A stretch of 64,000 bases of DNA, from contig CAMDTW010000436.1 of NCBI GenBank assembly GCA_945910005.1, positions 1 to 64,000 of the forward strand, given 5' to 3'. The position numbers and the translations under genes were made by a program. Below the pieces are notes generated by a model, which saw only the letters and a list, made by a program, of their open reading frames with translations, was not told where the DNA came from and did not search any database. Shown piece after piece: positions 1 through 64,000 of the stretch. Origin of the DNA: Isoperla grammatica (Eukaryota; Arthropoda; Insecta; Plecoptera; Perlodidae). The stretch's first letter is position 1; each line of letters opens with the position of its first letter.

Positions 1-32
1 ATCAGGTGTTTAGAAGGCGCTTCTCACTAGAT

Positions 33-149
33 ATCCAACTCCTTGAATTCAAGAACAAAAGCGCATCAATCAATAATTCCTATTGTTGTATTTGACTACA
101 TACTGACTGTTTTTGATGCTCTTTTGTCCTTGAACTCAAGGAGTTGGAT
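33..149. repeat. short foldback repeat
   Basis: Arms 33-69 and 113-149 are near-perfect inverted repeats (each about 37 bp, starting ATCCAACTCCTTGA) around a 43-bp loop. No coding content. It resembles a tiny MITE or a remnant of one; no target duplication was identified. Confidence 0.7.
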
Positions 150-196
150 GAAAAAGTGTGACCGTGTAATACAGGCTCACCTATAGTCAATGATAA

Positions 197-722
197 GTAA
201 CACCTATAGTAGGCTAGATGCGCAACCTAGCACTAGCAGCCACAGGCGTGTCAATTAGAAGCCATCTTGAATTGGGCAATTACTACAGGCGGGAACGGTA
301 GTCTCAAACGCGACTTTCTGCCTGTCGCAGCGCTAGCAGTACTAAAAGGTCCAACTTAGCCTGTCCCCTGCCCAATTCAACATGGCTTCAATTTGCTACG
401 CTCGCTACTGAGTGGACGGTTGGGGGACTGGTGATCTAGCCTACTATAAGTGTTACATATCATTGCATATAGTAGGCTAGATCACCAGTCCCCCAACCTT
501 CCACTCAGTAGCTAGTGTAGCAAATTGCAGAGCCTATCCGCTATGTTGGATTGGGCAGGGGACAGGCTACATTAGACCTTTCAGTACTGCTAGCGCTGCG
601 AGCGGCAGAAAGTCGCGTTTGAGACGCCCATTCCCGCCTGTAGTATTTGCCCAATTCATGATGGCTTCTAATTGAAACGCCTGTGGCTGCTAGGTTGCGC
701 ATCTAGCCTACTATAGGTGTTA
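197..722. mobile_element. two MITE copies in inverted orientation (TATAGTAGG family)
   Basis: A copy at about 205-448 is followed, after about 20 bp, by a second copy at 468-715 in the opposite orientation. The ends share TATAGTAGGCTAGAT, preceded by GTAACACC. Together they form a roughly 520-bp imperfect palindrome. The same family reappears at 53,104-53,305 and 60,431-60,497, where a larger element has split it. No ORF; presumed non-autonomous DNA transposon. Confidence 0.75.
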
Positions 723-723
723 C

Positions 724-1570
724 ATATCATGGGTTTGTATGTCTATCTGTCTGTCTGTCTGTCTGTATGTCTGTCTGTCTGTCTGTCTGTTTGTCGGTCT
801 CTCTCATCATGGAGTTGGATTATGGTACATGGTAACATGGTTCCATCTTGTAGTGTTAAATAAAAAAGTTACCCTCACAGGGAGATTACTACCTTATCGA
901 CTACATGGCTTGTTCGCGCAAAACTCGAGGTAGAGCGCGCCACCGCACTACGACCAAACAACAACAACAACACCTACATCACCATTATACCATGGATTTA
1001 CAACTATCCGGATGTGCAACATGGTTGGAATACGCGTCCGCGATTCTCATTTCCGGTTTTTGACATTCTCGGACATTTTAGCCCCTATCGCTAAGCAATT
1101 ACACGTCAACAGTCACAACAACAAAGTGAACAATGTCAAAATCCGAAACTTAAGGGCTAAAATGGCTGCCCACCGCCTTCTTCCATGGCTATTTAATTGG
1201 TACATTGATTTGTTAGCTGATTCAAGTCCAGTAACGAAGTTACTATTATAAGTCCATGATTATACTACTATTCCAATGTCTTTGATCAAAAGATATAGTC
1301 TAACACAACAACGCTAAATTATTGTCCTAGGCCGTTTCAAAAACTATCTAGGCCCCTTTGTATGAGTCTCGTCGCGGTCTCCTAAATCTGCAAGAACAAC
1401 AATACACAACAATAAGCGGCCATGACACCTACACGAGTAGGGCATCAGTACAGCAGCGCAGCGAGTGGGAGAAAGTGGCAGTATTTGTTTTCATTATCGT
1501 GTCTCCCATTTCCCACCGCTTTCTCGTTCTGCCTCTGTTCTTGTCCCTCAATCTATCTATATATATATAT
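724..1570. other. no gene seen; (TGTC)n and a dispersed repeat
   Basis: Positions 739-795 are a (TGTC/TGTA) microsatellite. About 1336-1480 is similar to 11,565-11,662 plus 12,097-12,150 (shared AAGCGGCCATGACACCTA and ACGAGTAGGGCA), a dispersed repeat interrupted in the second copy. Small ORFs lack codon structure or recognisable domains. Confidence 0.6.
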
Positions 1571-2012
1571 TAGGGCTGCCCAACGATATCGATAATTCGA
1601 TACAATATCGATAATAGATAAATAATTCGATATCGATATAGAATTAATATATCGTACATACCACGATATCAAACTTGTGCCTTAAGCTAATTGATACAAA
1701 AAACCGATTATGTATCACGTCACGCCAACCACACCATCGCTGTTTTGTGTGGATATTTTACAATTTGAATAGTACAACAAACAAATTGACACACATAGAA
1801 AGACATTTCAAAGCTAAAATATTTCTTTACGTAAAATTGTTTAAAAAATGACCTCTAGCTGGCCTGTAAATCCTAAAAACAGACGAGAAAAGTTTCGATG
1901 TGGCGATATCGCCGATATCGATACGTCACTTAAAAACTTCGATATCGCAACGCGATATCGATATTTCTTCCCGCGATATCGATATGATTTTTTTTATCGT
2001 TGGGCAGCCCTA
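1571..2012. mobile_element. hAT-type MITE
   Basis: Terminal inverted repeats TAGGGCTGCCCAACGATA at 1571 and its complement ending at 2012 enclose 442 bp, rich in GATATCGATA motifs, with no transposase. The termini resemble hAT ends. It sits in an (AT)n tract, so both flanks read TATATATA and the expected 8-bp target duplication cannot be told from the microsatellite. Confidence 0.8.
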
Positions 2013-2026
2013 ATATATATATATAT

Positions 2027-2078
<52 letters not shown>

Positions 2079-2798
2079 CCCCACCCCCCCCATCCTTAGA
2101 GGAACGTCTCGAAGGAATAAACATAATAAATCCACTTTGATACGGCTTTAGCGCTTTCTAGTGACATCCTCCGTCTCTCTAGGGAGGTTATTATGAATTG
2201 AAAACGTGGCCTGAGTTTACTTTGAATCAATTCCCGAACCTAAGGCCTGAACTTCCTAGTTCCTACGTCACGTTTATCTGTTGGAGTTTCAAGGACGATG
2301 TTTGTAGAACTCAACTCAACTAGTGTAGGTCTCGTTGACCAGTCAAAATATACTGGTGTCAAGAAAATAAACTTTTCTACATAATAGTTTATTTTCTTGC
2401 CCTAACGTAGCTACACAGTCTCCTACCAACTTGAAATCCTTATCCGCCGCCCTTTTCACGCAAGCTGTTTCAACTAAAATCAACAGGTTCTTGGTGCGCT
2501 TTCACACATTATTAAAGGCAGTATTACGCTAGGTCCACAGTGCTTTATTAGTCACTACACATGTGTTACGAGTTTTCAGGTAACCAACGTAAAGTTGTAA
2601 ATTATACCTAATAGACCTGTTTTAAGAAATCTAGAGAATAAGAAAAGTGAGTTGGTACCATTGGACTCGGCTACGTCATAAACATGAGAATACTTTCGTT
2701 GGTGTCAAATATATGCCTCCTCCCTCAATAATTGGAACTCAAAACAAGATAAACATGTTCTAGTGAGGGAAAAGGTAGAGAAGGATCCCCTACACTTA
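2013..2798. other. no gene seen; (CT)n and old TIR fragment
   Basis: 2034-2075 is a (CT)n tract. About 2495-2700 is a diverged copy of the right arm of the 36.5-40.1 kb element (shared GGTAACCAACG, GGACTCGGCT, GAATACTTTCGTTGG). Nothing coding was recognised. Confidence 0.55.
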
Positions 2799-3205
2799 GG
2801 GTGTGTTCCTCGCCTGCTAACCACTAATCACTAACCACTACCTGCTACACACTTAACACTAACAGCTTTGGGCACGCCACCTAGTATGCTAATACAAAGT
2901 TCATTGTTATTAATCATCTAATGTAAATAAATACGATAATAATACTTCCACTAACTGGTTGGGTATTTTCCTAACCTAAAAGCACTAAAAGTATCAGCTG
3001 TGATGGCTGGTATCAACTATCAACCATCTTGGTTTAGTGGGTTAGTCGGTGTCGTAGTGTACACTTTCGGCCACTACCCCCTAGCCGCTAACCACTAGCC
3101 AAATAAGGAGCATTGGTCGCCTGCTTGTGACGTCACTTCCTTTCGATTAGTAGGCCTATAATTAAGCTTAGTCCACTACGAAAAACGTCAAGTTGGAACA
3201 CACCC
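2799..3205. mobile_element. MITE with GGGTGTGTTCC termini
   Basis: GGGTGTGTTCC at 2799 is matched by GGAACACACCC ending at 3205. The flanks are TTA and TAA, compatible with a TWA-type (Harbinger-like) target but not identical. The interior is made of CTAACCACTA-like motifs and has no ORF of note. Confidence 0.65.
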
Positions 3206-3535
3206 TAAATAATATAGTTTAGTAAACACCAGTGGTTCTCAAACTTTTGCTCCCATGCCTCACTTCCATAATCTCGTGAGAGGTTACTGACATTACCAAC
3301 GTTCCTAAGTAACTTGTTTTACGTTTCATACAAACTGCGACACATGAAATAGCACTCAACGAAATAACTCCACCAACGACAAGAGTGGAGTAAAGTAATA
3401 CAGTAATACACTTCACGGAGCTGATGTGGTGCACGTTGTACACGTATGTCGCTTTTGCATACTAAGGTCTAGTGGACCAGTGGCGTAGGGTTAATATTTT
3501 ATAGGGGTGACACAATTATATACACGTACAGCTTT

Positions 3536-3809
3536 ACAACAATGAAACAAATTAAATGAATCGATGGACAAACAACAAGCTGCCAATTAATAAAATATTC
3601 TGATTTTGAAAAGAAATCTTCAAAACAAACAAGTTACATACAAAACGTTCACAACTTGGTTGCCTATCATTAAACGTTTTAACTGGTGAGCAGTTACTAT
3701 CGCCATACCTCGTTTTCTTCAGAATGTTGCAATTTTATTATTTTGACAGCTCGTTGTTTGTCCATCAGTTCGATTCATTTGTTACATTGTTGTAGTTCGG
3801 CTGTGACGC
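3536..3809. mobile_element. diverged MITE related to the 42.3-50.6 kb transposon
   Basis: This matches the first about 260 bp of the 42,344 element (shared ACAACAATGAAACAAAT, GATGGACAAACAACAAGCTG, GAGCAGTTACTAT, TTTGTCCATCAG). Its terminal AGGGCACTAGCAACACC is eroded. No coding capacity. Confidence 0.7.
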
Positions 3810-4920
3810 GTTTTTTTTTTTTAGTAGGTATTTCTGTTAGGTTTTCATGGGTTTTACATAAGGTGACAGGCCCTCTTATCAAAAATATATATTATGTAGG
3901 TATTGTTACGTTGTAAATGACAATATTAATGGTAAGTGCAGTAATAGTATTCTGAAAAGTTGATATTTATATATTTTCTTGTTTTTAGCATTTTTTTTGT
4001 AAGTTTTTGTTGTTGTTGTTGTAATGGTAGACACTGTCTCAATGTTCACCCCGACACTTCGCCACTGTAGTAGTCAACTTAACGTAATGTAAGACGGAGA
4101 CTGTATTGAGTAAGCAAACCCACTGGGATAAAACGCAATTAAATAATTGAAATCTGAAAAAATGCTTTTCCTCGTTCTTCAAATTATAGATTTAGTCAAA
4201 TTACTGAGAAAACTCTAATAAATATATTATACACAAGAAGGTGTTACTGATAATTGATTTTATATTAATATATTATAAAATCTCACCACAGACAGTTAAA
4301 CTCCTCCTCATAACAGTTTATTTTCTTGCCACCAGAATGCATCTAGTCTATTTTGAGTGGAAAGGACAATCCCAATAAAAAAAAAGAACTATAGTGACAT
4401 CGTAATTACACTGTTGGTATCACTGTCGTACGACAATACGGTCCGGCAGAATTGGGAGGGGGGGGGGGGGGGATTGAAAGGGTTGAGAGGAAAGAGGAGG
4501 GGAAGGGGGTTCAGCGGCTGATTGGTTTCTTTGTCAGCGCGCCTCCATTGAATTACATGTGAGCGGTGTAGACAGAGCAGAAGGGAAGCGAAACACAACG
4601 GATAACAGGAGGCGCTCAAAGGGCCAATAAATACACGACACGACGGTAACTCAATGACGTCATAGAAAGAGGAGGTAATAAAGTGAGTTACCGTTACCGG
4701 GAGCCAAACTCTCTCAGCGCAAGGGGCGCGTAGCTCTAGATCAAGCTCCTCTCATCCCCTAGCAGCGGCTCGTCGAATATAATATTATGATGTTTAAAAT
4801 TATCTAGCACTTGAGGTTGTTTTTTATTATTATAATAAAGATAGGCCCATGTTAACTAGATTGCCGCGAACTTCCCTATTGAATATATTACTACATAGGC
4901 GTGTTCCAGCTTTACGTTTT
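3810..4920. other. no gene seen
   Basis: AT-rich sequence with a G13 run near 4459. About 4290-4365 is repeated near 41,540-41,600 (shared TTTTCTTGCCACCAGAATGC), another dispersed repeat. The minus-strand ORF at 4389-4619 depends on the poly-G tract and looks spurious. Confidence 0.5.
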
Positions 4921-5315
4921 TAAGGTCAAGTCTTACAATGTCCCAATAACTACTTATTCGTCGAATAGCTTGTTTTCTCCATGGCAACTACCAATTAAAA
5001 CCCTTGAATACCTCCAAATAGCTGAATTGCTACACACAACTTTCTCATTAGGAGATTGTAAGACCGGCCCTTAGACTGAGGTCCAGTCTTACAATAACTC
5101 GTCGAGTAGCTTGTTTTCTCCATGGCAACGACTAACCAAAACCCTTGAATACCTCCAAATAGCTTAATTGCTACAAACAACTTTCTCATTAGGAGATTGT
5201 AAGACCGGCCCTTAGACTGAGGTCCAGTCTTACAATAACTACTCATTCGTCGAGTAGCTCGTTTTCTCCATGGCAACGACCAATCAAAGGAGATTGTTAG
5301 ACCGGCCCTAATGCA
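4921..5315. repeat. tandem array of a TIR element (about 150-bp unit)
   Basis: Two complete and one shortened unit follow one another. Each runs from CAGTCTTACAAT through TTTTCTCCATGGCAAC to GAGATTGTAAGACCGGCCC. The unit ends are mutually inverted, so this looks like a tandemly amplified MITE. The 93-aa minus-strand ORF here is only this repetition. Confidence 0.7.
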
Positions 5316-6229
5316 ACAATTAGTTACAATTAATTACAACAATAGTTAATTGTTGTGTAAGTCGGCGAAGTAGGCCAAAATAGAGAAGTTGGAACATGTC
5401 CTTATTACACAGTTCAAAACCAAGGTCAACTCTTGCGGCTTGCAAGTTATGTCAAACCCTTGAACTGACGTGGCAGTTTCCATGGTTACAACATTTCATA
5501 ACCTGTGGCTTGTCCACTTTGTCCGTTGTCCGTTTTTGTCGTGTTGACTTACAACGAACGTAATTCTTTGCCACAACTCGAGTCACAATATCGAGTTTCA
5601 CGCTAGGCCTACATTTCGGCTCGCGCGTGTCAAAGAAAACAAAGAACTATCTGGTGACAAACATGGTGATTTTTACTTTGCAATCTTTAGTATGTTTTTA
5701 TGCCAGTCACTTCAGTTGCGTTGCGCACGTGCTGAAAACGAGTTCCAATGCACTCATGCGTCGAAGAGAATACACTCGAAATATCGATACGTGAATTATT
5801 ATATTTTGACGAAGTAATAGGTATATCGTACATAGGATGATACTGTTTCAACATAAATCATAACGTTTGCCGTTAATCTTAATTTATTTAATAACAATTG
5901 AAGAGATAAAACTGAATTTTGAATGTTACATATTGCTTTCCGGAAAAGGAATATCTTTGAACGCCCGAAGATTCAAGAAGGCTTTGACGTTGTTTCGTGC
6001 ATTTCCGTGTAAATTTCGTCGCGTCGAGTTCGAGGTGACATAAAACAGTAGCCGTGCAATTCACACCATTGTATGTGATTCGAACAGCCGTTTTGGAATA
6101 ATTATAAGGTAAATACACCACTCTTATATGTAAACGTGTGTAATTACATTTGTATATTGATAGAGGCCACGAGGAAGTGGCTGCGAATGAATGTAGTTCG
6201 TACATAGCCCAAAGCTAGACGCCACACGG
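5316..6229. other. no gene recognised
   Basis: Unique-looking sequence. A minus-strand ORF (5888-6205, 105 aa) has plausible composition but no domain I recognise, and no convincing splice sites were assigned. It could be an exon of an unknown gene; left uncalled. Confidence 0.35.
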
Positions 6230-7420
6230 CCATGCTTGCCTGCACCTAGGCCTAGGCCTATTTCACGTATTGTGTTGTAGTTTAGAGATAGACCTAGGCC
6301 AAGGCTACGGTTCGCACTTGGCAGTGTGACTCACGCTAGTAGTTTTCCAGGGGAATGATTGCAACAACACATTCACATCTGGAAATTACCAGGCCTAGGC
6401 TAGGCTATGCATTCTCAACCAAGGCCATGGGCTAGGCTAGGCCTAGGCCCAGGCCTTATGTGGACTCACTGCCCTAGGGCCTAGGCCAAGATTTTGACTA
6501 GGCCTAGGCCTTCATTATGTAGTGTCACTAGGGCGCAGGCCAAGATTTCGGCTAGGTAGGCCTAGGAGAGCCAAGACCTACACCATTGAATACATTTCAT
6601 GCTGTAGGGCCTAGGCCTACCTATAAGCCTAGGCCAATTTAGATCTCAATTTAGTCATGAGTGTGTAAAACATTATTAAGCTGGTCTAGGCCTAGGATAA
6701 TTCATATGTAAACAGTCTAAACAGTCTCTTTTCGACCGTATTGTAAATCCTCCAGATAAGTGTCTTTACGCAGTGTCAATTCAGTTGGCCTTTCTCTGTT
6801 AATCGATCTTAAAACTCAAACTAAACACGCATTGATTTAGCACCCAGAAATTAAGTGCCTAACCCTAGACTAGACCCTAGGCCTGCTATTGGATAAGGTG
6901 ATTGGGTAGTTGCAAGCGTCTGCTCTCTTTCTTACTAGGCGTAGGCCTAGGCCCAGTACTTTACACGATGACAGTAGGTTGGTGTTGCTGTCCAGGGGAT
7001 TGGCTAACTAAATATCTTTACCTAGGTAATTCCCCTTGCGGATGAAATGTTTTCAATTTCCTTTCATTAACCACAATCCTATTTTGAATTACCTTCTCAT
7101 ACTTTCGTTTAATTTGAGTGTAGATAGGTCTAGTCTTCCATTTAGCTTATGATATTCCTAGGCACATGCAAAGCATGACTGTCAGTGATGATTGCATTAT
7201 ATTTATAAAGAAGGTATTAATAATGATTTTCTAATGTAGGCACTAGGAATTTCATCTTAGATTAGCCCTTGGTTTAGACTACTTATTTTATTTTGAATTT
7301 TCCTTTTTTCAGCTAAAATATAGGGCCCATATCATGTCTAGGCCTATGTCATTGGCCAGCCTATAGCTCAACGCTACTAGACCTGCTAGCCTAGTGCGGA
7401 CATTTCTTAGTTGTCTCAAG
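6230..7420. repeat. GGCCTA-rich low-complexity region
   Basis: The palindromic hexamer-like motif TAGGCCTA and variants occur dozens of times over about 1.2 kb without regular spacing. Similar but smaller clusters occur near 37.6-38.3, 43.1-43.4, 49.8-50.0, 54.5-54.8, 55.6 and 59.1-59.8 kb. Confidence 0.75.
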
Positions 7421-7600
7421 ATCTAAAGATAAAATGTTATAATGTGCTGTATTCACAATTATTTTTGTGTGTGTGGGGTGGGGGGGGGGGGGGGGGGGGG
7501 GCTGTATGAACTTATCAACCACATAGCTTTCAAAAGAGTGTTGACATACATGCCTTTAACCATTGTAGTAGTTGTAGTAGTAAATCTTTATTTTAGCAGT

Positions 7601-7902
7601 AGGGCACTAGCAACACCGAAAGACAACAATGGAACAAATGAATTGAACTGATGACACACCATCAGCTGTCAAAATAATAAAATTGCCACCATAGAAATAA
7701 AAACAAGTGTAGCAATAGTAGCTGCTCGCCATTTAAAACTTTTAATGATAGACAACGACTAAGTGAAAGTTTTGTATGTGTATTTGTTTGTTTTTTGTTT
7801 TGTTTTCCAAAATCAGACGAAATTATTTTTTGACAGCTTGTTGTTTGTCCATCGATTCAATTCATTTGTTTCATTGTTGTCTGTTGGTGTTGCTAGTGCC
7901 CT
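7601..7902. mobile_element. complete MITE sharing the ends of the 42.3-50.6 kb transposon
   Basis: This 302-bp element begins AGGGCACTAGCAACACC and ends GGTGTTGCTAGTGCCCT. The inverted repeats extend about 60 bp inwards. The right flank is AT and the left flank GT, consistent with an AT target duplication with one substitution. No ORF; it must rely on a transposase supplied in trans, for which the 42,344 element is the obvious candidate. Confidence 0.88.
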
Positions 7903-8035
7903 ATTAACACAATACAATATGTGCATAAAATACACAATACACACATCACAACCATTTCATTCACAATACATAGTATGACTAATATTAATATACAAACTGT
8001 AATCCTATAGTCTATTTATTCTACACAAAAACATA

Positions 8036-8300
8036 TTAATTAATTTAATTATCCCAGAAACCTTGATTTTCATGGGGGAGTGGGATAATTTTCTTTTCTT
8101 TTACTAACTTGCAACAAGCTCTTGTAAATTCATTAGGACAATTGTAATTTCTTATTTCAGAGGGAATTATATTGTAAATTTTTATTCCTTTACTAAAGAT
8201 TATATTATCCCCAAACTTGGTATAACTTCTATCAATTTGGATTTTATTGTTCACTGTTGATCTTGTATAATGATATAAATGATTTACTTTTGGCTTCCTG
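8036..8300 (-). pseudogene. 3' end of a LINE reverse-transcriptase ORF
   Basis: Read on the minus strand, a roughly 70-residue stretch contains YTRSTVNNK, then KFGDNIIFSKGIKIYNIIPS and EIRNYN. This is the pattern that ends many non-LTR retrotransposon ORF2 proteins (K.G.K.WN.LP.EI). The upstream part joins through a frame change near 8250. It is a truncated, non-functional LINE fragment; the clade cannot be resolved. Confidence 0.6.
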
Positions 8301-9100
8301 TAGGTCTAAAATAGAGCTAGATCTGCACAAGTTTAAATTAGAAGGGACTTCAATATATTTTGTCACGGTCAATGTGTTCATTTTAAGGCCTATAAATATG
8401 ATAACAACTGTTTCGAATTTTGAACACAGGCATTCCAAAATGGGCATCGGAAAAACTGGGGGGGGGGAGGGGGGGAGCACATTTTTCCAGTTTTTCCCAG
8501 CCAGTCAGAAAAATTGTTTTTTTGGCAAAAATGGAACAAATTATACATTGTAACCACAAAATTTGTATAATTTTTTTTTATTTTTGTTATTATGGAAACC
8601 ACCTATCATAGGCCTGTAGTAGTGGCCTTCTTTTTATCGGAAATATTTATATTTACGGTTTCTGATTAATTTAGGCCTACTAGAAAATCATTTTTTCTTC
8701 AAAATTTATGATTTTCCTCGTTTTCTCATCACCGTCAATATTTCAGGAAATTTTAAATCCCTACGCTCAATAAATGCAAGGTTACTTTTTTGTGTTTACA
8801 GTGACATTTACGATCAGACCATGATTTCCGTACCACGCACAATCTTCTCGAGTGCGCGAAGTGGCGTGGGCCTACACTCCATTACCGGTTCTCTTCCGGC
8901 GAGCTCGTTCTTCGACTGGGGTACCATATTCCGCTCCAGCTCGCCACTCCAAAACCTGGACACTACGTATCCGGGCAGCAGCGTAAACCTCGGCTACCAG
9001 TCGAAAAGAGTCAACGTCCTACCGAGTGTGCACAACAACTACGCGATGAAGGGGGGCGGGTTCCTCCCAGTCGGTGAGACCCGTCGCTCCGAGCTTCGGC

Positions 9101-9205
9101 ATGTTGGACTGTCATCGCAGCAAGTTGCTGACGCCGGCGACCGGTTTCATGCAGGCGGTCCGCAACGTCGAGGCGATGCCCTCCTTGCAGACGTCGCTGA
9201 TGCAG
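9101..9205 (+). CDS. ATP5MC: ATP synthase F0 subunit c, exon 1 (mitochondrial presequence)
   Basis: Candidate first coding exon of the nuclear gene for the c-ring subunit. It runs ATG at 9101 to CAG at 9205, followed by a GTAGGA donor in phase 0. It encodes 35 residues (MLDCHRSKLL, then basic and hydroxylated residues, no acidic cluster at the start), a plausible mitochondrial import presequence. An in-frame TGA at 9047 lies upstream, so translation should start here. The surrounding 8821-9300 is GC- and CpG-rich, as expected of a promoter/5' UTR. Presequences are poorly conserved, so this exon is inferred from position, splice phase and total protein length. A competing 235-aa ORF from 8821 in another frame gives a meaningless exon 2. 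Confidence 0.55.
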
Positions 9206-10598
9206 GTAGGATGACGAGCTGGTTGTGTGGTCCATGTTTCTGGGGGGGGGGGGGGGGTGTTAGGTTCCTACTCGAGGTGACCGGTATCGGCAAAGAGGGC
9301 TACGAGGCGCCTAGGCCTATCTTTAATCACCGTATTTCTCACTTAGCTTGCTTGCTTTTACCAGCTGTTTTTACTCTTTTTATGGTCTGTCTCTTTGCCC
9401 TCATTCATATTCTCTCCTGGCGACCTCAACACCGACCAAAAGGAAACTCTCCCCTCAGCCCCCCCTCCCCCCCCCCAGATGATGATGTATCCCCTTATCA
9501 CGACCCCGGCGATCTGTCATGGATCTGATTTGGCCTACTTTAGATAAAAGTTAGCATGAAAAGTGAATTTATTTATTTTATTTCCCCTTGCGATTTGTAC
9601 AGAATACAAATATATAAAAAATTGGAGGGTAAGGGCCCTTGCGGGGGGGGGGGCGAGGGGTTAAGAGACGCGTCATCATCTTGGGACAGTGTTGTGATAC
9701 TATATTTCTTGTGTTATCAGTTTAGGAGTAATAAACATTTTTCATGGACCCTGCACTTCCTGCTTCACCTAGTTTACCCTGCGGGTAGGTGATCACTTGA
9801 CAACTTTAAATGTCGTATTTTAGTGGAATACAGGCTGCTACATAACTTTGTAAATAATTCTCTTCACTTATTTAAACATAAAACGAGATGCATTCCATAA
9901 ATTGTTTGACACAATTTGAATTTTAGCTAAAACCCATTTTACCCACCTACGCAACTGAAGTGCGCCATACCATAATAAATGTTTTGTTATAACAAACCGT
10001 AAAAGGAATGTCGCTCGCATTGCGAACACCATCCCTAGCGGCTGGAATGAAGCTTTGCATTCGCAAGGGAACATGGGGCTGAGTACCCCCCTCTTCCCCC
10101 CCCCCCCGCTAGTTTATCCTGGGGGAGGTGGAGGGAGGGTATATAACGTAGGCCTATTCTTTTTTTTATAGTTTGCACTCACAGTCTTTAGTGCCAAGGT
10201 AAACAGTTAACTTAGTTGGGAGGGGGGGGGGGGAGTTTTTGCGACAATACAATTTATTTCTACCCCCCCCCCCCCCCCCCCCGTGCAAGTTTAACTAGCG
10301 AGGAGCAGGAGGAGCGTATAAGCATAATGTATTCTTTTTTATTTAAGCACTTTGGTACCAAGATAAAGCCAGACAAGTTTTTTCTTTTGGGGGGGGGGGG
10401 GGGGGGGGGGAGACCATTTGCGGTATTACAAGTTACGTTCAAACGGGGACATGTATTTTTTTCAAACATCAAGATTTTGTGTGTAGTATTAATTTTTGTC
10501 TTGTGTGGAGGAAGTAGCCTAGAAGTAATCAAGTAACTAATCAAAACTTCTGTCCTTCATTTTGCTGTGTAAATTTTGAGGATCTGACTATGGCTGTC

Positions 10599-10629
<31 letters not shown>

Positions 10630-10633
10630 GACA

Positions 10634-10665
<32 letters not shown>

Positions 10666-10784
10666 ATGTCTGTCTGTCTATCTGTCCATCTGTCTGCCTA
10701 TCCGTCTATCTGTCTGTCTATCCGTCTGTCTATCCGTCTGTGTCTGTCTGTCTGTCCTTGTATCCTATCCTTGTCTTTCTGCAG
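9206..10784. other. ATP synthase c gene, intron 1
   Basis: The interval contains at least six G or C homopolymers of 8 or more bases (for example 9241-9257, 10,264-10,282, 10,389-10,409) and, at 10,594-10,757, a (TGTC)n microsatellite ending just before the exon 2 acceptor. No other gene is seen. Confidence 0.5.
10594..10757. repeat. (TGTC)n/(TATC)n microsatellite
   Basis: About 160 bp of TGTC repeats with TATC and ATG interruptions. The pyrimidine-rich 3' edge merges into the tract TATCCTTGTCTTTCTGCAG that precedes proposed exon 2. Confidence 0.9.
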
Positions 10785-10829
10785 CTGTGGCGAAACAAAA
10801 GCATAAGTCGACCGTTCTCCGATGTTATT
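10785..10829 (+). CDS. ATP5MC: ATP synthase F0 subunit c, exon 2 (presequence, 3' end uncertain)
   Basis: After a strong pyrimidine tract and CAG acceptor, the reading frame in phase with exon 1 gives LWRNKSISRPFSDVIVN. The segment SRPFS resembles the RP(L/I/V)SA segment found in the presequence of animal c subunits. The only phase-0 GT dinucleotides that would join exon 3 are after 10,823 or 10,829, and neither is a good donor. With 10,829 the protein would be 141 residues, the usual animal length (136-142). An additional small exon cannot be excluded. Confidence 0.45.
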
Positions 10830-12798
10830 GTCAATTCCGGCCACAGCCCGCGTTGCGACATTTATAGGGGAATGCTCCCCCCCCCCCCCCTCCTCACCCT
10901 CCCTTCTCCTCCCAACCAGCCGGGGCTGCGTGCGAAATAAATTTACTTTTCAGAGTATGAGAATGAATAATTCAAATCTTATTCTATCAATTCGGAATTC
11001 TTGTTTGCGGTATTATAGGCCTAGGCCTGCCATCCATTTGGTATATTACTTTGGCCTGTTTTGTTTTCAGGGTGCATACTTCTCGTGCGCTTTGCAAAGA
11101 AAATATTAATATTAAAGCTACTTTTATGGCCTGGTCTTAAAATTTTATTTCCAAATAACCGGTCTTACCACGACTATCAATCAAGTGATACCTGAAGTTA
11201 TTTCTTGATTGTAACATCCACTCTGTTTTAGTTTACAAGGCAATATAAGAGCTGATTTTCAGTGGGGGGACATTTATACAATTAATTATGTGTTTTGCTG
11301 CTATGACGGCTCAAAAAAAAAAATATTAAAAAATATTAAACGCATGGACCTGTGCAGGCCGCCCACACAGGGTTATACTGTGTGCGACCGGCCACAGCGT
11401 CGACCGACGGCGCCGCTGAACCAACATCGCACACGAAAAGTGCATGTGTACAGTGCACACCCTAATTCGTGGGCAAAATTTATTGGGTACGCAAGTACGA
11501 ACGAGTACACGTGTACACGACTTCGACAAAGAGAGGTTACACGTTAACTGAAGTACACGTTTTTGCCAATCCCTATCTAGGACCCTTTGTATGGGTATCA
11601 TTACGGTCCCCTCATTCTGCAAGAACAACAATTCACAACAATAAGCGGCCATGACACCTATAGTCGTGTCGCGTTAACTTGCAAGGTGTTCACGGATTAT
11701 GTAATGGGAAAGTGACGCGTGTGACAACTTCCAACTTTAGTTGCATCCCGTTCTCTTGCCTAAAGTATTGTAGTGATAATATCGCCCGCGTGTTGTCAGA
11801 CGTGGTGGGGTCGCATTCCATTCACGGTCGGTGCAGTCAATGCAGTGGACAATATAGGTCTCTTACAACAACTTCGGTAATGTTTTCGTCATCAATCAAT
11901 GACGTGTTTACGGTCTCGGCCAACCCGAGCAGGTATTTGAATTAGCCACGGCCGCTCACCCACCCGTGACGAAAGCATTACCGAAGATGTTGTACGACGA
12001 GTATAACAATACAGGTATCGGGAAAATAAACCGTGTGGAGCGGCCGTCTTTTCTCAGAATTTTAGGGGACACCTCGCTTCTTACGGCGTCGCCAGTATAC
12101 ACGAGTAGGGCAGTACTCCAGCGCAGCGAAAGAGAGAAAGTGGCAACGTGCGAACAAGCCATGAACTGAATGTAAACTTTGCCGAGGCAAAGCTGAGAAC
12201 GCCGCAGGGCATTTTTTTCACCGCTTTTATAATAAGTTGTTTGTACACCCCGAGTGGGACCGCAGATTCCTTGAATTTGTTGGGTCCGAACTGTCAAAAA
12301 GTAATCAAATGTAATCGTTTGTTTGTTGTGTGGGCGCCTCTAATTTGACTAGATGTTGGTTTTCCAAGAAATGTGCGCATGGTTGAACTTCTGTTATGAC
12401 TTTCGGTAATGAATTCGGGGATTTCGTCTCATGTTTGTGCTATAGCTAGCTAGTGGGGGTGTACATCATTTGTGAAATGCCAAGATCGACGAAAGATCGA
12501 CTGAATTTCTTGTTCTCAACTAAGCCACGAACCGAATGCAGATTGCAAACACAGCACAGATTGCACTCGTGTCGCCTGTGTAGTACACGAAGACGCCGCC
12601 GTGTCGGTTTTCTCCGAGCGCTACTCGTGTTTCGTCGCCCGCCTAGACTAGACCCGAGTGTAACACGATCACTACCGAGCTCTGTCGGTGTCGGGCGAGG
12701 CTTTGATCGACTGCAGCCGTCTGCTCTTGAGTAAAACACGATTTAGCCGCGATCGCGTGGGTAGTCAGCCGCTGCCAGCACCTGTATCACACCTGTAT

Positions 12799-13074
12799 GA
12801 GTAATATGGGGTAGAGTCGCAACGTAATCGGCAGTTTTCCTACCGCCTTATGCTGCCCAACATACTTTAGTCGGGTAGTAGAAGTTCGCCAAGCGACGCG
12901 ATGACGGAGCCTGATTGGTCGCGGCTACTTCACCGAAGATATACGAAGACGGCCTTGAAAACTCCGTCATCGCGTCGCTTGGCGAACTTGTACTACCCGA
13001 CTAAAGTATGTTGAGCAGCATAAGGGGCGGTAGACAAACTGCCGATGACGTGGGGCCTCTACCATGTATTACTC
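12799..13074. mobile_element. MITE (GAGTAATAT...TACCGCC family), copy 1
   Basis: A 276-bp near-palindrome. GAGTAATATGGGGTAGAG at the left pairs with CTCTACCATGTATTACTC at the right, and GCGACGCGATGACGGAG is mirrored inside. Further copies are at 24,800-25,455 (interrupted) and 41,926-42,190. No ORF. Confidence 0.8.
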
Positions 13075-13100
13075 ACTCAACGCCTGTATGTTCACATACC

Positions 13101-13850
13101 TAACTTGCGGAACACCAGATGTCAGTCTGTTAAAATTCATTTAAAATACTTTTAAATTGTCCCAAAAGAAAATCAAAATATATTATTTTATAGATAATTT
13201 TATGCTCTTTCTTATGAATGGTTTTTTATTCCAATACATATTTCCGTTTTGCAAATGTTCTTAGTTAGGTTTGCAAGGTGTCCAGCAACATCACATTTCA
13301 AAAGGTAATTAAGAGGAAGGACTACTAGCCAATATTAAAACCCGCGAAATTAACGTATTTTCGTCATACATCAATAACGCCACACAATATCAAAACACTG
13401 ACACCCACGCACATTGTGGATTCGTGAGAGCTCAATACCAAATGAAAAAGATTTCGTAGATTGTAGTAATTATAGTTGTAATTTGTAATTAACTTGTAAA
13501 TTAGCTAAATTACAAATAATAATTACAATAACTCTAAACTAACAAATCTTTTTCATTTGGTATTGAGCTCTCACGAATCCACAATGTGCGTAGGTGTCAC
13601 TGTTTTGATATTGTATGGCGTTATTGAGATATGACGAAAATACGTTAATTTCGCGGGTTTTAATATTGGCTAGTAGTCCTTCCTCGAACATATTATGAAA
13701 AACGGAATTATGGATTGAAATAAAGAAACATTCATAAGAGAGAAGCACTTAATTTTTGTAACAGAATGGTTTATTTTGATTTACATTTGGAACCATTTAA
13801 ACACGTTTAAAACAATTTTAACAGACCGAATTATGAAGTTCCGCAGGCTA
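13101..13850. mobile_element. TIR element containing a nested palindrome (13,313-13,685)
   Basis: The outer ends share TGCGGAAC and CTGTTAAAATT in inverted orientation. At 13,313-13,685 a 373-bp nearly perfect palindrome (arms of about 145 bp, ends GAGGAAGGAC/GTCCTTCCTC) interrupts it. The related copy at 31,455-31,837 lacks the palindrome at the equivalent site (AATTAAG joined to AACAT). The inner element is therefore a later insertion. No protein recognised. Confidence 0.65.
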
Positions 13851-14622
13851 TAGTTGAGAAACTGTAAGAATGACGGCCCCCCCTTATCCCCACCGCTGCT
13901 ACCCGACCCCCCCCCCCCTAACTCCATGAAACAAAAAACCAGTGTTGAATTCAGAGTTTTGTCCCCGGGGGTGCTATTTCAAATCCCGGGGGTGTAGACC
14001 ACGGTGAAGGCATCGAGTGAGCAAGGGGGGGGGGGGGGGGGGGGGGCGGAGCAAATTTTCAAACCCACTACTGCTTCCACATCACTTTTACTAATGAACT
14101 GTCAAGTGTTCTGGCACAAAAATACTACTAAAAACACTATTTAAACAAAAATTTGTTCAACAAATGTGAAAGTGTAAGTATTCCATGTTGACATGTTTAC
14201 TCACAGCTGGCCACACTGGATGCCCAGTTGAATTTGAGACAGAGTTTAGATAATTCTGGCCCTTCTCTGCTTGTTTTCAGCTTGTTTCAGCTCTCTTGTC
14301 ACATACTTTTGTGACACACAGAAAAATGCATTTACTTAACCTTCAAAGCAATATTTCCGTGCCATTTCAAAATTAAGTAATATATAGAGCTTGTAGCCAA
14401 TTCATTCCCGGTGGGGCGAATGACAATTCCCGAGGGGGCTTCGCCCCCCCCCCCCCCCTGGGATCATAGCTGAATTCAACACTGCAAACAACTGAACAAC
14501 TGAAACAAACTGATTTTCAGTTACGCATTTCATTTTGTTAGGTTGTCACGAAGTTGAGGGGGGTCGGGTAGCAGTGGTAGGGATAAGGAGGGGGCCGTCA
14601 TTCTTACAGTTTCTCAACTATA
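13851..14622. mobile_element. TIR element, TAGTTGAGAAACTG termini
   Basis: TATAGTTGAGAAACTGTAAG at 13,849 is mirrored by the complement ending at 14,622. About 95 bp of each arm match, including the C-rich GGCCCCC...CTGCTACCCGACCCC stretch. The target looks like TA. The interior carries G19 and C11 runs and no ORF. Confidence 0.75.
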
Positions 14623-14694
14623 GGTGGACGTACTTTCAGTGCAGAAGTTTCTCATATTTCTAGCATCACTTAGAGGTCCATTATGAGCCTTACA

Positions 14695-14880
14695 CGTGGT
14701 AATGCCTTAATGGGTGCCTCTCCATTAAGAGGACGAAGGCATTAGCCGCTCCGCGCGACTCTACCCAGAGATCGCGCCACCGTGGAACGGCACATTGGCG
14801 GTTGTTGGTGCGATGCGGTGAGGCGCGGGGTACGGTAAAGCACTCGAGGGGAGGCAAGGCGGCGTAGTGGGAAAGCATGA
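14695..14880. other. stem-loop-rich segment
   Basis: Several strong hairpins lie in tandem: AATGCCTT/AAGGCATT (with CCTCT/AGAGG inside), GCGCGACTCT/AGAGATCGCGC, and GCCG/CGGC. No match to tRNA, 5S or U-snRNA consensus was seen. It may be a structured RNA or the end of a mobile element. Confidence 0.3.
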
Positions 14881-15046
14881 GTCACGTGTCCGTGCGGTAT
14901 ATCGTTAGGCGGTGCCGCGGCCGCGCAACCTTAGTTATTTCCTGATCAAGTTACACGGCGGTAAAATGCAAACTCAAAGAGAGTTGTTGGTATAGGGACA
15001 ATAATTGTAAATCATGACTATCTACGACGTACTAAGGGCTATGATT

Positions 15047-15061
15047 ATTATTATAATTATA

Positions 15062-15133
<72 letters not shown>

Positions 15134-15165
15134 ATTTAATTATTATTATTATTATTATTGCTAAG
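15047..15165. repeat. (TTA)n microsatellite
   Basis: About 115 bp of TTA/TAA repeats with two AATT interruptions, immediately 5' of the satellite array. Confidence 0.95.
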
Positions 15166-15224
15166 CTACTATTGTTTTCACTTATTAATCACAGGTTATC
15201 GATCCCTGGTCCGATTGTCATTTC

Positions 15225-17310
15225 ATTACACATTACAGTCACAGTCACACAACAGTATCTAGGTAGTCTAAAACAAACCCGCTCTCCGCGCATCCAGGAT
15301 CAGGATGCGTGGTCTGGCAGTCATTTCATTTGACATAAATCACACAACAGTATCTAGGCTAGTCTGGGACAAACCCGCTCTCCGCGCATCCAGGAGCAGG
15401 ATGCGTGGTCTGCCAGTCATGACATTACACATCACAGTCACACAACAGTATCTAGGCTAGTCTGGGACAAACCCGCTCTCCGCGCATCCAGGAGCAGGAT
15501 ACGTGGTCTGACAGTCATGACATTACACATCACAGTCACACAACAGTATCTAGGCTAGTCTGGGACAAACCCGCTCTCCGTGCATCCAGGAGCAGGATGC
15601 GTGGTCTGACAGTCATGACATTACACATCACAGTCACACAACAGTACCTATCTAGGCTAGTCTGGGACAAACCCGCTCTCCGCACATCCAGGAGCAGAAT
15701 GCGTGGTCTGACAGTCATGACATTACACATCACAGTCACACAACAGTATCTAGGCTAGTCTGGGACAAACCCGCTCTCCGCGCATCCAGGAGCAGGATGC
15801 GTGGTCTGACAGTCATGACATTACACATCACAGTCACACAACAGTATCTAGGCTAGTCTGGGACAAACCCGCTCTCCGCGCATCCAGGAGCAGGATGCGT
15901 GGTCTGACAGTCATGACATTGCACATCACAGTCACACAACAGTATCTAGGCTAGTCTGGGACAAACCCGTTCTCCGCCCATCCAGGAGCAGGATGCGTGG
16001 TCTGACAGTCATGACATTACACATCACAGTCACACAACAGTATCTAGGCTAGTCTGGGACAAACCCGCTCTCCGCGCATCCAGGAGCAGAATGCGTGGTC
16101 TGACAGTCATGACATTACACATCACAGTCACACAACAGTATCTAGGCTAGTCTGGGACAAACCCGCTCTCCGCCCATCCAGGAGCAGAATGCGTGGTCTG
16201 ACAGTCATGACATTACACATCACAGTCACACAACAGTATCTAGGCTAGTCTTGGACAAACCCGTTCTCCGCCCATCCAGGAGCAGGATGCGTGGTCTGAC
16301 AGTCATGACATTACACATCACAGTCACACAACAGTATCTAGGCTAGTCTGGAACAAACCCGTTCTCCGCCCATCCAGGAGCAGAATGCGTGGTCTGACAG
16401 TCATGACATTACACATCACAGTCACACAACAGTATCTAGGCTAGTCTGGGACAAACCCGCTCTCCGCCCATCCAGGAGCAGAATGCGTGGTCTGACAGTC
16501 ATGACATTACACATCACAGTCACACAACAGTATCTAGGCTAGTCTGGTACAAACCCGTTCTCCGCCCATCCAGGAGCAGGATGCGTGGTCTGACAGTCAT
16601 GACATTACACATCACAGTCACACAACAGTATCTAGGCTAGTCTGGGACAAACCCGTTCTCCGCCCATCCAGGAGCAGAATGCGTGGTCTGACAGTCATGA
16701 CATTACACATCACAGTCACACAACAGTATCTAGGCTAGTCTGGGACAAACCCGCTCTCCGCGCATCCAGGAGCAGGATGCGTGGTCTGACAGTCATGACA
16801 TTGCACATCACAGTCACACAACAGTATCTAGGCTAGTCTGGGACAAACCCGTTCTCCGCCCATCCAGGAGCAGGATGCGTGGTCTGACAGTCATGACATT
16901 ACACATCACAGTCACACAACAGTATCTAGGCTAGTCTGGGACAAACCCGCTCTCCGCGCATCCAGGAGCAGGATGCGTGGTCTGACAGTCATGACATTAC
17001 ACATCACAGTCACACAACAGTACCTATCTAGGCTAGTCTGGGACAAACCCGCTCTCCGCGCATCCAGGAGCAGGATGCGTGGTCTGACAGTCATGACATT
17101 ACACATCACAGTCACACAACAGTATCTAGGCTAGTCTGGGACAAACCCGTTCTCCGCCCATCCAGGAGCAGAATGCGTGGTCTGACAGTCATGACATTAC
17201 ACATCACAGTCACACAACAGTATCTAGGCTAGTCTGGGACAAACCCGCTCTCCGCGCATCCAGGAGCAGGATGCGTGGTCTGACAGTCATGACATTACAC
17301 ATCACTGTAA
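15225..17310. repeat. 98-bp satellite array, about 21 monomers
   Basis: Head-to-tail monomers of 98 bp, for example ...CACAACAGTATCTAGGCTAG...ACAAACCCGCTCTCCGCG.... Two diagnostic variants interdigitate: CGCTCTCCGCGC and CGTTCTCCGCCC. Two monomers carry a 4-bp insertion (near 15,650 and 17,025). Isolated monomers occur at 18,707-18,790 and 20,339-20,470, separated by inserted elements. The 67-aa and 91-aa minus-strand ORFs here are only the repeat read through. Confidence 0.97.
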
Positions 17311-17318
17311 CACAACAG

Positions 17319-18706
17319 CAGTGTTGGGTAAGTTCCCTAAAAAATGGACCTAGTTCCAGTTCCAGTTCCACGCTAGGAAAAAGGAACTCTTTCCAGTTCC
17401 AAGTTCCTCTAAAAAAAAAGGAACTGGGGCGTTCCTTAGTTCCTTTCAAAATGGAACTAAGTTCCTTAATAGTTCCTTTCCGCAAACAACAATTTTTCTT
17501 TGGATATTGCCGAGCGGGATACTAACCATCGACTGAATGGTTATTATCCGGGTTTATGCATTATACACCAAGAACATTGACGAAAAGTTAAGGTTATTTT
17601 ATATTGTTAATCCTTAATGAATTACAATTTACATTAATTACTAAAAACTAAAATAAATAATGAATTCAATTAAAGTTTTATATTAAATTTAATGCCAAGG
17701 GTTCGCAAATCACGCCTAAAATATGGTTGAAATTTGTAGGAATCAAAATGCATGTGCTTCTCAAGATTGGCAGGCGATGACCTCGAAGCATCGAATACTT
17801 TATTAGCTGGTAAACAAAGCAAGCATTTTGCCGAAAAATTTCTTCGTCGCCGAAAATATCACTTTCGCCCGGAAAGAAAATGGTCTGTATTTTTTTAAAG
17901 GGCAGTATGTTATTGCCACGAACACCAGACATTATAACAAAACGATCGAAGGAGACAGCGATGTTGTCACATGCACTAGTTGCGAAAATTGAATACCTAC
18001 TGAATAGATCAGTGAATATTGAGATAGCTCCTTGCCGCTTAATAACTTCACCCCCACCCCACTCGGACCACATCTTTCATCATCAAAGCCTTCCCGTTTC
18101 CAATGAATTCGAATGCAGTTTTGCTGGCGATGCGAATAATAGGTATTAACACCGCCGGGGTGTTAAGGGAACATTGACTGATGTGATGGGTTGACATTTG
18201 ACAAGTGATATATTTCATATTTTGTTTGATTTCGGAATGACAGTCTGAGGCTCTCACACCTGTTTAGGAGGGGTTGGACGGTTGGTCATTTATAAGTGAC
18301 ATGACACGCTTATTCCGCATGAGCGATTTGGGATTAGTCACCGGTTTCGGGTCTTCCACTTGTGCCGGTGTGCGACTAATTGGAGACCCCACGCGGGGGT
18401 GGCGTAGCAGGTGGAGGGTTGGGATGGGTAGACAAGAATGAAATATTACAAAAAAAGTTGTTTTAGATTTCTCGTTTCTGTCATCTTGTAAGTAAACTAT
18501 GTTTTGGTGCTTTCGTCCTTCAAGCTTGTACAGTCAAGTAAAAATAAAAGGAACTTATGAAAATAAGTTACAGTTCCATGAAAATTGGAACTATGGCGTT
18601 CCATAGTTCCTGGTTGGAAAAAAGGAACTATAGCGTTCCTTAGTTCCTTAAAAAGGAACTAGTTCCTAGGAACGGAACTAAAAAAATCCGTTCCTACCCA
18701 ACATTG
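17319..18706. mobile_element. non-autonomous hAT element inside the satellite
   Basis: Termini CAGTGTTGGGTA and TACCCAACATTG are typical hAT ends. The element is flanked on both sides by CACAACAG (17,311-17,318 and 18,707-18,714), a perfect 8-bp target duplication taken from the satellite monomer. Both subterminal regions are packed with GGAACT/AGTTCC motifs, likely transposase-binding repeats. The 1388-bp interior shows only a 131-aa minus ORF (17,678-18,073) without a recognisable domain. Confidence 0.92.
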
Positions 18707-18790
18707 CACAACAGTATCTAGGCTAGTCTGGGACAAACCCGTTCTCCGCCCATCCAGGAGCAGGATGCGTGGTCTGACAAGTCATTCAAT
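18707..18790. repeat. satellite monomer, displaced
   Basis: One partial 98-bp monomer (CGTTCTCCGCCC variant) directly 3' of the hAT element. The satellite resumes at 20,339 after an inserted segment with ends resembling GGGAATGTGCATG/CATGCATATTCCC. Confidence 0.9.
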
Positions 18791-19316
18791 AGGGAATGTG
18801 CATGAATTTGCTTTAGCTCTAAAGGTACGTGGAATATATTGTTATTCATCTAAAGACATCACAAACCTAATTTTAAAGTTTTAAAATTAATTCATTATGC
18901 TTCTATACATGTTCAAAGAGTTTAATTATCTGTTTCCCGCACTATTATTTTTAAACGGTATGTGACGTCACAATCCATGAAAATCACTGCTTATATGAAT
19001 GACTTTGCATATAGCCTCATTGGAATTCGCCACCGCCTCCTAGACGAAACAATCAAATGTTCAAGGTTATCAAGCTAACCTTGTCAAAATTTTTACTCAA
19101 GCCGTTGTCAAGTCTGCTTCAGATGAATAACAACACCCAATATTTACTGATATTCTATGAAAATAGGTTTGGTATAAAGTAATTGGGCTTCAAAATTTAT
19201 TACTAGGCGTACTAGACATTAATTCGATTTTATATGATTATGGATATGATAATTTACAAATAAGCGTTATTGTATTTATCATTTTATGATTGGTTGATTG
19301 CTGATATAGGCCGGAC

Positions 19317-20166
19317 GCCGTAACAAAGAAGGTTGTGTCGTCACAACTAATTACTCTGGCCGGCGTAGTGATATGTGGACGTTTACGCAGTGATCATCCG
19401 CGCACTATACCTGTCAGAGAGAAAATACACTGAATGGCAAGGCGGTGTTAGAAAATACTAGCTTTGGTAGGCTGTGACTAAAAAATACTACCATCAAGAA
19501 AGCTTTGACGTCTGTGTGTTGCTAGGATACTTGATGTATTTCTTTGTCATTTGATGGTCTGTTGTCTTTATTGCCGTTTCGTGTTTGACAGAAGTTGAGT
19601 TCACGTGGGGAAATAATGGCGGCGTTTTACGCCCGTGTTCGGTTGATTTACCCTGTAATATTATTTATGAAAATTTATTACCGATATCAAGAAACATTGA
19701 CACTGAAAACATTACTCGGGATCTTTCAGAGTGGTCATATGCGTTCCCTGTGCCTTTAGGGTACGACAATATGCAGACAGACAAAGCAATTGACAAAGGT
19801 AGGTCGTCCGTAGCTGTTCCTTCTTTATATCTTCATGCCTAGCATGATGGGACGGAACTACTTTAAATTTTCCCAAACATAATTAAGCAATTGTTAATTT
19901 ATAAGTGAATATAATAGGCTAAATTAGATAATAAGAAACTAAAGTTTATTCCTGCATAATTAAACCGCAAACACATACCAAGAAGGAGAAAAATAGCATT
20001 TAATCCAGGGCCCATGTCCACCAACCTATGAAATAACAATACATGTTTACTTCTGGTAAGACAATGAGTAGTAGTCTACATTTAAGTTGGTATTACAAGG
20101 TGTGAGGTCACTTGCTATTACATCATCCGTGACGACACAACCTTCTTTGTTACGGCGTCCGGGCTA
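19317..20166. mobile_element. TIR element with an exon-like ORF
   Basis: TAGGCCGGACGCCGTAACAA at about 19,317 is mirrored by TTGTTACGGCGTCCGGGCTA ending at about 20,166. The repeats extend about 40 bp and flanking TA dinucleotides suggest a TA target. It lies within the larger segment that interrupts the satellite. The interior contains the candidate exon at 19,592-19,798. Confidence 0.75.
19592..19798 (+). CDS. candidate internal exon, 69 codons, unknown protein
   Basis: The segment begins after TTTGACAG and ends before GTAGGT, so it has both splice signals, and it is phase 1 in and phase 1 out. It reads without stops, with composition unlike the surrounding AT-rich DNA. Residues include EVEFTWGNNGG, a Cys pair (RPCSVDLPC), then ITRDLSEWSYAFPVPLGYDN. 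I recognise no family. It lies inside a TIR element, so it is either part of a decayed transposon gene or a captured host exon. No neighbouring exons of the same gene were identified. Confidence 0.35.
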
Positions 20167-20338
20167 TACATGGCAGGTGACGTATGCCCCGTTTTTCCCG
20201 CCATAAATATGTGTGAAACTTTCAGCTCATTTTTATAAATGAAACTTTATTCTATGTCATCGAAATAAAATATTTTTGTATTCATGAAGTCAATCCTAAT
20301 CTAGTAAAATGCTAAAAAAAAAACATGCATATTCCCCA

Positions 20339-20470
20339 TTACACATCACAGTCACACAACAGTATCTAGGCTAGTCTAGAACAAACCCGCTCTCCGCGCA
20401 TCCAGGAGCAGGATGCGTGGTCTGACAGTCATTTCATTACACATCACAGTCACACAACAGTATCTATAGG
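20339..20470. repeat. satellite monomers, displaced
   Basis: About 1.3 monomers of the 98-bp satellite, in the same orientation as the main array, resume after the inserted elements. Confidence 0.92.
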
Positions 20471-20635
20471 CTAACAGATAATAGAAAAATAAAATTGAAG
20501 TAAAAGGGACAGAAGTATCAGTGAACAGTTTACGGGATAGGGCAATTTGCTAACAATCGAGACAAATAGGACACTTCAGTCCAGGGACACCTTCTCTTTT
20601 TAGCGGGGGTTTTATACGGTACTTTTAATAAGAAG

Positions 20636-20930
20636 TGACGAGGTGACGATAGATAGATAGATAGATAATGGTCTTTATTGAAGGCGAGATTAAGGCCAGC
20701 TAGGCCTTATCTTCCATCCAACGTTTTAACAAATAATACATTTTTGATACAGACAAAAAACAATATACAGTAGTACAACAATATTAATAATATAAGGATA
20801 AGTGTACGAACATTAAACTTCTCAATACATATACTAAAATACAAACTCATAATGAGAAACAAAAAATTAATTGCAATTAAGGTTAACCATTCATTCGAAA
20901 ACTGCATTATAGTTTAATTTAAAGTTAGCG
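20636..20930 (-). mobile_element. 3' end of a retroelement with (ATCT)n tail
   Basis: Read on the minus strand, AATAAAGACCATT is followed by (ATCT)n at 20,664-20,645. A polyadenylation-like hexamer followed by a short-repeat tail is the usual 3' end of many LINEs and SINEs. The AT-rich body to about 20,930 has only a hydrophobic 66-aa ORF without a recognised domain. Confidence 0.4.
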
Positions 20931-21126
20931 ACAACATTTTAGAATATAATAATAACGCAGTAATTATTTTATCAGTGTCTACGATCATTCATACATATCA
21001 TTTTAACAAAACAAACAAACAAAAGAAGCAGGAAATCAGGAAACAAGCTTATCATTCATACACACCCCATTCATATGGCAACAAGAAAGTTTTACGAAAT
21101 TTTAGTCAATAATATTTATCTTTATA

Positions 21127-21171
<45 letters not shown>
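21127..21171. repeat. (GA)n microsatellite
   Basis: About 45 bp of GA repeats with one AAAG interruption. Confidence 0.95.
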
Positions 21172-21174
<3 letters not shown>

Positions 21175-21976
21175 CGCTGAGCAACAAACATTTGCGCCGC
21201 AAAGCAGTCGGGCCACCTGCATGTGTGCAGCGTGGCTGTCGAAGCTTGTCACTTCCCCTCCAACACGTGCGACGTAGCGACTCCGCGCTCGCAATACAAG
21301 TTGCAGGGGCAGCGGTATACTATCCGGCTATACACAAAACTGGGGATAACTGTAGAAGCTGTAGTTATAATGCGAAAATTATGAATTTTCTATATGTTTC
21401 GCAAGAGAGACTAAAGGACAGGCCTACTAACACGAAATTTTGTTATCTGATTTAGAAAAATATTTATAATATCACTAAGTTGAAAAAAATTTTAATCGAA
21501 AATCGGTATTATTAGGTATATTTATAATTCCTTTAGTAACATTACGCAAAAAAAATAAATTGATTATCTCAGAAACTGCAGAATTGGCAACGATTCTTCT
21601 GAAGGTCTGCACGCCCGCGTCCTCTTAAGCCCTAGCAACCTCCCCTGCCACTTACAGCGCGCTAAGGGCAACGACTTGGCCACCGTAATGGATGGTCGGC
21701 CTATTCACCGGAAGTGAAATATATGGCGCGTTATTTGACTAATAACTCGGCGCAACCAAACCATTAATAATTCAAAAACTCTAGTGGATCATTTTTCAAA
21801 ACGTTTGTACGAATTTATCATGCCTTATCGTCGGTTCACATAAATATTTAAGTTTTGTCGTAAGATTCTTTTTCTAACCGCTTTACTAGGAGCGCTACCA
21901 ATCGCAGGATTTATAAGGTTGCCTCTCATTGGATGGGCTAAGGGCCAGATGCACAATCAACTGTCATGTTAGATAT

Positions 21977-23045
21977 AGGGCACTAGCAACACCAAAAGAA
22001 AACAATGAAACAAATTAATTGAATCGATGGACAAACAACAAGCTTAAAAAATAATTTCTTCTGATTTTGGAAAACAATATAAAAAACAAACAAATGCGCA
22101 TACAAAACTTTCACTTAGTCGTTGTCCATTAAAAGTTTTAAATGGCGAGCAGTTACTATTGCTACACTTGTTTTTATAGTCCTCCCAACGAATCTATTCT
22201 CATGCTTTCATCACAGGCCATGTCCAGAATGGCAACTTAACTTGTCATTCCTCCGTGTGCTTGATGGAAGATTGCGTCGGATTGTCTCAGTTCGTGAGTT
22301 GGCCAACTTGTCCGACGTAGATAAATGGTAATTCTCTCATTTGTGTAGGTTGCTATTAATAATATTACACGACGAATATTTTTAGAAATTAAATACAAAT
22401 ATAAGTTTGTAGTAACAAAACCAATAAATCCTGTGTGGAGAGAAGTGATAATTGAAAATAGATCACGGGAACCCAGCCATTCACAGCTTTCGATACCAAG
22501 AAATGGCGGAAACGCCGATATTTAAACAACTTATTTCATAAAACTAAAGTAGGACGGACTATACCTTTACAGTTTAGACCTACCTCTAGAACACAGTGGA
22601 ATATTAGAATAAATACTTGCTGCGAGTAGTTACTTTATGGATCTACTTAGTAAAGTGTGAATTTTGATACATTTTGACAGGCTTTCAATAAAAACAAAAG
22701 ACTGCCAATGTTGCTCACAGCTTGCTGGATTTTGATAGTTCCTGTGAACTTTTTTGAATTCTCCAACTCTCATTGGCTACACAACAAGGTCTACTTGATC
22801 TCCGCCAGGAAAGTTACGTGATTGCAGTGCAGGAGCTGCTAATTTCGTCGAGCGCCATCTTAGTATTCGGCAATAGTGCGCGCATGAACACAGGCAGTAA
22901 ACCGTCCGCGGAAGTTTATTTTGAGGCCTCAGGGGTTATGACGAAAGCATGAGAATAGATTCGTTGGGAGGACTATATTTGTATGGTTAAAATTTTATTA
23001 TTTTTACAGCTGATTGTTTGTCCATCAGCTCAATCAGGCACAGAA
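21977..23045. mobile_element. MITE of the 42.3-50.6 kb family, split by another element
   Basis: The left part (21,977-22,174) starts AGGGCACTAGCAACACC after an AT dinucleotide. It continues after 22,978 with the matching right part (TTTTATTATTTTTACAGCTG, TTGTCCATCAG) up to about 23,035, where the terminal 40 bp are missing. An 800-bp TIR element sits between. Confidence 0.85.
22177..22975. mobile_element. TIR element nested in the MITE
   Basis: TAGTCCTCCCAACGAATCTA at the left is mirrored by the complement at the right. The inverted repeat extends through TATTCTCATGCTTTC, about 38 bp, and flanking TA dinucleotides duplicate the target TA of the host MITE. The terminal CCCAACGAA...TATTC motif also occurs in the 36.5-40.1 kb element. 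No transposase seen. Confidence 0.8.
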
Positions 23046-23056
23046 GTCTACGATAG

Positions 23057-23398
<342 letters not shown>

Positions 23399-23399
23399 G

Positions 23400-23830
23400 C
23401 GCGCGCTACGTCTTGCAACACTGTGTCGCCGTCGTGCGCGCTACGTCTGGCAACACTGGAATCTTATACTCGTCACTTTCAACGGCGTACCTTACATCTT
23501 GCAACATTGCGTCGTCTTCTGCGCGCGTCTGACAACACTGGAATCTTAGCGTACCTTACATCTTGCAACACTGCGTCGTCTTCTGCGCGCGTCTGGCAAC
23601 ACTGGAATCTTAGCGTATCTTACATCTTGCAACATTGCGTCGCCTTCAGCGTGTCTTGCAACACTGTACACTGTACTAATCTTACTTGTCACTTCATAGG
23701 TATACCATACATCTTGCAACATTGTGTCGCCTTCAGCGTGCGTCATGCAACACTGTACACTGTACTAATCTTACTTGTCACTTCATAGGTATACCATACA
23801 TCTTGCAACATTGCCTCGCCCTTGTTTATC
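23400..23830 (+). repeat. imperfect tandem repeats in the ATP5MC 3' UTR
   Basis: Immediately after the stop codon, a roughly 40-70 bp motif recurs at least ten times around TCTTGCAACA(C/T)TG and TCTGGCAACACTGGAATCTT. Since the first likely poly(A) signal is at 24,122, the array should be transcribed in the 3' UTR. Confidence 0.7.
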
Positions 23831-24121
23831 CTCCATCTTATATCAATGTCGCCTTCATACATGGATCCTTCAACTTGCGACAAGAAATTTCTCTAAGGCA
23901 GCTCTACAATCATATTCACCACTTTTATAGGTATACCAATGTGCCCCACACGTTTGTGGATGTTTGTTTTATCGGAAAACTTGGCAACCTTGCATCTTCG
24001 ACGCCATACAGGTATATGTTGCAACCCTGTGCAAATTGTGTGCAAATGTTCAGGACAGTATTTGATGGGCATCTTCCAAACACTGTGGCATAAGTTAGTG
24101 GATACTTTAGATATTGTTTTA

Positions 24122-24127
24122 AATAAA
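24122..24127 (+). terminator. candidate poly(A) signal for ATP5MC
   Basis: AATAAA 724 bp after the stop codon, in AT-rich DNA. A second candidate, ATTAAA, is at about 24,235. No transcript evidence is available from sequence alone. Confidence 0.4.
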
Positions 24128-24383
24128 CTATGTACGTATATGAATAACCTAGTTATGTAAATGATTTGTAATGTTTATGTTCATTCCATTCGCTGTGTAA
24201 ATTGCTAATTGGTATCCTGTACGAGTGAGAACTTGATTAAAGATCAGCATCGATCATTTGACGAGATTTGTTGCACTGGGACCTGATTCAAGACAGTTTT
24301 ATCATTGGTTTTATCTTTCTGTGGCTTATCTTTAATATCAGTAGGCCCTGGAACCTCATTGGCTGCTACCACAGTATAAATAA

Positions 24384-24667
24384 TGTATTCACGTATTGCG
24401 CATGGTGGCCACATTCGAGGCCACAATAGCATGTGATTGGTACCAGTAGTTCATTGTTACTACGTTTCAGCTGGCGTTTGATCGTTTACAAAAGCATACA
24501 ATAATCATTTTCGTACACTTTACCGGGGGATATACGTGTTCAAACTTGTCATATTTCCCCGTAAACAATATTATTCGTTTTCTATTGACAGCTAAATGAA
24601 ACTTGAAAAAGTACTATAGGTGGCCTCCAATATGGCCGATGTGACGTAACGTGAATACTGCCTATAG
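24384..24667. mobile_element. MITE (GTATTCACGT family), copy 1
   Basis: GTATTCACGTATTGCGCATG at the left, and CCTCCAATATGGCC through ACGTGAATAC at the right, are inverted. The copy at 39,313-39,680 is in the opposite orientation. The element is flanked by a direct duplication of about 44 bp (24,346-24,389 and 24,669-24,712: CCCTGGAACCTCATTGGCTG...). That is too long for an ordinary target duplication. Confidence 0.75.
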
Positions 24668-24799
24668 ACCCTGGAACCTCATTGGCTGCTACCAGAGTAT
24701 AAAGAATGTATCCAGGCGTATTGAAAGGCTTGGGCACGGCTGCTTCCCTGAGACACTAGCGCGCGTAGTGGTAAAATACTTGTAAGACCGTTGAGTGAT

Positions 24800-25455
24800 G
24801 AGTAATATAGGGTAGAGTCGCAACGCAATCGGCAGTTTGTCTACCGCCTTTTACTGCCCAACATACTTGAGTCGGGTAGTAGGAGTTCGCCAAGCGACGC
24901 GATGACGGAGCCTGATTGGTCGGCTACTTTGCCGAAGATATGCGAAGCCAGCCGAAAGCAACTTCGTCGCTTCGCTTGGCAAACTCCTACTACTCGACTA
25001 AAGCAAGGTCCTCTTGATCTCCGCCTATAGCGGAGGCTCGTCGAACTCCCAAGTTAGGTCGTCGCAGTCCGTTCCACAATGTTAAAAATCACATGTTATT
25101 CAAATGGGAGAAATGTGGAAGAAAACAAATGAAGTGATCTGTCAAATAGAATTACCTCCTAAAAAGGAAATATCATCATATTTTATAATCTATAATCATT
25201 GTATTCTATCAAAATGTCTCTTATAGGTGTTTCAAGTATTGTATTACATGATCTACAATGGATATTTAATTATTATAACAGTTTTTTTAGTGGGATACAA
25301 AATGGCGATTTTGGTTCCCTTGCGACGACCTAACTTGGGAGTTCGACGAGCATCCGCTAGGCGGAGATCAAGAGGACCTTGGACTAAAGTATGTTGGGCA
25401 GTAATAGGCGGTAGACAAACTGCCGATTGCGTTGCGACTCTACTCTTTATTACTC
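24800..25455. mobile_element. MITE (GAGTAATAT family), copy 2, interrupted
   Basis: The left part 24,800-25,003 and right part 25,382-25,455 reconstruct the 12,799 element. An inserted 378-bp element lies between. Confidence 0.85.
25004..25381. mobile_element. TIR element with perfect 8-bp target duplication
   Basis: The ends CAAGGTCCTCTTGATCTCCG and their complement enclose 378 bp. GACTAAAG occurs at 24,996-25,003 and again at 25,382-25,389, a clean 8-bp duplication of the host MITE. That is the hallmark of hAT-type insertion, though the termini are not the hAT consensus I know. A copy at 60,595-60,732 is truncated by the LINE. Confidence 0.9.
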
Positions 25456-25885
25456 ACTCAACGGTAGGGCCTACCTTTTTCATCATAAAAATATGTAGTA
25501 GTACTACTTTACCGACTCCTCACCTACCTCTATGCTAGGACCACAGCCCCTGGCATAGAAACTACGTGCGCACGTGTTTGCTGGAAGAAAATTAGTCGAG
25601 ATTCACTACTAGATTCATTTCTTGTATAGTGGTTGTAGGTATGACCAATATTATAAAGCTCGAAGACAGAACTTTTGTGAATCCGCCTCCTTGTATGTTA
25701 TTTAATATGATGTTCCCACAATACTATGATGATTCCCCAGGGTTTCAAGTTGAAAACGGTAATTGAAGTATTTTGTACGAGTTCTTGACTTATTTCAGAT
25801 TCTGTGGACATTTTGTTGGCAAGTATTTTTTCGTTGAGCCAAATAGGGGTGCAGAACCGGCCTGCCAAGCTCGGCACCTCATCTT
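25456..25885. other. no gene seen
   Basis: No recognised element or ORF with domain content. Confidence 0.4.
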
Positions 25886-26462
25886 CATACTCCTCTTCCC
25901 ACGACACCAGTTCTCTCATCATCTCCCCCTCTCCTCAACCACTGCCCACTCCTTATCTTCATTCTCCTCTTCCCACGACACCATCTCTCCTACCACCTCC
26001 CCCTCTCCTCAACCACTGCCCACTCCTTATCTTCATTCTCCTCTTCCCACGACACCATCTCTCCTACCACCTCCCCCTCTCCTCAACCACTGCCCACTCC
26101 TTATCTTCATTCTCCTCTTCCCACGACACCATCTCTCCTACCACCTCCCCCTCTCTTCAACCACTGCCCACTCCTTATCTTCATTCTCCTCTTCCCACGA
26201 CACCATCTCTCCTACCACCTCCCCCTCTCCTCAACCACTGCCCACTCCTTATCTTCATTCTCCTCTTCCCACGACACCATCTCTCCTACCACCTCCCCCT
26301 CTCCTCAACCACTGCCCACTCCTTATCTTCATTCTCCTCTTCCCACGACACCATCTCTCCTACCACCTCCCCCTCTCCTCAACCACTGCCCACTCCTTAT
26401 CTTCATTCTCCTCTTCCCACCTCATCTTAATACTCCTCTTCCCACGACACCAGTTCTCCCAC
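25886..26462. repeat. 74-bp CT-rich minisatellite
   Basis: About seven units of 74 bp built on CTCCTCTTCCCACGACACCA and CTCAACCACTGCCCACTCCT. Because 74 is not a multiple of three and no frame has a stop, overlapping ORFs of 242 and 208 aa arise. These are not genes. Confidence 0.95.
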
Positions 26463-26896
26463 CACCTCTCTCTCCTTCACAACTGCGTCCACCTAGTTTA
26501 GCCATCTGTCTCGTGGTCTTACCACTATTTTTTCATTTTGCTACTCAAAGCTAGTTTTGGGATTCTGTTACCATTCCTTCTTCTCATGTGACCGTACTAT
26601 CGAATCCGCTCCTTTACTAACTTGAATAGGGAAGTCTCATGTATTATTTTTATTATTATTCTATATTAGGATCAACTGGCAAAACACAACCATATTTCAT
26701 TTGTGTAACTAAGAACAAATTTTCATTGATAAAAACGAGGTTAAAGTTTTCCATATAATTTTGGCGGCAAAAACGGGCCATGGCGTCACTACTTGTATGA
26801 TGCAATCAGCCAATCATACACACTATAACTCCTCTTTCCAAATCTTATCAGTGAGAAGCATACGTGAAATCGTGACTTGAAAGAATACATAATAAT

Positions 26897-26921
26897 GTAG
26901 ATATAATAATAATAAATAATA

Positions 26922-26969
<48 letters not shown>

Positions 26970-27005
26970 GTAATAATAATAATAATTAATAATAACAATA
27001 ATAAT
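26897..27005. repeat. (TAA)n microsatellite
   Basis: About 100 bp of AAT repeats with short interruptions. Confidence 0.95.
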
Positions 27006-27366
27006 ATCATAATATCAGACCGCCTTTTGTTTAGTTATTCATTTTCTGAGGATTTGACAACCGCTTGCCAGTTTTGACAACGGCTCGAGTAATAAGTTTC
27101 ATTGTTTGATCTAGGAGGCAGTGGCGAGTTTATTCATAAACAGTGACTTGATACAAGAAACGCATTCCAAAATTCAACGAAAATGCAACCAACTCAACGG
27201 TAAATGACGTCATCGTTGAGTGCAATTGTCGGTGAATATTGGAACACTAGCGATGACCAGGGTTGGCGCGATCATCCATAACCTACAAAATGATATACCA
27301 AAGTATTAGAAATTATTCCTCCCATCATCGCTTCGGTCGTTTCAGCATGTTCTGCGTTTATTTCAG

Positions 27367-27512
27367 ATTCTGAAGACTCCGAAAACTCTGACGACGCATT
27401 AAAACCGAGGCGCAAACGGACTAAAATTAGAAATTATGTTGTAAATGTAGTTGAACACTATGACGACGAAGATTTTAGACGTCATTTTCGTCTTAATAGA
27501 ACGTCTGTCACA
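27367..27512 (+). pseudogene. Harbinger transposase exon fragment
   Basis: After TTTATTTCAG the frame reads an acidic stretch (SEDSENSDDALK), a basic patch (PRRKRTKIRNY) and then HYDDEDFRRHFRLNRTSV. The (D/E)FRRHFRL.R segment is typical of the N-terminal helix region of Harbinger/HARBI1-type proteins. The exon ends ACA before GTAAG in phase 0. No following exon with the DDE residues is present, so it is a remnant. The donor site is split by a MITE (see 27,517). Confidence 0.6.
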
Positions 27513-27516
27513 GTAA

Positions 27517-27662
27517 GGGCCGGTATTTCAATGTCCAGTTAAAGTGTCAAGTAAATTTAATTGTCAGGTAAGCCCAGTTTGGTGTATTTCTATTGGCCGT
27601 TGTCATGGTGAAAACAATTTAACTGTTAGGTAGATTTTAACTGGACATTGAAATACCGGCCC
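27517..27662. mobile_element. 146-bp MITE with TAA target duplication
   Basis: GGGCCGGTATTTCAATGTCC at the left is mirrored at the right, with TAA on both sides (27,514-27,516 and 27,663-27,665), a Harbinger-type 3-bp target. Removing one TAA and the element restores CAG|GTAAGTTATT-like donor context, so it inserted inside a splice donor. Confidence 0.9.
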
Positions 27663-28042
27663 TAAGTTATTTATTTTGCTTCATGCCAGTCGATTGTAGT
27701 GAATTCTTCTGATAGTTAATTAATGCTAGTTTCGTTCTAATTAAAGAAGTTGATGAACAGGATTGGTCCACATTTCGAGCCTGCTTTTCGACGACTCAAG
27801 TTAAACCTTGAACATTCTCTGCTGTTGTTTCTTTTGCAACAGACTGCAGAAGCACTCCATCCATTTTGAAACTGAACTACATTCCCGCCGTATGTCAACG
27901 GGTCATCGAACTATTTCCTAGTTGAGTCTGGTTACTCAACGAAGACTCACCGATGATTTCTGGCACACGACCGGTGATAAATCCGTTGAACATTGGAACG
28001 TGTATGTTGACTTCGTTGAGTAATCGTTGAATTCTGGAATGC

Positions 28043-28889
28043 CTATAAGTAATGAGGTAACAGGCCGTTTAAAAAAAAAGTGCGGGAAACAGAAAATCGA
28101 AATCTTTGAACCCTTGTAGAAATTGAATTAATTACTTTAAACACTTTTAGATTACGGGGTTTATTTTTTTACATGAAAATCTATTTATTTAATATATTTC
28201 AACACATATTGGAGACTCATGAGACTTCCCTATTATAAACTCGAAATAAATATTGTTACCGTTCAATAATTTATTTATTTTATTAAAATTAAAGGCCAGT
28301 GTAGGGCACAATACAACTCGATGATTGATGAATGATAATGTGGAAGGGAGGAGGGGAAGCCTGGTACCTTCACGTAGCCTACTCCTGTCGAAAAGTACCA
28401 AAGGGACCATCGGCTTTCCGTATCATCCGAAAGGACGGTGTAAGTTTGACCAGTCATACAGGTTCCTCCACTGACCTAGACTGCCAAGCAGTTGACGAGA
28501 AGAACGAAGCTTTCGAACCCTCCAATCTGCTCTTACCAACGATAGTGTTCCGTGGAATAGTGGTCACCCACCCCCCTACTGACCTAGCCCTAGGTTGCTT
28601 ACCGTACAATATTGTGCAACCTGGGTTACACAGGAAAGTATTGCGAGTTGTGAGTCAGCGGACAAGCCAAGGGAGAACAGCTTAGTTGTGTAGTGTAAGA
28701 TAAGATAACAGAACATTAATAACTGCCCTGAACAGATCAATATCATTCATTATATGTAAGTCGTGAGTGCTTCAGTGATTGTCTGTCTTTAAGATTAATG
28801 ACTACCACGTTTTGAGTTGCTCTTCGCCCTTTCACGTCGTTGATTCTGTTGAGCTAACAAAACTTGTCGGAATTCAGGGCATGGTTTAC
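28043..28889. other. no gene seen
   Basis: The 117-aa ORF at 28,332-28,685 has no recognisable domain or splice context. Confidence 0.4.
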
Positions 28890-28893
28890 TTAA

Positions 28894-29258
28894 CAGCGAA
28901 GGATACCTCTACGTGAAAAACCGAACAAAATTTTAATTTATGAATTATATCACAAGAATGGGCCTCGGCTGAGAATCAACAGCGCACTTTGGTTTAGTAA
29001 CCTCTACACACTGAATGCTCTAAGTTGTGTCTTACATTGTAATCAGTAAGTTTTTATATATTATTATTAATTTTATTAATAATTATGACATTAATAATCA
29101 AAATAACTACGCTAATGGTTATGATATTTCATTCAGTCTGTAGGGCTTACCAAAACACAGTGCGCTGCTGATTCAGATTTTCGATTAAGAAGCCCATTCT
29201 TGTGATATAATTTAAAAATAAAAATGTTTGGTTTTTCACGTAGAGGTATCTTTCCCTG
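28894..29258. mobile_element. TTAA-target MITE
   Basis: CAGCGAAGGATACCTCTACG and the mirrored CGTAGAGGTATCTTTCCCTG bound a 365-bp foldback. TTAA lies on each side (28,890-28,893 and 29,259-29,262), the target of piggyBac and Kolobok elements. Arms of about 110 bp are similar; no ORF. Confidence 0.88.
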
Positions 29259-29262
29259 TTAA

Positions 29263-30776
29263 GTTTAAAAATAAGTGTAGCTTCGTTCAACCAGAGTTTA
29301 AATCTGTTTGGTGGAACCGGACCTAAACCGTTTTTTGTACATTGAAACTATTTTCAAACATGATAAACTAACTTATATCCACTAAATCAAACTTGTCACT
29401 TCCTTTCAGTACTCCAAAATCAATTTAGGACCCCAAATCCCACGCGAACCGTCTACATTGTAATAAAAAATGTAGCCAGCCACTCTTTCTGAATGCTTTC
29501 AATTTCCTACCCAAAGTTATGTAAATAATTTCCCCAACATTTCCCCGATGTATACAATGTCGCTTAACCACTTTCCCAAGATCGAAATTAGATTTCTGAA
29601 TGGCTCTTGACAAAATTCTACGAGGACCAAAATATTTGTGTTCTACTTGATATTTAATCAGGGTTTCTCTCCGTCTAAATAAACGTGATCGCTTCAAAGT
29701 CGTCAGTCGGTTGAAAGGCAATTATCTCTGACGATGCTTCACTTCGGTCGCAGGAATTCACTGATCCCCGGGATAAGTATTCTCGACAATTAATTAGCTT
29801 TAAATCAAGCGCCATTCCTGCAGGTTTAATTGAAAATTAATGAATAAAGCAACCACGCTAGCAAAAAATAACAGTCAACCGATTTTGTTTTTATCTTGAC
29901 TTTTCTGAATACAAATGGGTAAAATCAATATTTGAGTTAATATAAACGCATCATATTGCGTATTATAACACTCGGCACACATCCAACACTTCTGCCCAAA
30001 TAGATAACTCGAATTTGAAAAATGATGTCAGTGGTTTTTGTTTTGTACTCTAGTGGATTTTTTCTTTCAAACGTTGGCATTCGGTTACTGTATCTTAGCA
30101 TTCGACTATCGATATTCACAAGCATGACTGCATGACACACAGTATGACAGCTAAATCTGACATGTGTGGATGTCGAGTGTGTTTCTGTGAATTATAAGTA
30201 CTATAATGCCTCGTTTTCAATCAAATAGGAACAAGTTTGGTTCTAATCTGTGTACTGAATCTAGGCCTAGTGTTTCTGTTGCTGACATTCATCCAAATAC
30301 TGAACAAACGTGTGCGGAAAATATTCCACCGGCAGATTGGTTCTAGGCCTAACCTCACATCTGAATCATCCGATCTTCCAAGTGCTTCAAAATGAACATT
30401 GAGAGATGATACAAATCATCAAAATAACAACATATGTCAAGGTAATTCGATTATTGATCTATCAATTATTTCTAACTTGATTCAAAACGATATTTACCGC
30501 AACATACAGCGTATTACGAACTACAATGTGTATTTTAATCAAATGATTTTCCCGGGAATACCATGCTAAATCTATATGTATGATATTGTGTAAAATGTTT
30601 CTAAAATTGCACAAAGTCTCATGTCAAGTGTTGGTGACGTGGTTGCCCTTGTTTAGTAGGCCTATGGCAGTTTACAGGGGTGTGTAAAGTAAACTAGGAT
30701 CGTGAAACTACCCGAGTAACTGAGGGTCCAAAAATATTGATTATGCCGGCAGGGCCATAGAGAAATAAAACAGGGG
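29263..30776. other. no gene firmly recognised
   Basis: A 53-codon + ORF at 30,206-30,367 (start MPRFQSNRNKFGSN) resembles the start of a transposon protein but ends at TAG with no identifiable domain. The minus-strand ORF at 29,425-29,721 (98 aa, basic) is also unassigned. Confidence 0.35.
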
Positions 30777-31046
30777 CAGGGCCGTAACTAGGATAGAAAT
30801 CACCCGGGTATGATTGGGACAAGAACAATGGGGGGGGGGGGGGGGCGGAGGCCCCCCAGCCAATGCGGGTCCGGGGCGCGTAGCCCCGGGAAATTTGTCG
30901 ATCCATTCCTTATAGTGTGATTGGAGTGGTTTAACGACTTTAAAGCATGTTTTCAAATAAATTTTAGTGCATTTACAGTGGTATTAGCAATTCAAAATAG
31001 TATATTCCCGATTTTCACCCGGGACAAACCTCTAGTTACGACCCTG
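30777..31046. mobile_element. MITE with CAGGGYCGTAACTAG termini
   Basis: CAGGGCCGTAACTAG at the left is mirrored by CTAGTTACGACCCTG at the right. The interior has a G14 run and CCCGGG motifs. No target duplication was seen, although the ends look hAT-like. Confidence 0.7.
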
Positions 31047-31454
31047 GCAGTTTATAATTATATTTATGTGTTAAACTCTACCGTTTGGACAGACAGTATC
31101 ATGAAAAGAAGCAACAAAATGCTACGAGCTAGGTTGTCTACGAGTACCATATATAACGGTGAATTACGAGACGGTTGTATATCCCCTAGACTTACGGCCG
31201 CCCTATATGCAAATCGCGCACCTTCTAAACAGTGAGCAGAAACATCAAGGGGGGGGGGGGGGTCTAATTTACATGGCCCAGTCTGCAACGGATGTAATCT
31301 TGCGGTTAGAGCACAATACACCAACACAGTAAACTCACAATTATAACACAAGAGAGGTAACGGTATTCCGGACAAGGCGACAAAACGAAATAGTGAACCG
31401 CAGTTGATGTAGCTACGGGTAAAATGACTTCAGTCCCGAATAATTCTTCATCTA

Positions 31455-31837
31455 ACAATTGTGGAACACCCAAATTCGGTCTGTTAAAAATTGTTTTAGA
31501 ATGGTTTTAAATTGTCGCAAAAAAAATAATCAAAATTAGTGTTTTTTCTTAGAAAGGGATCTAATAGAGGGGTAAAATATAGCAAGAAGGAAATATGTGG
31601 CAAACCTTTATTGGGCAACTAGGCAGAGAATGGCATAAGTTCCAACTCTGGGTGTTCGAAAGAAGAAGAAGAAGTATTTTTTATGAATGTTTTTTTATTC
31701 GAATAAATATTTCCGTTTTGCAGATGTCCTTAATAAGGTGTGAAAGGTGTCCAGCAAACGTTGCACAATAAAAAAAGGTAATTAAGAACATTTGAAAAAC
31801 GATAAAGTATTGATTGGAACAAAGATACATTCATAAA
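31455..31837. mobile_element. second copy of the 13,101 element, lacking the nested palindrome
   Basis: Matches 13,110-13,312 and 13,686-13,745 (GGTCTGTTAAAA, ATTTCCGTTTTGCA, GGTGTCCAGCAA, AAAGGTAATTAAG). It provides the empty site for the palindrome. It has its own extra segment at about 31,560-31,676 and is cut at 31,838 by a tRNA-like sequence. Confidence 0.65.
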
Positions 31838-31920
31838 AAGAGTAGATGGCTCGTTGCTCCATCCCTGCTTCCAATGCAGAAGGTCTCGGGTTCAAATCCC
31901 GGTTCAGACAGAAGTTTTTT
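31838..31920 (+). mobile_element. tRNA-derived SINE head
   Basis: A B-box GGTTCAAATCC (31,889-31,899), an A-box-like TGGCTCGTTG upstream, a foldable anticodon arm CTGC-TTCCAAT-GCAG, and a T6 terminator at about 31,915. The 5' strand of an acceptor stem does not pair with TTCAGAC, so it is not a standard tRNA gene. Confidence 0.45.
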
Positions 31921-32566
31921 AACTTCTATTAATAAGTTGACCATATTTTGAATATTGCAAACCGGGACAAACGAACTCCGTGAACAAGCACGGGGTCTGG
32001 TCAGTCGAAAGAGGCGAACACTTATAATTCAAATTTGCGTGCAAAATGCCCAGAAAGCAGCTTTCTAACATGAATTAATAAAACAAAATAAATATCAATA
32101 CGTTATTATTCATATTTATTTTAATTAATACACATTAAGTATTTAAATGAATGTGGGTACATTTTTGTGGTCATGTTATGTCCGGTCGTATTTCGCCAGC
32201 CGCCTGTTGACGGAATAAACTGCTGACTGTGAGTTGAGTGAGTGCGTGACTGTGTGAGTCAGCGTCTGCGAATGCGTCGAGGGCTAGAGCAACTGTAAGC
32301 CCCCCCCCCCCCCCCCCACTGTTACAATCGACTGCGTTGTCTTTATAGACAGATTACCGGAACACCTAATCCCTAAAAATTACAAACCGGTAAAAAATAC
32401 GTATTTTTAATGAGCCTCTCGGGACACCGGTGCAAGTGTTCCGATAACGGTACTGTACCGGTCAAACCGGTACGTCTGGTTACCTTATCTATTAAGGATT
32501 CAGTTCCATTTCTTCTTGTCCTAGGAATAAGTAAACGGTGACTTTGGAGCCGTCTTAGCAACGAAG

Positions 32567-32810
32567 CACTCAATAAATTCAAAGTTGTTCTGAATCGGCC
32601 CTGTTGATTTTGACATTTGTCCGCAGGTGTTCGTTCGCACTGTCCAATCACTGATTCGTGTGTATCATATTTACATTAGATCTTCTATTGGTTATCGCTC
32701 ACTCGTCAACGGTGTTCGGAGCCTACAGGGTTGGTTTAGTCGCTTTAAATTAAAGTCCCCCGCTGAAAATAAGTTTCGTTACTGAGTGGGTAGACTCTAA
32801 ATGCGAATTT
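32567..32810. mobile_element. dispersed repeat with tetranucleotide tail, copy 1
   Basis: Matches, in inverse orientation, 52,377-52,590 (shared TCCGAACACCGT, GAGCGATAACCAAT, GTGATTGGACAGTGCGAAC). Both copies end in CTACCCACTCAGTAAC...AGAGTCTA followed by TTTA/TAAA repeats, as a retroelement with a microsatellite tail would. Confidence 0.6.
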
Positions 32811-33045
<235 letters not shown>

Positions 33046-33789
33046 TAAATTCACCATAATGGCTAGGTGGACGTAAAGGCATTAAATAAAACATGTGCGG
33101 GGTGCATTCTGTAACCAGAAATGTTTCTGCCAAGAAAATTTACGATTTTCAGCTTTAATCTCGAGACTCGATATTACATCCTTTGTTCCCCTTGACAATA
33201 AAAGTAAACACATATTTCTTACAGAGCTGGTTTTCCAACTAAAACACAGAACTGTACCAGTTGGTTATTATTTTCATAATTTTATTTCCCTATTGCGACT
33301 CTTCTTTCAAATCGGTAATCGAGCGATAGCAAAGCAGTACCCGCAGTTATTTGCCACCGTGAATGCCTGCTTATGTTACAACGCTAAGCATTGACCCCCC
33401 CCCCCTCCCCCCCCCCTCCCCCGCCGTCACACTCTCAAAACAAACACAAATGCGAATTTTAAAATTTTAATATAAAAAAACAAAAAAAACTTCAGTCTTC
33501 AGTATGGTAAATATTTTATAACACGATTCTTGTGAGAGAGAGTTTGAGAAGGGTTTTCTTCTACCTCTCTCTCTCTCTCTCTCTTTTTCGTATATGAATT
33601 AGTTAGTGAGGTGAGGTGACTCGCGAGAAACGTCTACGCGGTCAAATATTTACAACAAGAGCTTCGCGTTGTGTTGTGTTGTGTTGTGATGTTAGTCGGC
33701 GGCTTTAGGGTCGTCTGTCGTGCCTGCGCGATCACGAGGCCACGCGATGCGCTGTTTTATGCACAAATACGTTTCAATAGGCTACTAGC

Positions 33790-34085
33790 AAGTAGCAACA
33801 CTAAAAGCACAACAATGAAGCAAATGAATTGAATCGATGGACAAGCAACAAGCTGTCAAAAAAATTTCCTGATTTTGGGAAACGAAACAAAAACCAAACG
33901 AATACACATACAAAACTTTCACTTATTCGTTGTCTATCATTAAAAGTTTTAAATGGTGAGCAGTTACTATTGCTACACATGTTTTTAATTTTATTGTTGC
34001 AATTTTATTGTTTTGACAGCTGATTGTTTGTCCATCAGTTAAATCATTTGTTCCATTGTTGTAGTCCGGATGTGACGTCAGTTGC
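33790..34085. mobile_element. diverged MITE of the 42.3-50.6 kb family
   Basis: Carries GATGGACAAGCAACAAGCTG, GAGCAGTTACTATTGCTACA and TTTGTCCATCAG in the family order. Terminal sequences are partly eroded (CTAGCAAGTAGCAACACT). Confidence 0.75.
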
Positions 34086-34299
34086 GGGTTCCCTATAGAC
34101 CTTTTTCAGAAATCAGAATTGGTCTATAGTACCCTTAGATAGAGCTAATCTCGGCCCTCTAGATCTACAATGCACAACAGTAAAAATGCACCTTCACATA
34201 ACTATAAGGACGAAGGATCCTTAGATAGAGATAATCACAGCTTTCTAGATCAATTGTGAAAATCATCTTTTATCCGAATGTAATGTCTAAACTGACGAA

Positions 34300-35620
34300 A
34301 ATCCAAATTACTAAATGTTCTCTCCCTCCCTCTCTCTCTCTCTCTCTCTCTTCCTGTATATGTTATGTATACCTCTCTCTCTTGTTGTTTATTATACATA
34401 GTTTAGTTTCTACAAAAACATTTCATTATTTTAATTACGCCCAACATTTAAAAAAAAATGTTTTTAGCGAGACTTCGCGTAAATTAACTAATTTAATTAA
34501 AGTGTAATTAATGCGTAGAAAAAAGGAGTAGAGTAAAATATCGAATTAAGTTTTTGGGGCGAGAGTTTTGTGCGGTGTTTTAGAGAGACAAAATTTCCCA
34601 GTACACGCTCACCACAAAAAAAAAGGAGAATTTACATTAGTTATGTAAATTTGCATTCTACAAAGGCTTCAATTTTAAAACGCTTCCGTTATCATGCCGC
34701 AGACTTAAACATGGCCGCATGATCTTCACTCAAATGATCTCTGAAAATTCCACGTTGGAATATGGCCCACGGTGACCCTACCCGTCGTAACAGGTAACGA
34801 AATCGGTCCACCAATTCCCCATTTTCACTCATTATAGGCCTAAATAATTTTTATCCCTCCTACTTGTCTTTTTCATCCAGTGTCCGCCTCAAAGCCATTA
34901 TGACCTTACCTAGTAGTGAGTACAGCGTTAAACGCCAATTATTGATAATCACGTGTCAAATCAAAATCTCTCAAAATTGTAATTGATGTTACACCCAAAT
35001 GTTGTAAACGTGCACACACAGATATGATACATTTTTCAATGAACGTGTCAATTTTATCTACATGTTTATTCTTACACTAGTTGTATATTATTATTACCTA
35101 GCTAAATACACACAATCAACCGTGTTCTTGATTGGATTCTTGTTACACAATCGAACTTTCCTAAGAATATTACGCCGGGCCATCCGTCGGTGTTTCCGTC
35201 TCTCTCACACCCTCTCTCATGACTTCGCCCTCTTTCTTTCACTTAATGTCTCTTACCTCTAACTGTCCTTATCCCTGTCCCTATACCCGTTTCTCTTACT
35301 GACTCTCTCACTCTCTTTCTCTTACTCTACATCTCTCCTATAAACTAGCCCTCTCCGCTCACTTCCTCTCTTCCTATATCTTCCACATCGTTCCCTTCCA
35401 CTCTCCGTCTCCCTAACTCATTTACTCAATCTTTCCCTCTTCCTCTCCCTCTCCTTTCTTCTCTCTTCCTGGCCCCCTTAAAACAAATTTGTTTACTATA
35501 TATTTAATATTTATTTATTTTTTACTCTTTCTTAACCGTCTGTCTGTCTGTCCGTTTTCTGTTTGTCTGTTGTCTCTCTCTCTCTCTCTCTCTCTCTCGG
35601 TACTCTCATCTCTAAGTCAT
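34300..35620. repeat. CT-rich low-complexity stretches
   Basis: (CT)n at about 34,321-34,351 and 35,572-35,598, with a pyrimidine-rich interval at 35,190-35,620. No gene recognised. Confidence 0.7.
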
Positions 35621-36745
35621 CTAATCGTCTAGTCAAGGATCGTGTCCTCTTCTCTTGAATGGCTTTGAGTATCCTCTCTATATACGCGAAGCAATAAGTA
35701 CGTTGTACAGTGTCACGTTGACACCTCCCTCCCCTCCACCCCCTCCATCACCACCCCCCCCCTTCCTTTGTGCGCCTCACAGTGTCTCATGACTACAAAT
35801 CTAGACTCCCACTATGTAATTAGTGATACAGCCCACAGTCAGACCTGAATATATATATACGGGATCCTGTGTCCATATTGATGAATGTTACGGTTCACCC
35901 CCTTTCCCCCCCCCCCCTCACCACATCCTACCCCCTTGGGTATCAATTCAATCCGTTACACGTCAAATCTACACTGATGGAATATATTACTGGTTATATT
36001 TCCTTCTGTCTAAATATTAAATGTTGCGGGGATGATAATGTTACATTACAACAAAGAATTACCAAATACTGTAATATACTTAATGTAAGTATATATTAAG
36101 TATATATTAATTCACACTCAAGCTCTCCTCAACTCAGCCTTGTAGCGTGTAGTTAAAAAATGATGCGCGTTTGGTTAATGGGGTATTATTTCCCTAACGG
36201 AGGTACGAACCGGGGTCAATTACTCAAAAATTGTGGGGTGTCACGCAGTTTGGAAAACATGTGTACATTGGTAATATATTGCGGATTAATATTTTACTAT
36301 AAGTGGCGCGAAACATATCAGGGTTTAGTTAAAAAATAATGCGCATTTTGGTTAATAGGCTAAGATTAAACAATATGGCTTAAATAATATGACTTATTTT
36401 ATATTGATTTGGTTACAATTAAAGATGCATATCATAACTATGTCAACTACGCATGTTTTCAATACATTAATGTGTATAATTAGTAATTACTAGTTTTAAG
36501 TATAGTTGCCCCAACGACAGTATTCTGATGCTTACTACACAGCCGAGTCGAAGGTGACAACGTAATTTTGTATTTCGCTAATTCCTACCATCTTATCTAA
36601 ACAGGTACATTGGGGATAATTTAAGACCTTCCTTTGGTTACCTGTAACGGTGGGCGTGGCCAAACCGCCTGTGCACTCGACTAAGCCGAACCATGATGCA
36701 TTTACGAATGTGTGAAAGAACGCCAGGTATCTGTTGATTTTTTTT

Positions 36746-37225
36746 CAATTGGCGCGGTTGAAAGTGGCAGTAGACAATGACCTGAGATCGGTATGCGAAT
36801 ACTTTCGTTGGGACTAGTATATCTGTTGATTTTCCTTCAATTGGCGCGGTTGAAAGGGGCCAGTAGACAATGACCTGAGATCGGTATGCGAACACTTTCG
36901 TTGGGACTAGTATATCTGTTGCTTTTCCTTCAATTGGCGCGGTTGAAAGGGGCAGTAGACAATGACCTGAGATCGGTATGCGAATACTTTCGTTTGGACT
37001 AGTATATCTGTTGATTTCCTTTCAATTGGCGCGGTTGAATAGGGCAGTAGACAATGACCTGAGATCGGTATGTGAATACTTTCGTTTGGACTAGTATATC
37101 TGTTGATTTCCTTTCAATTGGCGCGGTTGAATAGGGCAGTAGACAATGACCTGAGATCGGTATGCGAATACTTTCGTTTGGACTAGTATATCTGTTGATT
37201 TCCTTTCAATTGGCGCGGTTGAATT
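36746..37225. repeat. five tandem 92-bp subterminal units
   Basis: CAATTGGCGCGGTTGAA recurs at about 36,746, 36,838, 36,931, 37,023, 37,115 and 37,207. Each unit includes GACAATGACCTGAGATCGG and GAATACTTTCGTT(T/G)GGACTAGTATA. The latter is a mobile-element end motif. Confidence 0.93.
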
Positions 37226-37381
37226 CGCGAAAAAAAGTCTATCGCAGCGCTGCGGCGGCCTTCACGTGAACTACTCATTGCGGTATTGGTGGGCAATGGC
37301 GGCGATTTTCCCATATGTAAACAAGGCACGCTGACTTCTTGATTCAGTCTCCATGGCAAATACAATAATTGTAATCGCTAT

Positions 37382-37582
37382 TGCTCCGTTCCTCATTGCA
37401 ACAGTAAAGGGAAAGGTGTATGTTTCCACCTTTTTTCTAAAGACATTACGTTTAGAAAGAGATGGGCACACGTGTTGAAAATCGGGAAACCTGTAACAAA
37501 GTTTATGTATGTGTGTGGCTTGCACTTTACAAACCAAGACTATATACTGCCCGGTATGCAAGAAGAATTTTTAAACCATTAG
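37382..37582 (+). pseudogene. THAP-type zinc finger exon
   Basis: Frame from about 37,343 to TAG at 37,582. A C-x4-C pair (YCSVPHC) opens the domain. Then come a basic and hydrophobic core with the conserved tryptophan (FRKRWAHVLKIGK), the second metal pair C-x2-H (CGLHF), and a C-terminal YILPG. This is the THAP fold used by many DNA transposases to bind their ends. No ATG lies in frame; ATG at 37,353 is in another frame, which suggests a 1-nt frameshift or a spliced start (TTGATTCAG at 37,346 is a possible acceptor). A donor-like GTAAGC follows at 37,583. No transposase body follows. Confidence 0.65.
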
Positions 37583-39312
37583 TAAGCTAGATTAATGAGG
37601 AAATATAGATCCTTGGTTTATGCCTAGGCCCTAGCAGAGATGCCAATCCCAAGTCAGAGTAGGCCTAGGCCTATCTAGCTGTCAAAATGGGTGTAACGTC
37701 TAGGGCTAGGTAGCTAAGCCTAGACCCTAAACCCAATGTCCTAGTCGGCCTAGCTGTCATGAAAGTACGGTAGTCGTAAGCCTATAGGCCTAGACCAAGA
37801 ACGTATACTTAAACCCTTTTCCCTACCACCAAAGATAAGACACTTTGCTACCACTAGGCCTAGGCCTACCAAGTATTTTTTAACCATTGGTAAGCTAGAT
37901 TAATGAGGAAATATAGATACATGTCTTATGCCTAGGCCCTAGCAGAGATGCCAATCCCAAGTCAGAGTAGGCCTAGGCCTATCCAGCTGTCAAAATGGGT
38001 GTAACGTCTCGGGCTAGGTAGCTAGGCCTTGTCCCTAGTCGGCCTAGCTGTCAATGAAAGAAGTCGCACCAAGAACGTATAAGTAGGCCTACTTAGACCC
38101 TTTTGCCTACCCCTAGGCCTACCTATACAATGTGATTATGAGGAGTTTGATTGTCTATTTACATACTAACAACTGCATTATTGAATAGTATAGGCCCCAG
38201 GCCTAGACAATAAATAAGTACAATTGTAAAGTAAGGCTAGGCCTAGCCTAGGCCCATGTCAAGGTGACAATACACTAGGACCTAGGTATTTTTGTGGTGT
38301 AGGCCTAGCCTAGGCAGTGGCACCTGTTGTTAGTGACTTCATCACGTACTGTAAGCATAACTTCCAATTTGTGAGGCGGTCAATTTTGAGGTTTGTAAGC
38401 ACAACGCAAATGTCTTTGGTTCAACCATTGATTCTGCAGCATATGACGTGATTTGCTTCCAAAACAGCTTCCCCCTCCTTATACGGCCGTAAGCCGTCAC
38501 CTACAAACCTAATAACTACTGCCCACCTAACGTTAGAATTTTCTTCTATTGCAGACAATTATTCAACAATAATAACAACAATAATACTTAAGAAATTAAA
38601 CCCTAAAATACACGTGTGCAGGGGGCCATGAGGGGGCGTACGATCACTTTATACCGCAATGATCCGCCATTTTGATTTTGTAGTGCTGCCATCTGTTATC
38701 ACTTGTTTTGGCGAATAGGGCAGTAAACAATGACCTGAGATCGGTATGTGAATATTTTCGTTGACGGTTGTTTTAGTTGTCGCCATCAAAGTGCTGCTCT
38801 AGGAGATCAAGAAGACCGTGGTAGGATTTTTCGTGTCATATAGTTGGCCGTGTTATTTTTACCAATACTGGTAACAATGGTAGACGCCTTCTTTATAGTG
38901 TTGAATTAATTTGCAGCAGTACTTCAATGGCGTCAAATTTAAAGATGTCAGCGCCCATAAAAATCCTCTAAAACAACCGTATAGCCTCTATCTCTCTCTT
39001 GGCTCATTGCTGCGGTTTGAGTGTTGAATTGATGAGGGCCCACAACAACCCGGTCCACGTCGTAGAACCACGATCTCTGTGTGTGGGTCACAGCGATGCG
39101 GGGGAGGTCAAGCCGAGCGAGGACGCCGACGTGGCTGTGGTTGCCGTCGACGCCCCCGTGCGGCGAGAGAGGGTCGACCGCACAGCCGCGTCGAGGGACG
39201 GATAACTCGTCGCGAGTTTCCGCTTCCTGTCGTGATGCACCACCGACACCCGCAGACGAATGTTCTAAGGTCGCACTACCTCACAAGGCGGTGCATGGAT
39301 TATTGGAAAGCT

Positions 39313-39680
39313 ATAGCGAGTATTCACGTGACGTCACATCGGCCATATTGGAGGCCACCTATAATACTACTTCAAGTTTCATTTAGCTGTCAATAGAAAA
39401 CAAATATGTTGTTTACGGGGAAATATGACAAGTTTGAACACGTATATTCCCCGATAAAGTGTACGGAAATGATTATTGTATGTCTTTGTAACGATTAAAA
39501 GAGTAATCGAGACTAAAGAGTTTGCTTATGTTGATTTTAAGTAATAATAGCAAACCAAAGTTAGAGAACAGTTGAATTTGCATCGAACGCCAGCTGAAAC
39601 ATAGTAGCAATGAACTACCAATCACATGCCATTGTGGCCTCCAATGTGGCCACCATGCGCAATACGTGAATACTCCCTAT
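39313..39680. mobile_element. MITE (GTATTCACGT family), copy 2
   Basis: ATAGCGAGTATTCACGTGAC at the left is mirrored by CACGTGAATACTCCCTAT-like sequence at the right. The interior matches 24,384-24,667 in reverse orientation. Confidence 0.8.
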
Positions 39681-40220
39681 TGGGGTATTTGGAAGGAATC
39701 CACTAATTCCTATGCCTGCATTCTCTGCATGAATCTATGCAAGGAATGTATCACTTGCGTGGTTTTTTGTCCCGAACAACGCAGCTCTACACCGCTTGTA
39801 TACTAGTCCCAATGAAAATATTTGCATACCGATCTCAGGACATTGTCTAAGGCCCCGTTCAACCGCGCCAATTGAAAAAAAATCAACAGATACCTGGCGT
39901 TCTTTCACACATTCGTAAATGCATCATGGTTCGGCTTAGTCGAGTGCACAGGCGGTTTGGCCACGCTCACCGTTACAGGTAACCAACGGAAGGTTTTAAA
40001 TTATCCCCAATGGACATGTTTAGATTAGACGGTAGGAATTAGCGAAGTAGTGAATTAAGTTGTCACCTTGGACTCGGCTGTGTCGTGAGCATCAGAATAC
40101 TTTCGTTGGGACAACTTTGTCCGGTGTAGCTGCATCGATGCAGGATATGCAGCACCAGCTCCCGAGCGGGTATAGAGCGTTGATACGCAATAATGTTGCG
40201 CTTCTTTCTTATATCTCCCA

Positions 40221-40395
40221 TTTATTATTGATGATGATGATATTTGGGGTTTTACCTCCCATACTTTTACAACGAGGCTAATAGAAACGATAAGTGGGTG
40301 ATGGTGAGGATGAAAATACGCCACATGACATCCATGCCCAAGCCAGGATTCGAACCTGGAACGCAGAGACCGCGGTTTACTAGACCAACGCCTAA
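40221..40395 (-). mobile_element. tRNA-derived SINE
   Basis: On the minus strand, a tRNA-like head has an A box (TTGGTCTAGTAAACC) and a perfect B box (GGTTCGAATCC, + strand 40,346-40,356). It is followed by a unique body and a (ATC)n tail (40,228-40,241). Confidence 0.65.
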
Positions 40396-40399
40396 TCGA

Positions 40400-41606
40400 T
40401 AAACATCTGCATTTTAACGTTGCGCAAATGAGTTAGATGGTTCTGGATTTCGTTGATATCCCGCTCGGGGATTTAGAAGCCCTTTGAAAGAACCTATAAT
40501 ATATCAGCCAGGATGTGACTGATAGATCCCTAGTCAGCAAAATAGTCCACTATTTTATGGGAACTGACGTCGACATAAGTAAAATACTAAAGATCGACAT
40601 CGTTTTTTTTTTGTCGATAGGAAGACGGAGAAAACGCTGACTATCGAAGAGTCAAGGTAACAAACAGCGCCGCTAAGCAGCCTCCTTATCCAGGTCATTG
40701 ATGATTTGTCATTTAACAATAAAACAACGTTGACCTACTACCCATGCATGGACTGCCAGTCCTATTCAAATTATATTTGGTTCAAACCAAAGAAATTAAG
40801 AAGCACCCTGCCAATCCCTATACACATAAAGACCAACTTAGCCTTCGCCTCCTTTGTTGACAGTGTTGTAAATGTCAATGGTGTCTAAAATCTCAAGCGG
40901 CAGTCAGTATTCGCATACCGATCACCCCGAAGAATGGTTGAAGAGGCCAACTCTGCACAGGACAAAAAAAAAAAAAAAGTATATTTATAAACGTTTTCCT
41001 TCAAGTAGGAACTACAGATGAAAGGGGAAGCTTTCTCAACCCCCAACTGGTTATCCCGCATAATATCGGTCAGCCGGAATATTCTTCCGAAACACCCTAG
41101 AGGGCATCAGATGGTCCGGCTTCACTCCCTCCACACCCCCCCTCACCCCCCCCCCCCCCCCCCCGCCCCCCACGTCTAGCCACTCCGAGTCTGAAGATTA
41201 TCCGTTTATACAAACAGGGCAGTTAAATGTGAACTTAAAGTAAGCTGATGTACATACAGTCCACTCCATGCGAAGAAGCAGCCGCGTAGACCGACCGTCT
41301 CAAAGAGAGATCTTTACAACTCTTTTTTTTTGTAAAGTTGTGAACGTGGAAAGTTACCGAAATCGCAGAATATTTTTTTTTTATCAAGAATAATACGAGC
41401 TCTTTGCAACGGGAATTTTATATCGTTTTAACTATTGCAGACTGAAAACTTATAAATCTAGATAGCGCTGCTAAGCAACGTCTTGATCTACGCCGTTGAT
41501 GATTTATCAATTTGAGAACAATTGACGGATAAACTCCTGTTTATAGTAGTGTATTTTCTTGCCACCAGAATGCGTCCAGTCTATTTTGAGTGGCCAATAG
41601 AATATA
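40400..41606. other. no gene seen
   Basis: Contains a C16-type tract near 41,145-41,164 and, at 41,540-41,600, a copy of the repeat also present at 4,290-4,365. Confidence 0.4.
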
Positions 41607-41799
41607 CCATTTTTAAATTTAATCTAGGACCCTTTAGATGGAATTAAACATGGCTACTTAGATTTTCAATGACAACAATATGCACAACAATAAATACTTG
41701 TTTTCAAATTTAATTTCAATGTGCATTGTTGTCATTGAAGATCTAGATGTCCGTGATTAATTCTATCTAAGGTTCCCCATAGATCAATTTTGAAAATGG
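41607..41799. repeat. foldback repeat
   Basis: CCATTTTTAAATTTAATCTA...AATGACAACAATATGCAC is mirrored by GTGCATTGTTGTCATT...TTTTGAAAATGG. Arms are about 85 bp and diverged. Related motifs occur at 1,340, 11,570 and 34,130. Confidence 0.6.
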
Positions 41800-41925
41800 T
41801 CATATATCCTGTACACAAAATACTTAATTTCGACGATTTGGAACGGATCTTTAAAAAACGTGCGCTGTACGGTTTGTAAATCAATAACACTTATTTAACT
41901 GAGAGTAGGTATAATATCTTTGAGT

Positions 41926-42190
41926 GAGTAATATAAGGTAGAGGCCCAACGCCGTCGGTAGTTTCTCTACCGCCTTTTACTGCCCAACATACTTTAGTCG
42001 GGTAGTAGGGGTTCGCCAAGCGACGCGATGACGAAGCCTGATTGGTCGGCTACCTGGCCGAAGATATCCGAACACAACCGAAAGCTCTGTCGTTGTGTAT
42101 ACGCTTGCTTGACGAATTCTACTACCCAACTAAAGTATGTTGGGCAGCATAAGGCGGTAGACTGCCGATGTAGTTGGGCCTCTACCCTAT
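41926..42190. mobile_element. MITE (GAGTAATAT family), copy 3
   Basis: Same structure as 12,799-13,074 but the final TATTACTC end is lost. It lies about 150 bp left of the large transposon. Confidence 0.75.
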
Positions 42191-42752
42191 GGGAACGCGT
42201 ACAACAAACGACTACACTGCAGCGCTGCGAGCGTTCCGGCCACTGAGCTCTGCCTGCTAGAATTCACCGAAGACCCCTCTAGAAGCCAGTGCACTAATTA
42301 TCAATGACTTAGAAATTCGTATTGTTGAAATGATTGTGTGTATAGGGCACTAGCAACACCAAAAGACAACAATGAAACAAATGAATTGAATCGATGGACA
42401 AACAACAAGCTGTCAAAAAATAATGTCTTCTGATTTTGGAAAACAACACAAAAAACAAACAAATACACATACAAAACTTTCACTTAGTTGTTGTTTATCA
42501 TTAAAAGTTTTAAATGACGAGCAGTTACTATTGCTACACTTGTTTTTATTTCTATGGTTGCAATTTTATTATTTTGACAGCTGATTGTGTGTCCATCACT
42601 TCAATAGGCTACTTGCATAACACAATTTTATTACTCTACTATGAAGATATTACACGTCTAAGAGCAATGCAATTCAAAACAATTTATTTTTTCCTTTTTT
42701 GACGGAGAAAATAAATAAGTAGTTTTCCCTCCCTTTACCGCGCTCGAAAACG

Positions 42753-45700
42753 ATGTTTGAACGAAGCGCCATCTTTATGACGTACACGGCCTCTACGCTG
42801 CCTGCCAGCGCAGGCATTGGCGCAGGCCAACAGTCCCACTCCCAACACAGCTGTTGCATAGCTGTTGCGATGGCTGCATCGCCCGAGTTGGATTGCAAAC
42901 GAAAACGCAGGTACAAAATTCCATACAAGTGGTGTTTTGTTCCACTATGTACGAATACGACTGTAAAGACACCAACTAAAATATTTGTTAGTGTTCCGAA
43001 GGATGCTAAGAGAAGAAAGAACTGGATGAAAGCAGCCAAACGAGATGTCCCAAAATCCAAGTCAACAATGTATTGTTGTCAAGATCACTTTAACGTACGT
43101 ATACAGATAGTAGGCTAGAAGAAATCATTATGCTATATTAGGCCTAGTTATTTTGAAGGATGAAATGTCTTGAGCTTCAATAACGGAAGCTTCAAGGACG
43201 TTTAGTACACAGCTAGGCCTGTAATAGGCCTAGGCCTAGGCGTAAAATGTACATTGTACAAGGCGTAGGCCTAGGCCTAGGCCCCTAGTAGTTCTGTCAC
43301 AATGACAGTTCGTTGGTTCAGTAAGGATGTTTTGGTAGCCTAGGATTCAATAGGCTAGTTAAGTGTAGGGGTAGGCCTAGGACCTAGGCTAGACTATTCG
43401 TAGGTATTTTCTAGACTGTCATAGAAATTATATTTATCAATACCTATATTTATTCAATAAATTTTATCAATTTATAGAGGCCTACTGTTTTACCAGACTT
43501 TGTTTAGGGCCTTATCTCTTTATACTGCCAGTTCTTTGCTGACACTTGCTCAAATAAAGAAGTAAATCCATAGCTCTAGAATGTGGACTACAGTGGAAAC
43601 CTTTTACGCCCTACGTATGTTTATAAAATGCGGATACTGTCATTAGAGTCATCATATTATTATTTTATTTGAAAATTACTTAGTGCATTTTCTAGTTTCA
43701 CATACACATGTGACACACAAAAAGAATAGTATAATAGATTTAGCTACTAGGCCTACATTTAATTACACAATAGCCATATTGTCACATAATTAGTACTAGG
43801 CCTAGATCTATGTGCCTTTGTAATAACAAAATTGCTTTATTATTTTTAGATGGAAGTTGATGCTGACAACTGGGTGCATTACAATTTAGTGGGTGGTGCC
43901 ATCAGAATGAAACCCGAAAAAGTACCTCATATTTTTGATTGCCAACCCAATAGAAATGCAGCACATTCGTCAACACCCAGATCAGCTGTTGTACATAAAC
44001 GGTACATAAGACAAATTTTGAGCATGTCGGAAATACAGGGTGCAAGAGAGCTCGAACTACTTTCCACAAGCCAGGATACAATCATGCAAGAAACACATAG
44101 TGAATCTTTGGATTTAGAAGTTGATGGAAATAATATATGCTCTATCGCTACACCAACTGGTATGTTTCATTAAGCCTAATTAATTAACCACAATAAATAA
44201 ATAAAATAATATATACCCGTAGGTCTAGGCCTTCCACCAATTATAAGTAAACACCCCAATCAGTGGTTAAAGTGGACTCGGAGAAGTGACGGTATGCACT
44301 AATGCTGTGTAAAGCAGACAAAGCGGGTATGTCGGAGGATCTTAGTAACGGTATACATACATACCGGCTCATACCGCCCCACTTTAACCACTGACCCCAA
44401 TAGATTCATTTGCATGTTATAATACATGTACATATTTGTATTTATTTGTATTGGATAGCAAGAATTAATGAATGGCTGAAAAGTCATCATCGCATAAGAA
44501 GGAAAAAAAAATTTTGAAAATTCCCTAGTAGGCCTACTGTGAACCATGGCTCGACCCCAAGGCCTACCAGAGTTATACACTAATTATATCCATATTCAAG
44601 TGCTAAACAAATTTGCACCTAAAAACATATTGTTAGTACCGTAAGGATAATATAGGCCTACATTTATATTTGCTATGAGCCATTTGGCTTGTACAGGAAT
44701 AGTTCAATGGGATCATTTGATTTAAATTTAAGAATGGAGGTTAGGTTTATGTTTACATTAAGCATCATTCATAATCAGTTTTAAGGCGTAAGGTCTAAGG
44801 CGTAAGGTCTTAAGTCGTAAGGCGTAGGAAAAGCCAACCGTTCACAATAGAATGATTTTGGAAGCGCCCCGTTGTTCTACGCATGCGCAACGGACGCGGC
44901 AATGACGATGCACAGCCTTTTGTATGTTCGACCACGGTGTTGGACACATGACTGCATGGTAGTGTATCAGCTGTGTATGGTAGGAGAGGGAGATAGGCCT
45001 ACCTTGTTGGGATTGGTTCGTCGTAAGAGTCTCGTCGTAAGAATTGGATTTTGGGCAATTCACTACAACTTGCGCCTTACGCCTTATAACATACGACGCG
45101 TTGTGAACAGTAACATTGAAACATACGCTTGGCAATATTAATTAAACCATACGCCTTACGCCTTAGACCTAACGCTTAAAAACTGATTGTGAATGAGCCT
45201 TAAGCAGTATTGTCCCTTGGCCTTAAGATTCACTTTTTCTTGAGCTAAAAACCAAAGAATTAGGGTGTATTATGCTAAGTTTTCCTTAAAACATGTAAAT
45301 AATAATATAAAATTTCATTTCTCAAGTTTATTTGATAATTTGTGACACACATGTTGTTACATACAAAAAATACCAATTAAAGTCTTAATAAAAACAAATT
45401 AAACCTACAAATATCTCAAGTAGGCCCTAATCATTATAAAAATGAAAATAAAAAATTAATTGGATTTTAAATAAATAAATCATACATCCTAGGCCTACAT
45501 GCATACATTTCTAGATGCATAATAATGGTTTCATGATAACAAAATCAATTGCTAAGCAAACATTAATATTTGAAGTTTGTATTTTGCTTGGTTAGGCCTA
45601 CCGCCTTCTAATTATTAATTAAAGAACTAGGGCCTAATGTTATTTTATTTATTTTCAGCAACATTTGTAGACAAGGGTGTCCAAGCAAGGCCAACCTACC

Positions 45701-46833
45701 GTAGTAAAGGTACTAGCATTGATGTATCTTATCTAGAAAGAGACACCTCTACTGCCAGCACAGCATGTTCGCCTATTAAACCGGGAATCAATGTCCAGAC
45801 TTCTCCAATCAAGTTCCAGAAACAAGTTCTAGTTAAGAAGGTACTGGAGTTGCCAAGTGATACTGATTCGTGTGAAAGTAGTGTCAATGCAACATATACG
45901 TCAGCCACATGCACTGACACAAGTTACATGGACTCGGATTTTGAAAAGTTTGCCAACGATGAACTGCAAATGCTAAGTTTAAAGAAAACATTGTTATTGA
46001 TTGAAAAACATCCTAGGCAATACTTGGGTTTACCTGATGATTGTTGGTTTTTAGTTGATTTGCTGTCAAAAAGGCTACATTCTAGAAAAGCTAGGGAAAA
46101 CGTCTTGCTGACATTAAAAAAGCTTCGGCTTAATGCTTCACTTGTTACATTGGGGCATGACTTTGGTATTTCTCTCTCTCAGGCAAGCCGAATTTTTAAA
46201 ACCACATTACCAGAAATTTCCAAATATATGAAACAACTTGTGGTTTGGCCAACTAAAGAAAGTATTCAACAGTTGTTGCCAATATCCTTTAGAGCAAGGT
46301 TCAGTAATGTTCAGTCAATCATAGACTGTTTTGAAATAGAAATCCAAAAACCATCAAATCCAGTAACACAAGCACTTACTTGGTCTGAATACAAAAAGGC
46401 TAATACTGTTAAGTATTTTGTGTCGTCAACTCCTGATGGGTTAGTTAATTTTATCTCAAGTGGTTACGGCGGTCGAACAAGTGATATTACAATAACAGAG
46501 CATTGTGGATTTCTTGATAAACTGACTCCTGGAATGGCTGTAATGGCTGACAGGGGCTTTAAACATTTGGATGCACATTTACTTAGAAAAGGTTGTACCC
46601 TTATTCGACCTCCAAGTGTGTCGGCAGATACAAAATGTACTCGTGAGGATGTCATCCAAACGAAAGTTATTGCTAGCCTACGTATACACATTGAAAGAGT
46701 AATTAGAAGATTTAGAGAGTTTGCATTCTTAGCACCTCATGCATGCATTGATACTGAATCTGTTTATCTTGCTGATCATGCAGTGATAGTTGCTGCTGGG
46801 ATTGTTAATTTGCAAGGACCATTGATTAAATAG
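42753..46833 (+). CDS. THAP-domain DDE transposase (3 exons)
   Basis: Exons 42,753-43,094, 43,850-44,159 and 45,659-46,833. Donors are GTACGT and GTATGT, acceptors TTTTTAG and ATTTTCAG, and phases (0, then 1) agree. Total 608 aa, or 569 aa from the ATG at 42,870, which is the likelier start because it directly precedes the basic patch and THAP domain. THAP domain: WCFVPLC, a basic core with RRKNWMKAAKRD, CCQDHF, then RMKPEKVPHIFDCQ across the first junction. Exon 3 holds a helix-turn-helix-like region (LVTLGHDFGISLSQASRIF) and a DDE_Tnp_4-type domain: IIDCFEI (first Asp), GYGGRTSDI, MADRGF (second Asp), HIERVIRRFREF (Glu). It presumably binds the TIRs and catalyses cut-and-paste. No stop or frameshift was seen. 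Confidence 0.85.
44261..44393. mobile_element. 133-bp hAT MITE in transposase intron 2
   Basis: CAGTGGTTAAAGTGG and CCACTTTAACCACTG termini, with ACCCCAAT on both sides (44,253-44,260; 44,394-44,401), a perfect 8-bp target duplication. Confidence 0.93.
44762..45199. mobile_element. TTAA-target MITE in transposase intron 2
   Basis: The ends carry CATTCATAATCAGTTTT and its counterpart, then AAGGTCTAAGGCGTAAGG repeats. TTAA lies at 44,758-44,761 and 45,200-45,203. The 438-bp insert leaves the exons intact. Confidence 0.8.
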
Positions 46834-47115
46834 GTAGATATAACTGCTCGTCAGGAATCACTTTCTTGTTAATTTCAACTTGGGCTACAACATAAAGTAT
46901 GTTACATGACACCCAGTCTTCATGTTTATTTCATGTCTTTTTCTTTTATTACATGCCAAAAGACAAACTTAGGCCCACATTGTATGTACAAACTCGTAAC
47001 AAAGTAAACTATAAAATGAAGAAGTAACTGACAATCATAATATGGATTTAATTTAAAAATGTGTTTGCTACATTTTTACATCGTGTGCTATGTATAAATG
47101 TAATATGTGTATAAG

Positions 47116-47410
47116 GTATGCACAACACCAAAACACAACAATGAAACAAATGAATTGAACCGATGGACAAACAAGCTGTTAAAAAAAAATATGAAGTTCT
47201 GAAGTTGGGAAAACAAACGTTCAGAACGTTTACAAACGTTTACGTCAGATAGTTGCTGTCCATTAATGAAAATAAATTTTAACTGGCGAGCAGTTACTAT
47301 CGTTACAACTAATTGTTTCTCCTCATTATTTGCAAAGATATTACTTTGACAGCTGGTTGTTTGTCTACCAGTTCAATTCATTTATTCCATTGTTGTAGTT
47401 CGGCTGTTAC
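47116..47410. mobile_element. MITE-like copy between the two transposon genes
   Basis: Matches the element's own left 260 bp (ACAACAATGAAACAAATGAA, GATGGACAAACAAGCTG, GAGCAGTTACTAT). It lacks the outer AGGGCACTAG. A related element therefore inserted inside the autonomous copy, or an end was duplicated internally. The rest of 46,834-48,215 shows no gene. Confidence 0.7.
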
Positions 47411-48215
47411 GTCAGTTGTGCTAACCTATAGGTTATGTTGATATCAATCGGTTGGAGTGGTTTAGTATTGAGTACCGGAACTGGTACTACATAATTAAGC
47501 GAGCGTCTCCATTAGACCTTTATGGCACTTCGTTTTTTTTTTTTATGTCTGTCAATAGCGTTTGAACGGAAAGTCCGGTCAACTTGAAATTTGGACCATC
47601 CTCAAGCCTCGATGTGGATTGGAGGTGTTTAGTTTTGAGGCAAAATCGTTCGAAAAGTTACAAAGTTACACCATAGTTACTGCAAAATATTTTTCTGAAC
47701 AAAATGGCGGCAAAATGTGAGATAGCCATATTTTTCTAAAGCTTTTTCCGGTCACGAATATGTTCATTTTATTGCGATTTAATAAATATTGGCAAAGTTA
47801 CACAAAAGTTACTCAAAAATATTTTTCTGAAACACAGTAACAGCAAAATGTGAGGTGGCTATCTTATAGGGCTATCTTATAGTAAATTTTGGTCTGGTCA
47901 CGAATATACTAATTTAAACCCAATCGGATACGTATTAGAGGCAGAAATTACATTTCTATTGCTGTCAATAAGTGTTGGTAACGGTGGCGGACCATGTTGA
48001 AAACATGACAATGAAAATTCTTAGCAACGCACATTGCACTGCTTTCAACAATGTCGAAAAGTATAATAGCTATGGAAATTAGAAAAAATTTTGCAATGCG
48101 ATTCTTGAATTGTTGTTGTGGTTTTTTGTTTTTATTAGTTTTGAGAACTTTTCGCCACAAAGTTCGTAGATGGACGCGCTCGCTTATCAACGCGTCAAAC
48201 ATACCGTTTTCCTAG

Positions 48216-48221
48216 TTTATT
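48216..48221 (-). terminator. poly(A) signal for the YqaJ gene
   Basis: AATAAA on the minus strand, 55 bp beyond the stop codon at 48,276. Confidence 0.5.
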
Positions 48222-48275
48222 TCAATACGCCTTCTACATTTCCACTCGTATACACATATGTATATATACAGTATA

Positions 48276-50337
48276 CTACTGTGTACCCTTAAGAAGTATT
48301 GGAAATACAGCTTTTTTCCAGAAGTGTATACCATCTTCAATAATTTGTTCAATAAATTCTTGATCATAATTTACCATGTATGTTGTTACTTGTCTTGTTG
48401 ATTCAAAAGTGTGATCTGCGATACAAAAATATCCCTTTTGTTTTCCAGCCATGAGCATTTGGAGGTTAATCTGTGCTAAAAACTTTGGATTAATTTTACC
48501 ATTATTGACATATCGTTGTACTGATTTCTCAGAAGTAGGGCACTTTACTTCAACTACCACATCATCTCCTACAGCATCCGGAGAAGCTCCTAGCATTGGC
48601 CACTTAGGATTTAAAAGAAGGCCTTCTCTTCTTAACTTTTTTTTAATTTTGTTTGCAACAACTTCAATTACCTCTTTCTCTAGAGTTCTCCCGCGTTGCA
48701 TTGCCTCTGTGTCCTTTATCTTTTTAGCACCAAGTATGGCCTCCACCAAGGAACCTTTTAGTGTTTTGCACCTGGCAGCTTCGTAAATTTTCGATGCCGT
48801 TATTCTTCCATAACGCAACTCATACCACAACTTATTGTCTGCCTGACCTTGTGTCAATGAAGCCGCTTCATGACATAAAGATTCAGACATTAAAACACGA
48901 GCTGTATTTAAGAAATTTTGATATGTTAAATTTTCACTTTGTTTGTAGTGTGAAATTAATGAATGCATTGAGAGTCCTTGTGCAGGATTTTGTGGGTTGC
49001 CACTAAAATGTTTGATTAATTGACTGTTCACAGACCTTTTGGTACCCTCCTCAATAACTTCTCTTAAAAAGTCATTTTCAACATCATTTTCCTCCTGTGT
49101 TAGAGGTTCTTTATTAAATTCCTTAACTTCAATAAACTTCAATCCAGTACCTACTGTTGCAAGTTTACATTTTTTCCAGTAGCACTGGACTGAGGTGCAT
49201 GCAGGTTCTTCACTCCTTCGATGCAACCACATCAAGAATGCAATAGAATGTTTACATCCTCCTGCAATAAAACACACAATATTTGTGTCAGTGAACCGTA
49301 ATATTCCATATTGGTAACAGACCAGTAGGTACTAGATCTAGCCAGTAGCCACACATACCTACAGACGCCGCACAATCGTGACATTCTACGCTGATAATTT
49401 TTTCGTTTTCTTCGTCGAGTGTCAGTGTCACAGAATATCCTTTGGCTCGAACTCGGTGTTCGGGACACACTCTCCCTTTCACTGTACAGAGCGACTGCAC
49501 TCTTCGAACCTGCACATATCCCACTGCTGAATCTCCGTAACTTTCTCTACCTGATCTGCAGAAATGGAAAAAATAAGTTTGAATGGCAGTGAGAGAAACT
49601 CTGTAGGTAGGTCTTAAAATTGAATTTACATTTATGGCTACAGGGCTGTTTATAATTGGGGGTGGGGGGAATAGGTACGTGTGTCACAACATTTATGGAT
49701 AGTGCTATATCCTAATTCCTAAATCAATTTCCATATACCTTTAACTAGAAGACTAGACCTAGTTGTTTAGGGTTATCCTTATTCTATTTAAATATTAAGG
49801 TAGGGTCTAGTGTGACAGGCACGGGAATTGGACATTTAGTTTACTAGTAGAAGCCGTATGAAGGCCTAGGCTTATATACGTATACGTGGCATAGGCATTG
49901 GGTTCACTTTAAACAATAACAAATTGTCAAACACAATTTCGGACAAGGGATAGGCCTAGGCCTAGGCCTAGTACAAGGCCCACATTTGTGATGTTCTACG
50001 GCGCCTACCAAGGTCACCTGACGGGTGGAGGTTGATAATTAGTGACAGAAAATAGTAATAAAGAACGGGCAAGACTTTATCACACACTAATAATAATACA
50101 AGACTAGTTAAAGTAACGCCGAAGATATAACTGATTAGGCCTACCATCTTTTAGGCCTAGGCTATGAAAATATAGGTAACAAAGTTCATAATATTATGTA
50201 ACTTACCTCTCTGCTTTTACATTCTTCATTTCAGCTCTAACATGGTTGTCACTGTTGCCTAGATATTCGGCTACCATGAAACTATCTATTCGACATAAAT
50301 TATCCGATTGACCCTTTTTAAATCCTTGTTCCGTCAT
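48276..50337 (-). CDS. SWIM zinc finger-YqaJ exonuclease (3 exons)
   Basis: Minus-strand exons 50,337-50,207, 49,555-49,359 and 49,261-48,276. GTAAGT and GTATGT donors, TTCTGCAG and TTATTGCAG acceptors. Exon lengths 131, 197 and 986 nt sum to 438 codons in frame (437 aa). Residues about 1-60: MVAEYLGNSDNHV and KAERSGRESYGDSAVGYVQV. A SWIM-like zinc motif is completed exactly by the second splice (ECHDCAASVG + GCKH), then AFLMWLHRRSEEP. The C-terminal YqaJ domain shows RYGRITAS, MQRGRTLEKE, the acidic LGASPDAV, catalytic VEVKCP and AQINLQMLM. This is the metal-dependent lambda-exonuclease/PD-(D/E)XK fold that phages use to resect DNA ends. The role in transposition is inferred, perhaps processing of ends or of the donor break. 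Confidence 0.88.
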
Positions 50338-50637
50338 TGTCACGCTCACCTCACCGCTGTAGCTTTGAAGGCGCGGGCTAGCGTGCAGGCCGATGACGTC
50401 AAAAACGCGTCAGCCAATCCGTGCGCGTTTCTCAATAGTGAGGAAATTCAAATATTTACTGCTTTTTAACTCTGTTTTTACTCACTAGGTAATTGTTTTT
50501 TTTTGTAAAACGTATTTTTTTCGGATTCTGTACACAAAAAACTATGAACCTACATAGTTTAAAACCATATATGGAACTTATGCAAGTAGCCTATTCATTT
50601 GTTCCATTGTTGTCTGTTGGTGTTGCTAGTGCCCTAT

Positions 50638-52340
50638 CCAATATTCAGTGAGTGTTGGCCGGATCGCTCGCAACGCTCTCTGTGCACTTGTTTCGCCTAC
50701 CCATTTCACTAACTCACCAATAATATATTCATTTTAAACAAATAAATCGTGAATTGAAGGGGAGCTAGCTAGATAGGCAATGACGAGAAAGTGCCTGTTT
50801 GTGGCCGACTTTAAAGCATGAAAATTGTATGTGTAGATTACATTTGTTCGCTTCTCTGGTTGGAAACTGTTCCCTTACGGTGAATAATTTAAACAGGAAA
50901 CATCTCTGGCTTTTTAGTGGATGGAAATATGTAAAACTAGATTGCGAGTTGGCAAAGAGCTCTTTCATTCTAATAAGCAGTGAGAGAGAGAACACAACTC
51001 GGAATAAGACCTTGTTGAGGTCTTTGTCAAATGATATCGCATAACCGTTTTGACAAATTGACGTCGCTTGCTTTACTCTGGCAACTTATCAAGTGAGTAT
51101 ACAGTCTACGTCAAAAGCAGTGCAACATGATTGTGTTGGTGTTTTCTGAGTTATTGTGTTGTTTTGGCTGCAGCTGGAAGATATTTGCTTTTTTTCTCGC
51201 ATCACCGGCTTATCGCGAAAAGTGAAAAAGGCACAATTTTCTCTTTTGAGTTTGATTAATTTAATTTAACACTCATTTCTATTCCAACTTTAACATAGAT
51301 GATACATCATGCACACAAGTGCAGATCATACAAATACAAAATACAAAAATAAAAATTGTGCATATATAATACCAAATGTAAAAGGATAGTAGGAAGCCCA
51401 CAAAATCGAAGAGGATTTGCAGTAGACCTAAAATTAAAATATGAAAAAATATAATTTGCAGTATTATTCAAAATCCGAAACAATACTGTAAACTTTAGTG
51501 TGTCTAAAACAAAATCAGTAAATATGACTTGATCACTTTTCCTAGTAAGCCGACGAAATAGTATGAGTATGAAACTTGAAAGACTTAAAACCGCGCGCAA
51601 TTTAAATTTGTATTTTGATAATATGATTAATGTCTTGTAAACAGTGCATGTATTAAAAAATTGATGAATGATCACTTTGTTGTGGTTCCGCTACTGTTTA
51701 AGAGGCGACAAAACGAGGCCCCCCCCTTTTATTTTCCCTCTCTTCACCCATATACTCCTCCATCATTGTTCACCCCTTCATCCAATTCCCTTTCCCGACT
51801 GATGTCATATGATGACCTTACGGTTGAGTACATCGTTCATCATCAAATACGAATAAAACGAAATTTAAAAAAAACGAAGTTCCAATTTTATACCACGTAG
51901 CAGTTCAGTTTCATACAGCAACATTAATCACAGCCTTCCTTCTACTGCTCGGTAACGAAGATTACCATGTATCAACATGCACGACGAATAAACACACCGC
52001 CTACTAAAGCCCTCGACAAGACTCGACTCGGTGTAAATTGCTTTTACGTCGATTTCACTCTCTCGAGTGTTCGTCGGGAACGACTCGACTTTCTGTGCAT
52101 GTGTGGGATACGTATGCGACAGATTAAAACTCGTAGAGTTGATACAGATTAACGTGGTAAACGCAGTTGAAGTCTGGGATAGATAAATGGAGTGACGATT
52201 GGCTTTGTATATTTAATTATGGAGAGAGAGAGCTGCAGTCAGGAATTTAAAAAAACGCAATATGTTAAAAGTTTTTGGAAAGAGGATTCATTGTCTAGTT
52301 GCTCAAAATATTGAAACGTGCCGAAATGAAGGTATTTTAG
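50638..52340. other. no gene seen
   Basis: AT-rich sequence outside the transposon; small ORFs only. Confidence 0.4.
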
Positions 52341-52590
52341 TAATTTAAAAATAAATAAATACATTCACATTTAGAGTCTACCCACTCAGTAACAAGACCG
52401 TTTTTTAGTGGTGACTTTAATTTAAAGCGACTGAACCAACCCTGTAGGCTCCGAACACCGTCGACGAGTGAGCGATAACCAATCAAAGATCGATATTTCA
52501 AATATGAAAAATTTGAATCAGTGATTGGACAGTGCGAACACCCGCGGACAAATGCCAGAATCAACAAGGCCGATTCAGTTGCTTTAGTAT
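52341..52590. mobile_element. dispersed repeat with tetranucleotide tail, copy 2
   Basis: Inverse copy of 32,567-32,810. Here the tail is only about four TAAA units (52,346-52,362), compared with about 58 in copy 1. Confidence 0.6.
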
Positions 52591-53621
52591 GTTGAGAATG
52601 CTACAAAATACTGACAAGTTACTTTCATAACAATACCAATTATATTTGACTTTTCGTTCAAGTATTGATATCGTTACTGTTATTTTACAAATAAATTTAA
52701 GAGTTTTTGACTTTTTAATTAAAAAAATAACAACCGAATCGACTACAATATTGAAAATATTTTAATACAATCTCTATAACTCTTATGAAACCAAACTATC
52801 TTTATTTATCTATTTTTCAATATTATTTGTAGTGTCCTGTTAATTCATTCGTAACCCGAATACAGCAATTGGCAATTTTAAATTTGTTTGTCAAACACTA
52901 ACAAAAAGGTAAAAAGTTTTTTTTTTCGTGTAGGCACAGAGACAGATGAAAAAAAAGCACAACGGGGTTACGAGAATGTAAAATGACCGTAGCTTGGTGC
53001 GGTTTTAAACCCGTTCCCGTACGTTGACAATACAGCGCACTGTTGTATCGATCGAGCGAGTAATGGTTGTAGTACGGACGGCGGATGAGTTGTGTATCAC
53101 CCACCCAATGTTATGTAACACCTATAGTAGGCTAGATGCGCAGCCTAGCAACCACAAGCGTGTCAATTAGAAGCCATCTTGAATTGGGCAATTACTACAG
53201 GTGGGAATGGACGTCTCAAACGCGACTTTCTGCCGCTCGCAGCGCTAGCGGTACTGAAAGGTCCAAATTAGCATGTAAACTGCCCAATTCAAAATGGCTT
53301 CAATTGACCAGTTTCATCAACAGCGCTGCGGCGAGTTTTGGAAGCTCGCATATGACATAGATAACATTGAAGGCATAGGCGAAAACCCACTTATCTCGCT
53401 CTAGCTACGAAAATAATTTTTTTAGCGGGAGACTTATTTGAAAGCGTTTATAGGAACTACAATTCTACGTATTTCGAAAGTATTACGAAAAATCTACATG
53501 CAGCGATGAGGGAGTTATTGATCGTAAATGATCTTCTTGCGTGTGGCTGCTGCGCAAATCTCGCCTCTAAGGCGTGACCTTCTGTCGTATACGCAGGCTG
53601 AGCCGTCGCTGGTGTGCGTAA

Positions 53622-54130
53622 GGTCGACTAGCGAGATTTGAGTGAGATGCACATTTCAAACGAACAAGCCGCGCCAAGAAACCGTTGTACAACTAGCAAA
53701 TATGAAAATAGAACCTATCAACACGCTCATTGGATCTGATAGATCGGCAAATAGTGTACATCACCAAGCAAGTGTATTTTTTTCTTACGGTTGATTTCTT
53801 AATATGACAAACTGGTAATATAGCACTGAATTTAACATTCCGCCTCGATATGTTTATCACTTATTTGTATAATTCATTTTTTAACAAATGCTGTATACAT
53901 AGCCTACCAGACGTTTGTGAGAAGTTTAAAAATAATAAATAATTACACTTCCTTTGTATATAATTTACAAATCCCGAACCTAATATTGCACATTTAAGTC
54001 AACTTGACGCGCCGATCTGTCAGATCCAATGAGCGTGGTTCTATTTTCATATTTGCTAGTTGTACAACGGTTTCTTGGCGCGGCTTGTTCGTTTGAAATG
54101 TGCATCTCACTCAAATCTCGCTAGTCGACC
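53622..54130. mobile_element. 509-bp hairpin element in the left TIR arm
   Basis: GGTCGACTAGCGAGATTTGA is mirrored at 54,130. Arms are about 120 bp (53,622-53,748; 54,011-54,130). Flanks TAA/TTA suggest a 3-bp TWA target. The right arm of the host element at about 60,110 is the empty site. Confidence 0.85.
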
Positions 54131-54378
54131 TTAAGCGGCGTTTTCATGTGTCCGTCAGGCGCGACGCGACGCGACGAAAATTACACTCGACCAATCAGAA
54201 CGACGAATAAACTCGTCGCGCGACTAGAGCGAGCCCGCGACGAAAGTTGGAAATGTTTTAACTTTCATCGCATGGTTCGCGCGACGAGCTTCAAACAGAC
54301 CAATCACAACATTTGTTTACCTATATTTGGCGCCATCCACTGACTACCGAACATAACCTATTTGCCGTCCCTGTTATA

Positions 54379-54503
54379 ATGTCTGACGAAATGTTGATCG
54401 AGTTGATTGGAAGTAAATATCCATCTACACCATAAATACTACAAAGATAGAAATGTGAAGGCGAACTCCTGGCGGGAAATCTCTGAGATTCTACATATGA
54501 CAG
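54379..54503 (+). pseudogene. MADF-like domain exon, frameshifted
   Basis: ATG at 54,379 opens MSDEMLIELIGSKYPS, then a stop. A +1 or -1 shift continues KYYKDRNVKANSWREISE and ILHMTG up to a GTACGT donor at 54,504. The pattern (L-I-x-L-I...YP...YKDR...W.EI...L) is that of a MADF/Myb-SANT-like DNA-binding domain, common in the accessory proteins of Harbinger-type transposons. It lies just inside the left TIR, so the TIR may have held the promoter. The frameshift means this copy is not functional as read. Confidence 0.55.
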
Positions 54504-55405
54504 GTACGTGGTCTATGTTATTGCCCGAGTTTGACTAGGCCTAGGGCCTACCTACGCCTAGGCTAGGCCTAGTAGGCATGTTGACCATGATTACTATTGG
54601 CTCACTCTCTACATGACAAGTAACGAGTTGTATGTGCTCAAATTTTGACTAGGGTCTAGGCCCTAGTCTTAGGTATAGGGGTGGGCCTAGGCCCTAGTCT
54701 CAGGCCCTTAGTCTTAGGTATAGGCCTAGGCCCTAGTCTAAGGTAGACCTGTAGGGGTAGGCTAGGTCCCTAGGCATAGCCTGTTGACTAGCCTACGTTT
54801 ATAATACACGTTGCTGTCTTCTGTCACTGATGTAAACAGAAGGCAGCATGAAGAAAATTTCCGCTAAAACTATGTTAACAGGCGGTGAGGTGCAACTTGC
54901 ATGGCTGTGTGAAAGGTGGTCGCGCCATGGATTTATAATAGTACTTCGTACTGGATAGGCAGGTGTGTAGTGGGCAGTGTACGAGATTTTGGACCACGCC
55001 CCGCAAAGCTAGTCGGCCATATTTGTTGTTTACTTCTGACAGTCGTCGTGACCGCTGCATTTCACATGTTTCTTTCGTGCATATTTCAAAGGAAAATGTC
55101 CTTATTATAAGTAATATGTGACTGTTAAGTTATTGTTAATAGTTAATAATACACTATTGCCTAAGATAACTGGTCTACACAGGTATCAAAGTGGCCACCA
55201 GCTGAGTTCGGATAGGCGTAGGCCTACATTTACAATTATTTGGTAAATGAAGTAAATGCGTACATACCAAAGACAGTATGAAAGTATACAAGTCATTAGA
55301 CACGCGTACAACTAGCCTACTTCAAGTGTGGTTTAGTGCGTGAAGTGTGTTACCACCCAATCGAAGGCTTAGGGCCTATCCCATTCTTGATTTTGTTTCC
55401 TCAAG

Positions 55406-55515
55406 TGCAAAGTGACGCCGGGCCGAAGGCTGAACGACAAGCCCCGGGAAATATGGGTTCTGGATAAAGAAACGGATGGCTGCATATGTGCTGCTCATTG
55501 CACATGCATGGCAGG
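55406..55515 (+). pseudogene. SWIM zinc finger exon fragment
   Basis: Open frame from a CTCAAG acceptor to a GTAAGA donor. It reads CKVTPGRRLNDKP, then IWVLDKETDGCICAAHCTCM and AG. RLNDKP...W followed by HCTCMAG is the signature of the SWIM zinc finger region preceding YqaJ nuclease domains in many animal transposon proteins; the partner C-x-H should follow in the next exon. I did not find that exon nor a YqaJ domain before 60,058, so the gene appears truncated. Confidence 0.5.
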
Positions 55516-55668
55516 GTAAGAAATATTGTAATATAGTGATAAATGAATAGGTTTAGTTTAGGCCTCCTAAGCCATAGAAATTATACAAGGCCCTAGGCCT
55601 AGGCCTACCTAACCTAGGCCTAGGCCAGGCGTATCTGTAAAAAAGCATAGAAAAAAAGGGCTACAATC

Positions 55669-56115
55669 TGGGCTGCGTACCAAAGCTATGACTGGCAGTG
55701 ACTGAGATCCGTACCAACTTGATTCGCAGTTTACCTTGCAGTTACCCCTCCAGTCACTACGATGACTGGGTCGAAAAGATCCAGCTATCGTTGTCAAGGG
55801 GGGCGTAGCTAATAATTTTACTGCGAATTATGAATTTATAGACAATATTATATGGTTTAAATAGTAAGTGACATCACAACACCATACAATCTCAACTTAG
55901 AAGTCCCGTAAGAGTTAAATTATGAATGTAATGTTGTAAGGTTGATTAGCAGATGGCAAATGTTGCTTTTATGAATGACAATTTCTGCTGTTGTCTGCTT
56001 TCGCTGTGACTGTGACTGCAGCCCGTACCAGCTCCTGCGTTCACTGCGTTGACTGGGTTACCCCCACCACCAGTCACAGCCACAGTGAACGCAGTCAAAG
56101 TTGGTACGCAGCCCA
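55669..56115. mobile_element. small TIR element, TGGGCTGCGTACCAA ends
   Basis: TGGGCTGCGTACCAA at 55,669-55,683 is mirrored at 56,101-56,115. It lies directly downstream of the SWIM exon and may have contributed to loss of the gene. No ORF. Confidence 0.8.
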
Positions 56116-57222
56116 AGAATTGTAGTTATCCCCTACACCTAGGGTTGTTGCCAGGTAACAATAATTATTGTGTAAGGATTTGTTTTCTTTATGGGAAATA
56201 ACACGCATACAGAATGTAAACGTTTGCTCTGCCTTTAGCTTTATCAGACCTGGGCTTAATGTGCTTCCTAGTTTTAGTTTGCACACCAGCCAGGTCAGTG
56301 ATAGGATAGCAGCACTAGGTGATCATATAACTCGTTTACGATATAAACCGTTGATTAATCATTCTCAAGCTGTAGGCTGGTTTAATCTTCAAACCTAGAT
56401 CGCATACAATTTTTGATAGAAGGTTTGGAAGGAATAGAAGGCTACATTTTCGTTGTAAACTAGGATTGTACCATTGAGTTTGTTAATTAGCCCAATGATT
56501 GTACTGTGTGGTGAATGTCAACAGCACAGGCTAACAAAAAATTCTATATCAATGTAGTTCACAATATGTCGGATTTAGACGAGTTTGTGCAAAATGACAG
56601 GATCAGGTTTACTCCAATCAATAAAATATAAGCTCATATTTAAGTTCATGTTTATTTTAAATATTTGCAAAATTTAATAGTTAAAAAATGTATCTAGGTA
56701 GGTCTCTAACCTATTCTTATGTTACAGGTAGAATGTAAGAAAGCTGAAGAACTACAACTTTGCTAGACATACACACCATGTAGGTGGCATCAATAAATGT
56801 AAACGAGCCACTCGTTTATGTAGAGCCGACACCAATTGAAGGAAACCATAGAAAATACAAAGTTATTTGAAGCAAAAATAAAGAAAATAGTACCCACTGC
56901 AGTATATTTTGCTCTAACACTAGACAGCGATTCCGATTCGGGGGAATCTACTCCGTCACGAGAAAATGCTGAGTGATAGGCCTTATATAAAGATAAAATT
57001 ATCTATATGTAATATATGACATATAATATACCAAAATGCTATGACTTTATTTAATAAGCTGAGACGAAGTTTGGTTGAAATGATCATTATCTGGTCTTTA
57101 ATCTTGACTGAATGAAAATTGGCCATTAATGGGGCTACATATGAAACTAAAGTCTGAAATAATTCATATGAAACAAGGCTAGTATAAAAGTGAACCAAAT
57201 TGTCTGACATCTGGTGTGCTTT

Positions 57223-58359
57223 CTAACAGTTTTCGTTAATTATTTTAGTCAGGTCATTGTTTTCTTCTTGACGTTTTTGTACGTCTGCTAGCAGCTCTTT
57301 GTTTCGGTTTTTGAGGAAATTATTCCTAGCTCAGTCAGTGGATCACCCCGATCCACAGCAGTCATGGTTCCTTAAAAAAAGAACAGTTACAATTACAACT
57401 TTAGATGAATAAGATGGATTTTAATTAAAAATTAATTACTTAAAGCATGGGTACCTACATTTAACGTACCGTACGTATGTACATATTAATTTTTTACTAG
57501 GCATATAGAAAAATAAATTTTTGAGTTGTTGGTTACTGATAAATGATAATTAAGTCAATATAGGCCCTACAATCATTGAGTATGCAACAATTCTGTATCA
57601 TGTACTGAATAAAACAATTTGATTTGAGTAAAACTTGCACTATTTTAATATCTATGACTTACCCTGAGTAGTGAATGGTTCCTCTGTAGGTATAATCATT
57701 AATTCACCAGGATGTTGATTCACTGGGAGTTCGGCCTGGTAGTGGTCATCAACCTCTGGCTGGTTAAGGATGGTTGGAGCTGAACCAGGCCTGGGGGTTA
57801 AATAAATAAATACCTAAATAAATAAATATATAAATAAATATATAAATAAATAAATAATACTACTGAATGTAATTATATGTATTCTTGTATGTGTGAGAAT
57901 AAAATGGAATTTATTATTATTAGGCCTATATTATTAAAGGCCTAATAATAAAGCTAAATGGTAGGTCAAAAATGTTATTATGTGTGTACTCTGGCTACCA
58001 ACCAAAGATCATACCAGTTCTGAATCTGATGGAAGATTGATCTCTCTTATTATGAAAAAGTAGGCCTAATCACTGAGTGTGATTTGGCTACCTACTGTAA
58101 GTTTTGTACTGAAAATAACTTACCATCAGTGTTGATGTGAATCTTTTGACCGGCTGTAAAATGTCATCTTTTAAGCGGAACTTGTGGCATGTAGACCAGA
58201 AGTCTTCTATATTCTTGCATTTTAGTAGAGATGTTGCCTGAACACACCAATCATCCAGAGCTTGTGATGAATCTTCAGAAGCAGCTACAGCTACTTTGAA
58301 GTGAAGAGATGTAACTTCCAATAAAATATTTTTTATTTCCAATTCCATGTCTGAGTTGG
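57223..58359 (-). pseudogene. degraded multi-exon gene of unknown function
   Basis: Three minus-strand segments have splice-like edges. 58,359-58,124 (TATATTTCAG acceptor, ATG at 58,348, GTAAGT donor) encodes an acidic helical stretch including LEIKNILLEVTSLHFKV and FWSTCHKFRLKDDIL. 57,790-57,663 (AACCCCCAG, GTAAGT) is Pro/Glu-rich. 57,370 down to 57,298 or 57,223 ends either at an early TAG or, in a shifted frame, in a charged coiled coil (NKELLADVQKRQEENNDL). The first junction is out of phase, so an indel or missing exon is likely. A possible non-coding 5' exon with a GTAAGT donor lies at about 59,900-59,825 next to the right TIR. No family recognised. Confidence 0.35.
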
Positions 58360-60594
58360 CTGAAATATAAATACATATATATTATTGTTTGGACCTTATC
58401 ATTGACCTATCAACAAGTTTAAGGCCTAGTTGAACTACCGGTATCTATAATTTGAAAATATTTGTGTATCTATTGATTAAGCAATCTACAACAAAAACCA
58501 TTATTACTGTACAATGTAAAAATGTGTATGGCCTAAGAAGTGACTTTTGATTACAGTAGGCTGTCTCTCACAATCCATTAATGTCCATGCACAGAACTAT
58601 TATAACTTGTTGTTCATCTCAAGTTAAATTACAATGCATAGCCATGGCTACTACATGAACATGGAAATTGTATCTAGCTAGCATGTTGTGATTGCTACTT
58701 GAGAACATTACCTAGTGCTTAGTATGCCTAGGCAAGAAAACCTTTTCCTAGTTATGGAACTATGGCAATCGAGAACATCAGTTCAAACATGTTACATAAT
58801 ACAGGCAAAGGTACTTTGCAAGTTTTGCAACATTGACCGAACTAATACCCTATAGTGTACGACGGTATGTGGTTATTAATTACAAGAATAGGTCCAGTCT
58901 AAGCTTGAGTATTTTGTCAAAAGAAGTAGGTAGGGCCTACTGCCGAGACCATTGCTACAGAGGGTAGCGATGGCCTTGCTGCTAGACCCTAAACAGTTGA
59001 TTACATAGGCCTATGTGCATTATCTAATATCACACAATACCATGGTGCATGGGTGACGCTTATGATACAATTGGCATAAACTTATTGCCAATAATTTCTA
59101 GAGGCCCTAGGTCCTGCAAATGCAAACGGACTAGGCCTAGCCTAGTCCATGTTGAATGCATAATTGGCAGGCCTACTAGGCCTAGGCTATTTGACATGGT
59201 GTTATATATAAATGTTGTATACAAAGAGTTGTCACACACCATGTTACAATAATATCAAGATGATCTAAGTGTATAGCCTAGGACCTAGGCTTATCCAAGT
59301 TGGATGCATGGATAGTGATAGTGAATGCTGTTGTCTATCTTAACCTTGTCTACTCTTAGGCCTAGCCTAGATTGGATGTATGGTTGATGCTGTTGGCTTG
59401 AGTTCATTTACCACATCAATATTTTCAAGATATTTGCCTAGGTCAAAGCGTAGGCCTAGGCCTAGACTAGGATAGGTGAGTGCTAGGGGCCTCGGCCCTA
59501 GGCCCTAGGCCTAGTTGATGGTACGTGACCAATTGCCAATATTTTCTACATAGCTGTGACCTTACCAATTCTCAGGACTAGCCAGGGTTTAATTACAATG
59601 TTGTGATTCAACTTCATCTTTCACTGGTACCTAGGCCTACGCCGTACCGGTAAAATACCTGGGCTAGGCTGTACGGGTCTAGGGCTAGGCCTAGTAGGCC
59701 TAGCCCATGACAATAGGCCCTCGCCTACTCCATAGCCCACTACGACTGCTTTTCTTCTAGACAACCTAAATTAAGTACTAGGTAATTAGGCCTAGTAGTT
59801 AAATAACCATTCAATCTACTTACCTAACGAGTTTCTTATTGTCAGTCTTGGTGTAAAGTACTTCACAAATGTAGTAAGCCTGTGTAGCGCACAGCATATA
59901 GGCCTATGCGGCCTACTGAAGTTTCTTCACAATTCGTAAACAACAAATATGGCGGCCATTTCCGGAACAACAATCGTGGACGGCCCCTCCCATTAGAGCT
60001 AGATCTCCTCCTCCAATATAACTCCATGGTCGCGCGGTACCTATGAAAACGACTATTTTACAAATCGCGTCGCGTCGCGTCGCGCCTGACGGACACATGA
60101 AAACGAAGCTTTACGCACACCAGCGACGGCTCAGCCTGCGTATACGACAGAAGGTCACGCCTTAAAGGCGAGATTCGCGCAGCAGCCACACGCAAGAAGA
60201 TCATTTACGATCAATAACTCCCTCATTGCTGCATGTAGATTTTTCGTAATACTTTCAAAATACGTAGAATTGTAATTCCCATAAACGCTTTCAAATAAGT
60301 CTCCCGCTAAAAAAATTATTTTCGTAGCTAGAGCGAGATAAGTGGTTTTTCGCCTATGTCTTCAATGTTAACTATGTCATATGCGAGCTTCCAAAACTCG
60401 CCGCAGCGCTCTTAAGGAAACTGGTCAATTCGCTACGCTCGCTACTGAGTGGAAGGTCGGGGGACTGGTGATCTAGCCTACTATAGCTGTTGAATATCAT
60501 TGCACCTACCGCAGCAGCGGCAGCACAGGTTGGCTCGTGACTTCCGTGCGTTGAACGAACTATCTTTTGGTGACGCGCGTATCCCAAGGTCCGC

Positions 60595-60732
60595 TTGATC
60601 TCCGCCTGGCGGAGGCTCGTCGAGCTCCCAAGTTAGGTCGTCGCAGTCCATTCCACAATGTTCAAAATCACATGTTATTCAAATGGGAGAAATGTAAAAG
60701 AAAACAAATGAAGTGATCTGTCAAATAGAATT
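60595..60732. mobile_element. truncated copy of the 25,004 element
   Basis: CAAGGTCCGCTTGATCTCCG to TGTCAAATAGAATTA matches 25,004-25,155. It stops where the LINE begins. Confidence 0.85.
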
Positions 60733-60752
60733 AGTAGTAGTAGTTATCCAAG

Positions 60753-63700
60753 ATGGCGCCAGAGCCTCACGTACGTGCACAGCCGCTCCAATGTGTTTTT
60801 GTTATTTTGATATTCAGTTTGTGGTTTTGTGTTAATGTTTTGTGCTCATCTCAATTGCCTAAGGGGTGTGATGATGTGGAAGTGTTATCTCAAAGAAAGT
60901 GGTGCTTATCCGAAAGATTTTTCAAGTTTTCTTGTGCTGCGGCCGCTGGACGTTTCGCACAATGGAGACCAGACGCCAAGCAGCGTGTTCGGCAGTGGAC
61001 TCGCGCGGACGGATCTAGCGCGTGGAAACTTTTACTCATCCTCGCCATCTCAGGTGACATTCAAATCAATCCAGGACCCTCAAACAACGCAATTACTAAT
61101 TTCAGTGTATATTATCAGAATTGCCGTAGTATCGTTAATAAATTGGATGACTTTTCGGCTCAGTTAAGTGACTTCTGTAAATTTGACTTTATCGCCCTCT
61201 CTGAAACGTGGTGTAATTCGAGACTTTGTGATGCTGAAATTCCTCTCTCTAATTTTTTCACTATACACCGTAAAGACCGTATCACTAGGGGCGGTGGCGT
61301 GTTGATCGCTGCCAACCAAAATCTGCCCTATACTGTGCATCGCAGACCTGATAGTCCAAGAGCCAGCAACATAAAAGCTCCCCTCATAAGGTACATATGT
61401 TTTGACTATTGGAATAGGAGCGGAAAAACTACTCTACTAACAAAACGCGCGTCTTACTCCTCAACGTGGGGGCTTTTAGGCCCCACAGGGGGCCAAAAAA
61501 GCCGAAAAAAGGCCCAAGTTCCCCTCATAAGGTACATGGTAGGTCTCGACGGCAAATGAACCGGAAATGTTAGTACAAATAGAAAATACTGAGTCAGACG
61601 GGCTGAGTGGGGGCTTTACCCGAGTCAGACGCCCTCAAAAAGGGCCCAAAAAGGCCAAGGTTCCCCTCATAAGGTACATGGATGAAGTAAACGCCATTTT
61701 GTAGAGATAAGTGTCCCAAATAGGAATTCGAAGAGTAAGACGGGATATTAAGGGGCGTTTACCGATCAGACGCCATTTTACCCAAAAAGGGCCATTTTTT
61801 ATTTTCGCACATGCATGCGCTTAAACACTCAAATCATATCCGGAAATGTCTCGAGACGTAGAAAAACATACATTTTAAAGAAAGTTTGGGTTATTGTCCT
61901 CGCCAGACGCCCTCAAAAGGGGCCCAAAAAGGCCAAGGTTCCCCTCATAAGGTACGTAGATGGATGGAGTATACGCCATTTGTTAGAGATAAGTGTCCTA
62001 AATAGGAATTCGAAGAGTAAGACGGGATATTAGGTGGCGTTTACCGATCAGACGCCATTTTACTCAAAAAGGGCAATTTTTTATTTTCGCACATGCATGC
62101 GCTTAAACACTCAAATCATATCCGGAAATGTCTCGAGACGTAGAAAAACATACATTTTAAAGAAATTTTGGGTTATTGTCCTCGCCAGACGCCCTCAAAA
62201 GGGGCCCAAAAAGGCCAAGGTTCCCCTCATAAGGTACGTACATGGATGGAGTATACGCCATTTGTTAGAGATAAGTGTCCTAAATAGGAATTCGAAGAGT
62301 AAGACGGGATATTAGGGGGCGTTTACCGCTCAGACGCCATTTTGTCCAAAAAGGGCCACTTTTTATTTTCACACGTGCATGCGCTTAAACACTCAAAACA
62401 TATCCTTAAATGCCCCTAGAGGTGAATACATTTCAAAGATATTGTGTGATGTCCTCGCCAGCCCCCCCCCCCCCCCCCCCCGCCTCGATCCGGATGCGAT
62501 AGTTTTGAAGCTCCGCCCACCCCTAACTTTAATATACCAGTAGTTATTATTATTAATGTCAGGATTTAAGGATATGTTTCGGGTGTTAAAGCGCGTGCAC
62601 GTGTGGAAATAAAAAGTGGACCCTTTTTTTTATAAAATGACGTCTGATCGGTAAACGCCCCATAATATACCGTCTTACTCTTCGAATTCCTATTTGGGAC
62701 ACTTATCTCTACAAAATGGCGTTTTCTCCATCCTTGTACCTTATGAGGGGAACCTTGGCCTTTTTGGGCCCCTTTTGAGGGCGTCTGGCGAGGACGTCAC
62801 ACAATATATTTGAAATGTATTCACCTCTAGGGGCATTTAAGGATATGTTTTGACTTTTGAGTGTTTCAGCGCATGCACGTGTGAAAATAAAAAGCGGCCC
62901 TTTTTGGACAAAATGGCGCCTGATCAGTAAACGCCCCCTAATATCCCGTCTTACTCTTCGAATTCATATTTGGGACACTTATCTCTACAAAATGGCGTTT
63001 ACTCCATCCATGTACCTTATGAGGGGAACTTTGGCCTTTTTGGGCCCCTTTTGAGGGCGTCTGGCGAGGACAATAACCCAAAATTTCTTTAAAATGTATG
63101 TTTTTCTACGTCTCGAGACATTTCCGGATATGATTTGAGTGTTTAAGCGCATGCATGTGCGAAAATAAAAAATGGCCCTTTTTGGGTAAAATGGCTTCTG
63201 ATCGGTAAACGCCCCCTAATATCCCGTCTTACTCTTCAAATTCCTATTTGGGACACTTATCTCTACAAAATGGCGTTTACTCCATCCATGTACCTTATGA
63301 GGGGAACCTTGGCCTTTTTGGGCCCTTTTTGAGGGCGTCTGACTCGGGTAAAGCCCCCACTCAGCCCGTCTGACTCAGTATTTTCTATTTGTACTAACAT
63401 TTCCGGTTCATTTGCCGTCGAGACCTACCATGTACCTTATGAGGGGAACTTGGGTCTTTTTTCGGCTTTTTTGGCCCCCTGTGGGGCCTAAAAGCCCCCA
63501 CGTTGAGGAGTAAGACGCGCGTTTTGTTAGTAGAGGTGTTTTTCCGCTCCTTTTCCAATAGTCAAAACATATGTACCTTATGAGGGGAGCTTTTATGTTG
63601 CTGGCTCTCCGTCTATGACCTTGAGGAGCAATGTGAAATTGTGTGGTTACAAGTCAACACACCATCCAGACCAGTTTTTGTAGGGTGTTTCTACAGACAA

Positions 63701-64000
63701 CCATCGCAGGACAATTACCAATTAGAACGCTGTTTTCAATCAGTATTAAACGTCTTTCACTTGGGACAGGTACTATTGATTGGCGATTTCAATCTTCACA
63801 TAAACTGGATGCAACCGGATAGTGGGATATGTACCGACAACCAAGACAATTATTTTTATGATCATTTTATTAGTGCTTTGGGACTGAAACAGTTTTGTCT
63901 CATCCCCACAAGAAATGACACCGCAACTCTCGATCTCGTTCTATCTTCGGTAGAAGATGTTAGAGTCTGTACCAGCATCAACAGCCTTCCATCTGACCAT
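60753..64000 (+). mobile_element. CR1-like LINE, 5' part, interrupted
   Basis: ORF from ATG 60,753. A hydrophobic N-terminus (residues 12-32, signal- or membrane-like) is followed at residues 93-109 by LLLILAISGDIQINPGP. This is a 2A-like ribosome-skipping motif in which the usual Glu is Gln. Then comes the AP-endonuclease domain: YYQNCRSIVNK, FIALSETW, GGGVLIAA. The ORF is cut at 61,358 by a foldback element and resumes at 63,609: EIVWLQV, VGCFYRQP, LLIGDFNLH, ATLDLVL and SDH at the window edge. Reverse transcriptase should lie beyond 64,000. 2A motifs in this position are reported for non-LTR elements of sea urchin and other marine invertebrates. The interruption inactivates this copy. Confidence 0.85.
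61359..63608. mobile_element. 2.25-kb foldback element inside the LINE
   Basis: AGAGCCAGCAACATAAAAGC at the left is mirrored at 63,608. Each arm is about 1.1 kb and contains repeated units of about 280 bp (CCCCTCATAAGGTACATGGA, GATAAGTGTCC, GGCGTTTACCGATCAGACGCC). The centre (62,462-62,481) is a C20 tract and about 100 bp of unique DNA. The only ORFs (72, 93 and 65 aa) are the repeat units. Non-coding foldback-type element; no clear target duplication. Confidence 0.88.

Follow-up and report, generated by a model that had tools for sequence, protein, structure and literature searches.

Boundaries and nesting of the element

The window, a 64,000-nucleotide stretch of contig CAMDTW010000436.1 of Isoperla grammatica, contains a two-gene transposon of 7,987 bp (42606-50592) that lies inside a 303-bp MITE, as delimited by the transposon's own ends, which recur on its copies in the genome, and by empty MITE sites. 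Judged from sequence comparison, both its identity as an element of the ISL2EU type, a group that we take to be the IS4EU of Repbase, and its nesting in the MITE appear practically certain. The transposon begins with a 15-bp terminal inverted repeat, AGGCTACTTGCATAA (42606..42620, forward strand), which pairs perfectly (100% complementary) with the right repeat at 50578..50592 on the reverse strand, and it is flanked by AT target site duplications at 42604..42605 and 50593..50594, placed by the copy ends and the MITE empty sites. The target site is therefore AATT with the AT duplicated (A|AT|T). An exact search of the genome gave 46 matches to the left repeat, whereas its reversed pattern gave 2. 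Beyond the inverted repeats, the shared sub-terminal words amounted to two 9-mers, against 0.6 expected.

The host MITE is split by the transposon into a left part (42344..42605) and a right part (50593..50635, its first two bases being the duplicated AT), both on the forward strand and both recognized from MITE copies elsewhere. Among 18 fetched MITE copies, 17 match at 98.4-99.7% over 301-303 query bases, and 17 are uninterrupted at the insertion site with a single AT. The 17-base MITE end occurs in 3,561 exact copies (1,735 forward and 1,826 reverse), while its reversed-pattern control gave 0 in either orientation; these counts cover the whole genome, and individual places were recorded for the first ones. 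The initial annotation had read AGGGCAC at 42344 and GTGCCCT at 50635, with AT outside, as the termini of the two-gene element. The sequences are indeed present, and the outer ends even show a 48-base inverted match of 94%, but they are the ends of the MITE: 18 of the 20 fetched two-gene copies show both inner ends within flanks that are not MITE (one of them, L022, with a single change), the fetched copies of the abundant outer end are 303-bp MITEs, and the outer parts, once joined, form a sequence present elsewhere at up to 99.7%. An element comprising the whole of 42344-50635 thus retains next to no probability, and the case is a warning that the seeming ends of a transposon may be those of a surrounding MITE.

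Two further repeats are carried by the element, namely an older MITE relative between the genes (47106..47403, forward strand; about 79% identical to the host MITE in the best stretch), which falls within single full-length alignments of copies L014, L015, L016, L023 and L028, and, within the second transposase intron, a MITE-like inverted repeat (44758..45203) with 50-nt arms that are 88% complementary.

The transposase and the nuclease

The transposase gene occupies three forward-strand exons, of which the first (42870..43094) encodes most of the THAP domain, the second (43850..44159) its end, and the third (45659..46833) HTH_Tnp_4, DDE_Tnp_4 and the stop codon. All three domains matched above curated cut-offs (THAP 2.4e-11, HTH_Tnp_4 1.7e-9, DDE_Tnp_4 6.3e-37), and the predicted DDE residues are D401, D476 and E524 in a 569-aa reading. 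In-frame ATGs also occur at 42753 and 42777; the first of these is probably not the true start, because 5 of 16 complete copies (L014, L015, L016, L026 and L028) carry an 11-bp deletion between 42753 and 42870, and three of these five (L014, L015, L016) keep the frame open throughout from 42870. The named homologues listed for the transposase are uncharacterized arthropod proteins, and its DDE cleavage and joining activity is predicted from the family.

The second gene lies on the reverse strand in three exons that join in frame: exon 1 (50207..50337), exon 2 (49359..49555) with most of a SWIM-like zinc module, and exon 3 (48276..49261) with the end of that module, the lambda-exonuclease/YqaJ domain and the stop codon. 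As initially annotated, the two genes are convergent and the exons of each join in frame, all four introns being GT-AG in 16 of 16 complete copies; the expected motifs of the DDE transposase and of the YqaJ/lambda-exonuclease domain were likewise borne out. The second protein matched the YqaJ domain above the cut-off (1e-14) and gave no Myb match in the domain search. The window exon alone aligned with LHK-Exo (3syy) at E 6e-11, and a profile of 40 homologues, chosen from the best 120 of 371 found and also used for the structure models, aligned with lambda exonuclease at E 2.3e-13, with the D, the E-x-K and the arginine corresponding to lambda R28 in register. The D, E, K and R28-equivalent arginine, R259 of the window protein or R149 of the exon, are kept in 39, 40, 40 and 39 of the 40 homologues, and all are present in the window exon. 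The model of this exon (mean pLDDT 86.4) had LHK-Exo and lambda exonuclease as its top PDB matches. The VIA-align listing spans mainly residues 206-436. With the fold and the catalytic D, E and K present in models and alignments, the second protein is probably an active 5'-3' exonuclease, and its 5'-to-3' action on 5'-phosphate ends is predicted from the family, whose related members are described as working on DNA ends and favoring a 5'-phosphate (PMC3118119, PMC9841436); the parts of these sources cited here describe SXT-Exo as having no endonuclease activity. Viral and phage YqaJ proteins also match well in fold comparison (best E 4.2e-10), a match that carries no information on descent, and among viral contigs 13 pattern matches to the nuclease were found, of which tblastn confirmed 0.

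The N-terminal half, with six zinc-module residues (C67, H77, C102, C105, C112 and H114) invariant in 40 of 40 homologues, one of which (P0116) was already labeled a SWIM-type protein by its source, sets the protein apart from the lambda exonuclease family (LHK-Exo 3syy, lambda exonuclease 1avq, SXT-Exo), with which it shares the fold, the active-site residues and the 5'-phosphate arginine. It also differs in being encoded by an intron-bearing gene of a eukaryotic transposon with no apparent partner of the annealing-protein kind that normally accompanies phage lambda exonuclease, the sole other frame of at least 130 aa in the element running antisense to the first transposase exon.

ISL2EU belongs to the PHIS/Harbinger-like superfamily, and its described A|AT|T target, transposase with THAP, HTH and DDE, and YqaJ second ORF are all shared by the present element (PMC4482050). 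The initial proposal of an ISL2EU-type transposon that makes AT duplications and encodes both a THAP-DDE transposase and a YqaJ protein agrees with the domains and the target, and the frames are apparently intact. The element differs in its length (7,987 bp, where the reported mean is about 4,840 bp), in ends that begin with AGG where GG is described as usual and is a non-defining trait, in carrying the older MITE and the intronic inverted repeat, and in the SWIM-like module, which the description of the second protein in the cited part of PMC4482050 does not name. The tested defining features fit ISL2EU, so that this would be a new member of an already known kind. PIF/Harbinger elements likewise have two genes and a DDE transposase of the same superfamily, but with TWA duplications and a Myb/SANT second protein where AT and YqaJ are found here (PMC4482050). 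KolobokE is another DDD/E transposon described as carrying a lambda-exonuclease-like nuclease, although its transposase is of another superfamily than the DDE_Tnp_4 enzyme here and its nuclease follows the transposase domain, whereas here it is encoded by a separate convergent gene (PMC9587614).

Copies, pairing and constraint

The genome contains 20 exact end pairs, every one at least 7.9 kb long. Apart from the window, 20 of the 21 places seen to match the transposon side were fetched, and 15 of these copies had both ends in the fetched stretch, all 15 preceded by AAT and followed by ATT (L022 starts with C instead of A). Longer fetches recovered both ends in 3 of the remaining 5, with AAT/ATT in 2 of the 3 and TGT on the left side of L013, while the right end was not found in 2 of the 20 fetched copies even then. 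The A|AT|T target with its AT duplication was thus found in 18 of 19 cases (the window, the 15 and 2 of the 3). The window and the 15 copies form a set of 16 complete copies, which differ by 0.08-1.5% and in which both frames are open in 11, the nuclease frame in 14 and the transposase frame in 12; L010, L013, L024, L025 and L027 stand outside the sets used for divergence, frames, constraint and recombination. Four genome searches scored 40 of 774, 122 of 300, 106 of 280 and 40 of 305 candidates, so that copy counts drawn from these four are lower bounds. From its about 20 two-ended copies, near-identical where compared, the family appears to be young, and it likely moves by cut-and-paste through the predicted THAP-DDE transposase. 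Ordinary host genes were rejected as an explanation, since the two genes are found together at many places in the genome.

Among the scored matches, all 23 own-family transposase matches of at least 500 bits had a nuclease match within 10 kb, all 21 strong own-family nuclease matches had an adjoining transposase, and wherever a scored nuclease match had a transposase neighbor the arrangement was convergent (40 of 40, other families included). In other families, 4 of 11 scored nuclease matches (200-440 bits) and 3 of 11 scored transposase matches (220-500 bits) were without a partner match within 10 kb. These counts used 105 of 124 and 102 of 107 matches, second fragments of listed or nearby loci being dropped. 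The two genes also co-diverge among arthropods (Mantel r 0.66, reached in 0 of 10,000 permutations; 10 pairs, host kinship ignored); the pairs were the window and nine from the best-120 lists, six of the nine tied by neighboring locus tags on one contig and three solely by contigs of equal length, and a Plutella pair was left out because its contigs differed in length.

Changes common to at least two copies gave a pN/pS of 0.16 for the transposase and 0.20 for the nuclease, compared with 1.06 and 0.71 for singleton changes, and shared amino-acid changes were too few in both (binomial P 0.0035 and 0.040, respectively). For the nuclease, the constraint is drawn from 7 shared changes, and the comparison of shared with singleton changes was not significant (Fisher P 0.19). 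Overall, on small numbers, the changes shared among copies suggest purifying selection in either gene. The data show that the genes stay together and look constrained, and we infer that the nuclease performs a defined step in transposition.

Possible roles of the nuclease in transposition

The role of the second gene, initially annotated as uncharacterized, was also called unknown in print in 2015 (PMC4482050). In the best explanation overall, which we hold with slightly less than even confidence, the nested ISL2EU-type transposon encodes a nuclease that resects transposition breaks. The predicted transposase would cut and paste the element, leaving DNA breaks whose 5' ends would be resected by the lambda-type exonuclease with its SWIM-like module; the donor break would then be repaired from a homologous template still holding the element, and, with repair shifted to homologous copying, the copy number of the element would rise. 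We infer that the nuclease acts on the donor-site (or element) ends and steers repair to homologous copying, the nuclease-driven homologous-repair step being a more tentative part of this reading. A broader proposal, that ISL2EU elements bring their own SWIM-tethered resection enzyme, which would chew the 5' strands and force homologous repair, is somewhat unlikely. In Caenorhabditis elegans, an excised transposon is described as being restored by homologous repair, not by end joining (PMC13148408).

Recombination between copies of the family did not exceed chance: a raw count indicated a minimum of 11 events, but incompatible site pairs were not significantly farther apart than others (333 of 2,000 permutations were as large). 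When gap repair is interrupted, P and hAT elements are known to leave many internally deleted copies; here none of the 20 pairs with exact ends was shorter than 7.9 kb, as would be expected if repair were very complete, but equally if it did not take place. The searches for recombination and for deleted copies being negative or neutral, a recombination role is therefore without a genomic trace yet.

Alternatively, the second protein might be mainly an accessory factor that binds DNA or recruits the transposase, its SWIM-like module doing the work and its nuclease activity being secondary. The gene number, two as in Harbinger, whose Myb-like second protein is described as importing the transposase into the nucleus and binding the ends (PMC9179366), and the invariance of the six zinc-module residues are consistent with this, but a dispensable activity would not explain why the exonuclease D, E and K are so widely kept, and we regard the accessory role as unlikely. 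The nuclease could also cut or trim the non-transferred 5' strand at the element ends. In Tn7, TnsA, a PD-(D/E)XK protein, works together with TnsB, and a TnsA-like part alongside the DDE transposase would agree with the common catalytic superfamily and with the constant pairing in the own family. It appears quite improbable, given that the nearest solved relatives are end-dependent exonucleases and not endonucleases, with the 5'-phosphate arginine in 39 of 40 homologues, and that Spy, of the same superfamily, is described without a second gene (PMC4482050) and its native transposases as active (PMC11304231). That the nuclease instead degrades DNA or silencing intermediates, whether the host's or those of rival elements, and has no direct part in transposition is less probable again: nothing specific speaks for it, though viral alkaline exonucleases are also described as having other roles (PMC9841436), and the own-family pairing and co-divergence with one transposase type suggest a shared job.

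As of 2022, the authors of one study were unaware of any proof that ISL2EU elements are active (PMC9179366), and our literature search found no reported test of nuclease trimming of DNA ends during ISL2EU jumping. With near-identical copies, open frames, exact ends, a mapped target and empty sites, both jumping and the need for the nuclease become testable, so that the family lets two questions be asked, namely whether the element jumps and whether jumping needs the nuclease. If resection by the nuclease is true, a cut-and-paste element would gain copies while jumping, and phage-style recombination would have been reused in a eukaryotic transposon.

Nested boundaries and the host MITE

The initial annotation described an apparently intact two-gene transposon with AGGGCAC ends at 42344..50635; both genes were confirmed, whereas the boundaries given are not its own, since the AGGGCAC/GTGCCCT ends are the ends of a MITE. 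A repeat search of the region resolved outer inverted ends at 42339-42386/50593-50640 and perfect inner inverted ends at 42603-42620/50578-50595. Matches of 42344-42900 in the window's own 874-Mb genome (40 of 774 candidates scored) split near base 260, indicating one element inside another; rows outside the window either lay within the first 262 bases or started at about base 255-262 (one row at 215). Joining the outer parts, with the inner element and one AT removed, gives a 303-bp MITE sequence, and 17 of the 18 fetched MITE copies span this junction uninterrupted, with TTCAATTCATT and a single AT. These copies are paralogous empty sites, so the inner element was inserted into the MITE here. 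The remaining copy, L033, ends at base 262 and continues into other sequence; by eye, its MITE is broken at the same AATT site, with tRNA-like SINE sequence after the break.

The top MITE copy is 99.7% identical across all 303 bases. Exact matches to the 17-base MITE end number 1,735 in forward and 1,826 in reverse orientation genome-wide (3,561 in total), against 0 for the reversed control pattern, corresponding to roughly 1,800 copies if most retain both ends. One end pair among the places listed, C1:35322214-35327032, is 4.8 kb apart and may represent either a larger relative or a further nested insertion.

The inner element, 7,987 bp long (42606-50592), is bounded by perfect 15-bp inverted repeats, AGGCTACTTGCATAA. 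Both ends lay within the fetched stretch in 15 of 20 fetched copies, all 15 with AAT before and ATT after, and copy L022 had one change in its left end. For the other five, longer stretches contained both ends in three, with insertions of about 5-6 kb (left flank TGT in L013, AAT in L024 and L025), and no right end was seen in those of L010 and L027. Overall, the A|AT|T target was present in 18 of the 19 copies having both ends, window included. The exact 15-base end was found 46 times in the genome (reversed control, 2), as 20 pairs spanning 7,943 to 14,664 bp and six single ends; none of these 20 genome-wide pairs was short. A right-end search (40 of 305 candidates scored) returned at least 23 rows carrying the transposon's end, including the window.

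Between its two genes, the transposon itself contains a diverged sequence related to the host MITE's group (47106-47403). Elsewhere in the window, inspection by eye revealed a 271-aa open frame similar to the beginning of a non-LTR retrotransposon ORF (60744-61559), and a C/T-rich repeat with three overlapping, repeat-derived open frames (25767-26554).

Integrity and pairing of the two genes

The 16 complete copies (the window and 15 others) are 0.08 to 1.5% apart. The transposase frame from ATG 42870 is open in 12 of them (L022 carrying 18 additional bases in frame), the nuclease frame in 14 and both in 11, and GT-AG is kept at all four introns in every copy. The upstream ATG 42753 is an unlikely transposase start, because an 11-bp deletion follows it in 5 of the 16. 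Changes shared by at least two copies were counted apart from singletons: the transposase has 4 amino-acid and 7 silent shared changes (singletons 15 and 4), and the nuclease has 3 and 4, respectively (singletons 16 and 6). The pN/pS was 0.16 for shared changes versus 1.06 for singletons in the transposase, and 0.20 versus 0.71 in the nuclease. Shared amino-acid changes were in deficit in both genes (P 0.0035 and 0.040, respectively); shared and singleton changes differed in combination (P 0.009) and for the transposase alone (P 0.047), and not for the nuclease alone (P 0.19) among these copies. Shared variation affected 1.89% of non-coding versus 0.60% of coding sites. From these small numbers, selection seems to have acted on both genes during the spread of the family.

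Rows from own-genome searches with the last exon of each gene were matched by position. All 21 nuclease rows of at least 440 bits had a transposase within 10 kb, as did 7/11 at 200-440 bits (one an own-family piece), 4/18 at 60-200 bits and 8/55 weaker rows. Reciprocally, a nuclease row lay within 10 kb of 23/23 transposase rows of at least 500 bits, 8/11 at 220-500 bits and 9/68 weaker rows, which may be other Harbinger-like elements. Orientation was convergent in 40/40 nuclease rows having a transposase neighbour. Across arthropods, neighbouring nuclease and transposase genes co-diverged (Mantel r 0.66, 0/10,000 permutations, n=10 pairs, host relatedness uncorrected).

A second ISL2EU-type family, likely also young, was observed at C5:111611058, C20:8582934 and C5:51503828 (+), with equal scores and open frames; its nuclease is about 46% identical, and 1.1 kb downstream, on the opposite strand, lies a transposase row. 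Weak YqaJ matches (29-37% identity, e.g. C14:22170586, C17:2838794 and C5:108181941) also include numerous open frames; several are 638 aa long and score equally, and others have about 480-835 aa. An ISL2EU-type transposase row was missing within 10 kb of 47/55 nuclease rows below 60 bits. These are possibly another class of nuclease-carrying element.

Family assignment and putative role of the nuclease

Named proteins among the best 120 rows listed per protein were arthropod, the first match being 48% identical for the nuclease and 45% for the transposase. No near-identical protein was among them, so that the host proteome was probably outside the searched database. ISL2EU elements are described as having AT duplications in A|AT|T and mostly two ORFs, a DDE-HTH-THAP transposase and a YqaJ protein, the functions of extra ORFs being called unknown (PMC4482050). 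The defining features tested were found here, and the transposon is thus of this already known kind. The authors of PMC9179366 knew of no reported proof of ISL2EU activity, and no test of an ISL2EU nuclease was found among the best matches listed in the open PubMed Central literature. Our analysis adds a SWIM-like module, the 23/23 pairing and the end-pair census.

Given the family, the ends and the duplications, the DDE transposase would move the element by cut and paste into AATT targets. A break that has been resected is committed to homologous repair. Lambda-type exonucleases are described as requiring DNA ends, favouring 5'-phosphate and yielding 3' single strands (SXT-Exo, PMC3118119; SOX and lambda, PMC9841436), and the ends created by transposition are a plausible substrate. 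In C. elegans, homologous repair has been described as restoring an excised transposon (PMC13148408). From these points together we infer that the predicted nuclease could raise copy number by steering repair. Three results count against this proposal: no significant mosaicism by distance among copies, no deletion derivatives with exact ends genome-wide, and no apparent annealing partner within the transposon. KolobokE likewise carries a lambda-exonuclease-like nuclease (PMC9587614), and the same kind of enzyme in two transposase superfamilies suggests that the nuclease has a use in transposition.
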